Positions 1 to 64,000 of a stretch of 64,000 bases of DNA are shown piece after piece (the stretch's first letter is position 1; each line of letters starts with the position of its first letter). Source of the stretch: Ruficoccus sp. ZRK36 (lineage in GTDB: Bacteria > Verrucomicrobiota > Verrucomicrobiia > Opitutales > Cerasicoccaceae); contig NZ_CP080649.1 of NCBI RefSeq assembly GCF_019603315.1, positions 3,358,176 through 3,422,175 of the forward strand, in the 5' to 3' direction. The notes below the pieces were generated by a model. The model ran no database searches, had not been told where the DNA came from, and saw nothing but the letters and a program-made list of their open reading frames with translations. The translations under genes were made by a program, and so were the position numbers.

Positions 1-1061
1 GCCCCCGAGCAAAAGCCGAGCACGCTCGGTTTTCCCTTGAGCAGGGTTTCCATCAGCCCCCAGGTAAAGGTCCCCACCCCTGCGGCCAGGGTGGTCGTCA
101 TAAAGGCATTTGCGGCGATACCATCAGCGGCGAGCGCGCTGCCCGCATTAAAGCCATACCACCCGAACCACAGCATCCCGGTACCCACCATGCACAGCAC
201 CATATTATGCGGGGGCATCGGCTCGGAGCCGTAGCCCATACGCTTACCCAGCAGGATGCACAGGATCAACGCCGACCAGCCCGAGGACATGTGCACGACC
301 GTCCCCCCGGCGAAGTCCAGCGCGGGGATCACGGCGTCGGCGTTACCGATACCGTTCATAAATCCGGTCGATCCCCAGATCATGTGCGCCAGCGGAAAAT
401 AAACTACAAACATCCAAACCAACACGAAACACATCGAGGCCCGAAACTTGATCCGCTCAGCCGTGGAACCAAAAATGAGCGAGGCGGTGATGATGGCAAA
501 CGTCAGCTGGTAGATGCAGAAAACACTCTGCGAAATCCACACCGAGTAATCCCCGTTCGGGGCGGCCCCCACTCCCCGTAAAAAGAAGTACTCGCTGCCC
601 CCGAGAAATGGGCTGTCGAAATTTGTCCCGAAAACCAGACTGTATCCGACCGCCCACCACAGCAGCGTTACCACCCCAGCGCAGCCCAGACAGGTCGCCG
701 CGATTGAGAGCGCGTTTTTCTCCCGCACCATCCCACCATAGAACAGTGCCAACCCCGGCAATGTCATGAAGAGCACGAGCGCACCGGAGGTCATCATCCA
801 GCCGGTGTGTCCGGGGCCGGGAAAACCCTCGACATTACTGCCCGCGGGGTCCTCGTTTCTCATGTACGCCTCCAGCCCGGCCACGCGCTCCTCCAGGCTA
901 GGGCTCTCGGCGGGAGCGGAAGCTTCCTGCGCATGCGAGGTAAATGCTGCCGTCCACAGCACAGCGATCAGCCCCCATCGCAACCACGCACCGAGCCACC
1001 CCCTGCACAAGCCATAGCGTGAATACCGAAAGTCGAAGAACGTTAGTAAGCTGGGCCCCAT
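1..1061 (-). CDS. amt: Ammonium transporter Amt, 3' end cut off by window
   Basis: Inner-membrane channel for NH4+/NH3. The minus-strand frame is open from ATG at 1061 through base 1, giving about 353 residues, so the C-terminal third is outside the window. Visible Amt hallmarks are LALFYGGMVREKNALS after a first membrane segment, the central DFAGGTVVHMSSG motif with the conserved Asp and first pore His, and GMLWFGWYGFNAGSAL. The N-terminus has a hydrophobic signal-like stretch ending near TSHAQE, as in AmtB, which carries a cleaved signal peptide. No strong ribosome binding site precedes the ATG, so the start is approximate. It differs clearly from the second Amt at 20251-21636, which lies beside a PII gene. 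It is divergent from the PEP-CTERM gene at 1209. Family assignment is firm; the exact start is not. Confidence 0.9.
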   Translation of the reverse strand, partial: MGPSLLTFFDFRYSRYGLCRGWLGAWLRWGLIAVLWTAAFTSHAQEASAPAESPSLEERVAGLEAYMRNEDPAGSNVEGFPGPGHTGWMMTSGALVLFMTLPGLALFYGGMVREKNALSIAATCLGCAGVVTLLWWAVGYSLVFGTNFDSPFLGGSEYFFLRGVGAAPNGDYSVWISQSVFCIYQLTFAIITASLIFGSTAERIKFRASMCFVLVWMFVVYFPLAHMIWGSTGFMNGIGNADAVIPALDFAGGTVVHMSSGWSALILCILLGKRMGYGSEPMPPHNMVLCMVGTGMLWFGWYGFNAGSALAADGIAANAFMTTTLAAGVGTFTWGLMETLLKGKPSVLGFCSG

Positions 1062-1208
1062 ACCGTTGCCAAGCAACTCCCATGCCCCCTCAAACCGAAG
1101 TACCGCATGCCAAAACCACCCGACTCTAAACACCAGCCATCAAGCACTTGCACGATTGCAAGGTCGGCGGTTTTGATCCCTTACCCCTCGGCGGAGATAA
1201 TTCAGACC

Positions 1209-2045
1209 ATGAGCAAACTCCGTCTATCCCATCCACTTTTCAGCACTGCCCTTGTGCTTGGTTCCGTATTTGCAACGACCGTAGCGACGCAAGCCGCTGT
1301 GATCGATGACGCGCCTCTGGCCGAAGGGCCCGGCAATATCATCGCGAACTATCGCGGCATCTACCTCACGGCCTCCGGCAGCACACCGGCAGCAACGATC
1401 GAGGCGCTGGACAACGCCTACTCCATGCACGACTACAGTGGTGCCACAAACGGAAGCAACGTCTTCGCCTTCACAAACAATACGCTGCCCGACATCCAGA
1501 TCAGCTCGCAGTCGAGCTTCACGACTTTCGGTACGACCATCACCAACACTTCCTGGCTCAGCTCGACTCCGAACGCCTATCGGATCCAGCTCCCCACCGA
1601 CACAACAACCGCCTACACGATGAGCATCGACTTTGGCAGCTGGGACAGCGGCAGCTCATCCTTCACCGATAATGTTAATGCGGTAAGCGCGGCAGCCTTC
1701 ACCCTCACCGCCCCGCAGGAGCGCTTTAAGGCCATCACCTCGATGGTGGTAAATTTCGTCTCAGCCACCGATGAAGTGCTCTCCAGCCAAACCATCCTGA
1801 GCAGCTCGCTAGACACCAGTTCCTCAGTCACGCGCGTCCTGTACTTCGGCTATGAGTCTGACTCGAACGACATCTCGTCCATCTCCATCACCTTTAATGT
1901 CGAGGCAGATGCCGAAGCGGTTTCACCACTGGTCGGTCTCAACGACCTGACCTTTACGACGATCCCCGAGCCTTCCACCTCGGCGCTCGGCCTGCTTGGC
2001 GCAGCTTTGGCCGCAGCAGTATTTATCCGGCGTCGCCGCTCCTGA
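1209..2045 (+). CDS. PEP-CTERM sorting domain secreted protein
   Basis: Predicted secreted protein of 278 residues with unknown function. It begins MSKLRLSHPLFSTALVLG, a Sec signal peptide ending around ATQAA, and ends with IPEPSTSALGLLGAALAAA followed by a transmembrane stretch and RRRRS. That tail is the PEP-CTERM sorting signal recognised by exosortase, an enzyme not found in this window. The middle is rich in Ser, Thr, Asn and Asp and low in Lys/Cys, as usual for such surface or matrix proteins; I recognise no catalytic motif. The frame extends 34 codons further upstream, but ATG 1209 is chosen because it puts the signal peptide at the N-terminus and has GGAG about 13 bases upstream. A strong terminator follows immediately. 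Confidence 0.85.
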   Translation: MSKLRLSHPLFSTALVLGSVFATTVATQAAVIDDAPLAEGPGNIIANYRGIYLTASGSTPAATIEALDNAYSMHDYSGATNGSNVFAFTNNTLPDIQISSQSSFTTFGTTITNTSWLSSTPNAYRIQLPTDTTTAYTMSIDFGSWDSGSSSFTDNVNAVSAAAFTLTAPQERFKAITSMVVNFVSATDEVLSSQTILSSSLDTSSSVTRVLYFGYESDSNDISSISITFNVEADAEAVSPLVGLNDLTFTTIPEPSTSALGLLGAALAAAVFIRRRRS

Positions 2046-2067
2046 GCGACACGATCTTTCGATCAAG

Positions 2068-2095
2068 CGGCAGGTGACTCACCTGCCGTTTTTTT
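2068..2095 (+). terminator. Rho-independent terminator after PEP-CTERM gene
   Basis: Perfect inverted repeat CGGCAGGTGA / TCACCTGCCG (2068-2088) followed by seven T residues. It lies 22 bases after the stop codon of the PEP-CTERM gene and before the convergent GreA/B-like gene. Confidence 0.9.
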
Positions 2096-2114
2096 ATGCA
2101 GTCATGCAGAGCCC

Positions 2115-2585
2115 TCAAGACACCGTGGCGATGCTACCGGCTGATCCGTTGGGCAGCTTGAAGTCCGCCCCGGCAGCCTGCCCCAGGATCGCAGCGCCTA
2201 TGGGCGACTGGGCGGTGATCACCGTCACCTCCGTACCGTCCACATCCAGCGTCTCACCGCCACCTACGGGCGAGAGGTAGAACCACTCCCGGTAGCGTCC
2301 CAGCTTACACTGGACAAGGGCGCCGCGCAGGGCGGTTTCACGGGGAGCCGTCAGCTCATCACGCAGGCTATCGAGACGGCTGACGGCCTCGGCCAGCTCC
2401 CGAGCATGCGAGGCCTGCCCGGCGGCCAGATACGATGCCTCCAGCCCCTGCGTATCGTACTTGGACTCGGCCCGTGACTCGTCATTGGTCGCGTAGTCGG
2501 CTGCATCTCGTGAGGCCCCTACCGCCGCCTCCAGCTCCGCACGGAGCTTTTCGCGCAGGGTTTCAAATACCTGGGTCTTGTCCAT
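2115..2585 (-). CDS. GreA/GreB-family transcription elongation factor-like protein
   Basis: 156-residue protein of the GreA/GreB superfamily. Residues 1-80 form a predicted coiled coil with the block ATNDESRAESKYDT and LEASYLAAGQ, typical of the short GreB-like family. Residues 85-156 form the FKBP-like C-terminal domain (YREWFYLSPVGGGETLDVDG ... TAQSPIGAAILGQAAGADFKLPNG). True Gre factors insert the coiled-coil tip into the RNA polymerase secondary channel and stimulate transcript cleavage through two acidic tip residues. Here acidic residues (D, E) cluster in the NDESRAE segment, but whether they occupy the tip cannot be told by eye. It is a single gene convergent with the PEP-CTERM gene. 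Members of this family are often mislabelled in databases, so the biochemical role is an inference. Confidence 0.75.
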   Translation of the reverse strand: MDKTQVFETLREKLRAELEAAVGASRDAADYATNDESRAESKYDTQGLEASYLAAGQASHARELAEAVSRLDSLRDELTAPRETALRGALVQCKLGRYREWFYLSPVGGGETLDVDGTEVTVITAQSPIGAAILGQAAGADFKLPNGSAGSIATVS

Positions 2586-2712
2586 CCTGCTAGTGAATCC
2601 GAAAAGCTCGCCGACTAAAGCTAAAAAGATTCTTTCCGCACCGGGATAAGCAGACCTGAATGCATTTCCCGCAAAAACAAGACTCGCCCCCGGTGGGCAG
2701 AATGCGTGACAT

Positions 2713-4518
2713 TTGCGGGCTGTGCTTCTGACACTACGAAAGATCTGCCTCGCCTATGGCGGGGCTCCCCTGCTCGACGACACCGCGCTCGTGCTCGACA
2801 CCGGCGAGCGCGCCTGCATCGTGGGCCGCAATGGCGCGGGCAAGTCTACCCTTATGCGCGTAGTCGCCGGGCATATCCAGCCCGACAGCGGTGAGATGAT
2901 CCAGGCTCCCGGCACGCATGCCGCCTTTCTGCCGCAGGAGATCCCGGACAACCTCAGCGGCACGGTCGGCGAGATCGTCACCAGGGCCCTGCACGAGCTT
3001 GGACTGCCCGAGTGGGAGGCTGAGCACCGGCTGGAGCGCACGCTGGAGCAGATGCAGCTACCGGCCGATCCGTATTTCGAGAGCCTCTCAGCCGGGATGA
3101 AGCGCCGCGCCCTGCTGGCCCGTGAGCTGGTGCGCGAGCCCGAGCTGCTCCTGCTTGATGAGCCCACCAACCACCTCGACATCGAGGCCATTGCCTGGCT
3201 GGAAACCTTCTTAAAAGGCTACCGCGGGGCCGTGCTTTTCGTGACGCACGACCGGGCCTTTCTCCAAAACGTCGCCACCCGCATCCTCGACCTGGACCGT
3301 GGGCAACTCACGAGCTGGGACTGCGACTACCAGACCTACCTCCAGCGCAAGGAGGAGTGGCTCGCCGCCGAGGAAAAGAACCGCGCCGTCTTCGATAAAA
3401 AGCTGGCCCAGGAAGAGGCCTGGATCCGCCAGGGCATTCAGGCCCGACGCACCCGCAACGAAGGCCGCGTGCGTGCCCTCAAGCGTATGCGTGAGGAGCA
3501 CCGAGCCCGCCGCGACCGCACCGGAGCCGCCCGGTTGACCTTCGAACAGGCCGCTTCCTCCGGGGCCAAGGTCATCGACGCCAAGGACGTGAGCTTCGCC
3601 TACGGCGAGCGCCCGATCATCCGCGACTTTACCGACGCGATCATGCGCGGAGACAAGATCGGGATCGTCGGCCCCAACGGAGCTGGCAAGTCTACCCTGC
3701 TCAAGGTTCTCCTCGGCGAGCTCACACCGACCGCCGGGAGCGTACGCCTCGGCACGAGCCTCCAGATCGCCTACTTCGACCAGACACGCGAGGCGCTGGT
3801 CGAGACAGAGACCGTGCAGGAGGCCGTCAGCGACGGTAACGAGTTCATCTCGATCAACGGCGCACGCCGCCACATTCTCAGCTATTTGCAGGACTTCCTC
3901 TTCCCGCCGGAGCGCGCGCGCAGCCCGATCTCCATGCTCTCCGGTGGCGAGCGCAACCGCCTCCTGCTGGCCCGGCTTTTCACCCAGCCCTTTAATCTGC
4001 TGGTGATGGACGAGCCGACCAACGACCTCGACCTCGAAACACTCGAACTACTCGAAAACCTCTTGGTGGAGTTCTCCGGCACGCTGCTGCTGGTCAGCCA
4101 CGACCGGGCCTTTCTGGATAATGTAGTGACAGATATCTACGTACTCGAAGGCGGCGGCACGATCCGCGCCTGCGTCGGAGGCTATCAGGACTACCTGCGT
4201 GAGAAAACATCCGCCACCCGCGCCACGCAAACCGCTAAAGCCGCCGCCAAACCCAAGGCCGGAAGCCGCCCCGAAAAGCCCCGCAAGTTTCTCAATCGCG
4301 AACGCTGGGAACTGGAGGCCATCCCTGCCGAAATCGAAAAACTTGAGACCGAGGCCGCCGCGCTCTCCGAACGTCTCTCCGACCCGCAGACCTACGCCAA
4401 CGCTGCCGACGAAGTGCCCGCCCTCAAACAACGCCTCGAACAAATCGAAGCCGAAACCGCCGTCAAATTCGCCCGCTGGGAGGAACTCGAAGCCCTCCGC
4501 GAAGAACTCGAAGGCTAA
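2713..4518 (+). CDS. uup: ABC-F ATPase Uup
   Basis: Cytosolic ABC-F protein with two ATPase domains and no membrane segments; family members act on ribosomes or, for Uup, on branched DNA and ribosome function. From a TTG start at 2713 it is 601 residues: Walker A GRNGAGKST (about 38-46), signature SLSAG (124-128), Walker B LLLLDEPTNHLD (145-156), linker with AWIRQGIQARRTRNEGR, second Walker A GPNGAGKST (about 320), signature LSGGE (409-413) and Walker B MDEPTNDLD. The Uup-specific C-terminal coiled coil covers roughly 535-600, with many Glu/Leu heptads. The linker and C-terminal domain are what separate Uup from EttA and YheS. No ATG fits; GTG at 2722 gives a start closer to the family norm (MLLTLRK). 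Confidence 0.93.
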   Translation: MRAVLLTLRKICLAYGGAPLLDDTALVLDTGERACIVGRNGAGKSTLMRVVAGHIQPDSGEMIQAPGTHAAFLPQEIPDNLSGTVGEIVTRALHELGLPEWEAEHRLERTLEQMQLPADPYFESLSAGMKRRALLARELVREPELLLLDEPTNHLDIEAIAWLETFLKGYRGAVLFVTHDRAFLQNVATRILDLDRGQLTSWDCDYQTYLQRKEEWLAAEEKNRAVFDKKLAQEEAWIRQGIQARRTRNEGRVRALKRMREEHRARRDRTGAARLTFEQAASSGAKVIDAKDVSFAYGERPIIRDFTDAIMRGDKIGIVGPNGAGKSTLLKVLLGELTPTAGSVRLGTSLQIAYFDQTREALVETETVQEAVSDGNEFISINGARRHILSYLQDFLFPPERARSPISMLSGGERNRLLLARLFTQPFNLLVMDEPTNDLDLETLELLENLLVEFSGTLLLVSHDRAFLDNVVTDIYVLEGGGTIRACVGGYQDYLREKTSATRATQTAKAAAKPKAGSRPEKPRKFLNRERWELEAIPAEIEKLETEAAALSERLSDPQTYANAADEVPALKQRLEQIEAETAVKFARWEELEALREELEG

Positions 4519-4799
4519 ACGAGTTAGGCTGGGCTTATGCAGCCCAGACCCGCAGCAGGAACAGCCTGCACTTTCGATGCTGCGCATCGTGTCAGCGATT
4601 AGTGAAAACAGAGAATCTGTTTTCACTAATCGCTGAGCAGAGCATCCAAACTGGAGTGACACATTTAGGATGCCCTGAAATAGGAACAAACTGCGTGTGG
4701 CTATTTTCCTGAAAAAGCCAGGGTGATCCGAGGCATCACGGGTCCAGGGCTATGTCCTGGTGGGGCAGTGAACGCAGTGAGCGATGGGGCACAGCCCCA
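4519..4799. repeat. Gene-free gap packed with hairpin repeats
   Basis: No coding signal. It holds a stem CGATGC-TGC-GCATCG at 4575-4589, a perfect 21-bp inverted repeat with loop GAA at 4592-4636, and the start of a mosaic repeat at 4762-4824. The last contains GATGGGGC-ACA-GCCCCATC (4783-4801), which runs into the stop codon of the next gene. The same three-base-loop hairpin style recurs in other gaps of this window. Confidence 0.75.
4592..4636. repeat. Perfect 21-bp inverted repeat, 3-base loop
   Basis: Bases 4592-4612 are exactly complementary to 4616-4636 around a GAA loop; the arm begins TCAGCGATTAGTG and ends with CAGA. No T-run follows on either strand, so it does not look like an ordinary terminator. 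It lies between uup (+) and the convergent amidotransferase-like gene (-). Confidence 0.9.
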
Positions 4800-4824
4800 T
4801 CATTGTCCAGTGCGGTCACGCACC
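4762..4824. repeat. Mosaic repeat, copy A
   Basis: Two modules. Bases 4762-4801 match 31264-31303 at 38 of 40 positions. Bases 4802-4824 match the reverse complement of 31149-31171 at 22 of 23 positions. The second module overlaps the last codons (RDRTGQ) and the stop of the minus-strand gene ending at 4800, so the repeat supplies part of a protein C-terminus. Confidence 0.85.
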
Positions 4825-6008
4825 GGGCCGTGCGGGAGGGATGAGGAGGTGCTCTTCGGGGCGTAGCGGTCGTGGAGCTGGTCCACGAGGTACTCGAAGA
4901 AGATGTAGGTGTCGAGATCGTCGTAGGTGTACTGCGGGTGGTACTGCGTGCCGACCATGTTCTTATACTTGTAGGCATCGACGATCTTCTGGTCCTTGAG
5001 GACTTCGGAGAAATATTCGCTCGCCACGGCCTCACCCTTCTCGACTTTCTCGTTGTAGTTGGAGAGCGGGTGATAGGAGATCACCTCCAGCGTCTGCGGG
5101 ATCGGCTCGACCAGTGCGAGGGAGTGCTGGAAGTCCTTGTTGATATACATGCCGGAAACGTCTTTGCCCTCGGCGTACTCTGCGGGGACCTCGTAGGCGA
5201 CGATCTTGTAGTCCTTGTAGTCCGAGCCCTTGTCCTGCGTGTAGAGGTGCTTGCCGATGCGCCAGGTCTCCTCCGGGATCGGGCAGCCAGTGCCCTTGGA
5301 AATCTTCAGCTCCACATCGCCATGGCCGCCTTCCTTGAAGTCGAAAAGACGCCCGAGGTGGCCACCGGCGTGGATGTACCCGATCTGGGAACCGTGGCAG
5401 GTGCCCCACACCATCTTATCCTGAGCAAAGGCGGCATCGATGAAAAACAGCCCGTAGATGGTCTCGATGATGTCCTTGTCGATAGCGCCGTCGGGGGTCT
5501 CGATCTCGGTCACACCGGGCTTATAAAACATCGGGTGCGCGCCGTAGGTGTCGCTCGATTCAATGATGAGAAACTGGTACGGTTCCATGAACTCGTAGAT
5601 GCCGTTGTAAGTCTCAGCCAGTGAGGAGTCCGGGTTCTTCTCGATGTAGGCGTGGATGTCCTGCAGGAGGGTATCGGTCTGGGGGTCGGCTTTCTTGATC
5701 TCGACCACTTCGGGCACGCAGTGTTGCAGCAGATCCAGCAGCGCCTCCTGTTCCTCTTTGGTCTTGCCGGTGAACTTGGCCTGGAAGGGGTTGAAAAGCG
5801 TGAAGTTGAACTTCAGGTCCGGGGTGAACTCCTTGGCTGCCGTGCGGAAGGCATAGAAAATCTCGGGCTGCATGCGCGTGTGATTACGCGACGGAATCAC
5901 GACCGTGTTGATCTTGATCGGCTCCTGCGAGACCTCCGCCGCACTGAGAGCAACAGCGTTGGTAAAGAGGATGAATACCAAAAGTGGCTGGAGGAATACG
6001 CGCTTCAT
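4800..6008 (-). CDS. Secreted class I glutamine amidotransferase-like (peptidase C26-type) protein
   Basis: 402-residue exported protein from ATG 6008 with signal peptide MKRVFLQPLLVFILF...ALSAAE. The fold call rests on the nucleophile elbow WGTCHGSQIGY (Cys204) and the distal QYHPQ motif (His357), matching the Cys and His of class I glutamine amidotransferases and gamma-glutamyl hydrolases. The usual third catalytic residue is the Glu of HPE, which is Gln here, so activity may be altered. The substrate is unknown; secretion argues for a peptidase or hydrolase of gamma-glutamyl compounds rather than a synthase subunit. It lies 51 bases downstream of the LysR gene on the same strand and could be co-transcribed. 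The C-terminal residues after about 385 are encoded by a repeat that also occurs elsewhere in the window, suggesting a replaced or extended tail. Confidence 0.65.
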   Translation of the reverse strand: MKRVFLQPLLVFILFTNAVALSAAEVSQEPIKINTVVIPSRNHTRMQPEIFYAFRTAAKEFTPDLKFNFTLFNPFQAKFTGKTKEEQEALLDLLQHCVPEVVEIKKADPQTDTLLQDIHAYIEKNPDSSLAETYNGIYEFMEPYQFLIIESSDTYGAHPMFYKPGVTEIETPDGAIDKDIIETIYGLFFIDAAFAQDKMVWGTCHGSQIGYIHAGGHLGRLFDFKEGGHGDVELKISKGTGCPIPEETWRIGKHLYTQDKGSDYKDYKIVAYEVPAEYAEGKDVSGMYINKDFQHSLALVEPIPQTLEVISYHPLSNYNEKVEKGEAVASEYFSEVLKDQKIVDAYKYKNMVGTQYHPQYTYDDLDTYIFFEYLVDQLHDRYAPKSTSSSLPHGPVRDRTGQ

Positions 6009-6059
6009 GGCTGCCAGCATGCTAGCTGAAACCATGCAGACAAGCCTAGAGTCCTTGCC

Positions 6060-7001
6060 CTATCTCTCGTCGTCGCGGATGCGCGCGGTCGCCCAGAGGC
6101 GAAAAGCCTCCAACTCCGGCGGCAGTGCCCCGGAAGCCAGCACCCAGGAAAAGGTCCGCTTCAGGCGCAGGGCAGGCTTCTCCACCACGGCCAGTCGCCC
6201 CAGTGCCAGCTCCTGGCCGATCGTACGCCGAGGTAGCAGCGCAATCCCCAGACCGGCCAGCGCAGCCCCTCGCAGCGCAAGCGTACCGCCCAGCACAAAG
6301 TCCGTGCGCAGCTCTGAGACCGGTACGCCCCGGCGGCGAAAAGCATCCTCGACCACGCGCCGCGTGCCCGATCCCGGCTCGCGCCACAGCAGAGGCAGCT
6401 TGGCCAGCTCACGGGTCGTCGAGGCGGCTTTCAGCTTTTTTAAAATCTCACGCGGCAGACGCTCGGGTGAGTATACTGGCACGATCACATCGGTCGCAAA
6501 AGGCTCCAGATGAAGACCCGCCGCCCGGCGCAGCCCCTCGACCGCCCCCAGAGCGACCCGCCCACTTCGCACCGCCCCGAGCACTTCATCGGTGTTGCCC
6601 ACTCGCAGCTCCAGCCCCGGAACGCCACGCGTACGCGCGTACTCGGCCAATAGCTGCGGCAACACAAAATCCGCCAGCGTCGTGCTGGCAGATAACCGTA
6701 GCGGCCCTGCCAATCGCGCCCCTGCCGCCGGATCGACCGCCTCCACCGCCTCACGCAGGACCTTGGGGAGCTTACGGGCCACTGGCAGCAAACGCCGCCC
6801 GGCCTCGGTCAGGCTCATCCCCTGAGCCGAGCGATCAAAGAGCGCCTGTCCCACCGCGTCCTCCAGCCGCCGTAGCCGGGCCGATAGCGCGGGCTGGGAA
6901 ACATGCATGGCACGCGAGGCAGCCAGCACGCCCCCGCACTCGGCCACCTGTAGAAAAGTGTCCAGCCACTCGGGGTCCATTCGCGGATAGGAAGATTTCA
7001 T
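6060..7001 (-). CDS. LysR-family transcriptional regulator
   Basis: 313-residue LysR regulator. The N-terminal winged helix-turn-helix is clear: WLDTFLQVAECGGVLAASRA, then MHVSQPALSARLRRLEDAVG and LFDRS. The periplasmic-binding-like co-inducer domain follows (LRLSASTTLADFVLPQLLAEY ... LGGTLALRGAALAGLGIALLP). It is divergent from the YeiH-type transporter gene whose start is at 7078; LysR/YeiH divergent pairs are a widespread arrangement, and the regulator most likely controls that transporter from the 76-base gap. ATG 7001 is taken as start; ATG 6980 (MDPEWLDTF) is also possible since neither has a clear ribosome binding site. The effector is unknown, though sulfur or stress metabolites are reasonable given the neighbour. 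Confidence 0.9.
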   Translation of the reverse strand: MKSSYPRMDPEWLDTFLQVAECGGVLAASRAMHVSQPALSARLRRLEDAVGQALFDRSAQGMSLTEAGRRLLPVARKLPKVLREAVEAVDPAAGARLAGPLRLSASTTLADFVLPQLLAEYARTRGVPGLELRVGNTDEVLGAVRSGRVALGAVEGLRRAAGLHLEPFATDVIVPVYSPERLPREILKKLKAASTTRELAKLPLLWREPGSGTRRVVEDAFRRRGVPVSELRTDFVLGGTLALRGAALAGLGIALLPRRTIGQELALGRLAVVEKPALRLKRTFSWVLASGALPPELEAFRLWATARIRDDER

Positions 7002-7077
7002 GGCAATAATTAAAACAAATAACCTATCGAAAACTAAGATTACCCTGATTCGTTGGCAAGCGGATATACTCGCACCC

Positions 7078-8073
7078 ATGCTTGAGAGCACAGAGAGCGA
7101 AACCGATGCCGGCATGCTGGCAAAACTGACCCCCTGGCTGCTGCCGGTCGGGGTGCTGGTGTGTGCCGCGTTTGGGCTCACGGGGGCGCTGGCCCTCGCC
7201 CTCGGGGTCGGTGCGGCATTTATCGGTGCCAACACCGCCCCCGAGAGCTGGCACAAGCGCGCTCACTGGCTCCTGCAGGGGTCGGTGGTCGCACTGGGGG
7301 CAGGCATTGAGCTGCCCGTGGTGGCGCGGGCAGGACTGGACGGGCTGGGCGTGACCTTGATCAGCATCAGCGCCATCCTCCTGATCGGAAACTTTATCGG
7401 CCGCCTGCTTGGCGTGCCCCGTCACACGCGCCTGTTGATCAGTGCGGGTACGGCCATCTGCGGGGGCAGCGCGATTGCCGCCGTAGCCGGGGTGCTCAAG
7501 CCCCGCCAGCACGAGACCGCCGCCGCGCTGGGGATCGTATTCATCCTCAACGCCGTGGCCCTGATCCTCTTTCCTTTTATCGGGCACCTGCTGCACATGA
7601 GCCAACCGGCCTTCGGCTGGTGGGCCGCACTGGCCATCCACGACACCAGCTCAGTAGTCGGCGCAGGCATGGCCTACGGGCCGGAAGCCCTGACACTGGC
7701 CACCACGATCAAGCTCGCACGCGCTCTGTGGATCGTGCCGGTGGCATTCCTGATCGCGCATCTGGAGAGCCGCCACTGTAAAGCCACAGGCACCGCCATC
7801 TCGGGAGCCGATGCCAAGGGCAAGTTCCCGTGGTTCATCCTCGGTTTTATCGCACTGGCTGCGCTGAGGTGGGCCGTACCCTCACTCGCTCCGGCTGGGG
7901 ACTGGATATCGCTGGCCGGTCGCCACGGGCTGAGCGCCGCGCTCTTCCTGATCGGCGCGGGCCTGAGCCCCGTGGCCCTGCGTAAGGTCGGCTGGGCACC
8001 CGCGGTTCTCGGCCTCGGGATCTGGATTCCCACCGCCGCTATCGCCCTGGTTTTTGTCGTGGTTTGCCATTAA
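7078..8073 (+). CDS. YeiH/UPF0324-family putative sulfate exporter
   Basis: 331-residue polytopic inner-membrane protein with about ten hydrophobic segments. The signature is LLISAGTAICGGSAIAAVAG, followed by a long membrane region with IHDTSSVVGAGMAYG and ATTIKLARALWIVPVAF; these blocks define UPF0324 (YeiH). Transport function is only inferred for the family, commonly written as putative sulfate exporter. ATG 7078 is chosen over an upstream in-frame ATG at 7000 because the latter would lie inside the LysR start region and add a polar, atypical leader. It is divergently transcribed from the LysR gene. Confidence 0.85.
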   Translation: MLESTESETDAGMLAKLTPWLLPVGVLVCAAFGLTGALALALGVGAAFIGANTAPESWHKRAHWLLQGSVVALGAGIELPVVARAGLDGLGVTLISISAILLIGNFIGRLLGVPRHTRLLISAGTAICGGSAIAAVAGVLKPRQHETAAALGIVFILNAVALILFPFIGHLLHMSQPAFGWWAALAIHDTSSVVGAGMAYGPEALTLATTIKLARALWIVPVAFLIAHLESRHCKATGTAISGADAKGKFPWFILGFIALAALRWAVPSLAPAGDWISLAGRHGLSAALFLIGAGLSPVALRKVGWAPAVLGLGIWIPTAAIALVFVVVCH

Positions 8074-8305
8074 AAGGCGCTCGCCCATGCCGATGCCCCA
8101 AAATCATTCTAAAGATTTATCTTGCCAGATGGGCAATAATACTATGCCTATCCGCCTTCACACAACGGCAGGCGGAAGCTTTTACGATGCTTTCCCAGCC
8201 TTTCCCTGATTCGGTCAAGACGGTGAGCGATTTGTTTCGGGCAATTAGATACTAGCAATCCTCATCGAGCCCTTGAGCAGCGGCTGTAAGCTGCCACACA
8301 GACCT

Positions 8306-9631
8306 ATGACCGACTATTCCTTCAAGGATCTTGCCTTGGCGGCGCCGCTTGAACGTGCGTTGACCGAAAAAGGCTACACGAATCCCTCCCCCATCCAGGC
8401 GGAGGCTATCCCCGTCCTGCTGCGCGGCCACGACCTGCTCGCCTGCGCCCAGACCGGGACCGGTAAGACCGCGGCCTTTGCCCTGCCCATGCTGCAGCGC
8501 CTCTACGAGGAGAACCGCCGACCGCAGCAGCGCGAAGTGCGCACGCTCGTCCTCTCCCCCACCCGTGAGCTGGCCGTGCAGATCGCCGACAGCTTCCGTG
8601 CCTACGGCAAGCACATGCGCCTCAGCGTGAGCCTGGCCTATGGCGGTGTCGCCCAGAGCCCGCAGCGTCGCGCCCTCAAGAACGGTGTCGATGTCCTCGT
8701 GGCCACACCGGGCCGCCTGCTCGACCTCTATCAGCAGGGCTGCATGGACCTTTCCGGGGTGCACACCTTTGTCCTGGACGAAGCCGATCACATGCTGGAC
8801 ATGGGCTTTATCCATGACATCCGCCGCATCGCCAAGGAGCTTCCCCGCGAGCGCCAGACCCTGATGTTTTCCGCCACCATGGCGAACTCGATCGCCGAGC
8901 TGGCAGAGCGCCTGTTGAAGAACCCGCGCCAGATCCGCATCGCCCCAGCCGCCACCACCGCCGAAAAGGTTGAGCAAAAGGTGTACTTCGTCGAGCACGC
9001 TAACAAGCGCGACCTCCTCGTCCACCTGCTCAACGATCACGCCGATGGCAACCCGGACGAGCTGCGCCTCATCTTTACCAAGACCAAGCACGGTGCCAAC
9101 CGACTGGCCACGCAGCTGACCCGCGACGGCATCGCCGCGGACGCCATCCACGGCAACAAGTCTCAGGCTGCCCGCCAGAAGGCACTCGACCGCTTCCGTA
9201 AACGCGAAATCAGCGTCCTCGTAGCCACCGACGTGGCCGCACGCGGGATCGACGTCAAGGACATCACCCTGGTGGTCAACTTTGACCTGCCGATGGAGCC
9301 GGACAGCTATGTCCACCGCATCGGCCGTACCGCCCGTGCCGGTGCCAGCGGCCTGGCCGTCTCCCTCTGCTGTGGCGAACAGCTCTCGCTGCTCATGGCC
9401 GCCGAGCGCCTCATCGGCTACAGCGTGCCCGAGGATTCTGACCATCCCTTCCACGCCGAGCCGATCGCTATCCGCCACCGCAACCCGAGCAAGCGCCGCG
9501 ATGATCGTGCGCCGAGCGGCAAGCGTGGGCCGAGCTTCAGCAACGGACCGCGTAAGAAGAACTTTCGGCGGAACAACAAGCACATGGACCGCAAGGGTCG
9601 CCGTCGCGCCCCCAAGGCAGCCCAGGCTTAA
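8306..9631 (+). CDS. DEAD-box ATP-dependent RNA helicase, RhlE type
   Basis: 441-residue RNA helicase. Motifs in order: Q motif ([14 protein letters not shown]), Walker A AQTGTGKT at about 48-55, PTRELA, GG, TPGR, DEAD within [13 protein letters not shown] (about 158-161), SAT, then domain-2 motifs [26 protein letters not shown] and [10 protein letters not shown]. After residue 380 comes a Lys/Arg/Asn-rich basic tail, typical of RhlE/CsdA-like helicases and probably binding RNA non-specifically. It unwinds short RNA duplexes in ribosome assembly or RNA decay. Its stop overlaps the stop of the convergent recombinase gene by four bases. A 232-base leader precedes it, with no recognised element. 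The exact subfamily (RhlE versus others) is moderately sure. Confidence 0.93.
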
Positions 9632-10578
9632 TCCGCCGTTTCATCCCCGCCGGAGACTTGCTTACGGCGGGGGTGGAACTGCGCATGCTGGCTGGCCAGC
9701 GAGTCCGTCTTCACGGCGGTATAGATCTGCGTGGTCGAGATGTCCGCGTGACCCAGCATTTCCTGAATGGCACGCAGGTCGGCGCCATTCTCCAGCAGAT
9801 GCGTGGCAAAGGAGTGACGCAGCAGGTGCGGCTTGACGGGCTTATTGATCCCGGCCGTAGCGGCATGCCTGCGCAGGTTTACCCAGAAGGTTTTGCGGGA
9901 CAGCGCACGCCCCCACTGGCTTAGAAATAAATCGCTGCCGGTACGCGGCTTGACCAGCTTCGGGCGGGCTACATCAAGGTAGCGCTCAAGCGCGGTGACG
10001 GCCTTTGAGCCGACGGGCACGACGCGCTCCTTTGAGCCTTTACCAAAGATCCGCACAAAGCCCTCGTCAAGATCCACCGCCTGCAGCGGCAGTCCGCACA
10101 GCTCGGATACACGCAGCCCGCTGGAGTACATCAGCTCCAGCATGGCCCGGTCACGCAGCCCCTGCGGGCTATCCTCATCGGGCGCATCGAGCAGGCGCTC
10201 GACCTCCTCCGCGCTGAGCGTACCGGGGAGCTTGCGGTGCAGCTTCGGGCTGTCCAGCAGCTCGCAGAAGTCTTTCACGCACACACGCTCGCGTACGAGG
10301 AACTTGGCGAACATGCGCAGCGCGGAGAGCTTGCGGGCGACCGTCGCCGGCTCGTAGTCGAGCTTGGCCAGCTCACTCATCCAGCCTTCCAGATGCTTAC
10401 GCTCGACACCCGCCCACTCCATCACCCCCTTGGCCTTGAGGTATTCCCAGACATGCGCGAGGTCATTGCCGTAGGCCTCCACCGTGTTATTCGACAGACC
10501 GCGCTCCGTCTCCAGGTAGAGCAGGAAATCATCTACCAGCGGATCGGATATCGTATAGCGCGGAGGGGTCGCAGACAT
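9628..10578 (-). CDS. xerD: Site-specific tyrosine recombinase XerC/XerD
   Basis: 316-residue tyrosine recombinase that resolves chromosome dimers at dif in Xer systems. It has an N-terminal SAM-like core-binding domain (about 12-100: DFLLYLETERGLSNNTVEAY) and a C-terminal catalytic domain with all active-site residues: Arg156 (SSGLRVSEL), Lys180 (GKGSKERVVPVG), His251 and Arg254 (HLLRHSFATHLL), His277 (LGHADISTTQIY) and Tyr286. Length and motifs fit XerD slightly better than XerC, but only one such gene is visible, so the paralogue assignment is tentative. It is not next to integrase-type mobile genes, consistent with a housekeeping role. A structured inverted-repeat element begins 54 bases upstream of its start. 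Confidence 0.88.
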   Translation of the reverse strand: MSATPPRYTISDPLVDDFLLYLETERGLSNNTVEAYGNDLAHVWEYLKAKGVMEWAGVERKHLEGWMSELAKLDYEPATVARKLSALRMFAKFLVRERVCVKDFCELLDSPKLHRKLPGTLSAEEVERLLDAPDEDSPQGLRDRAMLELMYSSGLRVSELCGLPLQAVDLDEGFVRIFGKGSKERVVPVGSKAVTALERYLDVARPKLVKPRTGSDLFLSQWGRALSRKTFWVNLRRHAATAGINKPVKPHLLRHSFATHLLENGADLRAIQEMLGHADISTTQIYTAVKTDSLASQHAQFHPRRKQVSGGDETAD

Positions 10579-10631
10579 GGGCGCAATAAAGACAACGCAT
10601 CCCGAGTCCGCAAATTTTTTATGTCCATTTT

Positions 10632-10907
10632 AGGGCATTTCGATTAATCTACCATGAAACGAGATTGCGCACTCGCTGTCGGACAGGCAAGGCACTCATG
10701 GCGAAGGCTGGGCTCGAAGCCCTGTCTCGCCATGAGTAACGCCGCATGACCTCAGCGAAGCGCAACTCATGATGAGCGAGTCACTTTTAATTTTGAACAG
10801 CGTTGCTCCGAGCGCGAAGGGCTTCCAGCCCTCCTTTGCTCGGAGTCGCCTTGTTCAAAATCACAATTGCTCTCGTCTCGCTCATGGGAGGTTAATCGAA
10901 GTGCCCT
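10632..10907. repeat. 276-bp nested inverted-repeat element (multi-arm, MITE-like or structured RNA)
   Basis: This gap (10579-11045) has no gene. Its core has matching termini: 10632-10657 pairs with 10882-10907 over 26 positions, with two differences that would be G-U wobbles and one mismatch. Inside are two hairpin arms. Arm one is 10694-10704 with 10727-10737 (11 bp perfect), tip GGGCT-CGA-AGCCC. Arm two is 10790-10799 with 10852-10861 (10 bp), then CTCCGAGC (10806) with GCTCGGAG (10838), tip AGGGCT-TCC-AGCCCT. The whole folds as a closed stem with at least two branches. No open frame or transposase lies inside, and it is neither a terminator nor any RNA class I recognise. Confidence 0.8.
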
Positions 10908-11045
10908 TTATACGAAAGCGGAATCGCCCCATCGGTCGTTGATCAAGCGAATCCAAACCAAAACGTCCCCATAAAGCTTCCCGCGCGAAGTCCGTTTTTT
11001 GGATTTACCCGCCGGGCATCAGGGAGTTAGCATACTCAGATCACT

Positions 11046-12374
11046 ATGCCTTCGGATACGAAGACCACGCTCAAGCCGACCGACCTGCGCGGCATCCTCG
11101 AATATGTGCCGCAGTTCCGCGACCACGTCTTTGTCATCGCGCTGGATGGCTCGATCATCGACGACGAGAACTTCTCCAACGTGATGACGGACATCGCCGT
11201 CCTGCGCAGCCTGAACATCGACATCGTGCTCGTGCACGGGATCGGGCGGCAGATCAAGCGTCTGGCCGAGGACAGCGGTATCCCCATCAGTGATGCCCAT
11301 GGCAGCGGCCCGACGGATGAGGCCACGCTGGAGATGGCCGTCGCCGCCTCCTCGGAGGTAGCCGAGACCTTGACCCGTGCCCTCACTCAGAACGGCCTGC
11401 GCTATGTCGTGACCAACGCCGTGCGCGCCACCGAGATGGGCGTGATCCGCGGTAAGGACCTCGGCCACACCGGTAAGGTGGACCGGCTCGATGAGCGCTT
11501 GATCCGGCTCATGCTCTCCGAGGGGGTCGTCCCGGTGTTCTCGCCACTGGCCTTCGACCGCGACGGGCAGCCCTGCCGCCTCAACTCCGACCAGCTGGCC
11601 AGTGAACTGGCCATGCGCCTCAACGCCTCGAAACTGATCTACCTCACGCCCTTCCCCGGCCTCGTGGTCGAGGGCGCTCCCCTGCTGAACGTCCCGCTGG
11701 ACGAGCTCCAGGCCCTCATCACCAAGCACAAGAAGAGCCTCGACGAGCGCCTGCTCTCGAAGGCTTCCTGTGCCGCACGCACGCTGGAGGCAGGCACTCC
11801 ACGCGCCCACATCCTCGACGGGCGCATCTTTGGCGGGCTGCTGACCGAGATATTTGATAAGGTCGGGCTGGGCACGATGATCCACGCCAACGACTACCAG
11901 CAGATCCGGGCCGCCCGCAAAAAGGACGCAGCCAGCATCTTTGCCATCACCCGTAACGCCGCCAAGAGCGAGACGCTGCGCACCCGTACCCGCCACTCCA
12001 TCGAGGAGGCGATCGGACACTTTTACGTTTACGAAATCGACGAGAGCATCGTGGGCTGCTTCAGCCTGATGCCGCTGGAGGACAAGACCGTCGAGCTCGG
12101 CGCTGTGCTCGTACAGCCCTTTTATCAGGGGCGTGGCGTCGGCCTGAAGCTGGTCGAGTTCGCCTGTCTGGAGGCTCGCCGGATGAAAGCAGACCGCGTG
12201 ATCGCCCTGAGCACGCAGGCCGGGAACTTTTTCCGCGACATCGCCGGGTTCTCCGAAGGTAGCGAAACGGACCTCCCGAAAGCCCGCCGCGAAGACTACA
12301 AGGCCAACGCGCGCCGCTCACGCATCTTTGTCAAAGCCCTCGCCCCCGCGCGTAAAAAGCGCACCAAAGCGTAG
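11046..12374 (+). CDS. argA: Amino-acid N-acetyltransferase (N-acetylglutamate synthase)
   Basis: 442-residue fusion of an amino-acid-kinase-like domain and a GNAT acetyltransferase domain, the architecture of classical ArgA, which makes N-acetylglutamate from glutamate and acetyl-CoA in the first step of arginine synthesis. The kinase-fold part runs from about 10 to 290 (FVIALDGSII, DIVLVHGIGRQIKR, VVPVFSPLAFDRDGQ, RLNASKLIYLTPFPG) and senses arginine in the family. The GNAT part runs from about 300 (IRAARKKDAASIFAITR) with the acetyl-CoA loop QPFYQGRGVGLKLVEF. The basic C-terminal tail (ARKKRTKA) is unremarkable. Monocistronic as seen; the upstream gap is the inverted-repeat element, and the neighbouring lytic transglycosylase gene is convergent. 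Confidence 0.92.
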   Translation: MPSDTKTTLKPTDLRGILEYVPQFRDHVFVIALDGSIIDDENFSNVMTDIAVLRSLNIDIVLVHGIGRQIKRLAEDSGIPISDAHGSGPTDEATLEMAVAASSEVAETLTRALTQNGLRYVVTNAVRATEMGVIRGKDLGHTGKVDRLDERLIRLMLSEGVVPVFSPLAFDRDGQPCRLNSDQLASELAMRLNASKLIYLTPFPGLVVEGAPLLNVPLDELQALITKHKKSLDERLLSKASCAARTLEAGTPRAHILDGRIFGGLLTEIFDKVGLGTMIHANDYQQIRAARKKDAASIFAITRNAAKSETLRTRTRHSIEEAIGHFYVYEIDESIVGCFSLMPLEDKTVELGAVLVQPFYQGRGVGLKLVEFACLEARRMKADRVIALSTQAGNFFRDIAGFSEGSETDLPKARREDYKANARRSRIFVKALAPARKKRTKA

Positions 12375-12397
12375 ACGGGCACCAGCCAGCGACCACA

Positions 12398-12931
12398 TCA
12401 GGGCGTCTTGACCGGGGACGTATTTCCGGCGAAGAGCTGCTGGTAGATTCGGTTTGTCGGCGCGGGCAGCTTTGCTATCGAGAAGCCTTCGGCTTTGACC
12501 TTATAGGGGCCGTAGCGATAGCAGGCAGCCAGCAGGGGATAGGAGAATTTATTGTGCTGCTCCAGGAACTCCTTGCAGAAGGCCAGATAGTCGATGGCCA
12601 CGTAGACGTTCGAGTACCAGTTCCAGGCAAACCGATAGGAGCTGTTGCTGACCTCGTGCCAGGCGACCTTGCTGAGCTGCATCATCCCGTGGGCGTAGCC
12701 GGAGTTCGCCATCGGGTTGAGACCGCTCTCGGCCTTCGCGATGGCATAAACGAATGCTGGATCGATCCCCTGCTTGGGAGCCTCAGAGGAAATATAGCTC
12801 CAGACTCGCTGCGGGGTAGCCTCTTTGCGGGCCAGGGGCCGGTAGGTCAAACCATCGACACAACCAAGGATCGCCCCCACTGCTAAACAGACCAGACAGA
12901 AACGAACGGGGTCCTGAAGCAGCTTTTTCAT
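12398..12931 (-). CDS. Lytic transglycosylase (SLT domain) lipoprotein
   Basis: 177-residue putative outer-membrane lipoprotein that would cleave the MurNAc-GlcNAc bond in peptidoglycan. The N-terminal signal carries a lipobox in VGAILGC (Cys at about 24). The SLT domain shows the catalytic Glu in AKAESGLNP, then NSGYAHGMMQLSKVAW and LAACYRYGPYKVK. It is small for the family and has little beyond the catalytic domain. Its ATG overlaps the stop of the DAHP synthase gene by four bases, indicating translational coupling, though the two functions have no obvious link. Confidence 0.85.
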   Translation of the reverse strand: MKKLLQDPVRFCLVCLAVGAILGCVDGLTYRPLARKEATPQRVWSYISSEAPKQGIDPAFVYAIAKAESGLNPMANSGYAHGMMQLSKVAWHEVSNSSYRFAWNWYSNVYVAIDYLAFCKEFLEQHNKFSYPLLAACYRYGPYKVKAEGFSIAKLPAPTNRIYQQLFAGNTSPVKTP

Positions 12932-13983
12932 GAGGAGGGAGGTGTTGGGCTGTACTTGCGGCGAAGCTTCCAGATCTCGCGCGCGTCAGCGATGAGGCTT
13001 TTCAGCGTAGCCGGTGTGATCGACTGTTTCGGATCATCACCGATGCCGCACTTCGGGTCGATGTGTGTCTCCACGACGATGCCATCGGCCCCATAGGCCA
13101 TCGCGGCAAGCGCCGCTCCCGGCACAAAGGCCGCACGCCCCACCGAGTGAGACGGGTCCACGATGACTGCGGCCCAGGTCTTTTCCTTTAAAAGCTGCGT
13201 AATGGACTCGTCCGGATGGTTACGGTAGCCATCCATCGAGGGGAGTGTACCGCGCGGACAAAGGAGCACATTCGGATTTCCGGCGGAGACGACGTACTCA
13301 GCCGCCGCCAGAAACTCATCGACCGGGGCCATCGGGCGTCCACGCTTGAGCAGGACAGTGGTGTTCGAGCCCGCCGTGCGCGAGCCGATGTGGCGCAGGA
13401 GCGGATAGTTAAGCGCATTGCGGGCACCCACCTGCACCACGTCGACGCCGGCGTCGAGCACGATGCTCAAATGCTCGGGCTCCATGACCTCGGTGTTGAT
13501 GGCCAGGCCGGTCCGGGCGCGCGCCTCCAGCAGGATGTCGAGCGCGGCGTTGTCCCCCTGGTAGGAGTACGGCATGGTGCGGGGCTTCCAGACACCTCCG
13601 CGCAGGACATGGCCACCCGCTTCTTTGACCGCCTCAGCGGTTTCATAGAAAAGGTTCGGATTCTTCGGGTCGATGGTGCACGGGCCTGCGATAAAGAGCG
13701 GCTCAGCGCCGACCTCGACCCCACCGAGCCGGAGCTTACCGTCGGCCAGCGTGGACTTGATGTCCATCAGCTTGTAGGGAGAGTCGATCGCATCCACCCG
13801 CGCTACGTAGTCGAGGCCGAGGATGCGGTTGATCATGGTCTCGTGACGTTCGTCACCGAGGATCGCGTAGATGCTGCGTTCGGCACCGACGATGGTCTGT
13901 ATGCGGCAGCCGAATTCGCTCACGATTTTTTCAACCTCAAGCAGTTGCTCTGGCGTGAGGCGGGATGCGCGGGGGATGATCAT
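12928..13983 (-). CDS. aroF: 3-deoxy-7-phosphoheptulonate (DAHP) synthase
   Basis: 351-residue enzyme joining phosphoenolpyruvate and erythrose-4-phosphate, the entry step of the shikimate pathway. It has an N-terminal ferredoxin-like (ACT-like) regulatory domain, about 1-70, followed by the TIM barrel with LFIAGPCTID, LRGGVWKPRTMPYSYQG, QVGARNALNYPLL, LLKRGRP, NVLLCPRGTLPSMDG and DPSHSVGRA. This is the type I-beta form with an N-terminal extension, as in Thermotoga, rather than the E. coli AroG type. The extension is a likely site for feedback control by an aromatic amino acid. The lytic transglycosylase gene overlaps its stop. The symbol is used in the general sense. Confidence 0.92.
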   Translation of the reverse strand: MIIPRASRLTPEQLLEVEKIVSEFGCRIQTIVGAERSIYAILGDERHETMINRILGLDYVARVDAIDSPYKLMDIKSTLADGKLRLGGVEVGAEPLFIAGPCTIDPKNPNLFYETAEAVKEAGGHVLRGGVWKPRTMPYSYQGDNAALDILLEARARTGLAINTEVMEPEHLSIVLDAGVDVVQVGARNALNYPLLRHIGSRTAGSNTTVLLKRGRPMAPVDEFLAAAEYVVSAGNPNVLLCPRGTLPSMDGYRNHPDESITQLLKEKTWAAVIVDPSHSVGRAAFVPGAALAAMAYGADGIVVETHIDPKCGIGDDPKQSITPATLKSLIADAREIWKLRRKYSPTPPSS

Positions 13984-14023
13984 GAGAGAGAATGGGTGAG
14001 AGGATCAGGAAAAAGTCAAACGG

Positions 14024-14911
14024 TCAGCGGTGGTGCTTGCCGTGGTGAGGGGAGTTGCCGGAGCCATGATGTCGGTGCACATGGGGCACTCCGGCACGTG
14101 AAGGACGCACACCCGGCAGGTTAAATTTCAAGCGCGAGAGTTTAGCATTACCGCCCAGAATCTGCTGAAATTCATCCGGTAGCGGTGACTCGGCCCGAAA
14201 CTTCTGGAGCTTGCCCTCATAGAGAAAATCAAAGGCGAGCAGCCCGGCATGGAGATAGAGCCGGTCCATATCCAGCGCCTGAGCGATGGTGCGATTCATG
14301 CGAAAATCTCCGTACGTCCGGTCTCCGAGGATGGGGAAGCCCCGCTTGGAGGTCTGGATACGCAGCTGGTGCGTACGCCCGGTGGCAGGTATCAATTGGA
14401 TCAGGCTCAGGCCCAGGCGGTTGGCGTCATTTTTGACATAATGCATGCGGCAGCGCATTTCAACCGGGCGCCCTCCCCCGGTATTATGCCCGCCGGGCTT
14501 ACCGCTGTAGGGCATGGCTGCCGGGCTCATCCGATCCACCCAGTTGTCCTGGGAAGGCGGACGACCGCGCACGATGGCGTGATAATGTTTTTCCATCCGG
14601 TGCGTGCTAAAGAGCTCTCGCACGGTTTGCGCCATCTCGGAGTTCTGCGCGAGCAGGATAACGCCCGAGGTAGCCGAGTCGAGACGATGGCAGAGGTATA
14701 GCTCATCACCGGCCTCGGGGAGATCGTAGTAGCGCTCGGTCTCGTGATCGTAGTGGGAGGCAACCAGCGAGCGGTGCTTGTCGCGGCGGCCATTCGGATG
14801 AGAGAGCACGCCGACCGGTTTCTCCAGCGCGATCAACCCTGCCGGATGCACCGCCAGCACTCGGACACCATCCCCGAGCGGATAACGAGTCTCCCATGCC
14901 TGATCGTCCAT
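14024..14911 (-). CDS. RluA-family pseudouridine synthase
   Basis: 295-residue RNA pseudouridine synthase. Family signatures: LIALEKPVGVLSHPNG, the catalytic-Asp motif HRLDSATSGVILLAQN, MEKHYHAIVRGRP, TGRTHQLRIQ and LGDRTYGD. No S4 domain is visible. RluA relatives modify 23S rRNA or tRNA; the exact target cannot be told. Start ATG 14911 follows the TonB-protein stop by two bases, so it is the last gene of a maf-tonB-rluA string. The C-terminus ends in a His/Gly-rich tail (HVHRHHGSGNSPHHGKHHR) that could bind metal, an unusual feature for this family. Confidence 0.88.
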   Translation of the reverse strand: MDDQAWETRYPLGDGVRVLAVHPAGLIALEKPVGVLSHPNGRRDKHRSLVASHYDHETERYYDLPEAGDELYLCHRLDSATSGVILLAQNSEMAQTVRELFSTHRMEKHYHAIVRGRPPSQDNWVDRMSPAAMPYSGKPGGHNTGGGRPVEMRCRMHYVKNDANRLGLSLIQLIPATGRTHQLRIQTSKRGFPILGDRTYGDFRMNRTIAQALDMDRLYLHAGLLAFDFLYEGKLQKFRAESPLPDEFQQILGGNAKLSRLKFNLPGVRPSRAGVPHVHRHHGSGNSPHHGKHHR

Positions 14912-14913
14912 GG

Positions 14914-16110
14914 CTAACGATAGAGGAAAGTAATGCGGATGGTCTGGCTGTCGCCGAGGCTGGCCACCATCTCCTTTGTCCACGGGCCATAGGGGGCACG
15001 CGAGAGGATGGCATCCTGCACGATGAGCGTGGCCGGGCGGCTGGCACTCGTATAAAGCACCTTCAGGTCCACGACGCGGCCATCGCGGTTGAGCTCGTAC
15101 TCGACCACGACCTTCGTACCGATGTCGGAATTGGCGTAGTTGTACTGGCGGCCGAGCAGGTTCCACTGCGCGGAGATCGCCTCCCGCATGCGCTGCAGGT
15201 AGCCGCCAAATTCGCTGAAATTCGAGTCAATGGCCAAGGCCCCCATGCGGCTGGCCGAAACGGGGTTCTGCATGAGCGGGCCGGGCGGCACCTTAAAGTT
15301 AATCCTTGGGCGGGCCTTCGGGACGGGCTGGCCCTGCGGGGCCTGCTGCGCGGGGGTGACCTCCTCCATCTGGACCTCGATCTGGCGCTGCGGACGCGGA
15401 GCCGGCGCGGGCTCGACGGTCTTCTCTGCGGGCGTCTCGGGCACTTCTTCGGCCTCACCGGCCTTATCAATACTGGGAGCGCCCTCCTCCTCGATCGCTT
15501 CCTGCTCAGGCATCCGGGGTGCCTCCTCCTGCGGGGCTTCGCGCGCATCGCTCTCGGCCGGTTCCTCGACCGGTTCGGTCATCTCCTGCGGCTCGGGCGG
15601 CGTCTGCTCGGCAGGCTCTGGCTGCTGTGGCATGGGCTGGGCATCGGGAAGCCCTTGCGGAACAGGCGGTGGTGAAGGCTCTTCGAACAGATCGCCGGTG
15701 ACGATCTTCTCCGAGTCGGGCATCTCGCCGTCGACTTTCGGGGCGTCCGAGTTTTGAGTCGGATCGGGCTGCTCCTGCGCGGCTACCTGATCCTTGGAGG
15801 AGAAATTCTGCGTATCCTCGGGCTTTTCCTCGACGACGTTCGGATTCGTCTCGACGAAACGCTCCGGCGGGGGCGGCGCCTCGACCAGCTCCACCTCCAT
15901 GGGCGGGTTGGGCTTATCCGGCTCAATGGTTTGAAAGGCGACATCCGGCCACGGCACCACGTAGATGAGCAGCAGGTGAAAGATGACCGTAGCGGCCAGG
16001 CCGATACTGACGGAGCGCCGGTAAGACTGCCGCCCATACTCGGATTCGCGGTCCCAGCGCGGCCATTGGGCGGGCTTGCGTTGGGGCGGCGGCAGCGGTG
16101 CGGTCGTCAT
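14914..16110 (-). CDS. TonB-family energy transducer-like protein
   Basis: 398-residue inner-membrane-anchored protein. A cytoplasmic basic N-terminus (to about 33) precedes one membrane helix (SIGLAATVIFHLLLIYVV). A long Pro/Glu-rich periplasm-spanning region (about 55-270) follows, then a C-terminal TonB/TolA-like domain (SEFGGYLQRMREAISAQWN ... VVVEYELNRDGRVVDLKVLYTS). The build resembles TonB or TolA, which link inner-membrane energy to outer-membrane receptors or envelope constriction. No ExbB/ExbD or TolQ/R genes are present in the window, so TonB versus TolA is undecided. Its start overlaps the maf stop by four bases. Confidence 0.75.
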   Translation of the reverse strand: MTTAPLPPPQRKPAQWPRWDRESEYGRQSYRRSVSIGLAATVIFHLLLIYVVPWPDVAFQTIEPDKPNPPMEVELVEAPPPPERFVETNPNVVEEKPEDTQNFSSKDQVAAQEQPDPTQNSDAPKVDGEMPDSEKIVTGDLFEEPSPPPVPQGLPDAQPMPQQPEPAEQTPPEPQEMTEPVEEPAESDAREAPQEEAPRMPEQEAIEEEGAPSIDKAGEAEEVPETPAEKTVEPAPAPRPQRQIEVQMEEVTPAQQAPQGQPVPKARPRINFKVPPGPLMQNPVSASRMGALAIDSNFSEFGGYLQRMREAISAQWNLLGRQYNYANSDIGTKVVVEYELNRDGRVVDLKVLYTSASRPATLIVQDAILSRAPYGPWTKEMVASLGDSQTIRITFLYR

Positions 16111-16697
16111 GTCAGGCGGAGCTTTTCGAGCAGGTGCAGCCGGTCAAGCAAGTCCAGGAGGAACTCGGTCGGCAGGCCCATGACGTTGTTCAGGGACCCC
16201 TCCAACCCGGCGATAATCATATCTTTCCCCTCCTGAATACCATAGGCCCCGGCTTTGTCCAGCGGATTGACGAGCGAGAAGTATCGAGTGATGGCTTCAT
16301 CGTCGAGTGGCTTAAAGGTAACGGCACTGGTAACAGCGTGGCATTCGTCGATCCCAGCAGTGGCTCCCAGCAGGCAGACACCGGTGTAAACGGTGTGCGT
16401 ACGACCGGCCAGACGGCGGAGCATGGCCCGGGCGGCATCCATATCCGCAGGCTTGTGTAAAACCTCGTCATCGAGCGCGACAACGGTGTCAGAGCCCAGA
16501 ACAAGGGCCTCGGGGCGGCGTTCGCTGACATGAGCGGCCTTGATCCGGGCATTGTGCAGGACGGTTTCCCGCGGGCAGGAGGCCGGGTCCTCGTGCTCCT
16601 CGACCTGGGCCGGGTCCACGGCGAAGCGTAGCCCCGCCTGCTCCAGCAGGTGGCGGCGGCGAGGGGATGCCGAGGCGAGAATGAGCATATCGAACAT
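16107..16697 (-). CDS. maf: Maf nucleotide pyrophosphatase
   Basis: 196-residue Maf/YhdE-family protein: starts MFDMLILASASPRRRHLLEQAG, with LGSDTVVALDDEVLHKP, GRTHTVYTGVCL, and the conserved KAGAYGIQEGKDMIIAGLEGS and NVMGLP motifs. Family members hydrolyse non-canonical or modified nucleoside triphosphates (dTTP/UTP or m7GTP) and were first linked to septum inhibition. It heads the maf-tonB-rluA gene string with four-base overlap to the next gene. ATG 16697 is used; ATG 16688 (MLIL) is an equally good alternative. Confidence 0.92.
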   Translation of the reverse strand: MFDMLILASASPRRRHLLEQAGLRFAVDPAQVEEHEDPASCPRETVLHNARIKAAHVSERRPEALVLGSDTVVALDDEVLHKPADMDAARAMLRRLAGRTHTVYTGVCLLGATAGIDECHAVTSAVTFKPLDDEAITRYFSLVNPLDKAGAYGIQEGKDMIIAGLEGSLNNVMGLPTEFLLDLLDRLHLLEKLRLT

Positions 16698-16830
16698 GGA
16701 CGCCCCCAGCCTTGGCCCTCTCTCTTAAAAGACAAAGCCAAACATGCCTGTTGCACGGTTTTTTCTTTTTCGCCCTCTCAATCGTAAAAAGGGCTGGAAC
16801 CGGCCTCAGGGATTGCGGATAGTTAAGGGA

Positions 16831-18460
16831 ATGAAAATCGGCCTCGCGCAGATTAACACCATCGTCGGTGACCTCACCGGGAATTCGGACAAGATTTTAC
16901 GCGCTTACCGCGAGCTGGTGGAAGCCGGGGCCGAGCTGGTGCTCACGCCCGAGCTCGCCGTGGCCGGATACCCGCCCCGCGACCTGCTTTTCAAGAGCCG
17001 CTTCGTGGCCGATAATGAGGCCGCCCTGCACCGCGTAGCCGCCGAGATCGGTGAAGTCCCCGCCCTCATCGGCTTCGTCGAGAAAAACCCCTCGGAGCGG
17101 GGTCGGCGCTTCTTCAATGCCGCCGCCTGGTGCGAAAACGGTGAGGTCCGCCACATCGTGCGCAAGTGCCTGCTGCCGACCTACGACGTCTTTGACGAGG
17201 ACCGCTACTTCGAGCCCGCCCGCGAGACGGGACTGGTCACGTGGAAGGGCAAGCGTATCGGCATCACCATCTGCGAGGATGTCTGGAACCACCCCGCCGT
17301 CCCCACCCGCCGCCACTACGAGGTGGACCCCGTCGGGCAGCTCGCCGCTGCCGGGGTGGATCTGGTGCTCAACCTCTCTGCCAGCCCGTGGCACAGCGGT
17401 AAAAAGCACATGCGCGAACACCTTCTGGGGGAAGCCGCCTCGCGCTGCCGGTGCCCGCTGGTTTACTGCAATCTCGTCGGGGGTAACGACGAACTGATTT
17501 TTGACGGCCACAGCAAGGTCATGGCTGCGGACGGCTCTCTGCTGGCCGGATTCAAGGGCTTTGCCGAAGAGTGCCGCGTCGTCGATACTGCCGGGGCCGC
17601 CACAGAGCCCTCCCCCGGTTATAATCAGGACGACATGGGAGACATTCATGACGCCCTTGTCCTGGGCCTGCGCGACTACGCCCACAAGAGCGGCTTCCGC
17701 TCTGCCCTGATCGGCCTGTCCGGCGGGATTGACTCGGCAGTCGTGGCCGCGCTCGCCGCCAAAGCCTTTGGGCCGGAGAACGTCATCGGCGTCAGCCTCC
17801 CCTCCTCCATCTCCAGCCAGCACAGCCGCGACGATGCCCGCATCCTCGCCGAAAACCTGGGTATCCGCTTCGAGACGCTTCCGATCGCCGACATTGTGGA
17901 GGCCGCCGGTGGCGCTCTCAAAGACATCTTTGCCGGGACCGCACTCGGAGTCGCCGAGGAAAACATCCAGGCGCGGGCACGCGGCCTGCTCCTCATGGCC
18001 GTGTCCAACAAGTTCGGAGCGCTCCTCCTGACCACCGGCAACAAGAGCGAAGTTGCGGTGGGCTACTGCACGCTCTACGGGGACATGGCAGGCGGGCTGG
18101 CCGTCATCTCCGACCTGCCCAAGATGCAGGTCTACGAGCTGGCCCGGTACATGAACCGCAACGGTGAGGTCGTGCCGCAGAACACCATCGACAAGCCCCC
18201 CTCCGCCGAGCTGCGCCCGGACCAGAAGGACGAGGACTCCCTGCCTCCGTACCCGGTGCTGGACGAGATCCTGCGCCTCTATGTCGAGGAGGGTAAAGTG
18301 TCCGACGAGATCATTGCCGCCGGTTTCGATGAGGAGACGGTGCGCGACATCGTCCGCAAGGTAGATTTAAACGAATACAAACGCAAGCAGGCCGCACCCG
18401 GCCTGAAAATCACGCCGTTGGCCTTCGGGGTCGGGCGGCGCATCCCGATTGTGCAGAAAT

Positions 18461-18471
<11 letters not shown>
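16831..18471 (+). CDS. nadE: Glutamine-dependent NAD+ synthetase
   Basis: 546-residue two-domain enzyme. The N-terminal carbon-nitrogen hydrolase domain takes ammonia from glutamine, with the catalytic triad visible as Glu41 ([15 protein letters not shown]), Lys112 ([13 protein letters not shown]) and Cys148 ([11 protein letters not shown]). The C-terminal synthetase domain has the pyrophosphate loop [19 protein letters not shown] (about 296-314) and converts deamido-NAD to NAD+. Start ATG 16831 has TAAGGGA just upstream, and the first residues [10 protein letters not shown] fit the family; a longer frame back to 16744 is rejected as a non-homologous leader. hemL begins inside its last 11 bases. 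Confidence 0.95.
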
Positions 18472-19768
<1,297 letters not shown>

Positions 19769-19807
19769 CACGAGAGACACTTACAGGGCGAAGGACTTTT
19801 CCTTTGC

Positions 19808-19842
19808 ACAAAAAAGGCCGGCTCCAACAGGAACCGGCCTTT
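19808..19842. terminator. Bidirectional hairpin terminator between hemL and PII gene
   Basis: AAAGGCCGG (19813-19821) pairs with CCGGCCTTT (19834-19842). On the minus strand a run of six or more T follows, so it mainly serves the PII gene; on the plus strand it may stop hemL transcription. Confidence 0.75.
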
Positions 19843-19886
19843 GCTATTCATAGAATCTGACGTATCGAAAACTCGCTACACCCGCC

Positions 19887-20243
<357 letters not shown>

Positions 20244-20250
20244 TTAAGGG

Positions 20251-21636
20251 TTACTTGTGTTCGGATGAGGTGACAAAGTCCGGGTAGGACTCGGCGCCGT
20301 GCTCGGAGAGGTCCAGCCCCATGGCTTCATCTTCTTCGCTCACGCGCAGGCCGACCGTGGCCTTCAGGATCGAGAACATGATGAAGGCGCAAACGGCTAC
20401 GAAGCCGAAGACCGACACCACACCCAGAGCCTGAATGCCCAGCTGGTGAAAACCGCCGCCGAAGAACAGGCCGTCCTGGATGCAGGTTTCGCTGTCCCAG
20501 TACATGACGTCGATCGCCTGCTGGCCAAAGAGGCCGACGGCGAGCGTACCCCAGGCACCACAGACGCCGTGGACGCTGATCGCGCCGACCGGGTCGTCGA
20601 TCTTGAGCACACGCTCGAAGAACAGGCAGGAAAGCACCACAAGGATACCGGCAACCAGGCCGATGATGACCGCGGAGCTGGTCGAGACCGAAGCACAGGG
20701 AGCGGTGATACCCACCAGACCGGCCAGAGCGCCGTTGAGCGTCATCGACAGGTCGGGCTTTTTAAACATGAACCAGGTGGTCAGCATGGCAGCAATCGCA
20801 CCACCGGCAGCAGCCAGCGTAGTCGTCACCGCAACGTGGGCGATACCGTCAACGGCCGCCAGCGTGGAGCCGGGGTTGAACCCGTACCAGCCGAACCACA
20901 GGATGAAAACACCCAGCGCAGCCAGCGGCATGTTGTGGCCGGGGATGACGTTGATCTTGCCGTCCTTGCCGTACTTGCCCTTGCGGGGTCCGATGAGGAT
21001 ACACCCGGCCAGAGCAGCCCAGGCACCCACAGAGTGCACCACGGTCGAGCCTGCGAAGTCGCGCATGTTCATCGCGCCGAGCCAGCCCCCACCCCAGATC
21101 CAGTGACCGGCGATCGGGTACAGTACTGCGGAGATCAGCAGCGAGTAGCAGCAGTAGGCCACGAAGTGCGTGCGCTCAGCCATGGCCCCCGAGACGATGG
21201 TCGCCGCCGTAGCCGCAAACACCACTTGGAACAGCCAGCTGGCGCTCTCGGACATGTCGCCCCCGGCATTCGCAGAGCCGAGGAAGAGCAGATCCTTGCT
21301 CCAGCCGATGAAGGCACCGTCACTGCCGTACATGAGGCTGTAGCCGATAGCCCAAAACGCGATGGCTCCCACGGAGAAGTCCATCAAGTTCTTCATCATG
21401 ATGTTCGAGGCGTTCTTCGAACGCGTCAGACCGGCCTCGACCATCGCGAAGCCCGCCTGCATGAAAAACACGAGAAAACCGGCCAGCAGCAGCCACATGA
21501 TGTCCGCAGTCACCTGCGGCAGATAGGCGACCGCCTCGGTGTCCTGGGCCTGCGCAGGCAGCGCCATGCCAACAGCTGACAAAGCGAGCAGCATCCATTT
21601 CAGGCGCCCGCCAAAGCAATTTCTAAGAGCTTTCAT
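20251..21636 (-). CDS. amt: Ammonium transporter Amt, paired with PII
   Basis: 461-residue ammonium channel with about eleven membrane segments and a cleavable-looking N-terminal signal (ALSAVGMALPAQAQD). Family motifs: FFMQAGFAMVEAGLTRSKNA, NMRDFAGSTVVHSVGAWAAL (conserved Asp and first pore His), LWFGWYGFNPGSTLA and SVHGVCGAWGTLAVGLFG (second pore His). The FAMVEAGLTRSKN type belongs to a different Amt subgroup from the transporter at 1-1061. It ends with an acidic cytoplasmic tail that in the family contacts PII. It is transcribed with the PII gene. A long leader upstream (21637-22214) contains stable hairpins. Confidence 0.95.
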   Translation of the reverse strand: MKALRNCFGGRLKWMLLALSAVGMALPAQAQDTEAVAYLPQVTADIMWLLLAGFLVFFMQAGFAMVEAGLTRSKNASNIMMKNLMDFSVGAIAFWAIGYSLMYGSDGAFIGWSKDLLFLGSANAGGDMSESASWLFQVVFAATAATIVSGAMAERTHFVAYCCYSLLISAVLYPIAGHWIWGGGWLGAMNMRDFAGSTVVHSVGAWAALAGCILIGPRKGKYGKDGKINVIPGHNMPLAALGVFILWFGWYGFNPGSTLAAVDGIAHVAVTTTLAAAGGAIAAMLTTWFMFKKPDLSMTLNGALAGLVGITAPCASVSTSSAVIIGLVAGILVVLSCLFFERVLKIDDPVGAISVHGVCGAWGTLAVGLFGQQAIDVMYWDSETCIQDGLFFGGGFHQLGIQALGVVSVFGFVAVCAFIMFSILKATVGLRVSEEDEAMGLDLSEHGAESYPDFVTSSEHK

Positions 21637-22128
21637 AAGCTATAATGTGTTCGTTTTAACTAGGATTTTGGTGGTTGAACTGAACAGCGGGCTCAGGAAG
21701 CCGGCAATGTCCCCCCGGGAGGGGACCCCGCCGGATGCCGCGGGCATGCTTTTCAGTTAAGAGAGCTCCTGCACCGAGGTCTTTCAGGACTGGGACGCCC
21801 CTCATCTCCGGCTCAGGCCGAAAGTGAGGGGCCCCTAATATCATGATAAGCCTCTTGGCAGTTACGCCCTCTGTACTAGCTTCACCCGTACCAATTAGAG
21901 TAGATATACTTATTCAATAAAAACATTACATCTTTTCATCTTATCAATAAGACAACAAGATAGACCAAGAATAATCCCGTAAACAATTTGCCTTTATAGA
22001 CTTAGAGAAACACAACGACTACCAACCAGCAAGGGGCCATCCTGACGCCGTCCCACGGTGCGCTGGCGCTGGCTGCAAAAATGGCGTGAAAATCTTTGCT
22101 GGTGAAGCAGCCACCCGTGACAAAACAG
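21637..22128. other. Long gene-free leader of amt-PII, structured and partly AT-rich
   Basis: No gene found. Read on the minus strand as the amt leader, it holds a hairpin GTCCCC/GGGGAC near 21710-21730 and a hairpin pairing 21797-21804 (GCCCCTCA) with 21825-21832. Further out, 21850-22020 is markedly AT-rich against the GC-rich surroundings, with a small palindrome TCTTATCAATAAGA, and probably holds the promoter. I could not find a confident sigma-54 site or a known riboswitch. Confidence 0.5.
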
Positions 22129-22161
22129 CAAAAAAAATGCGCAGGCGAATCGCCTGCGCAT
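22129..22161 (-). terminator. Terminator of trxA
   Basis: ATGCGCAGGCGA (22137-22148) is perfectly complementary to 22150-22161; on the minus strand it is followed by a T-run of eight. It lies 53 bases past the thioredoxin stop. Confidence 0.9.
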
Positions 22162-22214
22162 GGAAAAATGTTGAGCCTCAACCTGTGAAACTCGTGGGTA
22201 GCTCCCCGGCTCGA

Positions 22215-22544
22215 CTAGAGTTGAGCCTGCAGCTTGCTGGTAAGATCAGCCTTGCTGGTCATCCCTACAACCTGATCGACGACTTCACCGCCCTTGAAGA
22301 TCAGGATCGTCGGGATAGCACGTACGTTAAACTTGCCAGCGAGGTCGCCGTTGCTGTCGACATCCACCTTGCAGATGCTGACCTTGCCGTCCAGCTCGTC
22401 AGCCAGCTCGTCCAGGATCGGAGCGATGGCCTTACAAGGGCCACACCAAGGGGCCCAGAAGTCCACCAGAACGGGCGTGGACGCCTCGCTGACCGCGGCG
22501 TCAAAGCTATCGTTGTCGAGATTTTGAATCTTTTCGGATGCCAT
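22215..22544 (-). CDS. trxA: Thioredoxin
   Basis: 109-residue cytosolic disulfide reductase. The active site is FWAPWCGPCKAIAP (Cys34, Cys37), with the cis-proline region VRAIPTILIFKGG and the usual fold length. No signal peptide. It follows a Pro-rich membrane-anchored protein gene by 39 bases and is closed by a strong terminator, so it may end a transcription unit. Confidence 0.96.
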   Translation of the reverse strand: MASEKIQNLDNDSFDAAVSEASTPVLVDFWAPWCGPCKAIAPILDELADELDGKVSICKVDVDSNGDLAGKFNVRAIPTILIFKGGEVVDQVVGMTSKADLTSKLQAQL

Positions 22545-22583
22545 AATAAGAATAGTTCGGAGGATAGAGTCGTACGGGGCGGC

Positions 22584-23051
22584 TTAACCTTTCATCCCAA
22601 CGAAAATAAGTGCCGCAAAAACAACTGCGACGACGGCGCAGACCGCATCAATCGACAGTCCCAGCGCGCTGACAGAAGCGGACTCGGTGGACTCAAGCGG
22701 TTCGGCCGGCTTACCGGGGCGTGCCTTCGGCACGGGCTTGGCAGGCTTGGGGCGAGGAGTGGGAGCCGTAGGCTTCGGAATACCGGCAGCCACGGGTGAA
22801 GGCGGCTTAGGGGCAGCAGCAGGTGCCTCCGGGGAGGCAGGCTTCGGGGCTTCTCCCACCGGCTTGGGCGGGGTCGGGAGCTTCACCGGACCATTACCGG
22901 GAGCGCCGACCTTGGGCGTAAAGGGCGAGCGCGTCACCTTGAACTGGGGCTTCTCGGCGGGGGCGGCCGGTTGATCGTTACCGTCAGAAGGCGGCTTGGG
23001 AGCTGCTTTCGGAGCGGGGGGCGGGGTATCCTTGTTTTGTTCGTCGCTCAT
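22584..23051 (-). CDS. Pro/Ala/Lys-rich protein with C-terminal membrane anchor, unknown function
   Basis: 155 residues. Residues 1-125 are dominated by Pro, Ala and Lys in loosely repeated PKP/PAP blocks (for example PKPAKPVPKARPGKPAEP), predicted to be disordered. Residues about 130-152 form a single membrane helix (LGLSIDAVCAVVAVVFAALIF) ending GMKG. No signal peptide, so it is probably tail-anchored, with the disordered part in the cytoplasm. I recognise no family. Low-complexity composition could make the frame look coding by chance, but the clean membrane helix, stop and same-strand context before trxA support a gene. Confidence 0.6.
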   Translation of the reverse strand: MSDEQNKDTPPPAPKAAPKPPSDGNDQPAAPAEKPQFKVTRSPFTPKVGAPGNGPVKLPTPPKPVGEAPKPASPEAPAAAPKPPSPVAAGIPKPTAPTPRPKPAKPVPKARPGKPAEPLESTESASVSALGLSIDAVCAVVAVVFAALIFVGMKG

Positions 23052-23184
23052 GCGTAAAATCGGATTGTTCGTGTTCGGCGGATAAAGTCAAGCGCCAGAC
23101 GCCTAATCCGGCCTTCCAAGCCTGATAAAAACAAGGCAAACGCCCCTGATCGGGGTCGAAACTTCAGGAAGCCGGTGCGCAGGG

Positions 23185-23424
23185 CTACTGCGAATGCTTT
23201 TGCAGCAGATCGGCGACCTCGCGGTGCTCGGCCTGTTCGATATCCTTACCGCGACGCTTAAGGTCCTCGAAGGTCTTCATCACAGTTTCCGTCATGCGCT
23301 CATGCGTCTCTGCCGAGCCACCCACGATGGCAAACTTATCGGCGCGTGTGACACGCTTGTGACCGTCTTCGTTGTCGAGTCCGACACCGAGCAGGCCTGT
23401 GATTTTCTTTTCCTTGCGTTCCAT
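23185..23424 (-). CDS. Small conserved-looking protein, unknown function
   Basis: 79 residues, MERKEKKITGLLGVGLDNED and then DGHKRVTRADKFAIVGGSAETHERM, ending in a charged helix (KTFEDLKRRGKDIEQAEHREVADLLQKH). It is soluble and has no Cys or membrane segment. The start at 23424 is preferred over an upstream in-frame ATG at 23463 because MERKEKK begins the well-structured part. Family unknown to me. It sits in a same-strand series lptD, scpA, this gene, the Pro-rich gene, trxA. Confidence 0.6.
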   Translation of the reverse strand: MERKEKKITGLLGVGLDNEDGHKRVTRADKFAIVGGSAETHERMTETVMKTFEDLKRRGKDIEQAEHREVADLLQKHSQ

Positions 23425-23562
23425 AATCGTATCTACTGCTAAAAACGTGCCGCATGTGCACAAAAATGCAAGCCCTTCCGGTATTTAGAGGCTGCCGCTG
23501 AGGTGGGACATAAAGCCCGGCTAAGGAACGCCCCGAGCGGCTCAACGGTATAAGAGAGACAG

Positions 23563-24606
23563 CTAACGTTCGCGAGGCTCGTCTTCGCCCTCAGGCTCTT
23601 CCCCACTCTCTTCTGCGGCCTCATCCTCCTCGTCGATGTCTTCGGCCCAGTCCGCATCCAGGGCGTCCTCATCAGAGGTGTCATCCTCACCCTCTTCTTC
23701 GGCGTCAAAGTCTACGTCGTACTCCTCCTCCAGCTCGTCGGCAGCTTCGTCGAGATCAGAGTCGGTCGCGGCGGTTTCAGGCGCTTCTTCTTCGTCTTCA
23801 TCCGGGAGCGGCGGCGGCTCCTCCTCTTCGGGGCGGGCCGCGCAGCGGATGTCGCCAAAGACTTCCTCTTGCTCGACGAAGAGCTTCTTCAGGCGGGCCA
23901 GCTCAAGAATCGCCAGCAAAGAGGCGACCACGAGCGGCACACTCACTTTGGGCTGATCTTCAAAGAGGTCGGTAAACAGAAACTCCGGGGTGACCTCCAG
24001 TTTCTCTAAAATATACTCCATGCGGTCAGCCACGGTGACCTGCTCATCGTGGATCTCGCCCTGCACGATTTTCTCGGCCAGGCGACGCAGGACGAGGTTA
24101 AAGACATTCCAGAGCTCGATGCGGTCGCTACTCTTGATCGGGCGCGGGTCGGTCTCCTCCTCATCGTGCTTGTAGAGGCGGGGCAGATAGTCCTGCTGCT
24201 GCTCGATGAGCTGCCGCACCTGCTCGGTGACGTCCTTGAAGCGCTTGTATTCGAGCAACTGCTCGACCAGCTCCCAGCGCGGGTCGGCCTCCTCAGCCTC
24301 CTCTTCGGGCTGGGCGTCCTGATCACTGACAGGCAGGAGCATCCGGCTCTTGATGTACATCAAGGTCGAGGCCATGACGAAGAACTCCCCTGCTACCTCC
24401 AGGTTGAGGTCCTCCATGGCGCGAAGCACCTCCATGTACTGCCGGGTGACGTCCTCGATCGGGATGTCGTAGATATCCAGCTCGTTCTTGCGGATCAGGA
24501 AGAGCAGCAGATCCAGCGGCCCCTCAAACACCGGCAGGCGAATCGCCATCTCCCGGCTTGGCAGCAGGGCATCCTGGTCGTCGGCAGTCTCGTTGGGCGG
24601 CGTCAT
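23563..24606 (-). CDS. scpA: Segregation and condensation protein A with acidic tail
   Basis: 347-residue ScpA kleisin, which bridges the SMC head domains with ScpB in chromosome condensation. The N-terminal SMC-binding part is clear: FEGPLDLLLFLIRKNELDIYDIPI and FFVMASTLMYIKSRMLLP. The C-terminal winged helix (VVASLLAILELARLKKLFVEQ) ends near residue 265. It is followed by about 80 residues that are over half Glu/Asp, absent from typical ScpA. That tail is probably disordered and may modulate DNA or partner binding. No scpB or smc gene is in the window. lptD lies 74 bases upstream on the same strand. Confidence 0.9.
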   Translation of the reverse strand: MTPPNETADDQDALLPSREMAIRLPVFEGPLDLLLFLIRKNELDIYDIPIEDVTRQYMEVLRAMEDLNLEVAGEFFVMASTLMYIKSRMLLPVSDQDAQPEEEAEEADPRWELVEQLLEYKRFKDVTEQVRQLIEQQQDYLPRLYKHDEEETDPRPIKSSDRIELWNVFNLVLRRLAEKIVQGEIHDEQVTVADRMEYILEKLEVTPEFLFTDLFEDQPKVSVPLVVASLLAILELARLKKLFVEQEEVFGDIRCAARPEEEEPPPLPDEDEEEAPETAATDSDLDEAADELEEEYDVDFDAEEEGEDDTSDEDALDADWAEDIDEEDEAAEESGEEPEGEDEPRER

Positions 24607-24680
24607 GAGCGGTATAAATCGTTACGAATCCGGCTGGGCAGGAGCCGTTTTTCAGAAAGAGACAGGACCGGGGCCGCTTG

Positions 24681-26888
24681 TCAAATCCTCACGAGGCTGA
24701 CGCTGACCTGGAACTTGAAGCCGTTCTGGCGCGAGGAACCCGAGGTGTGGATGATCGCGAAGGTCGCCTCCCAGGAGTTACCCAGCATGGTTTCCCAGAG
24801 GTAAGTCTGCTCGGTCAGCTCCCCCAGCCGTGCGTCGATCGACCAGTAGGCCCCGAGCTGGTTACGGCTGTCGAGCCGGTAGCGCGCATCGACCACAAAC
24901 TGGTTGATAACGCCGCCGGAGACCCCGCTCACGTCGGTCACATAGTCATTACCGAAAAAGACCGTCCACTCTTCACCATCGGTGAATCGTACCCCCGTGG
25001 TGACTTCATCGAGGTTCAGCTTGTTGGGGTCGATCCGGAACAAAGCCCCGAAGTTGACCCAGTAGGCCGGCGAAAAGTCGATCACGAGATAGGTGTCGGA
25101 GTAGTCCTGCTGGGCAGGCGTGGCACTCTGCCCGAAGCGAGCCGGCTGAGCCGGGCGGGTCGCGAAACGGAACTCCTGATACAGATCGACCTCCAGCAGA
25201 TCGCGTGAGCCATACTCGGGGTCACGGGTCTGGAAAATATTCTGCACGCCCACGCGAATGGCGTTTTCCTCGTAAAGGTCGTCAATATTGCGCTTGTTGG
25301 CCAACCCGATCGGCTCGAGATAGGTATCAAAGGAAGCCAGGCGGTCAATGGGCGGGATCTCGGTATCCCCGGCCTGAGCACCGGGGATGTAGCGGTACTG
25401 GATCGTGGGCTGCAGGAAGTGACGCAGGCCGTCGATCTCCCAAAACTCGTTCTGATAGTCCCAGACACCGACCGCACTCAGGTCAACATCGACCCCGAAC
25501 TCACCCAGCACACGGGTGTAGCTGCCGTTGTTACCGAGCGTCACCGCGTAGTGAGTGGCCATGACGCCAGCTACCGGCGTAATCGTCATCCAGTCAGTGG
25601 CAGCGATCGGATAGGTCAGCCCATAGTAGGCGTTGACACGGTTACTCTCCAGCGTCTGAAAGGCACCGGTGGGTGAATTCTCCTGCAGGGTGGCGTAGCT
25701 GACATCAAGGCGCTGATAGGCACCGGTCTCGAATATCTCGGTCGGCATCAGGTCGAAACGGATTTCCGGCAGGCGCTGGGCTACGGTCTGGAAATTGTTG
25801 GGCTGGACGCGGGCGATGGCATCGAGGTACCAGTTTTCGCCGCGGTAGGTCGTCTCCAGGAAGCTGTCCGGCTGCTGGTTATCCTCGTAGAGACCCTCGC
25901 GGAAGTCGCGCTCCACGTAGGAGTCACTCCACCAGCTTAGGGAAGCCGTGATTTCGAGAGACTCGTCCTCAAGTGCGTACTGCTTGTGTCTCCACTCGAT
26001 AAACCAGCGGTCGGGCTGAATCGGGCGGCCAAGCACGTCTGTGCCCAGCTCGGAGGGGCTCCCCTCGTCATGAATGTAACCGGTATCGAGCCAACCGGAC
26101 ATGGAGCCCAGGTCCGGGTCACTCCAGTTATAGTCGAGGATCGGACCAGCCAGCACGCCGCGTTTGGTGTACCCGTCGATGTTCAACCCGGCAGCCAGCT
26201 CAGGGATAAAGCGGAAGGCAATGGCATTCTGCCAATAGAAGCCCAGGTCATTCTGCTGACCGATGTTACCGGTATACTGGACGGGCGAGCCGTCCTGGAC
26301 ATCATACTCGACGTAGGGCAGGTAAAAGAAAGGAACCTCTCCGATACGGAAGACGACATCGTCCATCGCGACCGTCTCCTGATTGACGAGGGTCAGCTTA
26401 TCGGCATTGAGGTTGAGCGCGAACATGTCGGGCTCCTGGATGTAAATACGTGCGTTGTCGACCTCGACGTTGTCCTTGTCGCCCTGGGCTTGCTTCCCCA
26501 AGACATATACCGAGTCATTCCCCAGTCGGAAATCATCCGCGTAGAATGTGCGGTTGAAGTAGTCGTACTCGGCATTATCCGTCAGCAGGCGGAAGTTACC
26601 GCTCTTGATCGAAACCTCCTTCTTCGCCTTCACGGTGGACTCGTCCTGCTCGAAGACGATCCTGTCCGCGCGCACGCGCATGTCATCATTGTCGAGGATC
26701 GCGTTCCCGCGAGCAGTCATGCGGTTATTCTCCGCGTCGAACTCGATCGGCTCGTCAGCGGATAATTCGGGGGGGACTACCTGCGCGTGGGCCAGCAGCG
26801 AACCGCCCAGCAGCGCGAGTCCCGTCAAGAGGTAGCAATGCACTCGCAGCACGGCACGAACTTTGGTCACCCGTCCGGCAACGGGCAA
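24681..26888 (-). CDS. lptD: LPS-assembly protein LptD (OstA)
   Basis: About 735-residue outer-membrane beta-barrel that inserts lipopolysaccharide with LptE. A signal peptide (LLTGLALLGGSLLAHA) precedes the OstA/LptA-like N-terminal domain (PIEFDAENNRMTARGNAILDNDDMRVRADRI, about 45-160). The large barrel domain follows, with alternating aromatic strands (WFIEWRHKQYALEDESLEI, FGNDYVTDVSGVSGGVINQF, YRLDSRNQLGAYWSID), ending in a strand finishing LVRI. The longest frame begins with TTG at 26888; GTG at 26870 is plausible too, and no ATG fits. LptE is encoded far away at 58308. It is divergent from the antiporter-like gene at 27099. Confidence 0.85.
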   Translation of the reverse strand: MPVAGRVTKVRAVLRVHCYLLTGLALLGGSLLAHAQVVPPELSADEPIEFDAENNRMTARGNAILDNDDMRVRADRIVFEQDESTVKAKKEVSIKSGNFRLLTDNAEYDYFNRTFYADDFRLGNDSVYVLGKQAQGDKDNVEVDNARIYIQEPDMFALNLNADKLTLVNQETVAMDDVVFRIGEVPFFYLPYVEYDVQDGSPVQYTGNIGQQNDLGFYWQNAIAFRFIPELAAGLNIDGYTKRGVLAGPILDYNWSDPDLGSMSGWLDTGYIHDEGSPSELGTDVLGRPIQPDRWFIEWRHKQYALEDESLEITASLSWWSDSYVERDFREGLYEDNQQPDSFLETTYRGENWYLDAIARVQPNNFQTVAQRLPEIRFDLMPTEIFETGAYQRLDVSYATLQENSPTGAFQTLESNRVNAYYGLTYPIAATDWMTITPVAGVMATHYAVTLGNNGSYTRVLGEFGVDVDLSAVGVWDYQNEFWEIDGLRHFLQPTIQYRYIPGAQAGDTEIPPIDRLASFDTYLEPIGLANKRNIDDLYEENAIRVGVQNIFQTRDPEYGSRDLLEVDLYQEFRFATRPAQPARFGQSATPAQQDYSDTYLVIDFSPAYWVNFGALFRIDPNKLNLDEVTTGVRFTDGEEWTVFFGNDYVTDVSGVSGGVINQFVVDARYRLDSRNQLGAYWSIDARLGELTEQTYLWETMLGNSWEATFAIIHTSGSSRQNGFKFQVSVSLVRI

Positions 26889-27098
26889 GGACTATTTTGC
26901 AGTGCTGTGACAGAATTCACCCTTCATAGCCAGCCCCCTGGTCCAGAGCCCGCTAAAATACTCGCTCACCGAAGAATCGTCACAGATTCGGCAGATCCGA
27001 CTTGCCATGCGGGCTCTTTGCTTTCTCATAACCGTTGCGAGAACGGCTAATAAGCCGAACAAACAAACGACAACACGACCTCTCACCTGCGTCCAACC

Positions 27099-28715
27099 AT
27101 GCCGAGATTTTTCCCGACAGTACTGGCCTGCCTTTGCCTGTTTGCACCCATTATTGCTAACGCTGCAGGCGCCGCCGCCGCCAAAGACCTCCCGACGTTT
27201 CCGCTTCCACTGGAAGATTACCGTCACGTCGAAGAAGAAAAAGCCACCCAGGAGGGCGTCGAAGAGCTTGGCTTGTGGGATACGCTTGTCATGCGTGCCG
27301 AGGCCGAGCCGATCAACCTGGTGGTGACGCTGCTGTTCTTCGGGGCGATCATTCACACTTTTTTCGCGGGCAAGTTCATGCATATAGCTCACCGGCTGGA
27401 AAAGGAGCATGCCGAGAGTGGCGAAGGCAAAAACAAGCGCTACGTCAACGGCAAGGAGCCGGTCAGCTTCCGGGCCACAGTTTTTCACTTTTTGGGCGAG
27501 GTTGAGGCGATTTTCGGCATCTGGGTGCTTCCTCTGTTCCTGATCATCACCTTCTGGAACGGACTGGGCCTGGATGTAGCCATCCACTACATCGACGAGC
27601 AGGACTACACCGAGCCGGTCTTTGTCGTGGTCATCATGGCCATCGCCTCCTCCCGGCCGATTCTCCAGCTGGCGCGTGACGCTCTCAGCATCGTGGCCGG
27701 TATCGGTAAGCACAGCCCGGCGGCCTGGTGGCTGTCCATTCTCACGATTGCGCCGATTCTCGGCTCTTTCATCACCGAGCCTGCCGCCATGACCATCGCC
27801 GCCCTGCTGCTGGGTCAGCAGTTCTATAAGTACAAGCCCGCTCCGGTCTTTGCCTACGCAACGCTCGGCCTGCTCTTTGTAAACGTCTCGGTGGGTGGCA
27901 CGCTGACGCACTTCGCAGCACCGCCTGTCCTGATGGTTGCCACCGGCTGGGGCTGGGACTTGCCGCACATGCTGTTCACCTTCGGCTGGCGCGCCGTGCT
28001 CGGGATTCTGATCTCGAACGCCATCTACTTCATGATTTTCCGCAAGCAGTTCGCCACATTGCTGGCGGGTGCTCCCGAGCCTACACCTACGCAGGAGGCC
28101 GACCCCGAGGCCGACCCGGTCCCCTACTGGATCGTACTGGTGCATGTCGGCTTCGTGGCCTGGACGGTCATGACCCTGCACCACCCGCCTCTGTTCGTCA
28201 GTGGGTTCCTGGCCTTTATCGCCTTTACCGTGGGCACCTCCCACTACCAGTACCAGATCAAGCTTCGCGGCCCGATGCTGGTCGGCTTCTTCCTCGCCGC
28301 CCTGAAAATCCACGGCGGCTTGCAGGGCTGGTGGATCTCGCCCGTGCTGGGCAGCCTGGAGCAGATCCCGCTCTTTATCGGCTCGACTCTGCTCACGGCG
28401 GTGAACGACAACGCCGCCATCACCTACCTGGCCTCGCAGGTACCGATCTTTGACACCCATACCGCGACGGGCGCGCTGAAGGAAGGCGCAGACCTCCTGC
28501 GGGCTCAGGCCCTGCAGTACGCGGTCGTGGCCGGGGCTGTCACTGGTGGCGGCCTGACCGTCATCGCCAACGCCCCCAACCCGGCTGGCCAGAGCATCCT
28601 CAACAAGTTCTTCAAGGGTGGCATCTCACCCCTCGGCTTGTTGCTCGGAGCGGCCATTCCGACGATCGTCATGGCCTTCTGCTTCATGATCCTGCCTCAC
28701 GTGCACTTCCGCTAA
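27099..28715 (+). CDS. Putative Na+/H+ antiporter (NhaD/DUF1504-like)
   Basis: 538-residue inner-membrane transporter. It begins with a signal-like stretch (FFPTVLACLCLFAPIIANA), has an early soluble segment with charged residues, and then ten or more membrane helices. Recognisable blocks are ASSRPILQLARDAL, LGSFITEPAAMTIAALLLG, NVSVGGTLTHFAAPPVLMVA, TLLTAVNDNAAITYLASQVP and LTVIANAPNPAGQSIL, typical of the ion-transporter superfamily clade named putative Na+/H+ antiporter. Ion specificity is not proven. The leader before ATG 27099 is A/C-rich with no ribosome binding site. A terminator follows. Confidence 0.8.
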   Translation: MPRFFPTVLACLCLFAPIIANAAGAAAAKDLPTFPLPLEDYRHVEEEKATQEGVEELGLWDTLVMRAEAEPINLVVTLLFFGAIIHTFFAGKFMHIAHRLEKEHAESGEGKNKRYVNGKEPVSFRATVFHFLGEVEAIFGIWVLPLFLIITFWNGLGLDVAIHYIDEQDYTEPVFVVVIMAIASSRPILQLARDALSIVAGIGKHSPAAWWLSILTIAPILGSFITEPAAMTIAALLLGQQFYKYKPAPVFAYATLGLLFVNVSVGGTLTHFAAPPVLMVATGWGWDLPHMLFTFGWRAVLGILISNAIYFMIFRKQFATLLAGAPEPTPTQEADPEADPVPYWIVLVHVGFVAWTVMTLHHPPLFVSGFLAFIAFTVGTSHYQYQIKLRGPMLVGFFLAALKIHGGLQGWWISPVLGSLEQIPLFIGSTLLTAVNDNAAITYLASQVPIFDTHTATGALKEGADLLRAQALQYAVVAGAVTGGGLTVIANAPNPAGQSILNKFFKGGISPLGLLLGAAIPTIVMAFCFMILPHVHFR

Positions 28716-28737
28716 GCCGAAGAGCTTCCCATTTGCG

Positions 28738-28787
28738 AAACCCCGCGCGCAGTCCCGGATTTAAACCGGTCCGCCCGCGGGGTTTTT
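28738..28787 (+). terminator. Terminator after antiporter-like gene
   Basis: CCCCGCG (28741-28747) pairs with CGCGGGG (28776-28782), with a smaller inner CCGG pairing, followed by TTTTT. Confidence 0.8.
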
Positions 28788-28923
28788 CATGGTGAGCGAG
28801 CACGCTCACCCACCATAAATTTGAATTGCTAAAGCAGTCTCAGCGCAGAATACTTCTGCTGTTGCCAGAAAGACAGCGCGGTCGACTCTCCCAAGCCGCC
28901 AACCCTTAACCCGATTAGCTCTC

Positions 28924-29580
28924 ATGCCATTGCGTTTCGCCGAAGAAATCCTCCTGCTGGCTCTCGACGACTCCAGCGGGAAGCTCCATCCCCTCCCCGA
29001 CCGGGCGCTCGACCTGGCTCTGGCCGGAGCGATCCTGATGGAGCTGGCCTTTCACAAACGGATCGATACGGACGAAAAAGAGCTGTCCGTCCTCGACCGC
29101 ACCGCGACCGGAGACGAACTGCTCGACCTCGTGCTCGACGCCATGCCGCAAGACCGGGACCGCCTCCCGATCCAGAACGCCCTCTCGGCTGGCCTGCGAA
29201 ACATCCAGGAGGTGCGCAAAAAACTTTTTCAGGGCCTCGTGGCCAAGGGAATCCTGCGACAGGAAAAATGTCGCTTCCTCTGGGTCATGCCCGAGCGGCG
29301 CTACCCCGTGATCGACGGGGCCGAGGAAGCCGAGGTCAAGTCCCGCATCCGTAAGGTCATTCTCAGCGATGCCATTCCCGACCCCCAGGACGTTGTCATC
29401 ATCTGCCTGATGAAGGCCTGCGACCTGAGTCCCTACGTCTTTACAGAGGAAGAGCTGGAAAAGGCCCGCCCCCGCATCGCGGAAGTCGCCAAGATGGACT
29501 TCATCGGGCAGGCGCTCGCCCGCGCCATTCAGCACATCCAGGACGCCATCCTCGAAACCATCGCCTACATCGGCATGTAG
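28924..29580 (+). CDS. GPP34 (GOLPH3-like) phosphoinositide-binding-family protein
   Basis: 218-residue homologue of the eukaryotic Golgi phosphoprotein 3 family. The hallmark opening is RFAEEILLLALDDSSGKLHPL followed by an all-helical body: ALDLALAGAILMELAFHKRIDTD, LVAKGILRQEKCRFLWVMPERRYPV and a C-terminal helix ending ETIAYIGM. In eukaryotes GOLPH3 binds PI4P on Golgi membranes and sorts glycosyltransferases. Bacterial members exist, mainly described in Actinobacteria, and their function is largely unknown. No signal peptide or membrane helix, so it is likely peripheral or cytosolic. It stands alone between a terminator and a hairpin-repeat gap, with no functionally linked neighbour. Confidence 0.8.
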   Translation: MPLRFAEEILLLALDDSSGKLHPLPDRALDLALAGAILMELAFHKRIDTDEKELSVLDRTATGDELLDLVLDAMPQDRDRLPIQNALSAGLRNIQEVRKKLFQGLVAKGILRQEKCRFLWVMPERRYPVIDGAEEAEVKSRIRKVILSDAIPDPQDVVIICLMKACDLSPYVFTEEELEKARPRIAEVAKMDFIGQALARAIQHIQDAILETIAYIGM

Positions 29581-29833
29581 CAGGGCGAAGGCCCTGCACC
29601 CTGGATGCTTCGCATCCTGATGGGGCTCTGCCCCATCGGCACTGCGTGCCTGCCCCGTCAGGATGAACTCCTGCTGGTGACTGAGTTTCGATGCGCAGTA
29701 TCGAAAGTACAGGCTTCGCCTGGCGCGGGGTACGGGGGGCGCGCAGCCCCCGAAATCGCAGGCACGGGCTCACCGCGCAGCACGCAAATCGCGCTTGCCT
29801 TTGGGCGGGGAGGCTTTGGGATATGTCGTACCT
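29581..29833. repeat. Gap with a run of mini-hairpins before metY
   Basis: Four hairpins in a row: CAGGGC-GAAG-GCCCTG (29581-29596), GGATGC-TTC-GCATCC (29603-29617), GATGGGGC-TCT-GCCCCATC (29619-29637) and GGCAC-TGC-GTGCC (29638-29650). The rest of the gap is unstructured to my eye and shows no SAM riboswitch or other known leader before metY. Confidence 0.8.
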
Positions 29834-31144
29834 ATGAGCGAAAACACGATCCCCATGAAAGGTCTCGGCACCCGTGCCGTTCACGCCGGTCAATCCCCTG
29901 ACAGCGATTTCGGCGCCCGCGCCGCCCCGATCTACCAGACCACCAGCTTTGTTTTTAAGGACACCGAGCACGCCGCTAACCTGTTCGGCCTGAAAGAACT
30001 CGGCCCGATCTACACCCGCCTCGGTAACCCGACCAACGACGTCCTGGAGGCCCGTGTGGCCGCTCTTGAGGGCGGGACTGCTGGTCTGGCCCACAGCAGT
30101 GGCTCGGCTGCCATCACAAACTCGATCCTGAACCTCGCCGGTGCCGGGGATCACATCGTCTCCGTTTCCCAGCTCTACGGCGGCACCTACAACCTCTTTC
30201 ACTACACCCTCCCGAAGCTCGGGATCGAGGTCAGCTTTGTGGACGGCAACGATCCGGAGAACTTCCGCAAGGCCGTCAAAGCGAACACCAAGGCCTTTTT
30301 CGGGGAAACCCTCGGCAACCCGCGCCTGAACGTCTTCCCCATCGCCGAAGTCGCCGCCATCGGGGACGAGCTGGGCATCCCGCTCGTCATGGACAACACC
30401 GTCGCCCCCCTGATCTGCCGCCCCATCGAGCACGGCTGCAACGTCGTCGCGCACAGCACCACGAAGTTCCTCGGCGGTCACGGCGTGGCCATTGGCGGCA
30501 TGGTTGTGGACGGAGGTAACTTTGACTGGGGCCGCGGGCGCCATCCCGGCTTTACCGAGCCAGACAACAGCTACCACGGCCTCGTCCACTGGGACGCGTT
30601 CAAGGCCTTCCCGCCCGCCGGTGGGGCCAACGTCGCCTTTGCCTTCAAGATGCGCCTGCAACTGCTGCGCGACACCGGTAACTGCCCTTCACCGCACAAC
30701 AGTTGGCTCACTCTGCTGGGTATCGAGACGGCCCACCTGCGCATGCAGCGCCACTGCGAGAACGCGCTCAAGGTGGCCGAGTACCTCAACGCCCACGACA
30801 AGGTCGAATGGGTCACCTATCCCGGCCTCAAGGACCACCCGCATCACGAACCGGCAAAGAAGTACCTGAACGGTGGCTTCGGGGCGCTCCTGGGCTTTGG
30901 CATCAAGGGCGGTCTGGACGCGGGCAAAAAGTTTATCGAGTCCCTCCAGCTCTTCAGCCACCTGGCCAATATCGGTGACGCCAAGAGCCTGGCCATCCAC
31001 CCGGCGACCACCACCCACAGCCAACTCAGTGAGGAAGAACTGATCTCGGCCGGGGTCACGCCGGACTTCGTCCGCCTGAGTGTCGGTATCGAAGACTTTG
31101 AGGACATCCACGCCGACCTCGAACAGGCACTGGCAAAGGCCTAA
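29834..31144 (+). CDS. metY: O-acetylhomoserine (thiol)-lyase
   Basis: 436-residue PLP enzyme of the Cys/Met metabolism family, replacing the acetyl of O-acetylhomoserine by sulfide (homocysteine) or methanethiol. Markers: TRAVHAGQSPDSDFGARAAP, PIYTRLGNPTNDVLEARVAALEGG, the PLP-binding block ending AHSTTKFLGGHGVAIGG (Schiff-base Lys) and the C-terminal SLAIHPATTTHSQLSEEE. Its length of about 430, rather than about 380-400, and the ESLQLFSHLANIGD block favour MetY over MetB or MetZ. The start at 29834 (MSENTIP) fits the family; an earlier in-frame ATG at 29795 adds an unrelated leader. Confidence 0.93.
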   Translation: MSENTIPMKGLGTRAVHAGQSPDSDFGARAAPIYQTTSFVFKDTEHAANLFGLKELGPIYTRLGNPTNDVLEARVAALEGGTAGLAHSSGSAAITNSILNLAGAGDHIVSVSQLYGGTYNLFHYTLPKLGIEVSFVDGNDPENFRKAVKANTKAFFGETLGNPRLNVFPIAEVAAIGDELGIPLVMDNTVAPLICRPIEHGCNVVAHSTTKFLGGHGVAIGGMVVDGGNFDWGRGRHPGFTEPDNSYHGLVHWDAFKAFPPAGGANVAFAFKMRLQLLRDTGNCPSPHNSWLTLLGIETAHLRMQRHCENALKVAEYLNAHDKVEWVTYPGLKDHPHHEPAKKYLNGGFGALLGFGIKGGLDAGKKFIESLQLFSHLANIGDAKSLAIHPATTTHSQLSEEELISAGVTPDFVRLSVGIEDFEDIHADLEQALAKA

Positions 31145-31379
31145 GCGGGGTGCGTGACCGCACCGGACAATGAGGGGCTCCGCCCCTACGCTTCTTTCAG
31201 TCGCTGCCCCGGCAACGGATTCTCTAAAACGGGGTGCCACCATTTTACAAGTAGCCCGTTAATGGGGCAGCGAACGCAGTGAGCGATGGGGCAGAGCCCC
31301 ATCTATGCCACCGGGTGCAACCCGGCGGAAAACGGTGTACTAACGTTGCAAGGAACGCGTAATGTGTTTCTAGTGCGAT
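31145..31379. repeat. Mosaic repeat, copy B, and mini-hairpins before hemH
   Basis: Bases 31149-31171 and 31264-31303 repeat the two modules seen at 4762-4824, here in changed order and orientation. Hairpins are AGGGGC-TCC-GCCCCT (31173-31187), GATGGGGC-AGA-GCCCCATC (31285-31303) and CCGGGT-GCA-ACCCGG (31311-31325). No gene or known leader is seen. Confidence 0.8.
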
Positions 31380-32414
31380 ATGGTCAAACCAGCCGTCCTG
31401 TTGCTCAACCTCGGTTCCCCCGACTCCACCTCCGTGCCGGACGTGCGGCGGTACCTGAAGGAATTCCTCCTCGACGAGCGCGTGATCGACGCTCCTGCGC
31501 CGATCCGCAACTTTGTCGTGCGCGGGTTGATCCTACCCTTTCGCCCGAAGCGCTCAGCCGAGGCCTACTCAAAGGTGTGGACGCCCGAGGGCTCGCCTCT
31601 GATTGTTTCCAGTGAGCAGCAGCAGCAAGCCGTCGCGGAGAAACACCCCGAGGTCATCGCCGAGCTGGCCATGCGCTACGGCACCCCCTCCATCCCCGAG
31701 GCCATTGGCCGCCTCAAAGCCGCCGGTGTGACGCACCTGTTTATCGTGCCGCTGTACCCACACTACGCCATGAGCAGCTACGAGACCGTGCTTGTGCGCG
31801 TGACCGATGAAATCGCAGCCCAGGATTTTTCTGTAAAAACAGCTACACTCCAGCCCTTTTATAAAGACGACGACTACATAGACGCGCTGATCGAGAGCGC
31901 CCGCCCCCATCTGGAGGAGCCCTACGACCTGCTGCTGTTTTCCTACCACGGCATCCCCGAGCGCCACGTCCGCAAGTCCGACCCCTCGCATGCGCACTGC
32001 CTGTGCGTGCCCGGTTGCTGCGAGACCGAGCACCCTGCTCACGGCACCTGCTACCGGCACCAGTGCTTCGCGACGACGCGCGCGTTCACCGAGCGGGCCG
32101 GATTATCCCCCGACAAGGTCGCCGTGTCCTTCCAGTCACGGCTGGGCCGCGACCCGTGGCTGAAACCCTACACGGACTTCCGGCTCCAGGAGCTTCCCCA
32201 AGAAGGCGTAAAGCGCCTGCGCGTGATCTGCCCGGCCTTTGTCTCGGACTGTCTTGAGACCCTGGAGGAGATCGCCATGGAGGGTAAGGAGACCTTTCTG
32301 GAGGCCGGGGGCGAGGACTTTAAGCAAATCCCCTGCCTCAACAACCACCCGGCATGGCTGGATGTACTCAATGGTCGGGTCGATAGCTGGCTGGCCACAC
32401 TGCCCGCATCCTGA
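31380..32414 (+). CDS. hemH: Ferrochelatase
   Basis: 344-residue enzyme inserting Fe2+ into protoporphyrin IX, the last step of protoheme synthesis. Conserved pieces: LLLNLGSPDSTSVPDVRRYL, EAYSKVWTPEGSPLIVSS, VPLYPHYAMSSYETV, the metal-site His190 in FSYHGIPERH, SFQSRLGRDPWLKPYTD and CPAFVSDCLETLEEI with the conserved Glu. An inserted Cys-rich segment (HCLCVPGCCETEHPAHGTCYRHQC, residues 206-229) carries six Cys; related clusters occur in several bacterial ferrochelatases, sometimes holding a 2Fe-2S cluster, which is possible here. First of three same-strand genes with hemX-like and hemA. Confidence 0.95.
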   Translation: MVKPAVLLLNLGSPDSTSVPDVRRYLKEFLLDERVIDAPAPIRNFVVRGLILPFRPKRSAEAYSKVWTPEGSPLIVSSEQQQQAVAEKHPEVIAELAMRYGTPSIPEAIGRLKAAGVTHLFIVPLYPHYAMSSYETVLVRVTDEIAAQDFSVKTATLQPFYKDDDYIDALIESARPHLEEPYDLLLFSYHGIPERHVRKSDPSHAHCLCVPGCCETEHPAHGTCYRHQCFATTRAFTERAGLSPDKVAVSFQSRLGRDPWLKPYTDFRLQELPQEGVKRLRVICPAFVSDCLETLEEIAMEGKETFLEAGGEDFKQIPCLNNHPAWLDVLNGRVDSWLATLPAS

Positions 32415-32465
32415 GCCCTATTGCGGTTGCTTTTGAAGCCTCTCAGCGTATAGATTACGCGTTTC

Positions 32466-33329
32466 ATGACACCCGAACTCCATACCGACCATTCGCTTTT
32501 CTGGATCGGCAGCGTCCTGTACGCACTGTCGTTCCTGTTTGCGCTGGTCTCGATCAGTTCGGAGAAAAGGCTCATCCGGTCCATCTTTATGACGCTGCTG
32601 GTGGGCGGCTTTATCTTCCAGAGTCTGGGGCTGTACTTTCGGGGCATCGAGGAGCGGGCCTTTCCGCTGACCAACCCGTTTGAAATCCTCCAGGTACTCT
32701 CCTGGAGCGGCGTCTGCCTGAACCTCATCCTGCGGCCCCTGTTTCGGCTCAACCTGCTGAATTTCTTCAGCGCGGGGCTGGCCACCGTACTCGGGGCACT
32801 TTCGCTGGCCACCCCCGAGTGGGACTACACCGCCGTGCCCACCCACATCGGGACAAACCCGTGGGTCGGCTTCCACGCGGTGCTGGCGGTCTTCAGCTAC
32901 GGGGTCTTCGGGGTGCTGGCCATCACCTCGCTGATGTATCTGATCCAGAACTACGGGCTCAACCGCCGCAAGGCCGGGGGTATCTTCTCCCTGCTGCCCG
33001 CCATCCGCCAGCTGGAGGACATCAACAGCAAGCTGATCATTTTCGGGGTCAGCGTGCTGACCGTCGCCGTGGCGATTGGTTGCCTCAACTGGATCGCCCT
33101 GCCGGGGACGATCGGCGCCCTCAAGCTCATCGTCGCCATCGCCGTATGGGCGGCCTACCTGACCCTGCTTTTCCTACGTAACTCCAACCGGCTCATCGCA
33201 TCGCCCTTCGCACGGGCCTGCGTGATCCTGTTCGTCGCGGCCCTCGTCTCGCTGTGGCCGCTGATGCTCCGTACCGCCCCAGACGCTCCGGCGACGGGCA
33301 CGGACCTTTACGACGATGCAAGCCGCTGA
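32466..33329 (+). CDS. hemX: HemX/CcsA-type cytochrome c assembly-like membrane protein
   Basis: 287-residue inner-membrane protein with about eight helices. The CcsA/HemX family block FRGIEERAFPLTNPFEILQVLSW and later GTNPWVGFHAVLAVFSYGVFGVLA are visible; the tryptophan-rich WWD core of true CcsA is not. HemX in Bacillus sits next to hemA and lowers GluTR levels; here too the gene overlaps hemA by 14 bases, so a role in heme pathway control or heme handling is likely. It begins 51 bases after hemH. Symbol by analogy. Confidence 0.75.
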   Translation: MTPELHTDHSLFWIGSVLYALSFLFALVSISSEKRLIRSIFMTLLVGGFIFQSLGLYFRGIEERAFPLTNPFEILQVLSWSGVCLNLILRPLFRLNLLNFFSAGLATVLGALSLATPEWDYTAVPTHIGTNPWVGFHAVLAVFSYGVFGVLAITSLMYLIQNYGLNRRKAGGIFSLLPAIRQLEDINSKLIIFGVSVLTVAVAIGCLNWIALPGTIGALKLIVAIAVWAAYLTLLFLRNSNRLIASPFARACVILFVAALVSLWPLMLRTAPDAPATGTDLYDDASR

Positions 33330-34356
33330 CAATCCCCGGCTTTTTCTGCTCGGCAGCTCGCACCGGACAGCATCGCTGGAAGTGCGGGAAACCTTTGCGC
33401 TCAACACAGACTCAGCCCAGGCCCTCTACGAACGACTCCGCCAGGATGCCGGCCTGAGCGAGTGCCTCATCCTCAACACCTGCAACCGTGTCGAAATCTA
33501 CGGCGTGGCCGACGCAGTCGGCAGCCGCGAGCAGCTGGAGGAATCCCTGCGCCGCTCGCATGGCTTCGACACCTCGGCCTTTCTCAAGCACGGGTTCTGG
33601 CTCACGGGCGAGGAAGTCGTGCAGCATGCCTTTGAGGTCGCCGCCGGGCTGGACTCCCAGATGGTCGGCGAGACCGAAATCCTCGGGCAGCTCAAGAGCT
33701 CCTATGCCGGGGCCTCCGGGGCAGCCGCCACTGGCCCGGTGCTGAACCGGCTCTTCCAGAAAAGCTTCCAAGCCGCCAAGTGGGCGCGCACCCACACCGG
33801 TATCGGGCGCGGCCAGATCAGCGTCGGTAATGTCGCTGCCGAGCTTGCCCAGCGTGTCTGCGGCGACCTCAAGGACGCCTCTGTCCTGCTCGTCGGGACC
33901 GGCGAGGTCGCCGAAAAGACCGTGCAGGCCCTTGTCAGCCGAGGTGCTTCCCGCGTCACCGTAGCGGGGCGAAACCTGATCAAGGCCCGGGAGCTGGCAG
34001 ACGCCTTTCAGGGGCCGTGCATGAGTATCTCGGATGTGCCGCGCGTATTGGCATTTCATGACATCGTGATCTGCTCGACCGCCTCGACCGAACCCCTGCT
34101 GCGCAAGGACGAAGTCGCCCCCGCCCTGCGTCAGCGCCCCACCCGTCCGCTTTTCGCCATCGACCTGGCCCTGCCGCGTGACATCGAGGGCAGCGTCGGC
34201 AAGCTCAGCAACGTCTACCTCTACAACCTCGACGACCTCGCCGCCATCGCCAATGAGAACCTGAAAGCCCGGCAGGCCGAAGTCGAAAAGGCCCGCCACG
34301 CCCTGCTCGAGCGCGCCGCGCATCTCTGGGGCCACCTGTGCTCGCGGCCCAGCTAA
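33316..34356 (+). CDS. hemA: Glutamyl-tRNA reductase, short form
   Basis: 346-residue NADPH enzyme that reduces Glu-tRNA to glutamate-1-semialdehyde, the first committed heme step. Key parts: FLLGSSHRTASLEVRE, catalytic Cys56 in LILNTCNRVEIY, GLDSQMVGETEILGQLKSSY, and the nucleotide-binding VLLVGTGEVAEKTVQALVSRGA. The usual family length is above 400; the protein stops soon after the spinal helix begins (ENLKARQAEVEKARHALLERAA), so most of the C-terminal dimerisation domain is missing. No frameshift is apparent, because the downstream MFS gene starts after a 114-base gap without a continuing homologous frame. The start overlaps the hemX-like gene. Confidence 0.92.
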   Translation: MQAADNPRLFLLGSSHRTASLEVRETFALNTDSAQALYERLRQDAGLSECLILNTCNRVEIYGVADAVGSREQLEESLRRSHGFDTSAFLKHGFWLTGEEVVQHAFEVAAGLDSQMVGETEILGQLKSSYAGASGAAATGPVLNRLFQKSFQAAKWARTHTGIGRGQISVGNVAAELAQRVCGDLKDASVLLVGTGEVAEKTVQALVSRGASRVTVAGRNLIKARELADAFQGPCMSISDVPRVLAFHDIVICSTASTEPLLRKDEVAPALRQRPTRPLFAIDLALPRDIEGSVGKLSNVYLYNLDDLAAIANENLKARQAEVEKARHALLERAAHLWGHLCSRPS

Positions 34357-34470
34357 GGCTGAAGCAGCCACACGCCATAGCGTAGCGGCATGACCACGCG
34401 CTTTTGAGGGTTGCCGCGGATGGGAGCGGACACCACTGTGGAGGGTTGAACCTCCCGACCCGCACCCAAT

Positions 34471-35709
34471 ATGAGACCCGAACCCGCCGTTGCCCCTACC
34501 CTTGCTGACGGGGCGGACCGGGCCGTGGCCAAGACCACGTACTTCTACGACCGCTGGCGGGGCTTTTTTTACGGGCTGCTGGAGCCGGGCTGGGTCACCT
34601 TTTCCCTGCTGATCGCGATCCGGTACTTTGACATGCCGGTCTATCTGAAGGCGCTGCTCCCGGCGGCGACGTTTATCGGGCTTCTGCTGAATACCTTCAC
34701 CATCGCGGCATGCGGACGCACCGGTAAGCCCACCTCGTGGCTGATCTCGATCATCATGATCCTGTGCGCCCTGTGTATCAGTGGAGCCATGATCGCGCCC
34801 ACCCTGGCGCTGTTTCTGGCCTTCTTCATGGCGGCCAATATCCTCTTTGTGCAAAACCCGCCGCTGCTGGTTCAGATTTATTCGGCGAATTATCGGCCCG
34901 GCGAGCGCGGCACCAAGGTGTCCACGGCCTTCATCCTGCTCGCCATGGGGGCTATCTGCGCAGGTTGGCTCGGGGGGGAGGCTCTCGACCGTGACATCAC
35001 GTATTTCCCGATTATTCTGGCCGGGATGGCGGCGGTCTGCGTGGTCAGCTCGTTCATCGTGAGGCGCATCCCCTCGCAGCCGCTGGACCGCAAGGCCAAC
35101 GCCAACCCCTTCAAGAGCCTGTCCGTGATGTGGAAGGACAAGCTCTTCGGCTGGCTGCTGCTGTGCTGGATGGTGATCGGCACCAGTAACCTGATGACGA
35201 TCCCCCTGCGCATCGAGTACATGGCAGACCCGCGCTACGGCATCAATGCCACGAACTTCGAGATCGCGCTGGTGACCTTTATCGTGCCGATGATCATCCG
35301 CATGCTCAGCACGAAGGTCTGGGGTTTTCTTTTCGACAAGATCAACTTCATCGTCTGGCGCGTGTGCATCAACGCCTGCTTCTTTACCGGCTTCCTCATC
35401 TACTTCAACAGTCACTCGCTCCCGCTCCTCGGACTGGGGATGGCCTTCATCGGGGCGGCGATGGGCGGTGGTGCCATCGGCTGGACCCTCTGGGTGACGA
35501 AGCTCGCCCCCTCCAGTGAAGTCTCCAAGTACATGAGCGCCCACACCGCACTGACCGGCCTGCGGGGCACGCTCGCCCCCTTTATCGGGTACTGGGTGCT
35601 CGCCCACCTCGATCCGCATCTGCTCAGCTACGTCTGCGCAGGGGGCATGATCCTGGCCAGCACGATGTTTGCACTCGCCTGGAAGTCTCCCCGCATGCGG
35701 GCAGCATGA
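34471..35709 (+). CDS. Major facilitator superfamily transporter
   Basis: 412-residue polytopic membrane protein with about twelve helices, beginning after a polar N-terminus (to about 30) with YDRWRGFFYGLLEPGWVTFSLLIA. The halves are separated by a basic loop (VRRIPSQPLDRKANANPFKSLS). General MFS features are present (RPGERGTKVS, a basic-loop pattern), but no substrate-specific motif is seen. It shares its overall build with the tandem pair at 50595 and 52196 (early PGW..FS/PAGFIIS-like segment, similar loops), suggesting a common lineage-specific family. The upstream gap has a small hairpin GGAGG/CCTCC around 34441-34456. Confidence 0.8.
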   Translation: MRPEPAVAPTLADGADRAVAKTTYFYDRWRGFFYGLLEPGWVTFSLLIAIRYFDMPVYLKALLPAATFIGLLLNTFTIAACGRTGKPTSWLISIIMILCALCISGAMIAPTLALFLAFFMAANILFVQNPPLLVQIYSANYRPGERGTKVSTAFILLAMGAICAGWLGGEALDRDITYFPIILAGMAAVCVVSSFIVRRIPSQPLDRKANANPFKSLSVMWKDKLFGWLLLCWMVIGTSNLMTIPLRIEYMADPRYGINATNFEIALVTFIVPMIIRMLSTKVWGFLFDKINFIVWRVCINACFFTGFLIYFNSHSLPLLGLGMAFIGAAMGGGAIGWTLWVTKLAPSSEVSKYMSAHTALTGLRGTLAPFIGYWVLAHLDPHLLSYVCAGGMILASTMFALAWKSPRMRAA

Positions 35710-35815
35710 GCATCCCTTCTCTTAAGCGGTCGCCTGCCCTCTCATTTCTGGAACCAGCGTCAAAGGACTCTAAAAGCGCTGGACAGCATTTGTCGGTCTT
35801 TTATGGTCCATTAGC

Positions 35816-36904
35816 ATGATGAGGCTCACCGCCATACGCTTCGTATTATTGACGTTCGTAAACCTCGCGTTCCTGCACCTGGGGACGACGACTGCCAGCG
35901 CCCAGAGTAAGGTCGAGCCCGGCATGCCTAACCCGCCCAGCCAGCCGACCGAGGTAAAGGTCGGGGTCTTTCTAGCCGATATCATCGATCTGGACGAGCT
36001 CAACGAAACCTTTGAGGTAGAGCTGATTGTGACAGCCGAGTGGGACGACAAGCGGCTGGCCTTTGACCCCGAGGAAGAAGGTGCCCCGTACAAGCTCTTC
36101 CAGGGCGCTTTTCAGTTTAACGAAATCTACTCGGCGTGGTGGCCGCAGCTGCTCTTCGTCAACCAGGTGGGCAGCGGCGATGTAAACGCGGTCAAGATCA
36201 TGATCGCTCCGGACGGGCACGTCCGCTACCTGGATCAGCGCAGCGTGCTGCTGGAAACGCCCATGAAACTGCGGTCCTTCCCGTTCGATACGCAGACACT
36301 GGTGGGCACGATCGTCTCCTTTGGGGACTACAGCGACCAGGTCAAGCTGGTCGTCGATGAGCGCGTACTCGGTGCCAGCGAAGCCCATGCCGAGGCCAAC
36401 GAAGACGTAAATATCGCCCAGTGGAAGCTGCTCGGCCTCGACCTCAAGGAGCAGGAAGCAGACTTCCGGTACTACGGCGGAAACAGGAGCTTTTCGGAGT
36501 TGAGCCTCGAAATCACGCTCAAGCGCCAGTCAAAGAATCTGATCTGGAAGGTGATCGTGCCGCTGATCATCCTCGTGCTGCTGATGTGGGCCGTCTTCTG
36601 GCTCGACCCGGAGAGCCTCTCCGACCGCCTGAATGTGTCCTTTATCGGCATCCTGACCATCGTGGCCTACCAGTTCCTGATCGACGGCTCCATGCCCCGG
36701 ATCGACTACTTCACCTTTACGGACACGATCCTGCTCTACTCCTTTGTCGTGATGTGCCTGACCATCTTTGAAAGCCTGATGATCAGCTCCCTGCGCAAGC
36801 GAGGGTACACCAGCTTTTCAAACATGGTCGACCGGTTCTTCCGCTGGAGCTTCCCGATCATTTACTTTGCCGGACTGATCGCCAGCTACCTCTACTACCG
36901 CTAA
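35816..36904 (+). CDS. Pentameric ligand-gated ion channel homologue (Cys-loop family)
   Basis: 362-residue homologue of GLIC/ELIC, bacterial members of the family of nicotinic and GABA receptors. It has a signal peptide (1-30, cleaving near ASAQ). The beta-sandwich extracellular domain spans about 45-235, with VKVGVFLADIIDLDELNETFEVE, loop-type AEWDDKRL, WWPQLLFVNQVG and PMKLRSFPFDTQTL; the last matches the Cys-loop region (FPFD at 155-158), without the cysteines, as usual in bacteria. Four helices follow: M1 about 241-263 (IWKVIVPLIILVLLMWAVFWL), M2 about 269-290 (pore: DRLNVSFIGILTIVAYQFLI), M3 about 301-323, and M4 about 341-361. The linker between M3 and M4 is short. Bacterial channels are gated by protons or small amines; the ligand here is unknown. 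Confidence 0.88.
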   Translation: MMRLTAIRFVLLTFVNLAFLHLGTTTASAQSKVEPGMPNPPSQPTEVKVGVFLADIIDLDELNETFEVELIVTAEWDDKRLAFDPEEEGAPYKLFQGAFQFNEIYSAWWPQLLFVNQVGSGDVNAVKIMIAPDGHVRYLDQRSVLLETPMKLRSFPFDTQTLVGTIVSFGDYSDQVKLVVDERVLGASEAHAEANEDVNIAQWKLLGLDLKEQEADFRYYGGNRSFSELSLEITLKRQSKNLIWKVIVPLIILVLLMWAVFWLDPESLSDRLNVSFIGILTIVAYQFLIDGSMPRIDYFTFTDTILLYSFVVMCLTIFESLMISSLRKRGYTSFSNMVDRFFRWSFPIIYFAGLIASYLYYR

Positions 36905-37058
36905 GCAGCCAGCCAGGGCATAGCCCTGGACCCTAGATGCTTCGCATATGGATGGCATTTCTTGGAGTAATGCCATGAAGCAGGCCTATCGGCAACGAAC
37001 TTGCGGGGCACCATCGATCGCACCCGATGTTGGTGCACTGCGCAGTGATTCCAGCCCC
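36905..37058. repeat. Short gap with mini-hairpins
   Basis: CCAGGGC-ATA-GCCCTGG (36913-36929) and ATGC-TTC-GCAT just after it. No terminator T-run and no gene. Confidence 0.7.
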
Positions 37059-37823
37059 CTAGCCTACGATGAGCGAGAGGGAGGCCACGATGATCAGCGT
37101 CCAGATAACGGTATTATAGGCTTTTTGAGGGATGTATTTGACCACATGCGGGGCGATAAAACCGCCCGCTACCGCGAACACTCCGAAGCACAGGCTGATC
37201 TTGAGCGAGGACAAGTTCAGGTTGTTGACCCCGGCCTGAAACGGCAGCTTGAAGACATTGATCAGCATGAAGTACCAGGCGGTCGTCCCGATGAAGGCCA
37301 GCTTCGGCAGCTTGATCGCCATGAAGTAAAACGAGGCAATCGGCCCTGCGGCATTGGCCAGCATCGTCGCCACCCCACCGAGCGCACCCACTGACCCAAA
37401 GAACCACATCTTGTGCGGGACGGGGTCGTCGTGACCCTCCTCTTTCTTACGCATGAGCCACTGGCGAAAGAAGTGCAACGCCGTCATAAACAGCAGCAAC
37501 CCGCCGATGACCTGCGCAAAGACATCCGCCGGGATCCACCCAAACAGCAACGTGCCGATGACCACGCCGACCATGCTCCACGGCATCAGCCGGAACACCT
37601 GCTTGAAGTCCGCATGCCGCCGGTAGGCAATCGTAGCCACCATATCGCCACAGATCAGCACGGGCAGCAGGATGCCCACCGAGGGCTTGGCCCCGAAGGC
37701 CGTCGCGTAAAACCAGATGGCGACGTTACCCAGGCCGGGCAGCCCGCCCTTACCCATGCCCATAAAAAGGGCTCCGGCGATGCCCAGCATCCACTGGTTA
37801 GCGGTGAGATCGGAAATATCCAT
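37059..37823 (-). CDS. TauE/SafE (TSUP) family permease
   Basis: 254-residue membrane protein with about eight helices. Family pattern: an opening helix with GALFMGMGKGGLPGLGNVAI, LLPVLICGDMVATIAYRRHADFKQ, GTLLFGWIPADVF, LANAAGPIASFYFMAIKLPK and QAGVNNLNLSSLKI. TSUP proteins export sulfite or other sulfonates or organic anions; the substrate is undetermined. ATG 37823 is chosen; the longer frame adds a polar leader lying within the recF end. It follows recF by 20 bases on the same strand and may be co-transcribed. Confidence 0.85.
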   Translation of the reverse strand: MDISDLTANQWMLGIAGALFMGMGKGGLPGLGNVAIWFYATAFGAKPSVGILLPVLICGDMVATIAYRRHADFKQVFRLMPWSMVGVVIGTLLFGWIPADVFAQVIGGLLLFMTALHFFRQWLMRKKEEGHDDPVPHKMWFFGSVGALGGVATMLANAAGPIASFYFMAIKLPKLAFIGTTAWYFMLINVFKLPFQAGVNNLNLSSLKISLCFGVFAVAGGFIAPHVVKYIPQKAYNTVIWTLIIVASLSLIVG

Positions 37824-37843
37824 AAAAGTGACTTCAATATGTT

Positions 37844-38929
37844 TTAACTGTCGCTGCGCGAGAAGGCCCCGTCGGCGACATGCAGGATGTCCCAGTCGCG
37901 TTCGCCTGCCGGAGGAGGCTCCGTACCGGTAGCGATGATCTGGCGATCCGGCCCGATCGCCCGCCAAAAGCGTTCACGCCGGGGCGGGTCCAGCTCCCCC
38001 AGCACGTCATCAGCCATGATGACCGGGCGCACACCCGAGCTTTGCTCAAAGCTGGCCATCTGCGCCAGACGCAGGCTGACCACGAGCGAACGTTGCTGCC
38101 CCTCGGAGGCGTATTCGCGAGCCTTTCGGCCCCCCACGCGCAGGTCCAGATCGTCGCGGTGCGGGCCGCGCTGGGTGGACTTGAGCATGAGGTCCGCGGT
38201 CCGGTTCTCGCGCAGGCACTTAAGCGCGGACTCCGTATCCTCAAAGACGGACTCCGGCCGATAGCGCAGCTCCGGCTCCTCGGCTCCGTCACTGATCACC
38301 GCATAGGCAGCGCGCAAGTCACGCCCCAGAGCCTCGACGCCCTCGCGGCGCAGGCGGCAGACGGTGACAGCGGCCGGCGCCAGTGCCTTATCAAAAGCGG
38401 ACAGCTCGGCCTCACGCGGGCCGGTACCGGTCTTGAGCAGCTGGTTGCGCTCCTTCAGGGCGCGGTGATAGCGCCGCAGTGCCTCAAAGTAATCGGCCCG
38501 CATGGACGAGAGCGTCATGTCCAGAAAGCGGCGGCGCAGAGCCGGGCCGCCACGGATGAGCTGGATGTCCTCAGAGGAGAGCGTCACCGTCGGGAAGCGC
38601 CCCAGAAAGTCTGCCAGGCGGGTGACCTTCTCGCCGTCGCACTGGATGTCTTTTCCAGATGAGGAAAAGCCGAGCGTAATCTCGGAAGTGCCTTCGCCCT
38701 CGCGCTCGCAGACGACAAAGAGCCGGGCCTGTCGCTGGTGGTGGCGGATGAGCGCGCGCGTCTCCGTGGTCCGAAATGAACGCAGCGCGGTGACCATCCC
38801 CGCGGCCTCCAGCAGGTTCGTCTTTCCCTGGCCATTACGCCCGAGCAGAAAGGTGCTGGTTTTTTCAAAGCTCAGCGCCGCCTGTTCGATATTGCGGAAG
38901 TTCTCCGCATGGAGCCTGAGCAGTTTCAT
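37844..38929 (-). CDS. recF: DNA replication/repair protein RecF
   Basis: 361-residue SMC-like ATPase that loads RecA at gaps with RecO and RecR. Visible: MKLLRLHAENFRNIEQAAL, Walker A GRNGQGKTNLLEA, LSSEDIQLIRGGPALRRRFLD, signature ASEGQQRSLVVSLRLAQ and Walker B PVIMADDVLGELD. Normal length. The gene is not next to dnaA, dnaN or gyrB in this window, unlike the common arrangement; cysteine desulfurase lies 30 bases upstream on the same strand. Confidence 0.93.
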   Translation of the reverse strand: MKLLRLHAENFRNIEQAALSFEKTSTFLLGRNGQGKTNLLEAAGMVTALRSFRTTETRALIRHHQRQARLFVVCEREGEGTSEITLGFSSSGKDIQCDGEKVTRLADFLGRFPTVTLSSEDIQLIRGGPALRRRFLDMTLSSMRADYFEALRRYHRALKERNQLLKTGTGPREAELSAFDKALAPAAVTVCRLRREGVEALGRDLRAAYAVISDGAEEPELRYRPESVFEDTESALKCLRENRTADLMLKSTQRGPHRDDLDLRVGGRKAREYASEGQQRSLVVSLRLAQMASFEQSSGVRPVIMADDVLGELDPPRRERFWRAIGPDRQIIATGTEPPPAGERDWDILHVADGAFSRSDS

Positions 38930-38959
38930 GCCGGGGATGTGAGAGCGAGCCGCCCCCCT

Positions 38960-40120
38960 TTAGATCGAGATGACCGTCGAGTTACTGGGAGCATCCTGCT
39001 CGGCACGGAGCTTTTTAAAGGCGGTGGCAAAGGCGTTGGCGAGGCCCTTCCAGTCATCCGGCGTGGTGTCCCACCCGGCGCTCACGCGTACGGCGCGCTT
39101 GGCTTCCTCCCCGGAGAGTCCGAGGGCGGCCAGCACGTGCGAGGGGGCAGCCTTACCGGTGCCGCAGGCCGAGCCGCGCCCGACCTGAAAGCCGAGCCGA
39201 TCCAGCACGGTGACCCAGCGGGCGTTGGGAAACTTCGGCATGATCAGGCAGGAGGTGTTTCCGAGGCGATCAGCCTTTTCGCAGACCACACGCGCACCCG
39301 GCACGATGTCCTTAACCGTGTGCTCAAAGATCTGGCGTCCCACGACCCAGGCCGTGGCAGTTTCCTCAAGCGCGCGTTCGCGGGCCTCCAGCTGGGCGAC
39401 CATGGCGAGGATGCCGGGGATATTCTCGGTGCCGGCGCGATGGCCGTCCTCCTGACCGCCGCCCTGGAAGCACTGGAAGTCGTTAAAAGCGTCGGAAATC
39501 TTGATAAAGCCGACGCCCTTGGGGCCGCCGAACTTGTGCGCGCAGCCGGTCACGAAGTCCGCCCGGCCCATGCCCGCGCAGGTGCGCTTACCGATCCACT
39601 GGGCCGCATCGAGGTGGCAGGGTACGCCCCACTTGCGGCAGAGTTTGACCACCTCGGGCCAGGGCTGCACGGCCCCGGTCTCGTTGTTGGCAGCCATGAC
39701 GGAGACGAGCGCGACGCCGCCCTTTTTCAAAAGGTTTTCCAGCCCGTCAATATCCACCACGCCCTGCGCATTGACCGGGAGGATGTCGCACTGATTCGGG
39801 AAGCAGGTGCGCGCGCTGGCCAGCACACAGGGGTGCTCGACGGCGGAGACAATCACACGCCCCTGCGGATCGAAGCGCTGGAAGAACTGGAAAAGCGCGT
39901 TGTTCCCCTCAGTTGCCCCGGAGTTGAACACGATCTGCTTCGGGTCGGCGTCCATCATCTGCGCCAGGCGCTGCCGGGCATCCTCCAGCTTGTTGTGGGC
40001 GCGGGCGGCCGCGCTGTACGGGCTGGACGGGTTGTGCCAGAACTCGCGGTTGGCGTCCATCCAGGCCTTTTCGGCCACAGCGTCCATGCGGGTCGTCGCG
40101 TTGTTGTCAAAGTAGCTCAT
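38960..40120 (-). CDS. Cysteine desulfurase (NifS/IscS class)
   Basis: 386-residue PLP enzyme that removes sulfur from cysteine for Fe-S clusters or tRNA thiolation. Features from ATG 40120: SYFDNNATTR, SGATEGNNALFQF, SAVEHPCVL (PLP-stacking His), HLDAAQWIGK, the PLP lysine in CAHKFGGPKGVGF, HRAGTENIPGILAM, and the catalytic Cys in GRGSACGTGKAAPSH, followed by RVSAG. A TTG four codons upstream is a less likely start. No iscU/sufU or mnmA is nearby, so the sulfur acceptor is unknown. Confidence 0.92.
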   Translation of the reverse strand: MSYFDNNATTRMDAVAEKAWMDANREFWHNPSSPYSAAARAHNKLEDARQRLAQMMDADPKQIVFNSGATEGNNALFQFFQRFDPQGRVIVSAVEHPCVLASARTCFPNQCDILPVNAQGVVDIDGLENLLKKGGVALVSVMAANNETGAVQPWPEVVKLCRKWGVPCHLDAAQWIGKRTCAGMGRADFVTGCAHKFGGPKGVGFIKISDAFNDFQCFQGGGQEDGHRAGTENIPGILAMVAQLEARERALEETATAWVVGRQIFEHTVKDIVPGARVVCEKADRLGNTSCLIMPKFPNARWVTVLDRLGFQVGRGSACGTGKAAPSHVLAALGLSGEEAKRAVRVSAGWDTTPDDWKGLANAFATAFKKLRAEQDAPSNSTVISI

Positions 40121-40262
40121 CGTCGCAGTCAAACACTATGCCCCAAAACCGCCTCACGCGCAAAACTATTTCACCAGCAATGGCAAAATGCCTGGGATGG
40201 GCTACCCCTGGGGCAGAGCCCTATCAAGATGCGAAGCATCTAGGGTGCAGGCCTTGCCCTGC
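40121..40262. repeat. Gap with mini-hairpins
   Basis: Stems AGATGC-GAA-GCATCT (40227-40241) and an imperfect GGGGC-AGA-GCCC just upstream. The hairpins are of the same style as those at 29603, 31285 and 36913. Nothing else recognised. Confidence 0.7.
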
Positions 40263-41090
40263 CTACTGTGGCGGGATTTTGATCTGCTGGCCGAGGCGGA
40301 GGGAGTGAGGGCTGGCCATGATATCGCGGTTGGCGTTAAAGATGTCCTGCCAGCGGGCTGGCGTGCCATAAAACTTTGAGCTGATGCGAGAGAGTGTATC
40401 CCCCTCCTGCACGGTGTACATGCGCATCCCGCTGGTACTGGCGGATGCGGCTGGGGCCGCGCTCGGCCGGGAGGCGGTGCTGACCGGTCGGCTGGTTGTC
40501 GTCGTAGGAGCCGTGCGAGTGGTCGTAGTGGGTGTCGAGCTGCGGCTCGTCGTGGTGGAGGTGCTGGCTGAGGAGAAGGATGGCGCGGTGACGGCGACCC
40601 CCTCCAACTGCTCAACGCGGGCGCGGGCTCCGGCCAACTGGCGCTTGAGCTCAAGGTTTTCAGCACGGACGCTTTCGATGATCTCCAGCAGGTCCAGGCG
40701 CTCGACCTCGTCGTTGTAGGGCTGACCGGGCAGTTGCCGGGCGAAGTCCTTTTTCGCGGACTCGATCATCTGCTTGACCAGCGGGGCCTGATCGCTGTCG
40801 GGCTGGTATTCCAGATACTTGCGGTAGTGGTAGATCGCGGCTACGGGATCACCGAGGAAGTCCTGATACAGGCGACCGGCCTCAAGGTGAGACTCCGGGG
40901 CCTCCTTACGCTTCTCGATCACCTTCAGAAAGGCGTCCAGCGCCTCATCGTAGCGCTGCTCGCTGAGCTTGATCTGCCCACGGTTGAAGTGTTTTTCGTC
41001 CCGCTCGGGCACGACTTCAAAGCTGCTCTTGTCGGAGCAACCCACCAGCGAGAATAGGACGACGGCCAGGGCAAACCAGATTTTTCCCAT
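40263..41090 (-). CDS. LysM-domain lipoprotein with TPR-like region
   Basis: 275-residue envelope lipoprotein: lipobox LFSLVGCSDKSS, then TPR-like helices (KHFNRGQIKLSEQRYDEALDAFLKVIEKR ... YRKYLEYQPDSDQA), a coiled coil (RLDLLEIIESVRAENLELKRQLAGARARVEQLEG), a Ser/Thr/Pro linker and a C-terminal LysM domain (MYTVQEGDTLSRISSKFYGTPARWQDIFNANRD ... LRLGQQIKIPPQ). LysM binds peptidoglycan GlcNAc, so the protein likely bridges the outer membrane and the cell wall. ATG 41090 is used; a TTG two codons earlier is less likely. No catalytic domain. Confidence 0.85.
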   Translation of the reverse strand: MGKIWFALAVVLFSLVGCSDKSSFEVVPERDEKHFNRGQIKLSEQRYDEALDAFLKVIEKRKEAPESHLEAGRLYQDFLGDPVAAIYHYRKYLEYQPDSDQAPLVKQMIESAKKDFARQLPGQPYNDEVERLDLLEIIESVRAENLELKRQLAGARARVEQLEGVAVTAPSFSSASTSTTTSRSSTPTTTTRTAPTTTTSRPVSTASRPSAAPAASASTSGMRMYTVQEGDTLSRISSKFYGTPARWQDIFNANRDIMASPHSLRLGQQIKIPPQ

Positions 41091-41147
41091 CGGCAAACTA
41101 TCTGCCAGCCCTCACACCGAAGGCAAGAATCTTTCGGCCCCGCAAGG

Positions 41148-41567
41148 CTACTCTCCCTGAAAACTGAGGACGATCCGGCGGGAATGTGAGGCGTCGCGGT
41201 GCTCCCAGAGGTATACACCCTGCCAGGTCCCCAGACACAGGCGCCCATCCACAAAGGGAACGACCTCGGCCGTGCGCGTGAGCGCCATCTTGATGTGGCT
41301 GGTCATGTCGTCGGGCCCCTCCAGCGTGTGCGTGTAGTGCGGGTCGTCGGTCGGCACGAGCTTGTTTAAAAAGTAGTGGAGGTCGTGCCGCGCGGAGGGG
41401 TCGGCGTTTTCCATGATGACGAGGCTGCAGCTGGTGTGACAGCAAAAGACCGTCACCGTGCCCTCCCGGAGGCCACTGCCCCGCAGCGCATCCGTGATCT
41501 CGTCCGTAAACTCATAAGTCCCCTGCCCGCTCGTACGCAGGCTGAGCATTTTCGTATATACCGCCAT
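41148..41567 (-). CDS. YjbQ/UPF0047 family protein
   Basis: 139-residue protein of the YjbQ family. Signatures: GLREGTVTVFCCHTSCSLVIMENADPSARHDLHYFLNKLVP, HTLEGPDDMTSHIKMALT and LCLGTWQGVYLWEHRD. The conserved His/Asp/Ser residues form a putative metal or phosphate site. Some members have weak thiamine-phosphate synthase activity, but the true function is unsettled. Compact single-domain protein, standing alone between two other minus-strand genes. Confidence 0.9.
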   Translation of the reverse strand: MAVYTKMLSLRTSGQGTYEFTDEITDALRGSGLREGTVTVFCCHTSCSLVIMENADPSARHDLHYFLNKLVPTDDPHYTHTLEGPDDMTSHIKMALTRTAEVVPFVDGRLCLGTWQGVYLWEHRDASHSRRIVLSFQGE

Positions 41568-41672
41568 GCGTCCTTACTGCCCGGCCCGTCCCACCGAGTC
41601 AAGGATGCGGGATTGTCCCGGATATCATGGTTGGACCCGTTGTTCGCGTTTCACATCCCACTCAGATGCGAG

Positions 41673-42734
41673 TTATCGCACGACTGCGGCACGATAAAAA
41701 TACGTTTGGGTAGGCTCCAGGCGATACGGGGAGGCCGAGTCTACGGCACTCCAGTTCTGCAGGTCGGTTGATTGGTAGAGCTTGCCGCGGTAAACAATCT
41801 CCCTCGTGCCCGTGTTCTGCCGGAAGAAGATGCTGGGCTCGCTCTCAGTGACACCGGTGTCCTGATTATTACTGATGACCGACCACATCACCTCCTGTGC
41901 CAGGGCCTGGTATGCCTGATCCAGCGGGACTCTCGCCACCTCCGAATCGATAGTAAAACTCGAGGGCTCAACACCAAGTAATGTCGAGACCACGGTACGA
42001 TGAGCGATATACCGCCCCTGCCCTGCCATATGATAAATATCCCGGTACAGATCATACACACTGGTAGCCATCTCTCCGTCCTCTAATACCGGGATAGGGA
42101 TTTCATTCAGTTTCTGATCCAACTGCGCGAGCACTTGCCCAACCGGTATCATCCGAATGTCCAGCTCAGGATAGGCCTCGCACATCATAGCAAACAGGTA
42201 CTCGTAGTAAGCCTCACTCTTTATGATTTGCGCAGTCGGGTCTGTATAGGGGCGTGCCCACTCACTCTGCCACGATGCCACTGAGGACACGCTCGGCCAG
42301 GGCACATATAAATAAAAAACGCAGTCCTGATTCCGGTCATCCGCCGTCGCCATATCGATCATGACGGACACGGCCTCCATCTCAGTCTGCGCCGTAGCCT
42401 CCCCATAGGGATAAGACTGAAACGTGATCGCGTCCCAATCATAGTTTGCCAGCGCGTTTGGCCATGCCCCGTATGGCTCAGGAGGAGTCACGCAGGTGTA
42501 TTCGGGGTCTTCCAACATGTAGGTGAGAGAACGGCTGCAGGCAATATGCCACCCGGCCTCCAGGCTCCAACCCGCTGACTCAAAGGCTTCGTCAAGCATA
42601 CTTGGGCACATATCCCAGGTGAGAGAATTACCGACACAATAGAGCCGCATCCCATTAGCATAGAGCGAGTGCGCGCAACAGATGGCCAGAAAACAGATAT
42701 AGATGAAGGTTCGAGACAGCTTATTCCGGGGCAT
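41673..42734 (-). CDS. Secreted SGNH/GDSL-type hydrolase-like protein
   Basis: 353-residue exported protein: signal peptide MPRNKLSRTFIYICFLAICC...YA, then the block I-like motif LYCVGNSLTWDMCPSM (catalytic-type Ser in GNS), an N-containing mid region, and a terminal DIYHMAGQGRYIAHRTVVSTLLG block where Asp and His would complete the triad of the SGNH hydrolases. The C-terminal 60 residues are a separate module (GKLYQSTDLQNWSAVDSASPY) resembling domains found at the end of secreted planctomycete/verrucomicrobial proteins. Substrate unknown, probably an ester or acetylated polysaccharide. Lower GC and codon use rather unlike its neighbours hint at later acquisition. Confidence 0.65.
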   Translation of the reverse strand: MPRNKLSRTFIYICFLAICCAHSLYANGMRLYCVGNSLTWDMCPSMLDEAFESAGWSLEAGWHIACSRSLTYMLEDPEYTCVTPPEPYGAWPNALANYDWDAITFQSYPYGEATAQTEMEAVSVMIDMATADDRNQDCVFYLYVPWPSVSSVASWQSEWARPYTDPTAQIIKSEAYYEYLFAMMCEAYPELDIRMIPVGQVLAQLDQKLNEIPIPVLEDGEMATSVYDLYRDIYHMAGQGRYIAHRTVVSTLLGVEPSSFTIDSEVARVPLDQAYQALAQEVMWSVISNNQDTGVTESEPSIFFRQNTGTREIVYRGKLYQSTDLQNWSAVDSASPYRLEPTQTYFYRAAVVR

Positions 42735-42831
42735 TACACACCCTACCTATCACATAGTAATAGATGCTTACTGAGCATTTTCGATAAAATCCGTTCGCAT
42801 GTGCCCGGAAAATGCTTAAACTATATTATCC

Positions 42832-43515
42832 ATGAGCATGCAGGTGGACATTCCCGCCGAGATCCCCGTCATGACGCTGCCGGATGTGGTGCTGTTTCCG
42901 CATGCGATGTTACCGTTGTATATTTTTGAGCCGCGCTACCGGCAGATGCTTCAGGATGTGCTCAAAAACGACCGGCTCTTTGTCGTGGCCGGACAGGACT
43001 CCGAGAAAGAACGCGCCACCGGGGAGTTCGAGCCGCCCTTTGGCATCGCCTCTGTCGGCATCATCCGTGCCAGCCACCTGAACGAGGACGAGACCTCGAA
43101 CCTGATCATCCAGGGGCTGGCCCGCGTCCGCATCCAGCAGATCATCTCCGAGGATCCGTACCGGATGGTGCGGATCGAGCCGCTGGCCACCGAGCCCGGC
43201 GCCCAGCAGGACTCTCTCAATGCCGACCGTGCCCGCCTGACCGAGCTGCTCCTGGCCCACGCCAAGCTCGGGGGCGAAGTCCCCGACGAGGTGATGGACT
43301 TCCTTGGCTCACTCGGCGACGACGACACCTTTCTGGATCTGGCCGCCTTTGCGCTGTGCCCGGACGACCGTGAAAAACAGCGCCTGCTCGAAACGCTCAG
43401 TACCGCCGAGCGCTTCCGGCACTTCCACTCGGTGCTTCAGCGCGCAAATGAGAACCTCGTCATCGAGCACAAGTTGCGTGGCGACCTGCCCGACGATCGC
43501 ATCGAGCTGAACTAG
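42832..43515 (+). CDS. Lon N-terminal (LON substrate-binding) domain protein
   Basis: 227-residue protein consisting only of the substrate-binding N-domain of Lon: IPVMTLPDVVLFPHAMLPLYIFEPRYRQML, VVAGQDSEKERATGEFEPPFGIASVGIIR and LIIQGLARVRIQQI. The C-terminal helical half follows (EVMDFLGSLGDDDTFLDLAAFAL). No ATPase or protease domain is attached. Such stand-alone proteins are widespread; function is unclear, perhaps a substrate adaptor or peptide binder. Independent gene divergent from the SGNH-type protein. Confidence 0.85.
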   Translation: MSMQVDIPAEIPVMTLPDVVLFPHAMLPLYIFEPRYRQMLQDVLKNDRLFVVAGQDSEKERATGEFEPPFGIASVGIIRASHLNEDETSNLIIQGLARVRIQQIISEDPYRMVRIEPLATEPGAQQDSLNADRARLTELLLAHAKLGGEVPDEVMDFLGSLGDDDTFLDLAAFALCPDDREKQRLLETLSTAERFRHFHSVLQRANENLVIEHKLRGDLPDDRIELN

Positions 43516-43680
43516 GGTTGAGGGCGTGATCGCACAGGACACTCCGGCTGGTGCAGCATCAGGGGTGCCAGCCACCTACTGCGCTACGCGCCTACCCCGG
43601 TAACCGATAATGCCTAAAATGGTGCTGCCTTTGCGTCTTTGCGGTGAAATTTTTTCACGAAGAACTAAGCTGACACCACA

Positions 43681-43968
43681 CTAGTTTTTCCGCCAGTGGG
43701 AGAGCTCCAGCATCGCGGGCTCGGGTGGCTTATGCTCGGCGCAGTACACCGCCAGACGGAAATAGGCCAGCAGCTCAGGGTCGGCGTTCGGCTTGAGCTT
43801 TTTGTAGTCGGCGAAAAGCGACTCTCCGGAGCGCCCCTCCAGCTCATAGGAGTACTTCATCCCGAGCGAGAGCAGCGCGCGCGCCGCCTCGACCTTCATC
43901 TTGGGGATACGCATGAAGTCCGAATTGAGCGCAGCGTAGTCGGTTTCCTTTTTCTTATTCGGCGGCAT
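43681..43968 (-). CDS. Small helix-hairpin-helix (Cdd1-like) protein
   Basis: 95-residue protein, start ATG 43968 (MPPNKKKETD). The middle resembles the pathogenicity-locus/Cdd1 helix-hairpin-helix family: DFMRIPKMKVEAARALLSLGMKYSYELEGRSGESLFADYKKL, then AYFRLAVYCAEHKPPEP and W near the end. The helix-hairpin-helix could bind DNA non-specifically; no function is assigned for the family. A longer frame upstream (to 44040) runs through the neighbouring terminator and is rejected. Confidence 0.65.
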   Translation of the reverse strand: MPPNKKKETDYAALNSDFMRIPKMKVEAARALLSLGMKYSYELEGRSGESLFADYKKLKPNADPELLAYFRLAVYCAEHKPPEPAMLELSHWRKN

Positions 43969-44039
43969 AAAAGCCAACAAGCTCGGCCAGGGCGGGCCAA
44001 GAGTCAAGCGTGCCCATCCGTCCCCCTGCACTGAGCACA

Positions 44040-44069
44040 TAAAAAAGCCACCCCTGAGCAGGAGTGGCC
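44040..44069 (-). terminator. Terminator of PEP-CTERM gene
   Basis: GCCAC...GTGGC hairpin with AGG/CCT inner pairs; on the minus strand it is followed by six T. It lies 45 bases past the stop of the gene ending at 44115. Confidence 0.8.
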
Positions 44070-44114
44070 GAAAAGAGTCGTTGTGAGCAAGGCGTTGAAC
44101 AGTCGCCTCCGCTG

Positions 44115-44723
44115 CTATTCGCGTGAGCGTCGGCAGCGGCGTACAAAAAACGCCACGACCAGCACGGCGGCCCCTGCGATCAAGGCGTAGGTGGAGGGCT
44201 CGGGCACCGTCAGTGCCTTTTCGATACGGATGCTGCCAAAGCCGCTGCCGTCATACTGCCCCATGCTCAGGTCCTGTCCGATGAGAGCCTCAAAGCGCTC
44301 AATCGCCTGAGCCTCGCCATCTGCCCCCAGCCCCGCATACGAAATGAACGTACCGGTACCGGTGATGGCTCCGCTGATCGTGTCGGCGCCACCGAGCTGG
44401 GTGTACATGCTCAGGTTGATATTAACGTTTTCCGTTTCGCTGGTGAAGTCCATGTACATGGTCACCTCTTCGCCTCCAGAGACCACAAACTTCAGGGCAT
44501 CGGAGACCCCCGTCAGATAGCCGTCTTCATTCCCATAGACACCGGCATTGAGGTTCTGAAAGGAGATAATGTAGTTACCGCCTCCCGAATCCTCGATCGT
44601 GCCATCAAACGATCCGACAAAGGCCATCGTTTTATTATCAGTGTTCACCTGCAGGGTCAGAGCAGCCATGGCTGATAAACACGGTGAGAGAAGACAGAGA
44701 GTAAGTAAGGTGAGTTTTTTCAT
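44115..44723 (-). CDS. PEP-CTERM sorting domain secreted protein
   Basis: 202 residues: signal peptide MKKLTLLTLCLLSPCLSAMA, a beta-rich Gly/Ser/Thr-rich body (LTLQVNTDNKTMAFVGSFDG, GNYIISFQNLNAGVYG, MYMDFTSETENVNINLSMY) and the sorting tail VPEPSTYALIAGAAVLVVAFF followed by RRCRRSRE. Probably a surface or extracellular matrix protein processed by an exosortase located elsewhere. No enzymatic motif seen. Monocistronic with its own terminator. Confidence 0.85.
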   Translation of the reverse strand: MKKLTLLTLCLLSPCLSAMAALTLQVNTDNKTMAFVGSFDGTIEDSGGGNYIISFQNLNAGVYGNEDGYLTGVSDALKFVVSGGEEVTMYMDFTSETENVNINLSMYTQLGGADTISGAITGTGTFISYAGLGADGEAQAIERFEALIGQDLSMGQYDGSGFGSIRIEKALTVPEPSTYALIAGAAVLVVAFFVRRCRRSRE

Positions 44724-44880
44724 AGCGAATAGCCTACACGAGTCCTTATGGGGGTTATTATTCCCATGAATGTCAAGAAATTGCCCCAGCAGGCCCGATA
44801 CCAGTCGAGTAGACGCTCAGTGACACGCAAATCCGCTGCCTTGGCTCCTGTCACACTCACCGCGCCAACTGTGACACAGG

Positions 44881-44913
44881 TGGGACATTCTGCGCCACAT
44901 TGACGATGTCCCA
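44881..44913 (+). promoter_or_regulatory. Inverted repeat upstream of dnaK
   Basis: TGGGACAT (44881-44888) and ATGTCCCA (44906-44913), spaced by 17 bases, in the 289-base gap before dnaK. It is not the CIRCE element (TTAGCACTC...GAGTGCTAA), which I do not find. Possible regulator site; no protein is assigned. Confidence 0.4.
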
Positions 44914-45012
44914 GTCGCCTCCCCAGCCGAACAAGACAACGGTATCATCCTGTTAGTAAGCAACTTAAACAAATAAAAATCCTAACGGCACAGTCCCTGC
45001 AAAGGGATTGGC

Positions 45013-46977
45013 ATGAGCAAAGTTTTAGGAATCGACTTGGGCACGACCAATTCGTGCATGGCGGTGATGGAAGCCGGCGAGCCGGTCGTCATCCCGAACT
45101 CGGAAGGCGCGCGTACCACGCCGTCCGTAGTGGCATTCGCCAAGAATGGCGAACGTCTTGTCGGGCAGGCGGCCAAGCGCCAGGCGATCACCAACCCCGC
45201 CAACACCATCTTTTCGGCCAAGCGCCTCATCGGACGTAAGTACACCGAAGTCCAGGAAGAGGCGAAGGGCCTTCCCTACAAGGTTGTCGAAGGCAAGAAC
45301 GGAGACGCCTGGATCGAATACGTCGTCAACGGCGAAACCAAGCAGAGCGCCCCGGAGGAGATCTCCTCCATGATTCTGCAAAAGCTGAAGGCCGACGCCG
45401 AGAAGTACCTCGGTGAAAAGATCGACAAGGCCGTCATCACCGTGCCGGCCTACTTCAATGACGCCCAGCGTCAGGCCACCAAGGATGCCGGTGCCATTGC
45501 CGGTCTTGAAGTCCTCCGCATCATCAACGAGCCGACCGCTGCTTCCCTCGCCTACGGCCTCGACAAGAAGAGCGACGAGTTCATCGCGGTTTACGACCTT
45601 GGCGGTGGTACCTACGATATTTCCATCCTCGAGATCGGTGACGGTCTCTTTGAGGTCAAGGCTACCAACGGGGACACGCACCTCGGCGGTGACAACTGGG
45701 ACACGACCATCATCAAGTGGCTGGCCGAGGACTTCCAGAAGGAGCACGGCATCGACCTGCTCGGCGACCCGATGGCCAAGCAGCGTCTGAAGGAAGAAGC
45801 CGAGAAGGCCAAGATCGCCCTCTCCTCCTCCCAGAGCTACGACATCAACCTGCCCTTTATCACGGCGGACGCCTCCGGCCCGAAGCACCTCAACGTGCAG
45901 ATCTCCCGCTCCAAGCTCGAGCAGCTGACCGGCGACCTCAATGCACGCACGAAGGAGCCCTTCATGAAGTGCCTGAAGGACGCTGGCCTCGACGCCGGGC
46001 AGATCAACGAGCTCGTCCTCGTCGGTGGTATGACCCGCATGCCCGCCATCGTTGACGTGGCCCGCGAACTCGCCGGTAAGGACCCCCACCAGGGTGTGAA
46101 CCCGGACGAAGTGGTCGCCATCGGTGCCGCCATTCAGGGTGCAGTTCTTTCCAACGACCCGTCCGTGCGCGACGTGCTCCTGCTGGACGTGACGCCGCTG
46201 ACCCTCGCGATCGAAACGGCCGGTGGCGTTGCCACCCCGATGATCGAGCGCAACAGCCGCATCCCGACCAAGAAGAGCCAGGTGTTCTCCACCTACGCGG
46301 ATAACCAGAGCGCCGTTGACATCGTCATCACCCAGGGTGAGCGCCCGATGTCCAACGACAACAAGCGCCTCGGTAACTTCCGCCTGGACGGCATCCCGCC
46401 CGCACCGCGCGGCATGCCTCAGATCGAGGTCACCTTTGACATCGACGCCAACGGCATCCTCCACGTCACCGCCAAGGACAAGGGCACGGGCAAGGAGCAG
46501 AAAATCTCCCTGACCGGCTCCTCCGGCCTCGACAAGGACGAAGTCGAAAAGCTCCGCAAGGAAGCCGAAGCGCACGCCGCCGAGGACTCCAAGAAGCGCG
46601 ACTCCGCCGAAGCCCGCAACCAGCTCGACGGCCTGGTCTTCCAGACCGACAAGCAGCTCGGTGAACTCGGGGACAAGATCCCGGCCGACAAGAAGGCCCC
46701 GATCGAAGCCGCCGTGGCCGAGGGTAAGAAGGTTCTCGAAAACCAGTCCGCCTCCGCTGACGAGCTCAAGGCCGCCGCGACCAAGATCACCGAGGAGTTC
46801 TCCAAGGTGGCTCAGGACATCTACGGCCAGGCCGGTGCCGAGGGCATGGACCCCGCCGCCGCTGCTGCAGCCGCAGCCGCCGGAGCGGGAACCGCTCCCC
46901 CCGCCGAGGAGTCCAAGTCCAGCGACCCGAACGTAGTTGACGCCGACTTCGAGGTCGTCGACGACGACAAGAAATAA
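45013..46977 (+). CDS. dnaK: Molecular chaperone DnaK (Hsp70)
   Basis: 654-residue Hsp70. The ATPase domain (1-385) opens with [17 protein letters not shown] and contains [32 protein letters not shown] and [11 protein letters not shown]; the peptide-binding domain follows ([22 protein letters not shown]), then the lid and a Gly/Ala/Pro-rich tail ending in the EEVD-like DDDKK. It folds and rescues proteins with DnaJ and GrpE, neither present here. AAAGGGA lies about 8 bases before the ATG. Not adjacent to dnaJ or grpE, unlike many genomes. A terminator separates it from groES. Confidence 0.97.
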
Positions 46978-46990
46978 AGTTTCAAGCCAG

Positions 46991-47034
46991 TCACTGGCCG
47001 GTCATTCACGCATCGGCCAGTGACTTTTCTTTTA
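46991..47034 (+). terminator. Terminator between dnaK and groES
   Basis: GTCACTGGCCG (46991-47001) pairs perfectly with CGGCCAGTGAC (47015-47025), followed by TTTTCTTTT. The 11-bp stem is a strong intrinsic terminator, so dnaK and groES are probably separate units or read-through dependent. Confidence 0.85.
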
Positions 47035-47076
47035 GACACAACCATTCAAACTAAACCCAAGTTCTAACAACAAACC

Positions 47077-47376
47077 ATGAGTAAAGCACCTAAGATCCAA
47101 CCCCTCGGAGATCGCGTCCTCGTAAAGGCGGTCGAAGAACAGGAACAAATCAAGGGCGGTATCTACATCCCGGATTCCGCTAAAGAAAAGCCGCAGGAGG
47201 CCGAAGTGGTCGCCCTGGGCACCGGCGCCAAGAACGACAAGGGCGAAGCCCAGCCGTTCAACGTCAAGGTCGGTGACAAGGTCATCGTCTCCAAGTACGG
47301 TGGCACCGAGGTCAAGTTCGGCGACGACGTCTACACGCTGCTGCGTGAGGACGACATCCTCGCCATCGTCGGCTAA
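47077..47376 (+). CDS. groES: Co-chaperonin GroES
   Basis: 99-residue Hsp10 lid for Gro[45 protein letters not shown], and the C-terminal [27 protein letters not shown]. Mobile loop ([17 protein letters not shown]) intact. The leader (47035-47076) is A/C-rich with no ribosome binding site. groEL follows after a 119-base spacer with repeats. Confidence 0.96.
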
Positions 47377-47495
47377 CGGGTTGCACCCGCTGGCATTGAT
47401 CATGGCTGCGCCATGATGCCGTATTCAAAAAATGAATACGAGTGCCAACAGGACCAAACACTTACAAACAAGAAAACAACAAACTTATATAGACC
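47377..47495. repeat. Hairpin repeats between groES and groEL
   Basis: CGGGT-TGC-ACCCG (47377-47389), ATCATGGC-TGC-GCCATGAT (47399-47417) and an 8-bp stem CGTATTCA-AAAAA-TGAATACG (47420-47440). No CIRCE element. The first two have the GC-NNN-GC style seen elsewhere; the third is AT-rich and distinct. Confidence 0.75.
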
Positions 47496-49145
<1,650 letters not shown>

Positions 49146-49185
49146 GCGGGCTGCACCCGCGGGCAATGAAGAGGCTGCGCCTCTT
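49146..49185. repeat. Mini-hairpins after groEL
   Basis: GCGGG-CTGCA-CCCGC (49146-49160) and AAGAGGC-TGC-GCCTCTT (49169-49185), the latter in the GC-NNN-GC style. Confidence 0.75.
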
Positions 49186-49245
49186 GGTTCCCGCAGGTCA
49201 CTCACTCAGCATCCTGTCAGCTGACCCTGACAACTCATCCTTTAC

Positions 49246-49280
49246 AAGGGCGTCGCTTTCGAGCGACGCCCTTTTTGTTT
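49246..49280 (+). terminator. Terminator of groEL
   Basis: AAGGGCGTCGCT (49246-49257), loop TTCG, then AGCGACGCCCTT (49262-49273) and a T-run. Twelve-base perfect stem with a stable tetraloop. Confidence 0.93.
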
Positions 49281-49321
49281 ACGCAGTACTCACTAGATGA
49301 GAATCGGGGGCTACGCGCCCC

Positions 49322-50359
49322 CTACCCCTCTGCTTGCCAGATACGGTCCCAGATGACATCGAGGGACCAGCGGTCGCCGCCGTTGTTACGGGGCAGCATG
49401 CGGGGGTCGATTTCGCGCCAGGGGGCCGTGGGGTCATCACGCTCGGCCACAGCGAAGTTAAACGCGTAGGAGGGCTCGGCGCCCATACGCAGATCCCGCA
49501 GGATCAGCCACTCCCCACCCTCGGGGGCTGGGACGACCTCGGCCTTGACGAAGCCGTGATTGAACCACAGCAGGCGCTGCACATTCGGGTAATCACGTAC
49601 CTCTGCCAGCGCCGCCGTATCCGAAGCATTGCGACGGAAGCGCGTGGGGCCCTCATCAGCGACGAGCGAGCGTTCGCCCTCGAAGAAGCCGTCTTCAGTC
49701 ATGGCAACAGAGCGCCACAGCAGGGTGTTCAGCGGCGTGGGCACAGAGAAGTACGGAGCATCCGCGTAGCCGAGACGAGCCAGCTCCGCGCGGGCCTCGC
49801 GGTCGGCCTGCGTTTTTGCGATAAAGGCCCACCCCGCATAGGCGGTACTGATGACGAGCCCGGCGACGAGGGCCTTTTGCGCGAGTGGGCGCGCTCCTGC
49901 AATCAGCGCGATGATACACCCGAGCAGGAGCCAGATCGTGTAGAGCGGGTCGATGATGAAGAGATTTGCCAGCATCACCGGCGGCGGCATGAAGGGCCAG
50001 AAGAGCTGGGTGCCGTACACCGTGCAGGCGTCGATCAGCGGATGCGTGACCAGCGCCGCCTCGATGGCCCAGAACCAGCGACGCGGAGCCGCCCGGACTC
50101 GGCCGCGCCGCCCATAGCGTTTACACAGCCACCAGATCAGCCAGCCGATGAGGGGCAGCACGAACAGCGAATGCGTAAAGCTGCGGTGCCAGGTCATCAG
50201 CACGACCGGGTTATCCGTGGCCAGGATAAGCGGCAGGCTGTCGAGGTCGGGAAGCGTCCCCAGAGCCGCCCCGGCCAGCAGGGCTGCCCGACGGTTTTCA
50301 GCCGGCGCGATAGCCGCACAAAAGGAAGAGGCGAGGACGATTTGAGTCAGAGAATCCAT
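49322..50359 (-). CDS. YdjM/DUF457-family membrane-bound metal-dependent hydrolase-like protein
   Basis: 345-residue inner-membrane protein beginning MDSLTQIVLASSFCAAIAP. The YdjM family features are LGTLPDLDSLPLILA, the metal-ligand-type WHRSFTHSLFVLPLIGWL and the second-half HPLIDACTVYGTQLFWPF. About four to five membrane helices occupy the N-terminal half; the C-terminal 150 residues are soluble. Members are annotated as metal-dependent hydrolases without a proven reaction. ATG 50359 fits the family start; an upstream frame to 50488 is unrelated. Divergent from the first MFS gene. Confidence 0.82.
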   Translation of the reverse strand: MDSLTQIVLASSFCAAIAPAENRRAALLAGAALGTLPDLDSLPLILATDNPVVLMTWHRSFTHSLFVLPLIGWLIWWLCKRYGRRGRVRAAPRRWFWAIEAALVTHPLIDACTVYGTQLFWPFMPPPVMLANLFIIDPLYTIWLLLGCIIALIAGARPLAQKALVAGLVISTAYAGWAFIAKTQADREARAELARLGYADAPYFSVPTPLNTLLWRSVAMTEDGFFEGERSLVADEGPTRFRRNASDTAALAEVRDYPNVQRLLWFNHGFVKAEVVPAPEGGEWLILRDLRMGAEPSYAFNFAVAERDDPTAPWREIDPRMLPRNNGGDRWSLDVIWDRIWQAEG

Positions 50360-50555
50360 GTAACTTAAGTGAAAGCCAGCGCGAGAACGTACGCCTACCG
50401 GGCAGGGAATGCGGCCCCTTAAAAAAAGCAAGTGGGCTCGGCTGCTCAGGACAACCGGGAGTGCGTTCGCTGCTGATTGAGAGCTCACCGAACGGGTTCA
50501 GTTCCCAAACGCCCGTCAAATGGGTGTTTTTTTGCCAAATGGGCGTCCTTTAGCC

Positions 50556-50581
50556 TTGCAGGCGAGGAGCATGTTTTATCT
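50556..50581 (+). promoter_or_regulatory. Conserved leader motif before MFS gene 1
   Basis: TTGCAG, 14 bases, TTATCT, then 13 bases to ATGGA. The identical words and spacings recur before the second MFS gene (52157-52182). This could be promoter elements with an unusually short spacer, a regulator site, or a relic of the duplication. Confidence 0.5.
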
Positions 50582-50594
50582 GCGTTGTAGGGGT

Positions 50595-52031
50595 ATGGAC
50601 CCCCAAACGCGCAAAAACCTGCGCTGCAGCATTGCTGATGCTATCCTGGCTACCCCGTGGACGATTATCTCGGTCCCCGCAGGGTTTATCATCTCGGCGC
50701 TCCTGAACCTGCACTACGGTATCCGGCCGGGGATGTTCGGGCTCATCGTATCCCTGCCCGCCTGGGCGAATGCGTCGCAGATTTTGCTCATGCCCTTTAT
50801 CGCGCGGTTCTTCAATGCGCGGGACATGACACTGAGCATGTCGTGGCTAAACCTCGGGCTGTGGATTATGCTGACGGGCGCGCTGCCATTCTTCCCCGAG
50901 GACAACCGCGTCGCCGCCGGGCAGATATTTCTGATTTTCTTCATTCTTTCCAGCAGCAGTGCGGCCTTTATGGGGTTGGGGTGGCTGGCATGGATGCGGC
51001 AGATCGTGCCGGGAGAAATCCGGGGGGAGTTTTTCGGGCGCCGTAACCGCTACATCGCATTTGTCACGCTGGGCTTCCTCTTCGTGAGCATGGGCCTGCT
51101 GGAGTGGTACCCGGACAACGTCAGCACCTACCAGATCCTGCTCGGGATCGGCATGGCCGGACGCTTTGGGGCACTGCTGGCCCAGCACCTGATCATGGAC
51201 GAAAAGTCCAACAACGAGCCCCTCGTCCAAGGGAAGTGGTGGAGCCAGCTGCGCGTGACTCTCGTCCACCCCGGTTTCCTGGCCTTCATTTTGTTCAATG
51301 CGTGGGTGAACTTCTGGATGAACGTGACCGGCCCCTTCAGCACGGTCTTTGTCTACGAGCACCTGGGTCTGAGCCCCGGTCAGTTCGCGATTTTCAATAT
51401 CCTGGCCACGATCACCGGCGCATTTGCAATGCCGCTGTGGGGCAAGTTCATCGACCGACATGGTTGCGTCCCGGCCATCGGCCTCGGACTGCTGCTGTGG
51501 CAGTGTCAGAACCTGATGTGGGCCGTGCTGACCCCGGAAAACACCTGGCTGCTGTACCCGATGTGGCTGTGGGGTGGCTCGGTAGCCGCAGGCTTTGTGC
51601 TGGGATCGTTTAACCTGCTGCTGAAAATCATCCCGCCGGGAGCCAAGACGACCGCGATCAGCCTGAACCTGGCCGCGACCTCAATCGCCGCGGGCTCGGC
51701 CCCGATCATCGTGGGGCTCCTGCTCGATATGGGTGATGACCGGGGCTGGTCGCAGGTGATGATGTACCGGGTCGGATTCGTGACAGCTCCCGTCGCCATC
51801 CTGCTATCGCTGATCTTTCTCAAGCGCATCCGTGAGCCTGCCGCCGACTCGCGCTACTCCACCGTGTGGGGCGCGATGCGCATGGTTCGCCAAAGCATGC
51901 AGAGCTTTGGACTGGCCACTTTAGGGAACATCACGCTCATCCGCCACAGGCGTAAGAACGAGCCGTCCGATGACAACGATCATGATGACTCAGACGGTCC
52001 GCTCTCCGATAATGACGACTCGGACAAGTAA
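50595..52031 (+). CDS. MFS transporter, tandem paralogue 1
   Basis: 478-residue twelve-helix transporter. It opens MDPQTRKNLRCSIADAILATPWTIISVPAGFIISALLNLHYGIRP, in parallel with its neighbour at 52196. Shared features include SLPAWANASQILLMPFIARFFNARDMTL, GRRNRYIAFVTLGF, QLRVTLVHPGFLAFI, YSTVWGAMRMVRQSMQS. After the last helix come about 55 residues, ending in an acidic Asp/Ser stretch (PSDDNDHDDSDGPLSDNDD). Substrate unknown. Start ATG 50595 has AGGGG 3-9 bases upstream. Confidence 0.82.
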   Translation: MDPQTRKNLRCSIADAILATPWTIISVPAGFIISALLNLHYGIRPGMFGLIVSLPAWANASQILLMPFIARFFNARDMTLSMSWLNLGLWIMLTGALPFFPEDNRVAAGQIFLIFFILSSSSAAFMGLGWLAWMRQIVPGEIRGEFFGRRNRYIAFVTLGFLFVSMGLLEWYPDNVSTYQILLGIGMAGRFGALLAQHLIMDEKSNNEPLVQGKWWSQLRVTLVHPGFLAFILFNAWVNFWMNVTGPFSTVFVYEHLGLSPGQFAIFNILATITGAFAMPLWGKFIDRHGCVPAIGLGLLLWQCQNLMWAVLTPENTWLLYPMWLWGGSVAAGFVLGSFNLLLKIIPPGAKTTAISLNLAATSIAAGSAPIIVGLLLDMGDDRGWSQVMMYRVGFVTAPVAILLSLIFLKRIREPAADSRYSTVWGAMRMVRQSMQSFGLATLGNITLIRHRRKNEPSDDNDHDDSDGPLSDNDDSDK

Positions 52032-52156
52032 AGCATCTGCTTGGAGACAGGGCGCTTAAGAAACTCACCGGCCATCACATTATCCGTGCAGAGGGCACAA
52101 ATCCCGCGCGGCAGGTCTACCTGAGGCGGTTTTTTGCCGTTATTCTGGCTTTATTC

Positions 52157-52182
52157 TTGCAGCTCTGCCGAAGGTGTTATCT
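52157..52182 (+). promoter_or_regulatory. Conserved leader motif before MFS gene 2
   Basis: Second copy of TTGCAG-N14-TTATCT-N13-ATGGA, matching 50556-50581. The 164-base gap also repeats a TTTTTTGCC word 17-18 bases before CTTGCAG. Confidence 0.5.
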
Positions 52183-52195
52183 CCGTGAATAGAGT

Positions 52196-53653
52196 ATGGA
52201 CGCACGCACAGAAAAAAATCTGCGCGTCGTGATGGTTGACGGTATTCTGGCCACTCCCTGGACAATTCTGTCGCTGCCGGCGGGCTTCATCATCTCCGCT
52301 TTGCTGAATCTGCACTACGGGATCAGGCCGGGGCTATTCGGCTTGATTGTCTCGATGCCTGCGTGGGCCAATGCCTCGCAGATCGTGCTCATGCCGTTTC
52401 TGGCGCGTTTCTTTACGGCCCGAGACATGACGATCGGAATGTCCTGGCTAAACCTCGGGCTGTGGATCCTGCTGGCCGCGGTGCTCCCCTACCTGCCAGA
52501 TCAGGACCAGGCGGTCGCGGGGCAGATTTTCCTGATCTTCTTTATCCTGGCCAGCCTGAGTGCCTCGCTGCTGGGGCTGGGTTGGCTGGCGTGGGTCCAG
52601 CGGCTGGTCCCCTCGGAGAGCCGGGGCGACTACTTCGGCCGCCGCAACCGCTACATCGCCCTCACGACGCTGGCGTTTCTCTTCATGAGCATGGGGCTGC
52701 TTAAGTGGTTCCCGGACAGCGTGTATGGCTACCAGCTGATTCTATCTGTAGGCGCGATCATGCGCTTTGGCTCCGTACTCTCGGAGCACCTCACCCGCGA
52801 AGACCCCAGCGAGTCCGACCAACCGCTTATCCAGGGTAAATGGTGGTCGCAACTGCGCCTGACGCTGCGACACCCGGGCTTTTTGACCTTCGTCGCCTTC
52901 AATTTCTGGATCAACTTCTGGATCAACCTCACCGGTCCCTTTGGGGCGGTCTATGCCTACGAGCAGTTGGGGATCAGCCCCGGCCAGTTCGCACTCATGA
53001 ACATCTTTTCCACCATGACAGGGGCCCTCGCGATGCCGCTGTGGGGGAAGTTCATGGACAAGCATGGCTGCATGCCCGTGATCGGGCTGGGCCTGCTGCT
53101 GTGGCAGCTGCAAAACTTCCTCTGGGTCGCACTGACTCCCGGCACCACCTGGCTGCTGTACCCGATGTTTCTGTGGGGCGGCTCGGTCGCAGCGGCCTTC
53201 CTGCTGGGCTCCTTTAACATCCTGCTCAAAATCATCCCTCACGATGCAAAGACGGCTGGCATCAGCCTGAATCTGGCGGCGACATCCGTCGCTGCCGGGA
53301 TGGCCCCGATCCTCGCCGGTCTGATCCTGAACTTTGGGCAGAGCATGGGCTGGTCCACGGTAGTCATTTACCGGATCGGGTTCACCATCAGCCCGGTGGC
53401 CATTTTGCTGTCGCTGCTGTTCCTGAAGCGTATCCGTGAGCCGGAGGCCGACCCACGCTACTCCACCGTCTGGGGGGCCACCCGCATGGTGCGCCAGTCT
53501 ATGCAAAGTATTGGTCTGGCCTCGCTGGCCAATACCACGCTCGTGGGCCGTAAAATCCGCCGCCCGCGCCGCTCCGCGCGGAAGGCAGCCGCCAGCAAGT
53601 CCTCTCCCCCTCATAAGGATGCCAATACCGATCCTGAAAATAAGATTGAATAA
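52196..53653 (+). CDS. MFS transporter, tandem paralogue 2
   Basis: 485-residue transporter closely related to the preceding gene over its entire membrane region (MDARTEKNLRVVMVDGILATPWTILSLPAGFIISALLNLHYGIRP, GRRNRYIALTTLAFLFMSMGL, QLRLTLRHPGFLTFVAFNF, YSTVWGATRMVRQSMQS). The C-terminal tails differ: here a basic stretch (GRKIRRPRRSARKAAASK), in gene 1 an acidic one. Recent tandem duplication followed by tail divergence is the simplest reading. Substrate unknown; possibly sugars or their derivatives given similar MFS branches, but that is a guess. Confidence 0.82.
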   Translation: MDARTEKNLRVVMVDGILATPWTILSLPAGFIISALLNLHYGIRPGLFGLIVSMPAWANASQIVLMPFLARFFTARDMTIGMSWLNLGLWILLAAVLPYLPDQDQAVAGQIFLIFFILASLSASLLGLGWLAWVQRLVPSESRGDYFGRRNRYIALTTLAFLFMSMGLLKWFPDSVYGYQLILSVGAIMRFGSVLSEHLTREDPSESDQPLIQGKWWSQLRLTLRHPGFLTFVAFNFWINFWINLTGPFGAVYAYEQLGISPGQFALMNIFSTMTGALAMPLWGKFMDKHGCMPVIGLGLLLWQLQNFLWVALTPGTTWLLYPMFLWGGSVAAAFLLGSFNILLKIIPHDAKTAGISLNLAATSVAAGMAPILAGLILNFGQSMGWSTVVIYRIGFTISPVAILLSLLFLKRIREPEADPRYSTVWGATRMVRQSMQSIGLASLANTTLVGRKIRRPRRSARKAAASKSSPPHKDANTDPENKIE

Positions 53654-53727
53654 ATCCAGTAATAGGCTTGACGAGGGGCCGGGATAGCCCCAATTTCTAC
53701 CGCTTTTCACAAGAACCCTTTCCGACG

Positions 53728-53907
53728 ATGGCACAACCCAAACGTAAGCAGTCCAAGATGCGCAGCGCAAAACGCCGCGGCGCCAACCGATTCAAGGCCC
53801 CCTTGCTCGCCAAGGATCCCACCGACGGCACCGCCCATCTGCCGCACCGCGTCAACCCGGCCAACGGCATGTACCGCGGGCGTCAGGTGATCGAAGTCGA
53901 TCTCTAA
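53728..53907 (+). CDS. rpmF: Ribosomal protein bL32
   Basis: 59 residues, MAQPKRKQSKMRSAKRRGANRFKAP, with the usual strongly basic N-terminus and the HRVNPANGMYRGRQVIEVDL end. The zinc-binding Cys pair of some L32 forms is absent, so this is the Cys-free type. Followed by a terminator and then plsX, the common rpmF-plsX-fabH order. Confidence 0.95.
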   Translation: MAQPKRKQSKMRSAKRRGANRFKAPLLAKDPTDGTAHLPHRVNPANGMYRGRQVIEVDL

Positions 53908-53931
53908 GAGATACGGTATCAACCTTTTTAG

Positions 53932-53965
53932 AAAACCGGCACGCCTCATGCGTGCCGGTTTTTTT
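53932..53965 (+). terminator. Terminator between rpmF and plsX
   Basis: Thirteen-base perfect stem: 53932-53944 pairs with 53950-53962 around loop CTCAT, followed by a T-run. It would attenuate read-through from rpmF into plsX. Confidence 0.93.
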
Positions 53966-54046
53966 ATCTCCTGCCCCCACCCGTAAAAATGAGAACACAC
54001 CGTTTTTCGTGCCCTGGGGTGATGGATAACTCCTTGACGCTTTTGA

Positions 54047-55153
54047 ATGATCAACACAGCTTATGCTCCCATGGTTGATATGACGTGTGGAGCCACCGTT
54101 GCGGTGGATGCTATGGGGGGTGACCTCGGCCCGGCCGAAGTTGTTGCCGCCATCCAGCTGGGGCTTGGTAGCCCTGATTGGACCAAGCTGCACAAAATCA
54201 TCCTGACAGGCCGCCAGGAAGAACTCTTGCCGCTGCTGCGTGAGGCCGGGCTGGAGAAGCACCCCAAGCTCGTGCTGGAGCACGCCTCTGACGTGATCGC
54301 CATGGACGAAAAGCCCAAGGTGGCCTTCCGGCGCAAGGAGTCCTCCCTGCTGCGCGTGATTGACCTGGTCCGCACCGGGCAGGCTGATGCCGCCGTGAGC
54401 TGCGGTAACACCGGGGCGCTGATGTTCTCCTCCACCCTGATTCTGAAAAAGATGTCCGGGGTCGAGCGCCCGGCCCTGCCCGCCGTCATCCCGAGCAAGA
54501 ACCACCACTTTATCCTGCTGGACGCCGGAGCCCAGCCCGAGACGACGGCCCGCCAGCTCGCCCACAACGCCATCCTGGGCGAAGCCTACGCCCGCGCCAT
54601 CTTCCCCATCGAGAAGCCCCGTGTCGGATTGCTGACCATCGGTACCGAGGAGGGTAAGGGCACGGCCCGTATCGCCGAGGCGCACGACCTGCTCAAGCAA
54701 TTGACCGGTGAGATCAACTACATCGGGCTGATCGAGGGATTCGACACCTTTAAGAACGTGGCCGACGTGGTCGTCTGTGACGGCTTCACGGGAAACATCC
54801 TGCTCAAGACGCTTGAGTCCATGGTGGTGACCCTCAAGGACGTGCTCAAGGACGAGTTTAGCGCCACCCCGATCCGCAAGATCGGAGCCCTGCTCAACAA
54901 GGGCTCCTTTGCCAGCATCAAAAAGACCTTCAGCCCCGAGCATTACGCCGGCGCTCCCCTGCTCGGTCTCAACGGCCTCGTCGTCAAGGCTCATGGCTCC
55001 AGTAACCGCGAGTTTATCAAGAGCGCCATCCGTATCGCCTGCGATGCACTGGAGCACGACATGAACGCCCATGTCGGCGATGCTATCGAAAAAGCTAACG
55101 CGTTCGCAAAATCCTCTACAGAACCGGCTGCCAGCGTAGAATTTTCTGGTTAA
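54047..55153 (+). CDS. plsX: Phosphate acyltransferase PlsX
   Basis: 368-residue enzyme making acyl-phosphate from acyl-ACP for phospholipid synthesis. Motifs: TVAVDAMGGDLGPAEVV, VSCGNTGALMFSSTLILKKM, RPALPAVIPS, LLDAGAQPETTARQLAHNA, GLLTIGTEEGKG, NVADVVVCDGFTGNILLKTLES. ATG 54047 is used; ATG 54071 or 54080 also precede the conserved start and no good ribosome binding site decides it. Paired with fabH 142 bases downstream. Confidence 0.95.
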   Translation: MINTAYAPMVDMTCGATVAVDAMGGDLGPAEVVAAIQLGLGSPDWTKLHKIILTGRQEELLPLLREAGLEKHPKLVLEHASDVIAMDEKPKVAFRRKESSLLRVIDLVRTGQADAAVSCGNTGALMFSSTLILKKMSGVERPALPAVIPSKNHHFILLDAGAQPETTARQLAHNAILGEAYARAIFPIEKPRVGLLTIGTEEGKGTARIAEAHDLLKQLTGEINYIGLIEGFDTFKNVADVVVCDGFTGNILLKTLESMVVTLKDVLKDEFSATPIRKIGALLNKGSFASIKKTFSPEHYAGAPLLGLNGLVVKAHGSSNREFIKSAIRIACDALEHDMNAHVGDAIEKANAFAKSSTEPAASVEFSG

Positions 55154-55295
55154 GGCTGGCTTTTTTCGCCAAGGTCTTGCGCCATCAAGCCATTGCCCGA
55201 TTTAAAACCGCTGCCCCATGGCTAAAACGGTTCTGAATCAGGTATGAGATCACTCCACACCGCCTCTTTGCGCGGTGACGCCTACACCCGAGTCA

Positions 55296-56294
<999 letters not shown>

Positions 56295-56315
56295 GCACCG
56301 TTGAAATCCTGACAG

Positions 56316-56807
56316 ATGCGCGCGACATTCTTTCTGCTGATCTGCCTTTGTCTGGCTCCTTTCGCCCAGTCCTGGGCTGAAACGGCCTCACCCCAGTCAG
56401 AACCGGGCATCGAGGTGCGCCTGCTGGGTAAAGGGAAGCCCGCTCTGTTCGCACTGGATAAAACCAGCCAACTGCGCGTGGGTAAGACCATTGCAGCCGA
56501 CAGCGAAAAGGACGGCGTCTTCACCGGAACCATTCTGACCCTGAAGCCGACACTGACCGATAGCGGCGACATCGCCTACGAAGGCTCACTGCAAGTCATT
56601 GATTTTATGGGGCTTGAGCCCGACAAGGACGGCAATATGACCGTCCTGACCCAGTCTGAAACCGCCCCCGTCAAGGGCGTCCTCGGCAACCATCAGGCCG
56701 TGGCCGTACAGCTACCCAAGCTGGACCGCACCGTCTATTTCGCGGTAGACGACCCGGCCCGGCCAAAAAAAGATTGCGCCGCGTGCGGCCCTGACGACAA
56801 AGAGTGA
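56316..56807 (+). CDS. Secreted protein of unknown function
   Basis: 163 residues: signal peptide MRATFFLLICLCLAPFAQSWA, a beta-rich body (IEVRLLGKGKPALFALDKTSQLRVG, GTILTLKPTLTDSGDIAYEGSLQVIDFMG) and a C-terminal DPARPKKDCAACGPDDKE with a CxxC pair. I do not recognise the family; the CAAC pair might form a disulfide or bind a metal, but nothing else supports a redox function. It lies between fabH and the BamD-like gene on the same strand. Confidence 0.65.
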   Translation: MRATFFLLICLCLAPFAQSWAETASPQSEPGIEVRLLGKGKPALFALDKTSQLRVGKTIAADSEKDGVFTGTILTLKPTLTDSGDIAYEGSLQVIDFMGLEPDKDGNMTVLTQSETAPVKGVLGNHQAVAVQLPKLDRTVYFAVDDPARPKKDCAACGPDDKE

Positions 56808-56905
56808 ACCCAATCCACCCCGATCATCAATTTATACCGGCAGCTCAATCCGTGCAAAGGAGGGCTTGCCAAGCCGGAAGGCAGCTAACACAGTCATTGA
56901 TAAAT

Positions 56906-58297
56906 ATGCCTACGCGCATCCTGACATTTCTCCTGTTCCTGAGCACCCTCTGCGGCCTGCGGGCTGAGCTGGTGTGGACTCCCGATGAGGGCTGGCACGT
57001 CGTTGGCGGCGTGACCGAAAAACTCGTAGGCCCCTCCGGCGAGGACTTTGCCAATGCCATCGACATCATGAACGAGGCCCGCGAGGACCAGGAGAACGGT
57101 AGCCAATGGTCCGCCCTCGATCTCTACGACGATGTCGTCAGCGATTATCCGAACTCTATCTTCGCGCCCGAGGCCCTCTACCAGAGAGCCGTCATCTACA
57201 TCGACCGCAACCAGTACGAAGCCGCCACCAAGGAGCTTCAGAAGATCGTCCGGAAGTATCCCAACTACGAGGATTTCAACCTCGTGGTTAAAAGCTTCTA
57301 CGATATCGGCGAAAAGGTTCAGGACGGCTCCCTGCCCTACTACTGGGGCCTGATCCCCGGCTTTTATAACTCTGAGCTGTCCACCAAGGCCTACGAAGAG
57401 GTCGTCCAGAGCGCACCGTACAGCGACTACGCACCGATGGCCCTGATGAATCTCGCCATCGTCGCCAATGAAAACGAAGAGCCCGAGCAAGCCATTGATG
57501 CCCTCGACCGGTTGATCAACAACTACCCGGACAGCTTCATCACCTCCGACGCCTATCTCAGCCTGGCCCAGACCTACGGCTCCCTCGTCCAGGGCCCCGA
57601 GTACGACCAGGGCGCCACCCACCAGTCCATCTCCTACTATAAGGACTTTCTGATCCTCTTCCCGGATTCCACCAGTATCGCCGATGCCGAGGCTGGTCTG
57701 TACTACATGCAGGAGACCCTCGCCGGTAACCGCTACGACATGGGCACCTTTTACTGGGAGTATCGCAACAACCCGCGCGCTGCTCTGATTTTCCTGAATG
57801 AAGCTATCACCGTCGCCCCGGACTCGCCCAGTGCCCGCAAGGCCCGCGAGCTGATCATCAAGATCAAGTCCGGCGAAGAGCCGCCCATGACCCCCTACGA
57901 CTGGGTCTTCGGCCGCTACCGCGAGCCCTCCGACCGTCAGTACGACGATCAGAGCGAGGTCGATATGCTCGAGAACGAAGGCTTCCAGATCGAGCAGACC
58001 GAGCAGTTCCTCGAAACGCCCGGCGACGAAGCAGTCGAGACTTACGATCCTGAAACCGGCACCACCCAGGACTACATGGGCGTAGGTGTGCCGCTGGCTG
58101 ATCCTTACCTCGACGACCCGATCATGGAGCCCTACAACGGCGGTCCCATTGACCCGATGATCGGCCCCGAGTTTGAGGACGTGAACAACCTCTTCCCGGT
58201 CCAGCTCCCTGGCCCGAACACTCCCGAACAGCAGGCCGTAGACAAGCAGCAGACCGAAGCGGCTGAAAACGAAAACCTGCCCGCAGGAGCCCAGTAA
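56906..58297 (+). CDS. BamD-like TPR outer-membrane assembly protein
   Basis: 463 residues from ATG 56906 (MPTRILTFLLFLSTLCG...). The N-terminal 260 residues carry TPR-like helices with the YfiO/BamD pattern: SALDLYDDVVSDYPNSIFAPEALYQRAVIYIDRNQYEAATKELQKIVRKYPN and YAPMALMNLAIVANENEEPEQAIDALDRLINNYPDSF. BamD helps insert beta-barrel proteins. Here the signal sequence lacks a proper lipobox (the Cys is followed by Gly but preceded by TL), so it is probably not lipidated, and the long acidic C-terminal tail (about 370-463) is unlike BamD. An in-frame upstream ATG at 56804 is rejected as it adds a polar leader. Directly precedes lptE. Confidence 0.6.
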   Translation: MPTRILTFLLFLSTLCGLRAELVWTPDEGWHVVGGVTEKLVGPSGEDFANAIDIMNEAREDQENGSQWSALDLYDDVVSDYPNSIFAPEALYQRAVIYIDRNQYEAATKELQKIVRKYPNYEDFNLVVKSFYDIGEKVQDGSLPYYWGLIPGFYNSELSTKAYEEVVQSAPYSDYAPMALMNLAIVANENEEPEQAIDALDRLINNYPDSFITSDAYLSLAQTYGSLVQGPEYDQGATHQSISYYKDFLILFPDSTSIADAEAGLYYMQETLAGNRYDMGTFYWEYRNNPRAALIFLNEAITVAPDSPSARKARELIIKIKSGEEPPMTPYDWVFGRYREPSDRQYDDQSEVDMLENEGFQIEQTEQFLETPGDEAVETYDPETGTTQDYMGVGVPLADPYLDDPIMEPYNGGPIDPMIGPEFEDVNNLFPVQLPGPNTPEQQAVDKQQTEAAENENLPAGAQ

Positions 58298-58307
58298 AAC
58301 CGCCCCC

Positions 58308-58829
58308 ATGCCCTCTTCGACCCGCTTTCGTCCGATCTTTCTCGCTGTCATGGCGCTGATGCTCCTGCTGGGTGCCTGCTCGCACTATCAGCTCGGACCT
58401 CCCGGAGAGTTGCCCTTCCGCACACTCTATGTCCCTCCGGCGATCAATCGCACCTACGCTCCCCAGCCCGGTGCGCTGCTGACAGACCAAACCATCAGCG
58501 ACCTGCAGGGGCACAGTAACGTCAAGATCGTCCAGAACGAGCAAGCCAACGCCACCCTGAGCATCTCTATCGTCGAGTACGAGCGCTCGGTGGGTGCCAC
58601 GCAGAGCCAGGATACGGGATTGGCTCAGTCCTACATCCTGACCATGGTTTGCCTCGTCACCTTGACCGATAACCGTACCGGAGAAGTCCTCATGGAGGGT
58701 CGCCGTGTGACTGCCTCGCAGCAGGCTTACGTCCAGGGCGGCTTCCAGATTGCCGAGTATCAGGCCATGCCCGTGCTGACCCGTGAAATGGCACGCAAGA
58801 TCAGTAACATCGTCGTCAGCGTCTGGTAA
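58308..58829 (+). CDS. lptE: LptE-like outer-membrane lipoprotein
   Basis: 173-residue lipoprotein: lipobox LLLGAC at about 20-25, then the LptE family pattern YQLGPPGELPFRTLYVPPAINRTYAPQPGALLTDQTI, VKIVQNEQANATLSISIVEYERS and a C-terminal amphipathic strand. LptE plugs and folds LptD in the LPS transport machine; LptD is encoded at 24681. Ten bases after the BamD-like gene and six before rpe, so it is likely translated from one message. Confidence 0.8.
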   Translation: MPSSTRFRPIFLAVMALMLLLGACSHYQLGPPGELPFRTLYVPPAINRTYAPQPGALLTDQTISDLQGHSNVKIVQNEQANATLSISIVEYERSVGATQSQDTGLAQSYILTMVCLVTLTDNRTGEVLMEGRRVTASQQAYVQGGFQIAEYQAMPVLTREMARKISNIVVSVW

Positions 58830-58835
58830 TTTTTC

Positions 58836-59501
58836 ATGTCCAAGCCCTTTATCGTAGCCCCCTCCATCCTCGCTGGTAATCACGCCCGCCTGGCAGAGAG
58901 CCTCGTACAGGCAGAGGAAACCGAAGGCGTTTCCTGGATCCATCTAGACATCATGGATGGGCACTTCGTCCCGAACCTCAGCTTCGGGCCGCAAACGGTG
59001 GCCGATCTGCGCGGAGGCAGCAATCTGTTCTTCGATGTCCACCTCATGCTGGACAACCCGCACCTCTACATCGACGCCTTTATCAAGGCAGGGGCACAGA
59101 ACATCACCATCCACGCCGAGCCCGACTACCCCAAGGCGGAAACCCTGCGCCAGATTCGCGCAAGTGGTGTCAAGTGCGGCATCTGCATCAACCCCGGCAC
59201 ACCGGTGGAAATGCTCGAGCCCTACCTGGAAGCCGTTGACCTGATCCTTTTAATGACCGTGCAGCCCGGCTTCGGGGGCCAGTCCTTCCGTGAGGACGTC
59301 CTGCCCAAGATCGAGAAAGTCGCCAGCTGGCGTCAGCAACACGGCTACAAGTGGCGCATTGAGGTAGACGGGGGCGTGAACCTCGAAACCGGCCTCCAGT
59401 GCCGTGAGGCGGGAGCCGATACCTTTGTCGCGGGCACCGCGTTTTTCAAGCACCCCGACCGCGCCCAATTTGTCAGCATCCTGGAAAAACAGGACGCTTG
59501 A
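58836..59501 (+). CDS. rpe: Ribulose-phosphate 3-epimerase
   Basis: 221-residue TIM-barrel metal enzyme of the pentose phosphate pathway interconverting ribulose- and xylulose-5-phosphate. Conserved: VAPSILAGNHARLA, HLDIMDGHFVPNLSFGP, DVHLMLDNP, TVQPGFGGQSFREDVLPKI and EVDGGVNLETGLQCREAGADTFVAGTAFF. Complete and normal. Its place behind lptE probably reflects operon convenience rather than function. Confidence 0.95.
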   Translation: MSKPFIVAPSILAGNHARLAESLVQAEETEGVSWIHLDIMDGHFVPNLSFGPQTVADLRGGSNLFFDVHLMLDNPHLYIDAFIKAGAQNITIHAEPDYPKAETLRQIRASGVKCGICINPGTPVEMLEPYLEAVDLILLMTVQPGFGGQSFREDVLPKIEKVASWRQQHGYKWRIEVDGGVNLETGLQCREAGADTFVAGTAFFKHPDRAQFVSILEKQDA

Positions 59502-59609
59502 GCTGCCCCATTACCTCATTTTCTCAGAGGCAGTAGGCTAGCTACCAGTGTGCAAGCTGACAAAAATAGGCAAATGTCAAGGTTGACATCATTCATTTTT
59601 TACGGCTGA

Positions 59610-60164
59610 GTGAAGTTTGTGGGTCCGTGGAGAAATTATACCCTGCTTCTCCTGCTGTGCGTGATGTTTGGCGTACGGGCACATGCTGCAGAGCTGAATA
59701 AGCCCAATGAAACGATTACCGAGTATGTAGTCGGATTCGATGAAGACCCCGAGCAGGCCGAGAAAAAGGCCCTCGAAATGGCTAAGGCTCATGCCAAATA
59801 CAGCCCGTTTGAGATCAAGTATGTCACCATGGACGCGGGTACCGGCGACTATTACTGCCGGATTCTCATCGAGCATAAAATTTACTCTAAGCCCAACCAG
59901 ACCAAGAATTCGCAGGCTACAATCGGCTACGGCAACAGCTGCGAACGTGCTTACGAGGATGCCATCGAAAAGGCTGCTGAAATCCTCAAACAGTGTGATA
60001 CCAACACCTCTCGGATCAACGACGAGAAAGACGATCGCGCCCAGACCCGCAACCGGGTGAACGACGAGAACTTCTGGGTAAAATCCCATACCTTCGAGAA
60101 ATTCGGCTCAAAGTGGACCTGCATTATCAAGTTCGAATATCTCAAGGACAAAAAAGCCGACTAG
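59610..60164 (+). CDS. Secreted protein with internal duplication, unknown function
   Basis: 184 residues beginning with a Sec signal (NYTLLLLLCVMFGVRAHAA). The mature part has two similar modules: about 38-95 (EYVVGFDEDPEQAEKKALEMAKAHAKY ... YYCRILIEHKIY) and about 100-180 (ATIGYGNSCERAYEDAIEKAAEILKQC ... WTCIIKFEYLK). Each has an amphipathic helix rich in Glu/Ala/Lys and a final strand with Cys in a Y/W-x-C-x-I context. The resemblance to small helix-strand domains is only by eye. Start GTG 59610 is used since no ATG fits; a second GTG at 59619 is possible. Function unknown. Confidence 0.6.
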   Translation: MKFVGPWRNYTLLLLLCVMFGVRAHAAELNKPNETITEYVVGFDEDPEQAEKKALEMAKAHAKYSPFEIKYVTMDAGTGDYYCRILIEHKIYSKPNQTKNSQATIGYGNSCERAYEDAIEKAAEILKQCDTNTSRINDEKDDRAQTRNRVNDENFWVKSHTFEKFGSKWTCIIKFEYLKDKKAD

Positions 60165-60456
60165 GTTGTCGGGCTGATAAGCCATAAGGCATGTAGCATG
60201 CCCGGCCTTGAGCGTGAGGCAGCGCTTCGATAATCAAGTGTCATGGACTGCCCTCACCAGATCGGCAGCGATTCCAATCGGCTGATGAACTGAGCCTTTT
60301 TGAAGAGGCGGCAGCTGAATCGCAGAAGCCCCCCTCTAGCCTTGAAAGGCCCTAAGCGCACGCAATGGGGCGTATCCTGAGCATCAACATGCCCAGACAA
60401 GCCGGAAGCAACCCGGCCAATTCACTCAACCAGCAAAACGGATAGCCCTTGAGGGC
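60165..60456. other. Gene-free gap with one mini-hairpin
   Basis: Holds GGCATG-TAG-CATGCC (60188-60202), another three-base-loop hairpin, and near 60445-60456 a short palindrome GCCCT-TG-AGGGC directly past the stop of the next minus-strand gene. No terminator T-run, no tRNA and no known small RNA is recognised. Confidence 0.55.
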
Positions 60457-61497
60457 CTAGTCTGCCTTTTCGAGGCGAACCAGCTTGAGCTGGTCGAGCT
60501 GGTAATTCCCCAGACCAACAGCCTGGGCATACTCGAACAGCTGCGGATCGCGCTCCGGTACGGGGAAACGCTCACGCACACGACCGTTGTAGATACGGCG
60601 CCACATCAGGTAGTCGATCGCGACCGGATTGGCACTGAGCCACAGCTTGGGCTCCTGCTCGGTATATAGAGAGTCAAAACGCGGCCCGCCCATGTACTGA
60701 TAGCGCTCCAGTGTCTGAATGGTGAATATCCAGGTCTCACGCAGTTCCGGGATAGCAGCGATTTCGGCCGCAGCGACCGGGGCATTGGCCGGACTTGCGA
60801 AAAAGCGCATATTGTTGCTGATGTTCCAGAGCGTGGCATTGGCCAGAGCACCGCTGATGCCCAGCGCCTTGTCGTCCGAGGTCATAGGCAGATTGATCCA
60901 GAAGTCCACTTGGGATACCAGCGGATAAGCGAGGTAGCTCTTACGCTCCTCAGGGTCGCTCTGGTAGTCAAAGCGCGAGTTGGAGGATGCCATGGCGACC
61001 CGCTCGCGGGAAGGCAGGTTAGAGTCGTAGAACCAATCCTGGTTGTAGTAATCACCGGTATCGAGCGCATAGACGGGGATACCCTCAAATTCGCTGGGTA
61101 GGTTATCGCGGCGCGGGAGATAGCCGCTGTCGCGGAGGCGCTCGGAGTTGGCATCCAGCAGGAAAAGATTTTCTTTTTTAAAGCCGCGCTCCTCCAGTGC
61201 GGTCACCACGGCGCGCACGAGATTTTTCGGCGTGCGCAGTCCCGGACCCGAGGATGTGTAGATTTTGATGCCGACCACCCCTTTTTCGCCGGGCTCGATT
61301 TTCTTGTCGCCGGTACGCTCGTAGGCGCGGAAGAGCGTCTCAACTCCGGCCCGGTAGCCGTAGTAGTTAAAGCTCTTCATGGGGTACTCCCACACATAGG
61401 ACTGGAGCTGCTCATCGGGCGTGTAGTCTGCCCCGACAGCGGGACGCAGCAGCACAAAAACCATGAATAGAGGGATCAATCGATAAAAGCCGGCCAT
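60457..61497 (-). CDS. DUF362-like secreted protein without cysteines
   Basis: 346 residues from ATG 61497, with a signal peptide (YRLIPLFMVFVLLRPAVGA). The body matches the DUF362 pattern: VVGIKIYTSSGPGLRTPKNLVRAVVTALEERGFKKENLFLLDANS, then VDFWINLPMTSDDKALGISGALANATLWNISNNMRFF, and the closing KLWLSANPVAIDYLMWRRIY. Canonical DUF362 proteins often end in a 4Fe-4S ferredoxin domain; here there is no Cys at all. The exported form and missing cluster suggest a different role from the iron-sulfur relatives, perhaps a periplasmic binding or hydrolase-like function. Divergent from the TPR lipoprotein gene. Confidence 0.65.
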   Translation of the reverse strand: MAGFYRLIPLFMVFVLLRPAVGADYTPDEQLQSYVWEYPMKSFNYYGYRAGVETLFRAYERTGDKKIEPGEKGVVGIKIYTSSGPGLRTPKNLVRAVVTALEERGFKKENLFLLDANSERLRDSGYLPRRDNLPSEFEGIPVYALDTGDYYNQDWFYDSNLPSRERVAMASSNSRFDYQSDPEERKSYLAYPLVSQVDFWINLPMTSDDKALGISGALANATLWNISNNMRFFASPANAPVAAAEIAAIPELRETWIFTIQTLERYQYMGGPRFDSLYTEQEPKLWLSANPVAIDYLMWRRIYNGRVRERFPVPERDPQLFEYAQAVGLGNYQLDQLKLVRLEKAD

Positions 61498-61553
61498 TCT
61501 CAACACTTGACAGAGTTTACACTGGGCAAGACATTGTCCCAATCAATACGGGC

Positions 61554-63188
61554 ATGTCTATAACAGTCGGCAAGATTGCGGCCATTTGTTTAGCAGTGGC
61601 AACCTTTTTCGTGGCCGGTTGCTCTCGCAGCGACCCCGAGGCCGAGCAGGCACGCATCGATGCAGAGGTCGCGACCCAGCTCGATGCCGCCAAGCGCCTG
61701 CTCTATAACGGCAATGTCGACCAAGCCGTCGTCATGCTCGAAACGCTCGACGCCGACTACCCGAACCGCCCCTCCGTCATCGAGCAGCTCGCCTTTGCCT
61801 ACGCCGAGGTGCCCGATCCGGCCATGGCCGCTTTTTACTTTGACCAGGCCTACCAGTTGGAGCCTACCCGCTCTGATCTGGCTCTGTTCGCCGCCCAGGC
61901 CCATGCCAGCATGCAGGACTGGGGCGCAGCCGCCACCGCCTACCAGAACTATCTGGAAGATGAGCCGATGGACGCCTCCACCTGGAAGCAGCTCGCCCAG
62001 GCCCAGCGCTCCGCCGGTAAGGTACGCCCCTCGCTCGAAGCCTGGCTGCGCGCCTTCAAGGCAGAGAAGAGCAAACCGACCGTCACCGAGGCCGTTGAGC
62101 TGGGTAACCTTTACTACGAGCTCGATAACAAGGCCCAGGCCGGGGATTGGTGGAACTACGCACTCAAGCTTCCCGACGAGGGCGATTCGCACGCTCAGGC
62201 ACGTCTTGGCCTGCTCCGCCTGGCTCTCTCCCGCGAGCACTGGGATCAGGCCAACGAACTTGTCTCCCGGCTCGATGAGCAGTCCCCCACCCTCATCGAC
62301 AGCAGCGACCTGGCCGGTATCCGCGAACAGCTTCAGCAGCTACAGGCCAGCACGGTGATCAAGACCCCCTCAGCCGAGCCTCCCGCAACTCCCACCGCGA
62401 CACCACCCGCTTCCGCCAACGAGACCGCATCTACCTCCACCAGTGACAGCACGCCTGCCACGGGTACGATGACCACCAACGTGGCCGATCTGCCCGATGG
62501 TGGCACCAAAGTCGTCGACAGCGAGGATGTCGTCCCCGCCGGTCAGGACATCGTGACGGAGGGCAATACAACCACCGGCGGCACGGACGAGCACGTCATC
62601 ACGGCTACCTGGGGTCAGGGTGAAAATGCCGGATCAGCCACGGTCACAGTCGATGAGGCCGAGGGCTCCGTGGCCCCGACCCCGCTGGCCGCCCCTGAAA
62701 CGGATAACCAGCCGGAAATGCCGCAAACCTCGAACGAGTACGAGCGCGGCATCATCGCCTACCAGGAGGGGAACTTCCCCGCCGCCGTCCGGCACTTCCA
62801 GCTCTCACTCGCCAATGAGAACATCGAGAGTGCCCCGACCTACTACGAGCTTTCCCGCGCCTACTACGCGATCGGTCAGTGGCAACAGGCTGAGCTCTAC
62901 GCCTCCGAGGCCATGCGCCGCCAGCCCCGTAACATCCAGTACCGGGCCCAGTACCTGCGCACGATTCAGAAGAGCCAGACCCGCCAGCGCCTGATGGAGG
63001 AGCTGGTCGCCGCCTACGAAGCCTTTCCCGATAGCCCGGACATCGCCCTGGCGCTGGCCCGCGGCTACGACAAGATCGAGGGCAACCCCCGCAACGCCCG
63101 CATCATGTACGAGACCTTCCTCGACATGGCCCCGCCTGACCACCCCAAGCGCGCTGAAATCGAGGAGCTGCTGGTTTACTATCCGTAG
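61554..63188 (+). CDS. TPR-repeat lipoprotein
   Basis: 544-residue lipoprotein: lipobox in FFVAGCSRSD, TPR-like helix pairs from about 45-250 (AKRLLYNGNVDQAVVMLETLDADYPN, LALFAAQAHASMQDWGAAATAYQNYLEDEP), a low-complexity Thr/Ser/Pro/Ala region about 270-390 (many PAT and TST runs), and a second TPR block about 390-540 (YERGIIAYQEGNFPAAVRHFQLSLANE, YYELSRAYYAIGQWQQAELYASEAMRRQP). TPRs usually mediate protein contacts; partner unknown. Its 57-base divergent gap with the DUF362-like gene suggests possible shared control. Confidence 0.8.
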   Translation: MSITVGKIAAICLAVATFFVAGCSRSDPEAEQARIDAEVATQLDAAKRLLYNGNVDQAVVMLETLDADYPNRPSVIEQLAFAYAEVPDPAMAAFYFDQAYQLEPTRSDLALFAAQAHASMQDWGAAATAYQNYLEDEPMDASTWKQLAQAQRSAGKVRPSLEAWLRAFKAEKSKPTVTEAVELGNLYYELDNKAQAGDWWNYALKLPDEGDSHAQARLGLLRLALSREHWDQANELVSRLDEQSPTLIDSSDLAGIREQLQQLQASTVIKTPSAEPPATPTATPPASANETASTSTSDSTPATGTMTTNVADLPDGGTKVVDSEDVVPAGQDIVTEGNTTTGGTDEHVITATWGQGENAGSATVTVDEAEGSVAPTPLAAPETDNQPEMPQTSNEYERGIIAYQEGNFPAAVRHFQLSLANENIESAPTYYELSRAYYAIGQWQQAELYASEAMRRQPRNIQYRAQYLRTIQKSQTRQRLMEELVAAYEAFPDSPDIALALARGYDKIEGNPRNARIMYETFLDMAPPDHPKRAEIEELLVYYP

Positions 63189-63255
63189 GCACTAAGCAGC
63201 GAGAGCTGCTCCGGCACGGCGGACATCTGCACTTTACGGCGCTCCAACAGGGAGC

Positions 63256-64000
63256 CTATGCCTGCCGACGACGCCACAGGCATAGCCCCAGCGCAGCCAG
63301 GCCGACCCAGGCAGCCCAGGTTTGCGGCTCGGGAACGACATTGATGCTGAACACTGTGTCAATGATCAGGTCCGTCTGCTCATCGTATTTGGTATGATCG
63401 TAAGGAAGATCGCCATAATATTGGTCATAGCGCATCTTCAGCACCCCACCCTCGGTATCGTAATAGAGGTGCCCCGAGGTCATCTTGGGGCCGGAGGATG
63501 GCTCCCCGGAGCTGTAGTAGGCCGGATCAAGCGGGTCCACAAAGCTCAAGGCAGCGTTTTCTGAAAACTGGATGATGCCGTCGTTATTGGAGTCATCCCA
63601 GACCAGGCCCGAAGCCAGCAGATAGTGCCCGCCACCACCCTCGCTGGAGGGGTACAGGATGGAAAACAGCGTTGCTGCGCCGTCTCCCAGCGAGTTCAGG
63701 AAAAACGAAGATGTGGGTGCGGAGTCCGTGATGTAGCCGGGATTGCTCCAGGTGGGCGGGTCCCAGTAGTCCGAGGATAGATACATGCCGCTGAAGAGCG
63801 TCTGCGTAAAGCCGTAGTCCGAGACGATGTATTTGTTCAGCGCATAGGGGACACGCTCGTAGGCTGTCCCTGAATTCGTCGTGTCCATATAGTCGCTCCC
63901 CATCAGCACCTCAGCAGTCGCCTCCCAGGAGCTGTACGTCGTACCTGTAAGCGTCGTACCGTAGTAGCCGGAGTAGGCATTTTGCAGGTAGGTCATGGCG
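63256..64000 (-). CDS. PEP-CTERM protein, 5' end cut off by window
   Basis: The visible 247 residues are open to base 64000, and the N-terminal signal peptide is not seen, so the gene continues outside. The C-terminal sorting tail is VPEPQTWAAWVGLAALGLCLW followed by RRRQA. The middle has a GGGGHYLLASGLVWDDSNNDGIIQFSENAALSFVDPL block; the His in GHYLLASG with a following D-rich segment recalls the C-terminal half of papain-like secreted proteases such as the IdeS/Mac type, but the Cys part would lie outside the window, so this is only a suggestion. Confidence 0.7.
   Translation of the reverse strand, partial: AMTYLQNAYSGYYGTTLTGTTYSSWEATAEVLMGSDYMDTTNSGTAYERVPYALNKYIVSDYGFTQTLFSGMYLSSDYWDPPTWSNPGYITDSAPTSSFFLNSLGDGAATLFSILYPSSEGGGGHYLLASGLVWDDSNNDGIIQFSENAALSFVDPLDPAYYSSGEPSSGPKMTSGHLYYDTEGGVLKMRYDQYYGDLPYDHTKYDEQTDLIIDTVFSINVVPEPQTWAAWVGLAALGLCLWRRRQA

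Follow-up and report, generated by a model that had tools for sequence, protein, structure and literature searches.

A GLIC/ELIC-type pentameric ligand-gated ion channel homologue in Ruficoccus sp. ZRK36 and the pore and pocket residues of its subfamily

Introduction

An open reading frame at positions 35816-36904 of a 64,000-nucleotide stretch of the Ruficoccus sp. ZRK36 genome (contig NZ_CP080649.1) raises the question of whether this member of the Verrucomicrobiota encodes a genuine pentameric ligand-gated ion channel (pLGIC) and, if so, which ions would pass through it, what would open it and whether it works together with the products of adjoining genes. The whole 64,000-nucleotide stretch that was analysed is referred to here as the window. 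An initial annotation, made from the letters alone, assigned the frame to the Cys-loop receptor family, left the ion selectivity of the channel open and regarded it as possibly new for this phylum.

Residues kept throughout the pLGICs comprise the [F/Y]PxD motif, a Trp in beta9, the pre-M1 Arg, a Pro in M1 and a Pro in the M2-M3 loop (PMC4795631, Table 1). The [F/Y]PxD motif sits at the tip of the beta6-beta7 loop and its Pro is absolutely conserved; receptors lacking the cysteines of this loop, the Cys-less Pro-loop receptors, have been described for prokaryotes (PMC4795631). Among bacterial pLGICs, solved structures turned up for GLIC, ELIC, sTeLIC and DeCLIC. Literature text searches found no paper on the natural role of any bacterial pLGIC, and searches on pLGICs of Verrucomicrobiota or on the subfamily described here also returned none.

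Results

The frame encodes a protein of the pLGIC superfamily

The frame is intact at exactly the positions initially annotated: on the forward strand, 362 amino acids are encoded from an ATG start without internal stops, and the stop codon ends at 36904. The product was compared with profile collections, the absence of any significant match having been named as one of the results that would speak against a channel. Pfam PF02931 (Neur_chan_LBD) matches residues 39-238 at 5.3e-23 with 82 bits, well over its cut-off of 26; PF02932 (Neur_chan_memb) matches at 5.4e-5 with 24 bits, below its cut-off of 28.1 bits. The transmembrane domain is covered by a phmmer match to GLIC and by the fold match described below. 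By sequence, the best solved relatives in the PDB are GLIC chains (2.6e-37, residues 27-361).

The closest family is NCBIfam NF033918 (LGIC_1), which matches at 1.2e-127 and end to end, residues 45-348 of the protein against model positions 1-304 of 305. The score of 425.5 bits is below the curated cut-off of 500 bits, as are those of the nearest relatives in our set, G002 and G030 (430-433 bits). Judged by these scores, the branch to which the protein belongs lies just outside the curated set, and NF033918 is best regarded as its closest family rather than one of which it is a formal member.

A structural model was computed with AlphaFold2 for a single chain, with an alignment of 54 sequences of relatives as input (mean pLDDT 83.4, pTM 0.69). 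In the model, an N-terminal helix (residues 2-27) precedes a beta-rich domain (45-237), which is followed by four helices, in agreement with the beta-sandwich and four membrane helices initially proposed. Searched with Foldseek, it gave 1107 PDB matches at E <= 0.001; the top match was GLIC (2.4e-26, probability 1.00), and the matches listed are GLIC and GABA-A-type receptors. Alignment with VIA-align gave Z scores of 25-26 over about 302-315 residues with chains of GABA-A receptors, GluCl and the glycine receptor. Matches of this strength lie well outside what chance would give. Taken together, the frame, the Pfam, NCBIfam and PDB matches, the model and the fold matches confirm that the gene (35816..36904, + strand) encodes a pLGIC-superfamily protein of GLIC/ELIC type, that is a subunit of a prokaryotic Pro-loop receptor.

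Domain layout and superfamily-conserved residues

All features of the protein lie on the forward strand. Residues 1-30 (35816..35905; MMRLTAIRF...TTTASAQ) form a probable signal peptide: by eye, an n-region and h-region are followed by TASA|Q, as the initial annotation had also read them, and the model places a helix at 2-27 and low confidence at 29-33. The ligand-binding-type beta domain, predicted to be extracellular (periplasmic), covers residues 39-237 (35930..36526) according to the PF02931 match and the strands of the model. It is followed by M1 (residues 239-262, 36530..36601), with an invariant kink proline at P249, the M2 pore helix (268-290, 36617..36685), M3 (301-328, 36716..36799) and M4 (332-361, 36809..36898), the last two joined by a short loop of prokaryotic type.

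The protein has all seven of the superfamily-conserved residues: F155, P156, D158, W203, R237, P249 and P294. The Pro-loop motif F155-P156-F157-D158 (36278..36289), already noted at these residues in the initial annotation, is not flanked by cysteines. Conservation was further assessed in a subfamily set of 59 sequences, made up of clade A (n=40), the clade of the window protein, and clade B (n=19). The P, F and D that end with D158 do not vary in either clade, Pro and Asp being present in 59/59 members, and the first position of the motif is Phe or Tyr; apart from this choice and one truncated M2-M3 loop, the superfamily residues hold in both clades. Because the only Cys of the window protein is residue 314, in M3, with no cysteine pair around the loop, the protein is a Cys-less Pro-loop receptor. 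The assignment to the "Cys-loop receptor family" was thus right as to the GLIC/ELIC-type superfamily and wrong as to the loop cysteines. Compared with the animal receptors (GABA-A, glycine, GluCl), the protein shares the two-domain fold (Z about 25) and the same conserved residues, and lacks the Cys-loop disulphide and the large M3-M4 intracellular domain. DeCLIC (Desulfofustis, calcium-inhibited) shares the pLGIC core and has an extra N-terminal domain which the 362-residue protein lacks.

The pore helix carries an acidic ring and an aliphatic 6' ring

The initial annotation quoted the M2 string DRLNVSFIGILTIVAYQFLI correctly, saw no ring of Glu just before M2 and left selectivity open. M2 was aligned with that of ELIC, using a reference sequence identical to PDB 2vl0. 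The pore-lining residues are D-1' R0' N2' I6' L9' A13' F16' in the window protein and E-1' R0' Q2' T6' L9' A13' F16' in ELIC. The acidic residue that opens M2, Asp270, therefore occupies the -1' ring position, aligned with the ELIC Glu, and this position is Asp or Glu in 59/59 subfamily members. The acidic ring that had been missed is consequently present, as Asp rather than Glu. In ELIC, E-1' is the selectivity filter, and L9' and F16' form the hydrophobic gate (PMC12637682); DeCLIC is likewise constricted at 9' and 16' (PMC9897478), and both residues are present in the window protein. Since Asp270 aligns with the filter Glu of ELIC, the channel is expected to be cation-selective, which narrows the question of selectivity.

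The 6' ring sets the subfamily apart. This position is aliphatic or Met (I/V/L/M) in 59/59 members, compared to Ser/Thr in 10, Gly in two, Ala in one and Tyr in one of 14 outgroup pLGICs (ELIC, GLIC and 12 pLGICs from genomes of Verrucomicrobiota). The pore of cation-selective pLGICs has been described as layered, with two polar layers and an acidic one lying beneath three that are apolar (PMC3119659). On the basis of the alignment, the subfamily is predicted to have lost one of the two polar layers through its 6' ring, and with the aliphatic ring its pore would be less polar than those of characterised cation channels.

Taken further, the constant apolar 6' ring, set against the Ser/Thr of most outgroup channels (ELIC and GLIC included) and the two polar layers described below the three apolar ones, would fit a non-conducting sensor, that is a protein whose periplasmic domain changes shape while four apolar rings (6', 9', 13' and 16') keep the pore dry. 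We consider such a sensor very unlikely, as the acidic -1' ring, the polar 2' residue and L9' show the conservation seen in conducting channels, and there is neither a conserved neighbour gene nor a cytoplasmic domain to take up a non-ionic signal; moreover, hydrophobic rings alone need not stop conduction once a pore dilates. The reading we retain is that of a gated cation pore.

The ligand pocket lacks the charged residues of ELIC and GLIC

Glu77 and Glu131 of ELIC are near neighbours of the amine, and replacing either with alanine left the channel unresponsive (PMC3119659). The corresponding residues of the window protein are L113 and V167, and these positions are hydrophobic and never acidic in 40/40 clade-A members; ELIC Tyr38 and Asn103 are replaced by I71 and L139. 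These replacements bear on whether the protein is an ELIC-like channel in which small primary amines, bound in the inter-subunit orthosteric pocket, open a cation pore. The two proteins are about 26% identical, and the window M2 is closest to that of ELIC (Erwinia/Dickeya, amine-gated), sharing the acidic -1' residue, R0', L9', T10', A13', Y14' and F16' and differing at 6' (Ile vs Thr). In the pocket, the Phe133 of loop B is retained (F169; 38/40 in clade A), and the positions of Phe19 and Phe187 are aromatic (F52, F226). With both amine-holding carboxylates replaced by hydrophobic residues throughout clade A, amine gating of the ELIC type nevertheless appears improbable.

GLIC (Gloeobacter violaceus, proton-gated) is also about 26% identical to the window protein, with homology along the whole chain and the same fold. 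Its orthosteric R77 and R105 are replaced by L113 and Q141, its 6' Ser by Ile, and the segment before WWPQ is seven residues longer in the window protein (QGxFQFNE). The coupling interface is more similar, and the RLAFD motif is common to both. E26, D32, E35 and D122 of GLIC are positions that alter its proton activation, E35 being named a key proton-sensing residue (PMC5760087); the window protein has D55, E61, E64 and D158 at these positions. The E35 position is Glu in 59/59 subfamily members, and Gln in ELIC and eight other compared pLGICs. The GLIC transmembrane residues E222, H235 and H277 are missing (S269, I282 and S324), with E222 lying at -2' and the acidic ring of the window protein at -1' instead.

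Because the amine carboxylates of ELIC are lost and the interface carboxylates of GLIC are kept, protons or another small periplasmic cue acting at the coupling-interface carboxylates are favoured over ELIC-type primary amines. We put this forward tentatively, as a candidate stimulus that is possible without being likely; proton gating in particular is only a guess because the three GLIC transmembrane residues are absent.

The gene has no conserved partner in its neighbourhood

Upstream of the gene and on the same strand lie genes for a ferrochelatase, a cytochrome c assembly protein, a glutamyl-tRNA reductase and an MFS protein; downstream and on the opposite strand are those for a TSUP/TauE protein, a RecF-like protein and a class-V aminotransferase. 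Three membrane-protein genes are therefore adjacent, and one could imagine a transport or sensing cassette in which the channel works with the adjoining MFS and TSUP proteins. The TSUP gene is on the opposite strand, however, and the arrangement is not kept in congeners: in G002, neither the MFS nor the TSUP orthologue shares a contig with the pLGIC gene, and G001 and G003 have MFS and TSUP without a pLGIC. Beside the relatives, no conserved neighbour was found, since clusters recur only in close kin or as scattered large families, and no neighbour family recurs across lineages. A cassette is thus extremely unlikely, which bears out the initial description of a gene next to MFS and TSUP genes without a partner. 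To judge from genome context, the gene acts alone.

A sigma-70-like site at 35780-35807 was considered as an own promoter and set aside, as one such site was found where 0.5 are expected. The congener locus L002 has, just upstream of its pLGIC gene and on the reverse strand, an ORF resembling by eye an EpsI-type exosortase-associated protein, in a neighbourhood unlike that of the window. In the window, a small exported protein (44115-44723, - strand) has a C-terminal end, VPEPSTYALIAGAAVLVVAFFVRRCRR, that looks by eye like a PEP-CTERM-type sorting signal. Near two Halioglobus clade-A copies (L030 and L031, downstream) and beside a planctomycete copy (L060, upstream) there is a gene for an MscL-like mechanosensitive channel; with three loci only, this may be chance.

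The subfamily is patchily distributed and the gene is under purifying selection

A scan with the single window protein as query gave no match, its patterns being too specific. When 84,980 species genomes were scanned on the basis of an alignment, 55 loci were obtained, of which 54 had a usable gene and one was a match truncated at the end of a contig. The relatives, at least 54, are found in Verrucomicrobiota, Planctomycetota (many), Pseudomonadota, Myxococcota and Binatota, including Gammaproteobacteria (Halioglobus, Thiohalocapsa), Alphaproteobacteria (Methyloceanibacter) and Myxococcota/Deltaproteobacteria. Bythopirellula polymerisocia, Thiohalocapsa marina and Methyloceanibacter methanicus are among the named strains that bear a homologue. 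Searches of phage records and viral contigs found no relatives; a plasmid search gave one distant match (Legionella adelaidensis, 24% identity), and ELIC as plasmid query gave none.

Closer to the window, the gene occurs in five of the ten genomes of its family and two of the four of its genus. A pLGIC of any kind is present in 14 of 388 sampled Verrucomicrobiota genomes (about 3.6%), and a close NCBI family model, NF033918, exists; the suggestion that the channel might be new for this phylum is thereby withdrawn. In the tree, the window gene, its congener copy and that of Opitutia UBA4506 (another family of the same order) group with Halioglobus and Thiohalocapsa (support 95/91), apart from the same-family copies G004, G005 and G007. 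This conflict and the patchy distribution point to horizontal transfer and loss in the history of the subfamily, processes already discussed for bacterial pLGICs (PMC4795631). Base composition was also considered as a sign of transfer and is not convincing (GC 0.578 and GC3 0.83, compared to 0.59-0.66 and 0.77-0.86 in the neighbours). Between the window gene and its congener copy, dN is 0.20 and dS 0.83, and dN/dS is about 0.15 in a close pair; the gene is under purifying selection.

The window genome has a single pLGIC, in one copy and of clade A only. Elsewhere, a clade-A and a clade-B channel that are about 33% identical occur together in six genomes (L030+L069, L031+L072, L035+L076, L037+L078, L039+L077 and L040+L079); these genomes belong to two unrelated lineages, Halioglobus and Chthoniobacterales-type Verrucomicrobiota, and the paired channels may form heteromers or respond to different cues. 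Verrucomicrobiota also have two divergent proteins resembling pLGICs, L018 (G143) and L019 (G125), in which FPFD is present and the M1 proline is missing; their M2 has F9' and G13', and they match the ligand-binding domain profile weakly (1e-4 to 7e-4). They possibly represent a separate pore type.

Discussion

The window gene encodes a real, probably functional and ordinary homologue within a recognised pLGIC subfamily. We regard it as very probable that the protein is a single-subunit bacterial pLGIC of the inner membrane, forming a pentameric, stimulus-gated cation pore, where pentamer, location, gating and cation selectivity are inferred, the pentamer from family membership. In the working we propose, the signal peptide would direct export, placing the protein in the inner membrane, its beta-sandwich domain on the periplasmic side, and five identical subunits would surround a pore lined by M2. 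At rest, the apolar L9' and F16' rings would shut the pore, as in ELIC and DeCLIC. On sensing a stimulus, the periplasmic domain would open it through the coupling interface between extracellular and transmembrane domains, formed by the FPFD loop, pre-M1 Arg237 and M2-M3 Pro294, and the Asp -1' ring would then select the cations that pass.

What modest interest there is rests with the subfamily, that is with its aliphatic 6' ring and uncharged pocket, and not with the single window gene. That the branch of 59 sequences has a truly distinct pore, with four apolar layers, and a pocket without the ELIC amine cage or the GLIC arginines, leading to new gating or permeation and a new ligand class, seems to us unlikely; if true, it would mean a gating or permeation behaviour and a class of ligand that are both new. 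Compact and without extra domains, the branch departs from GLIC and ELIC in specific ways, both in its ligand pocket and at the 6' position of the pore, and as such would be a useful extra test case for pore polarity and the interface between the extracellular and transmembrane domains as determinants of gating.
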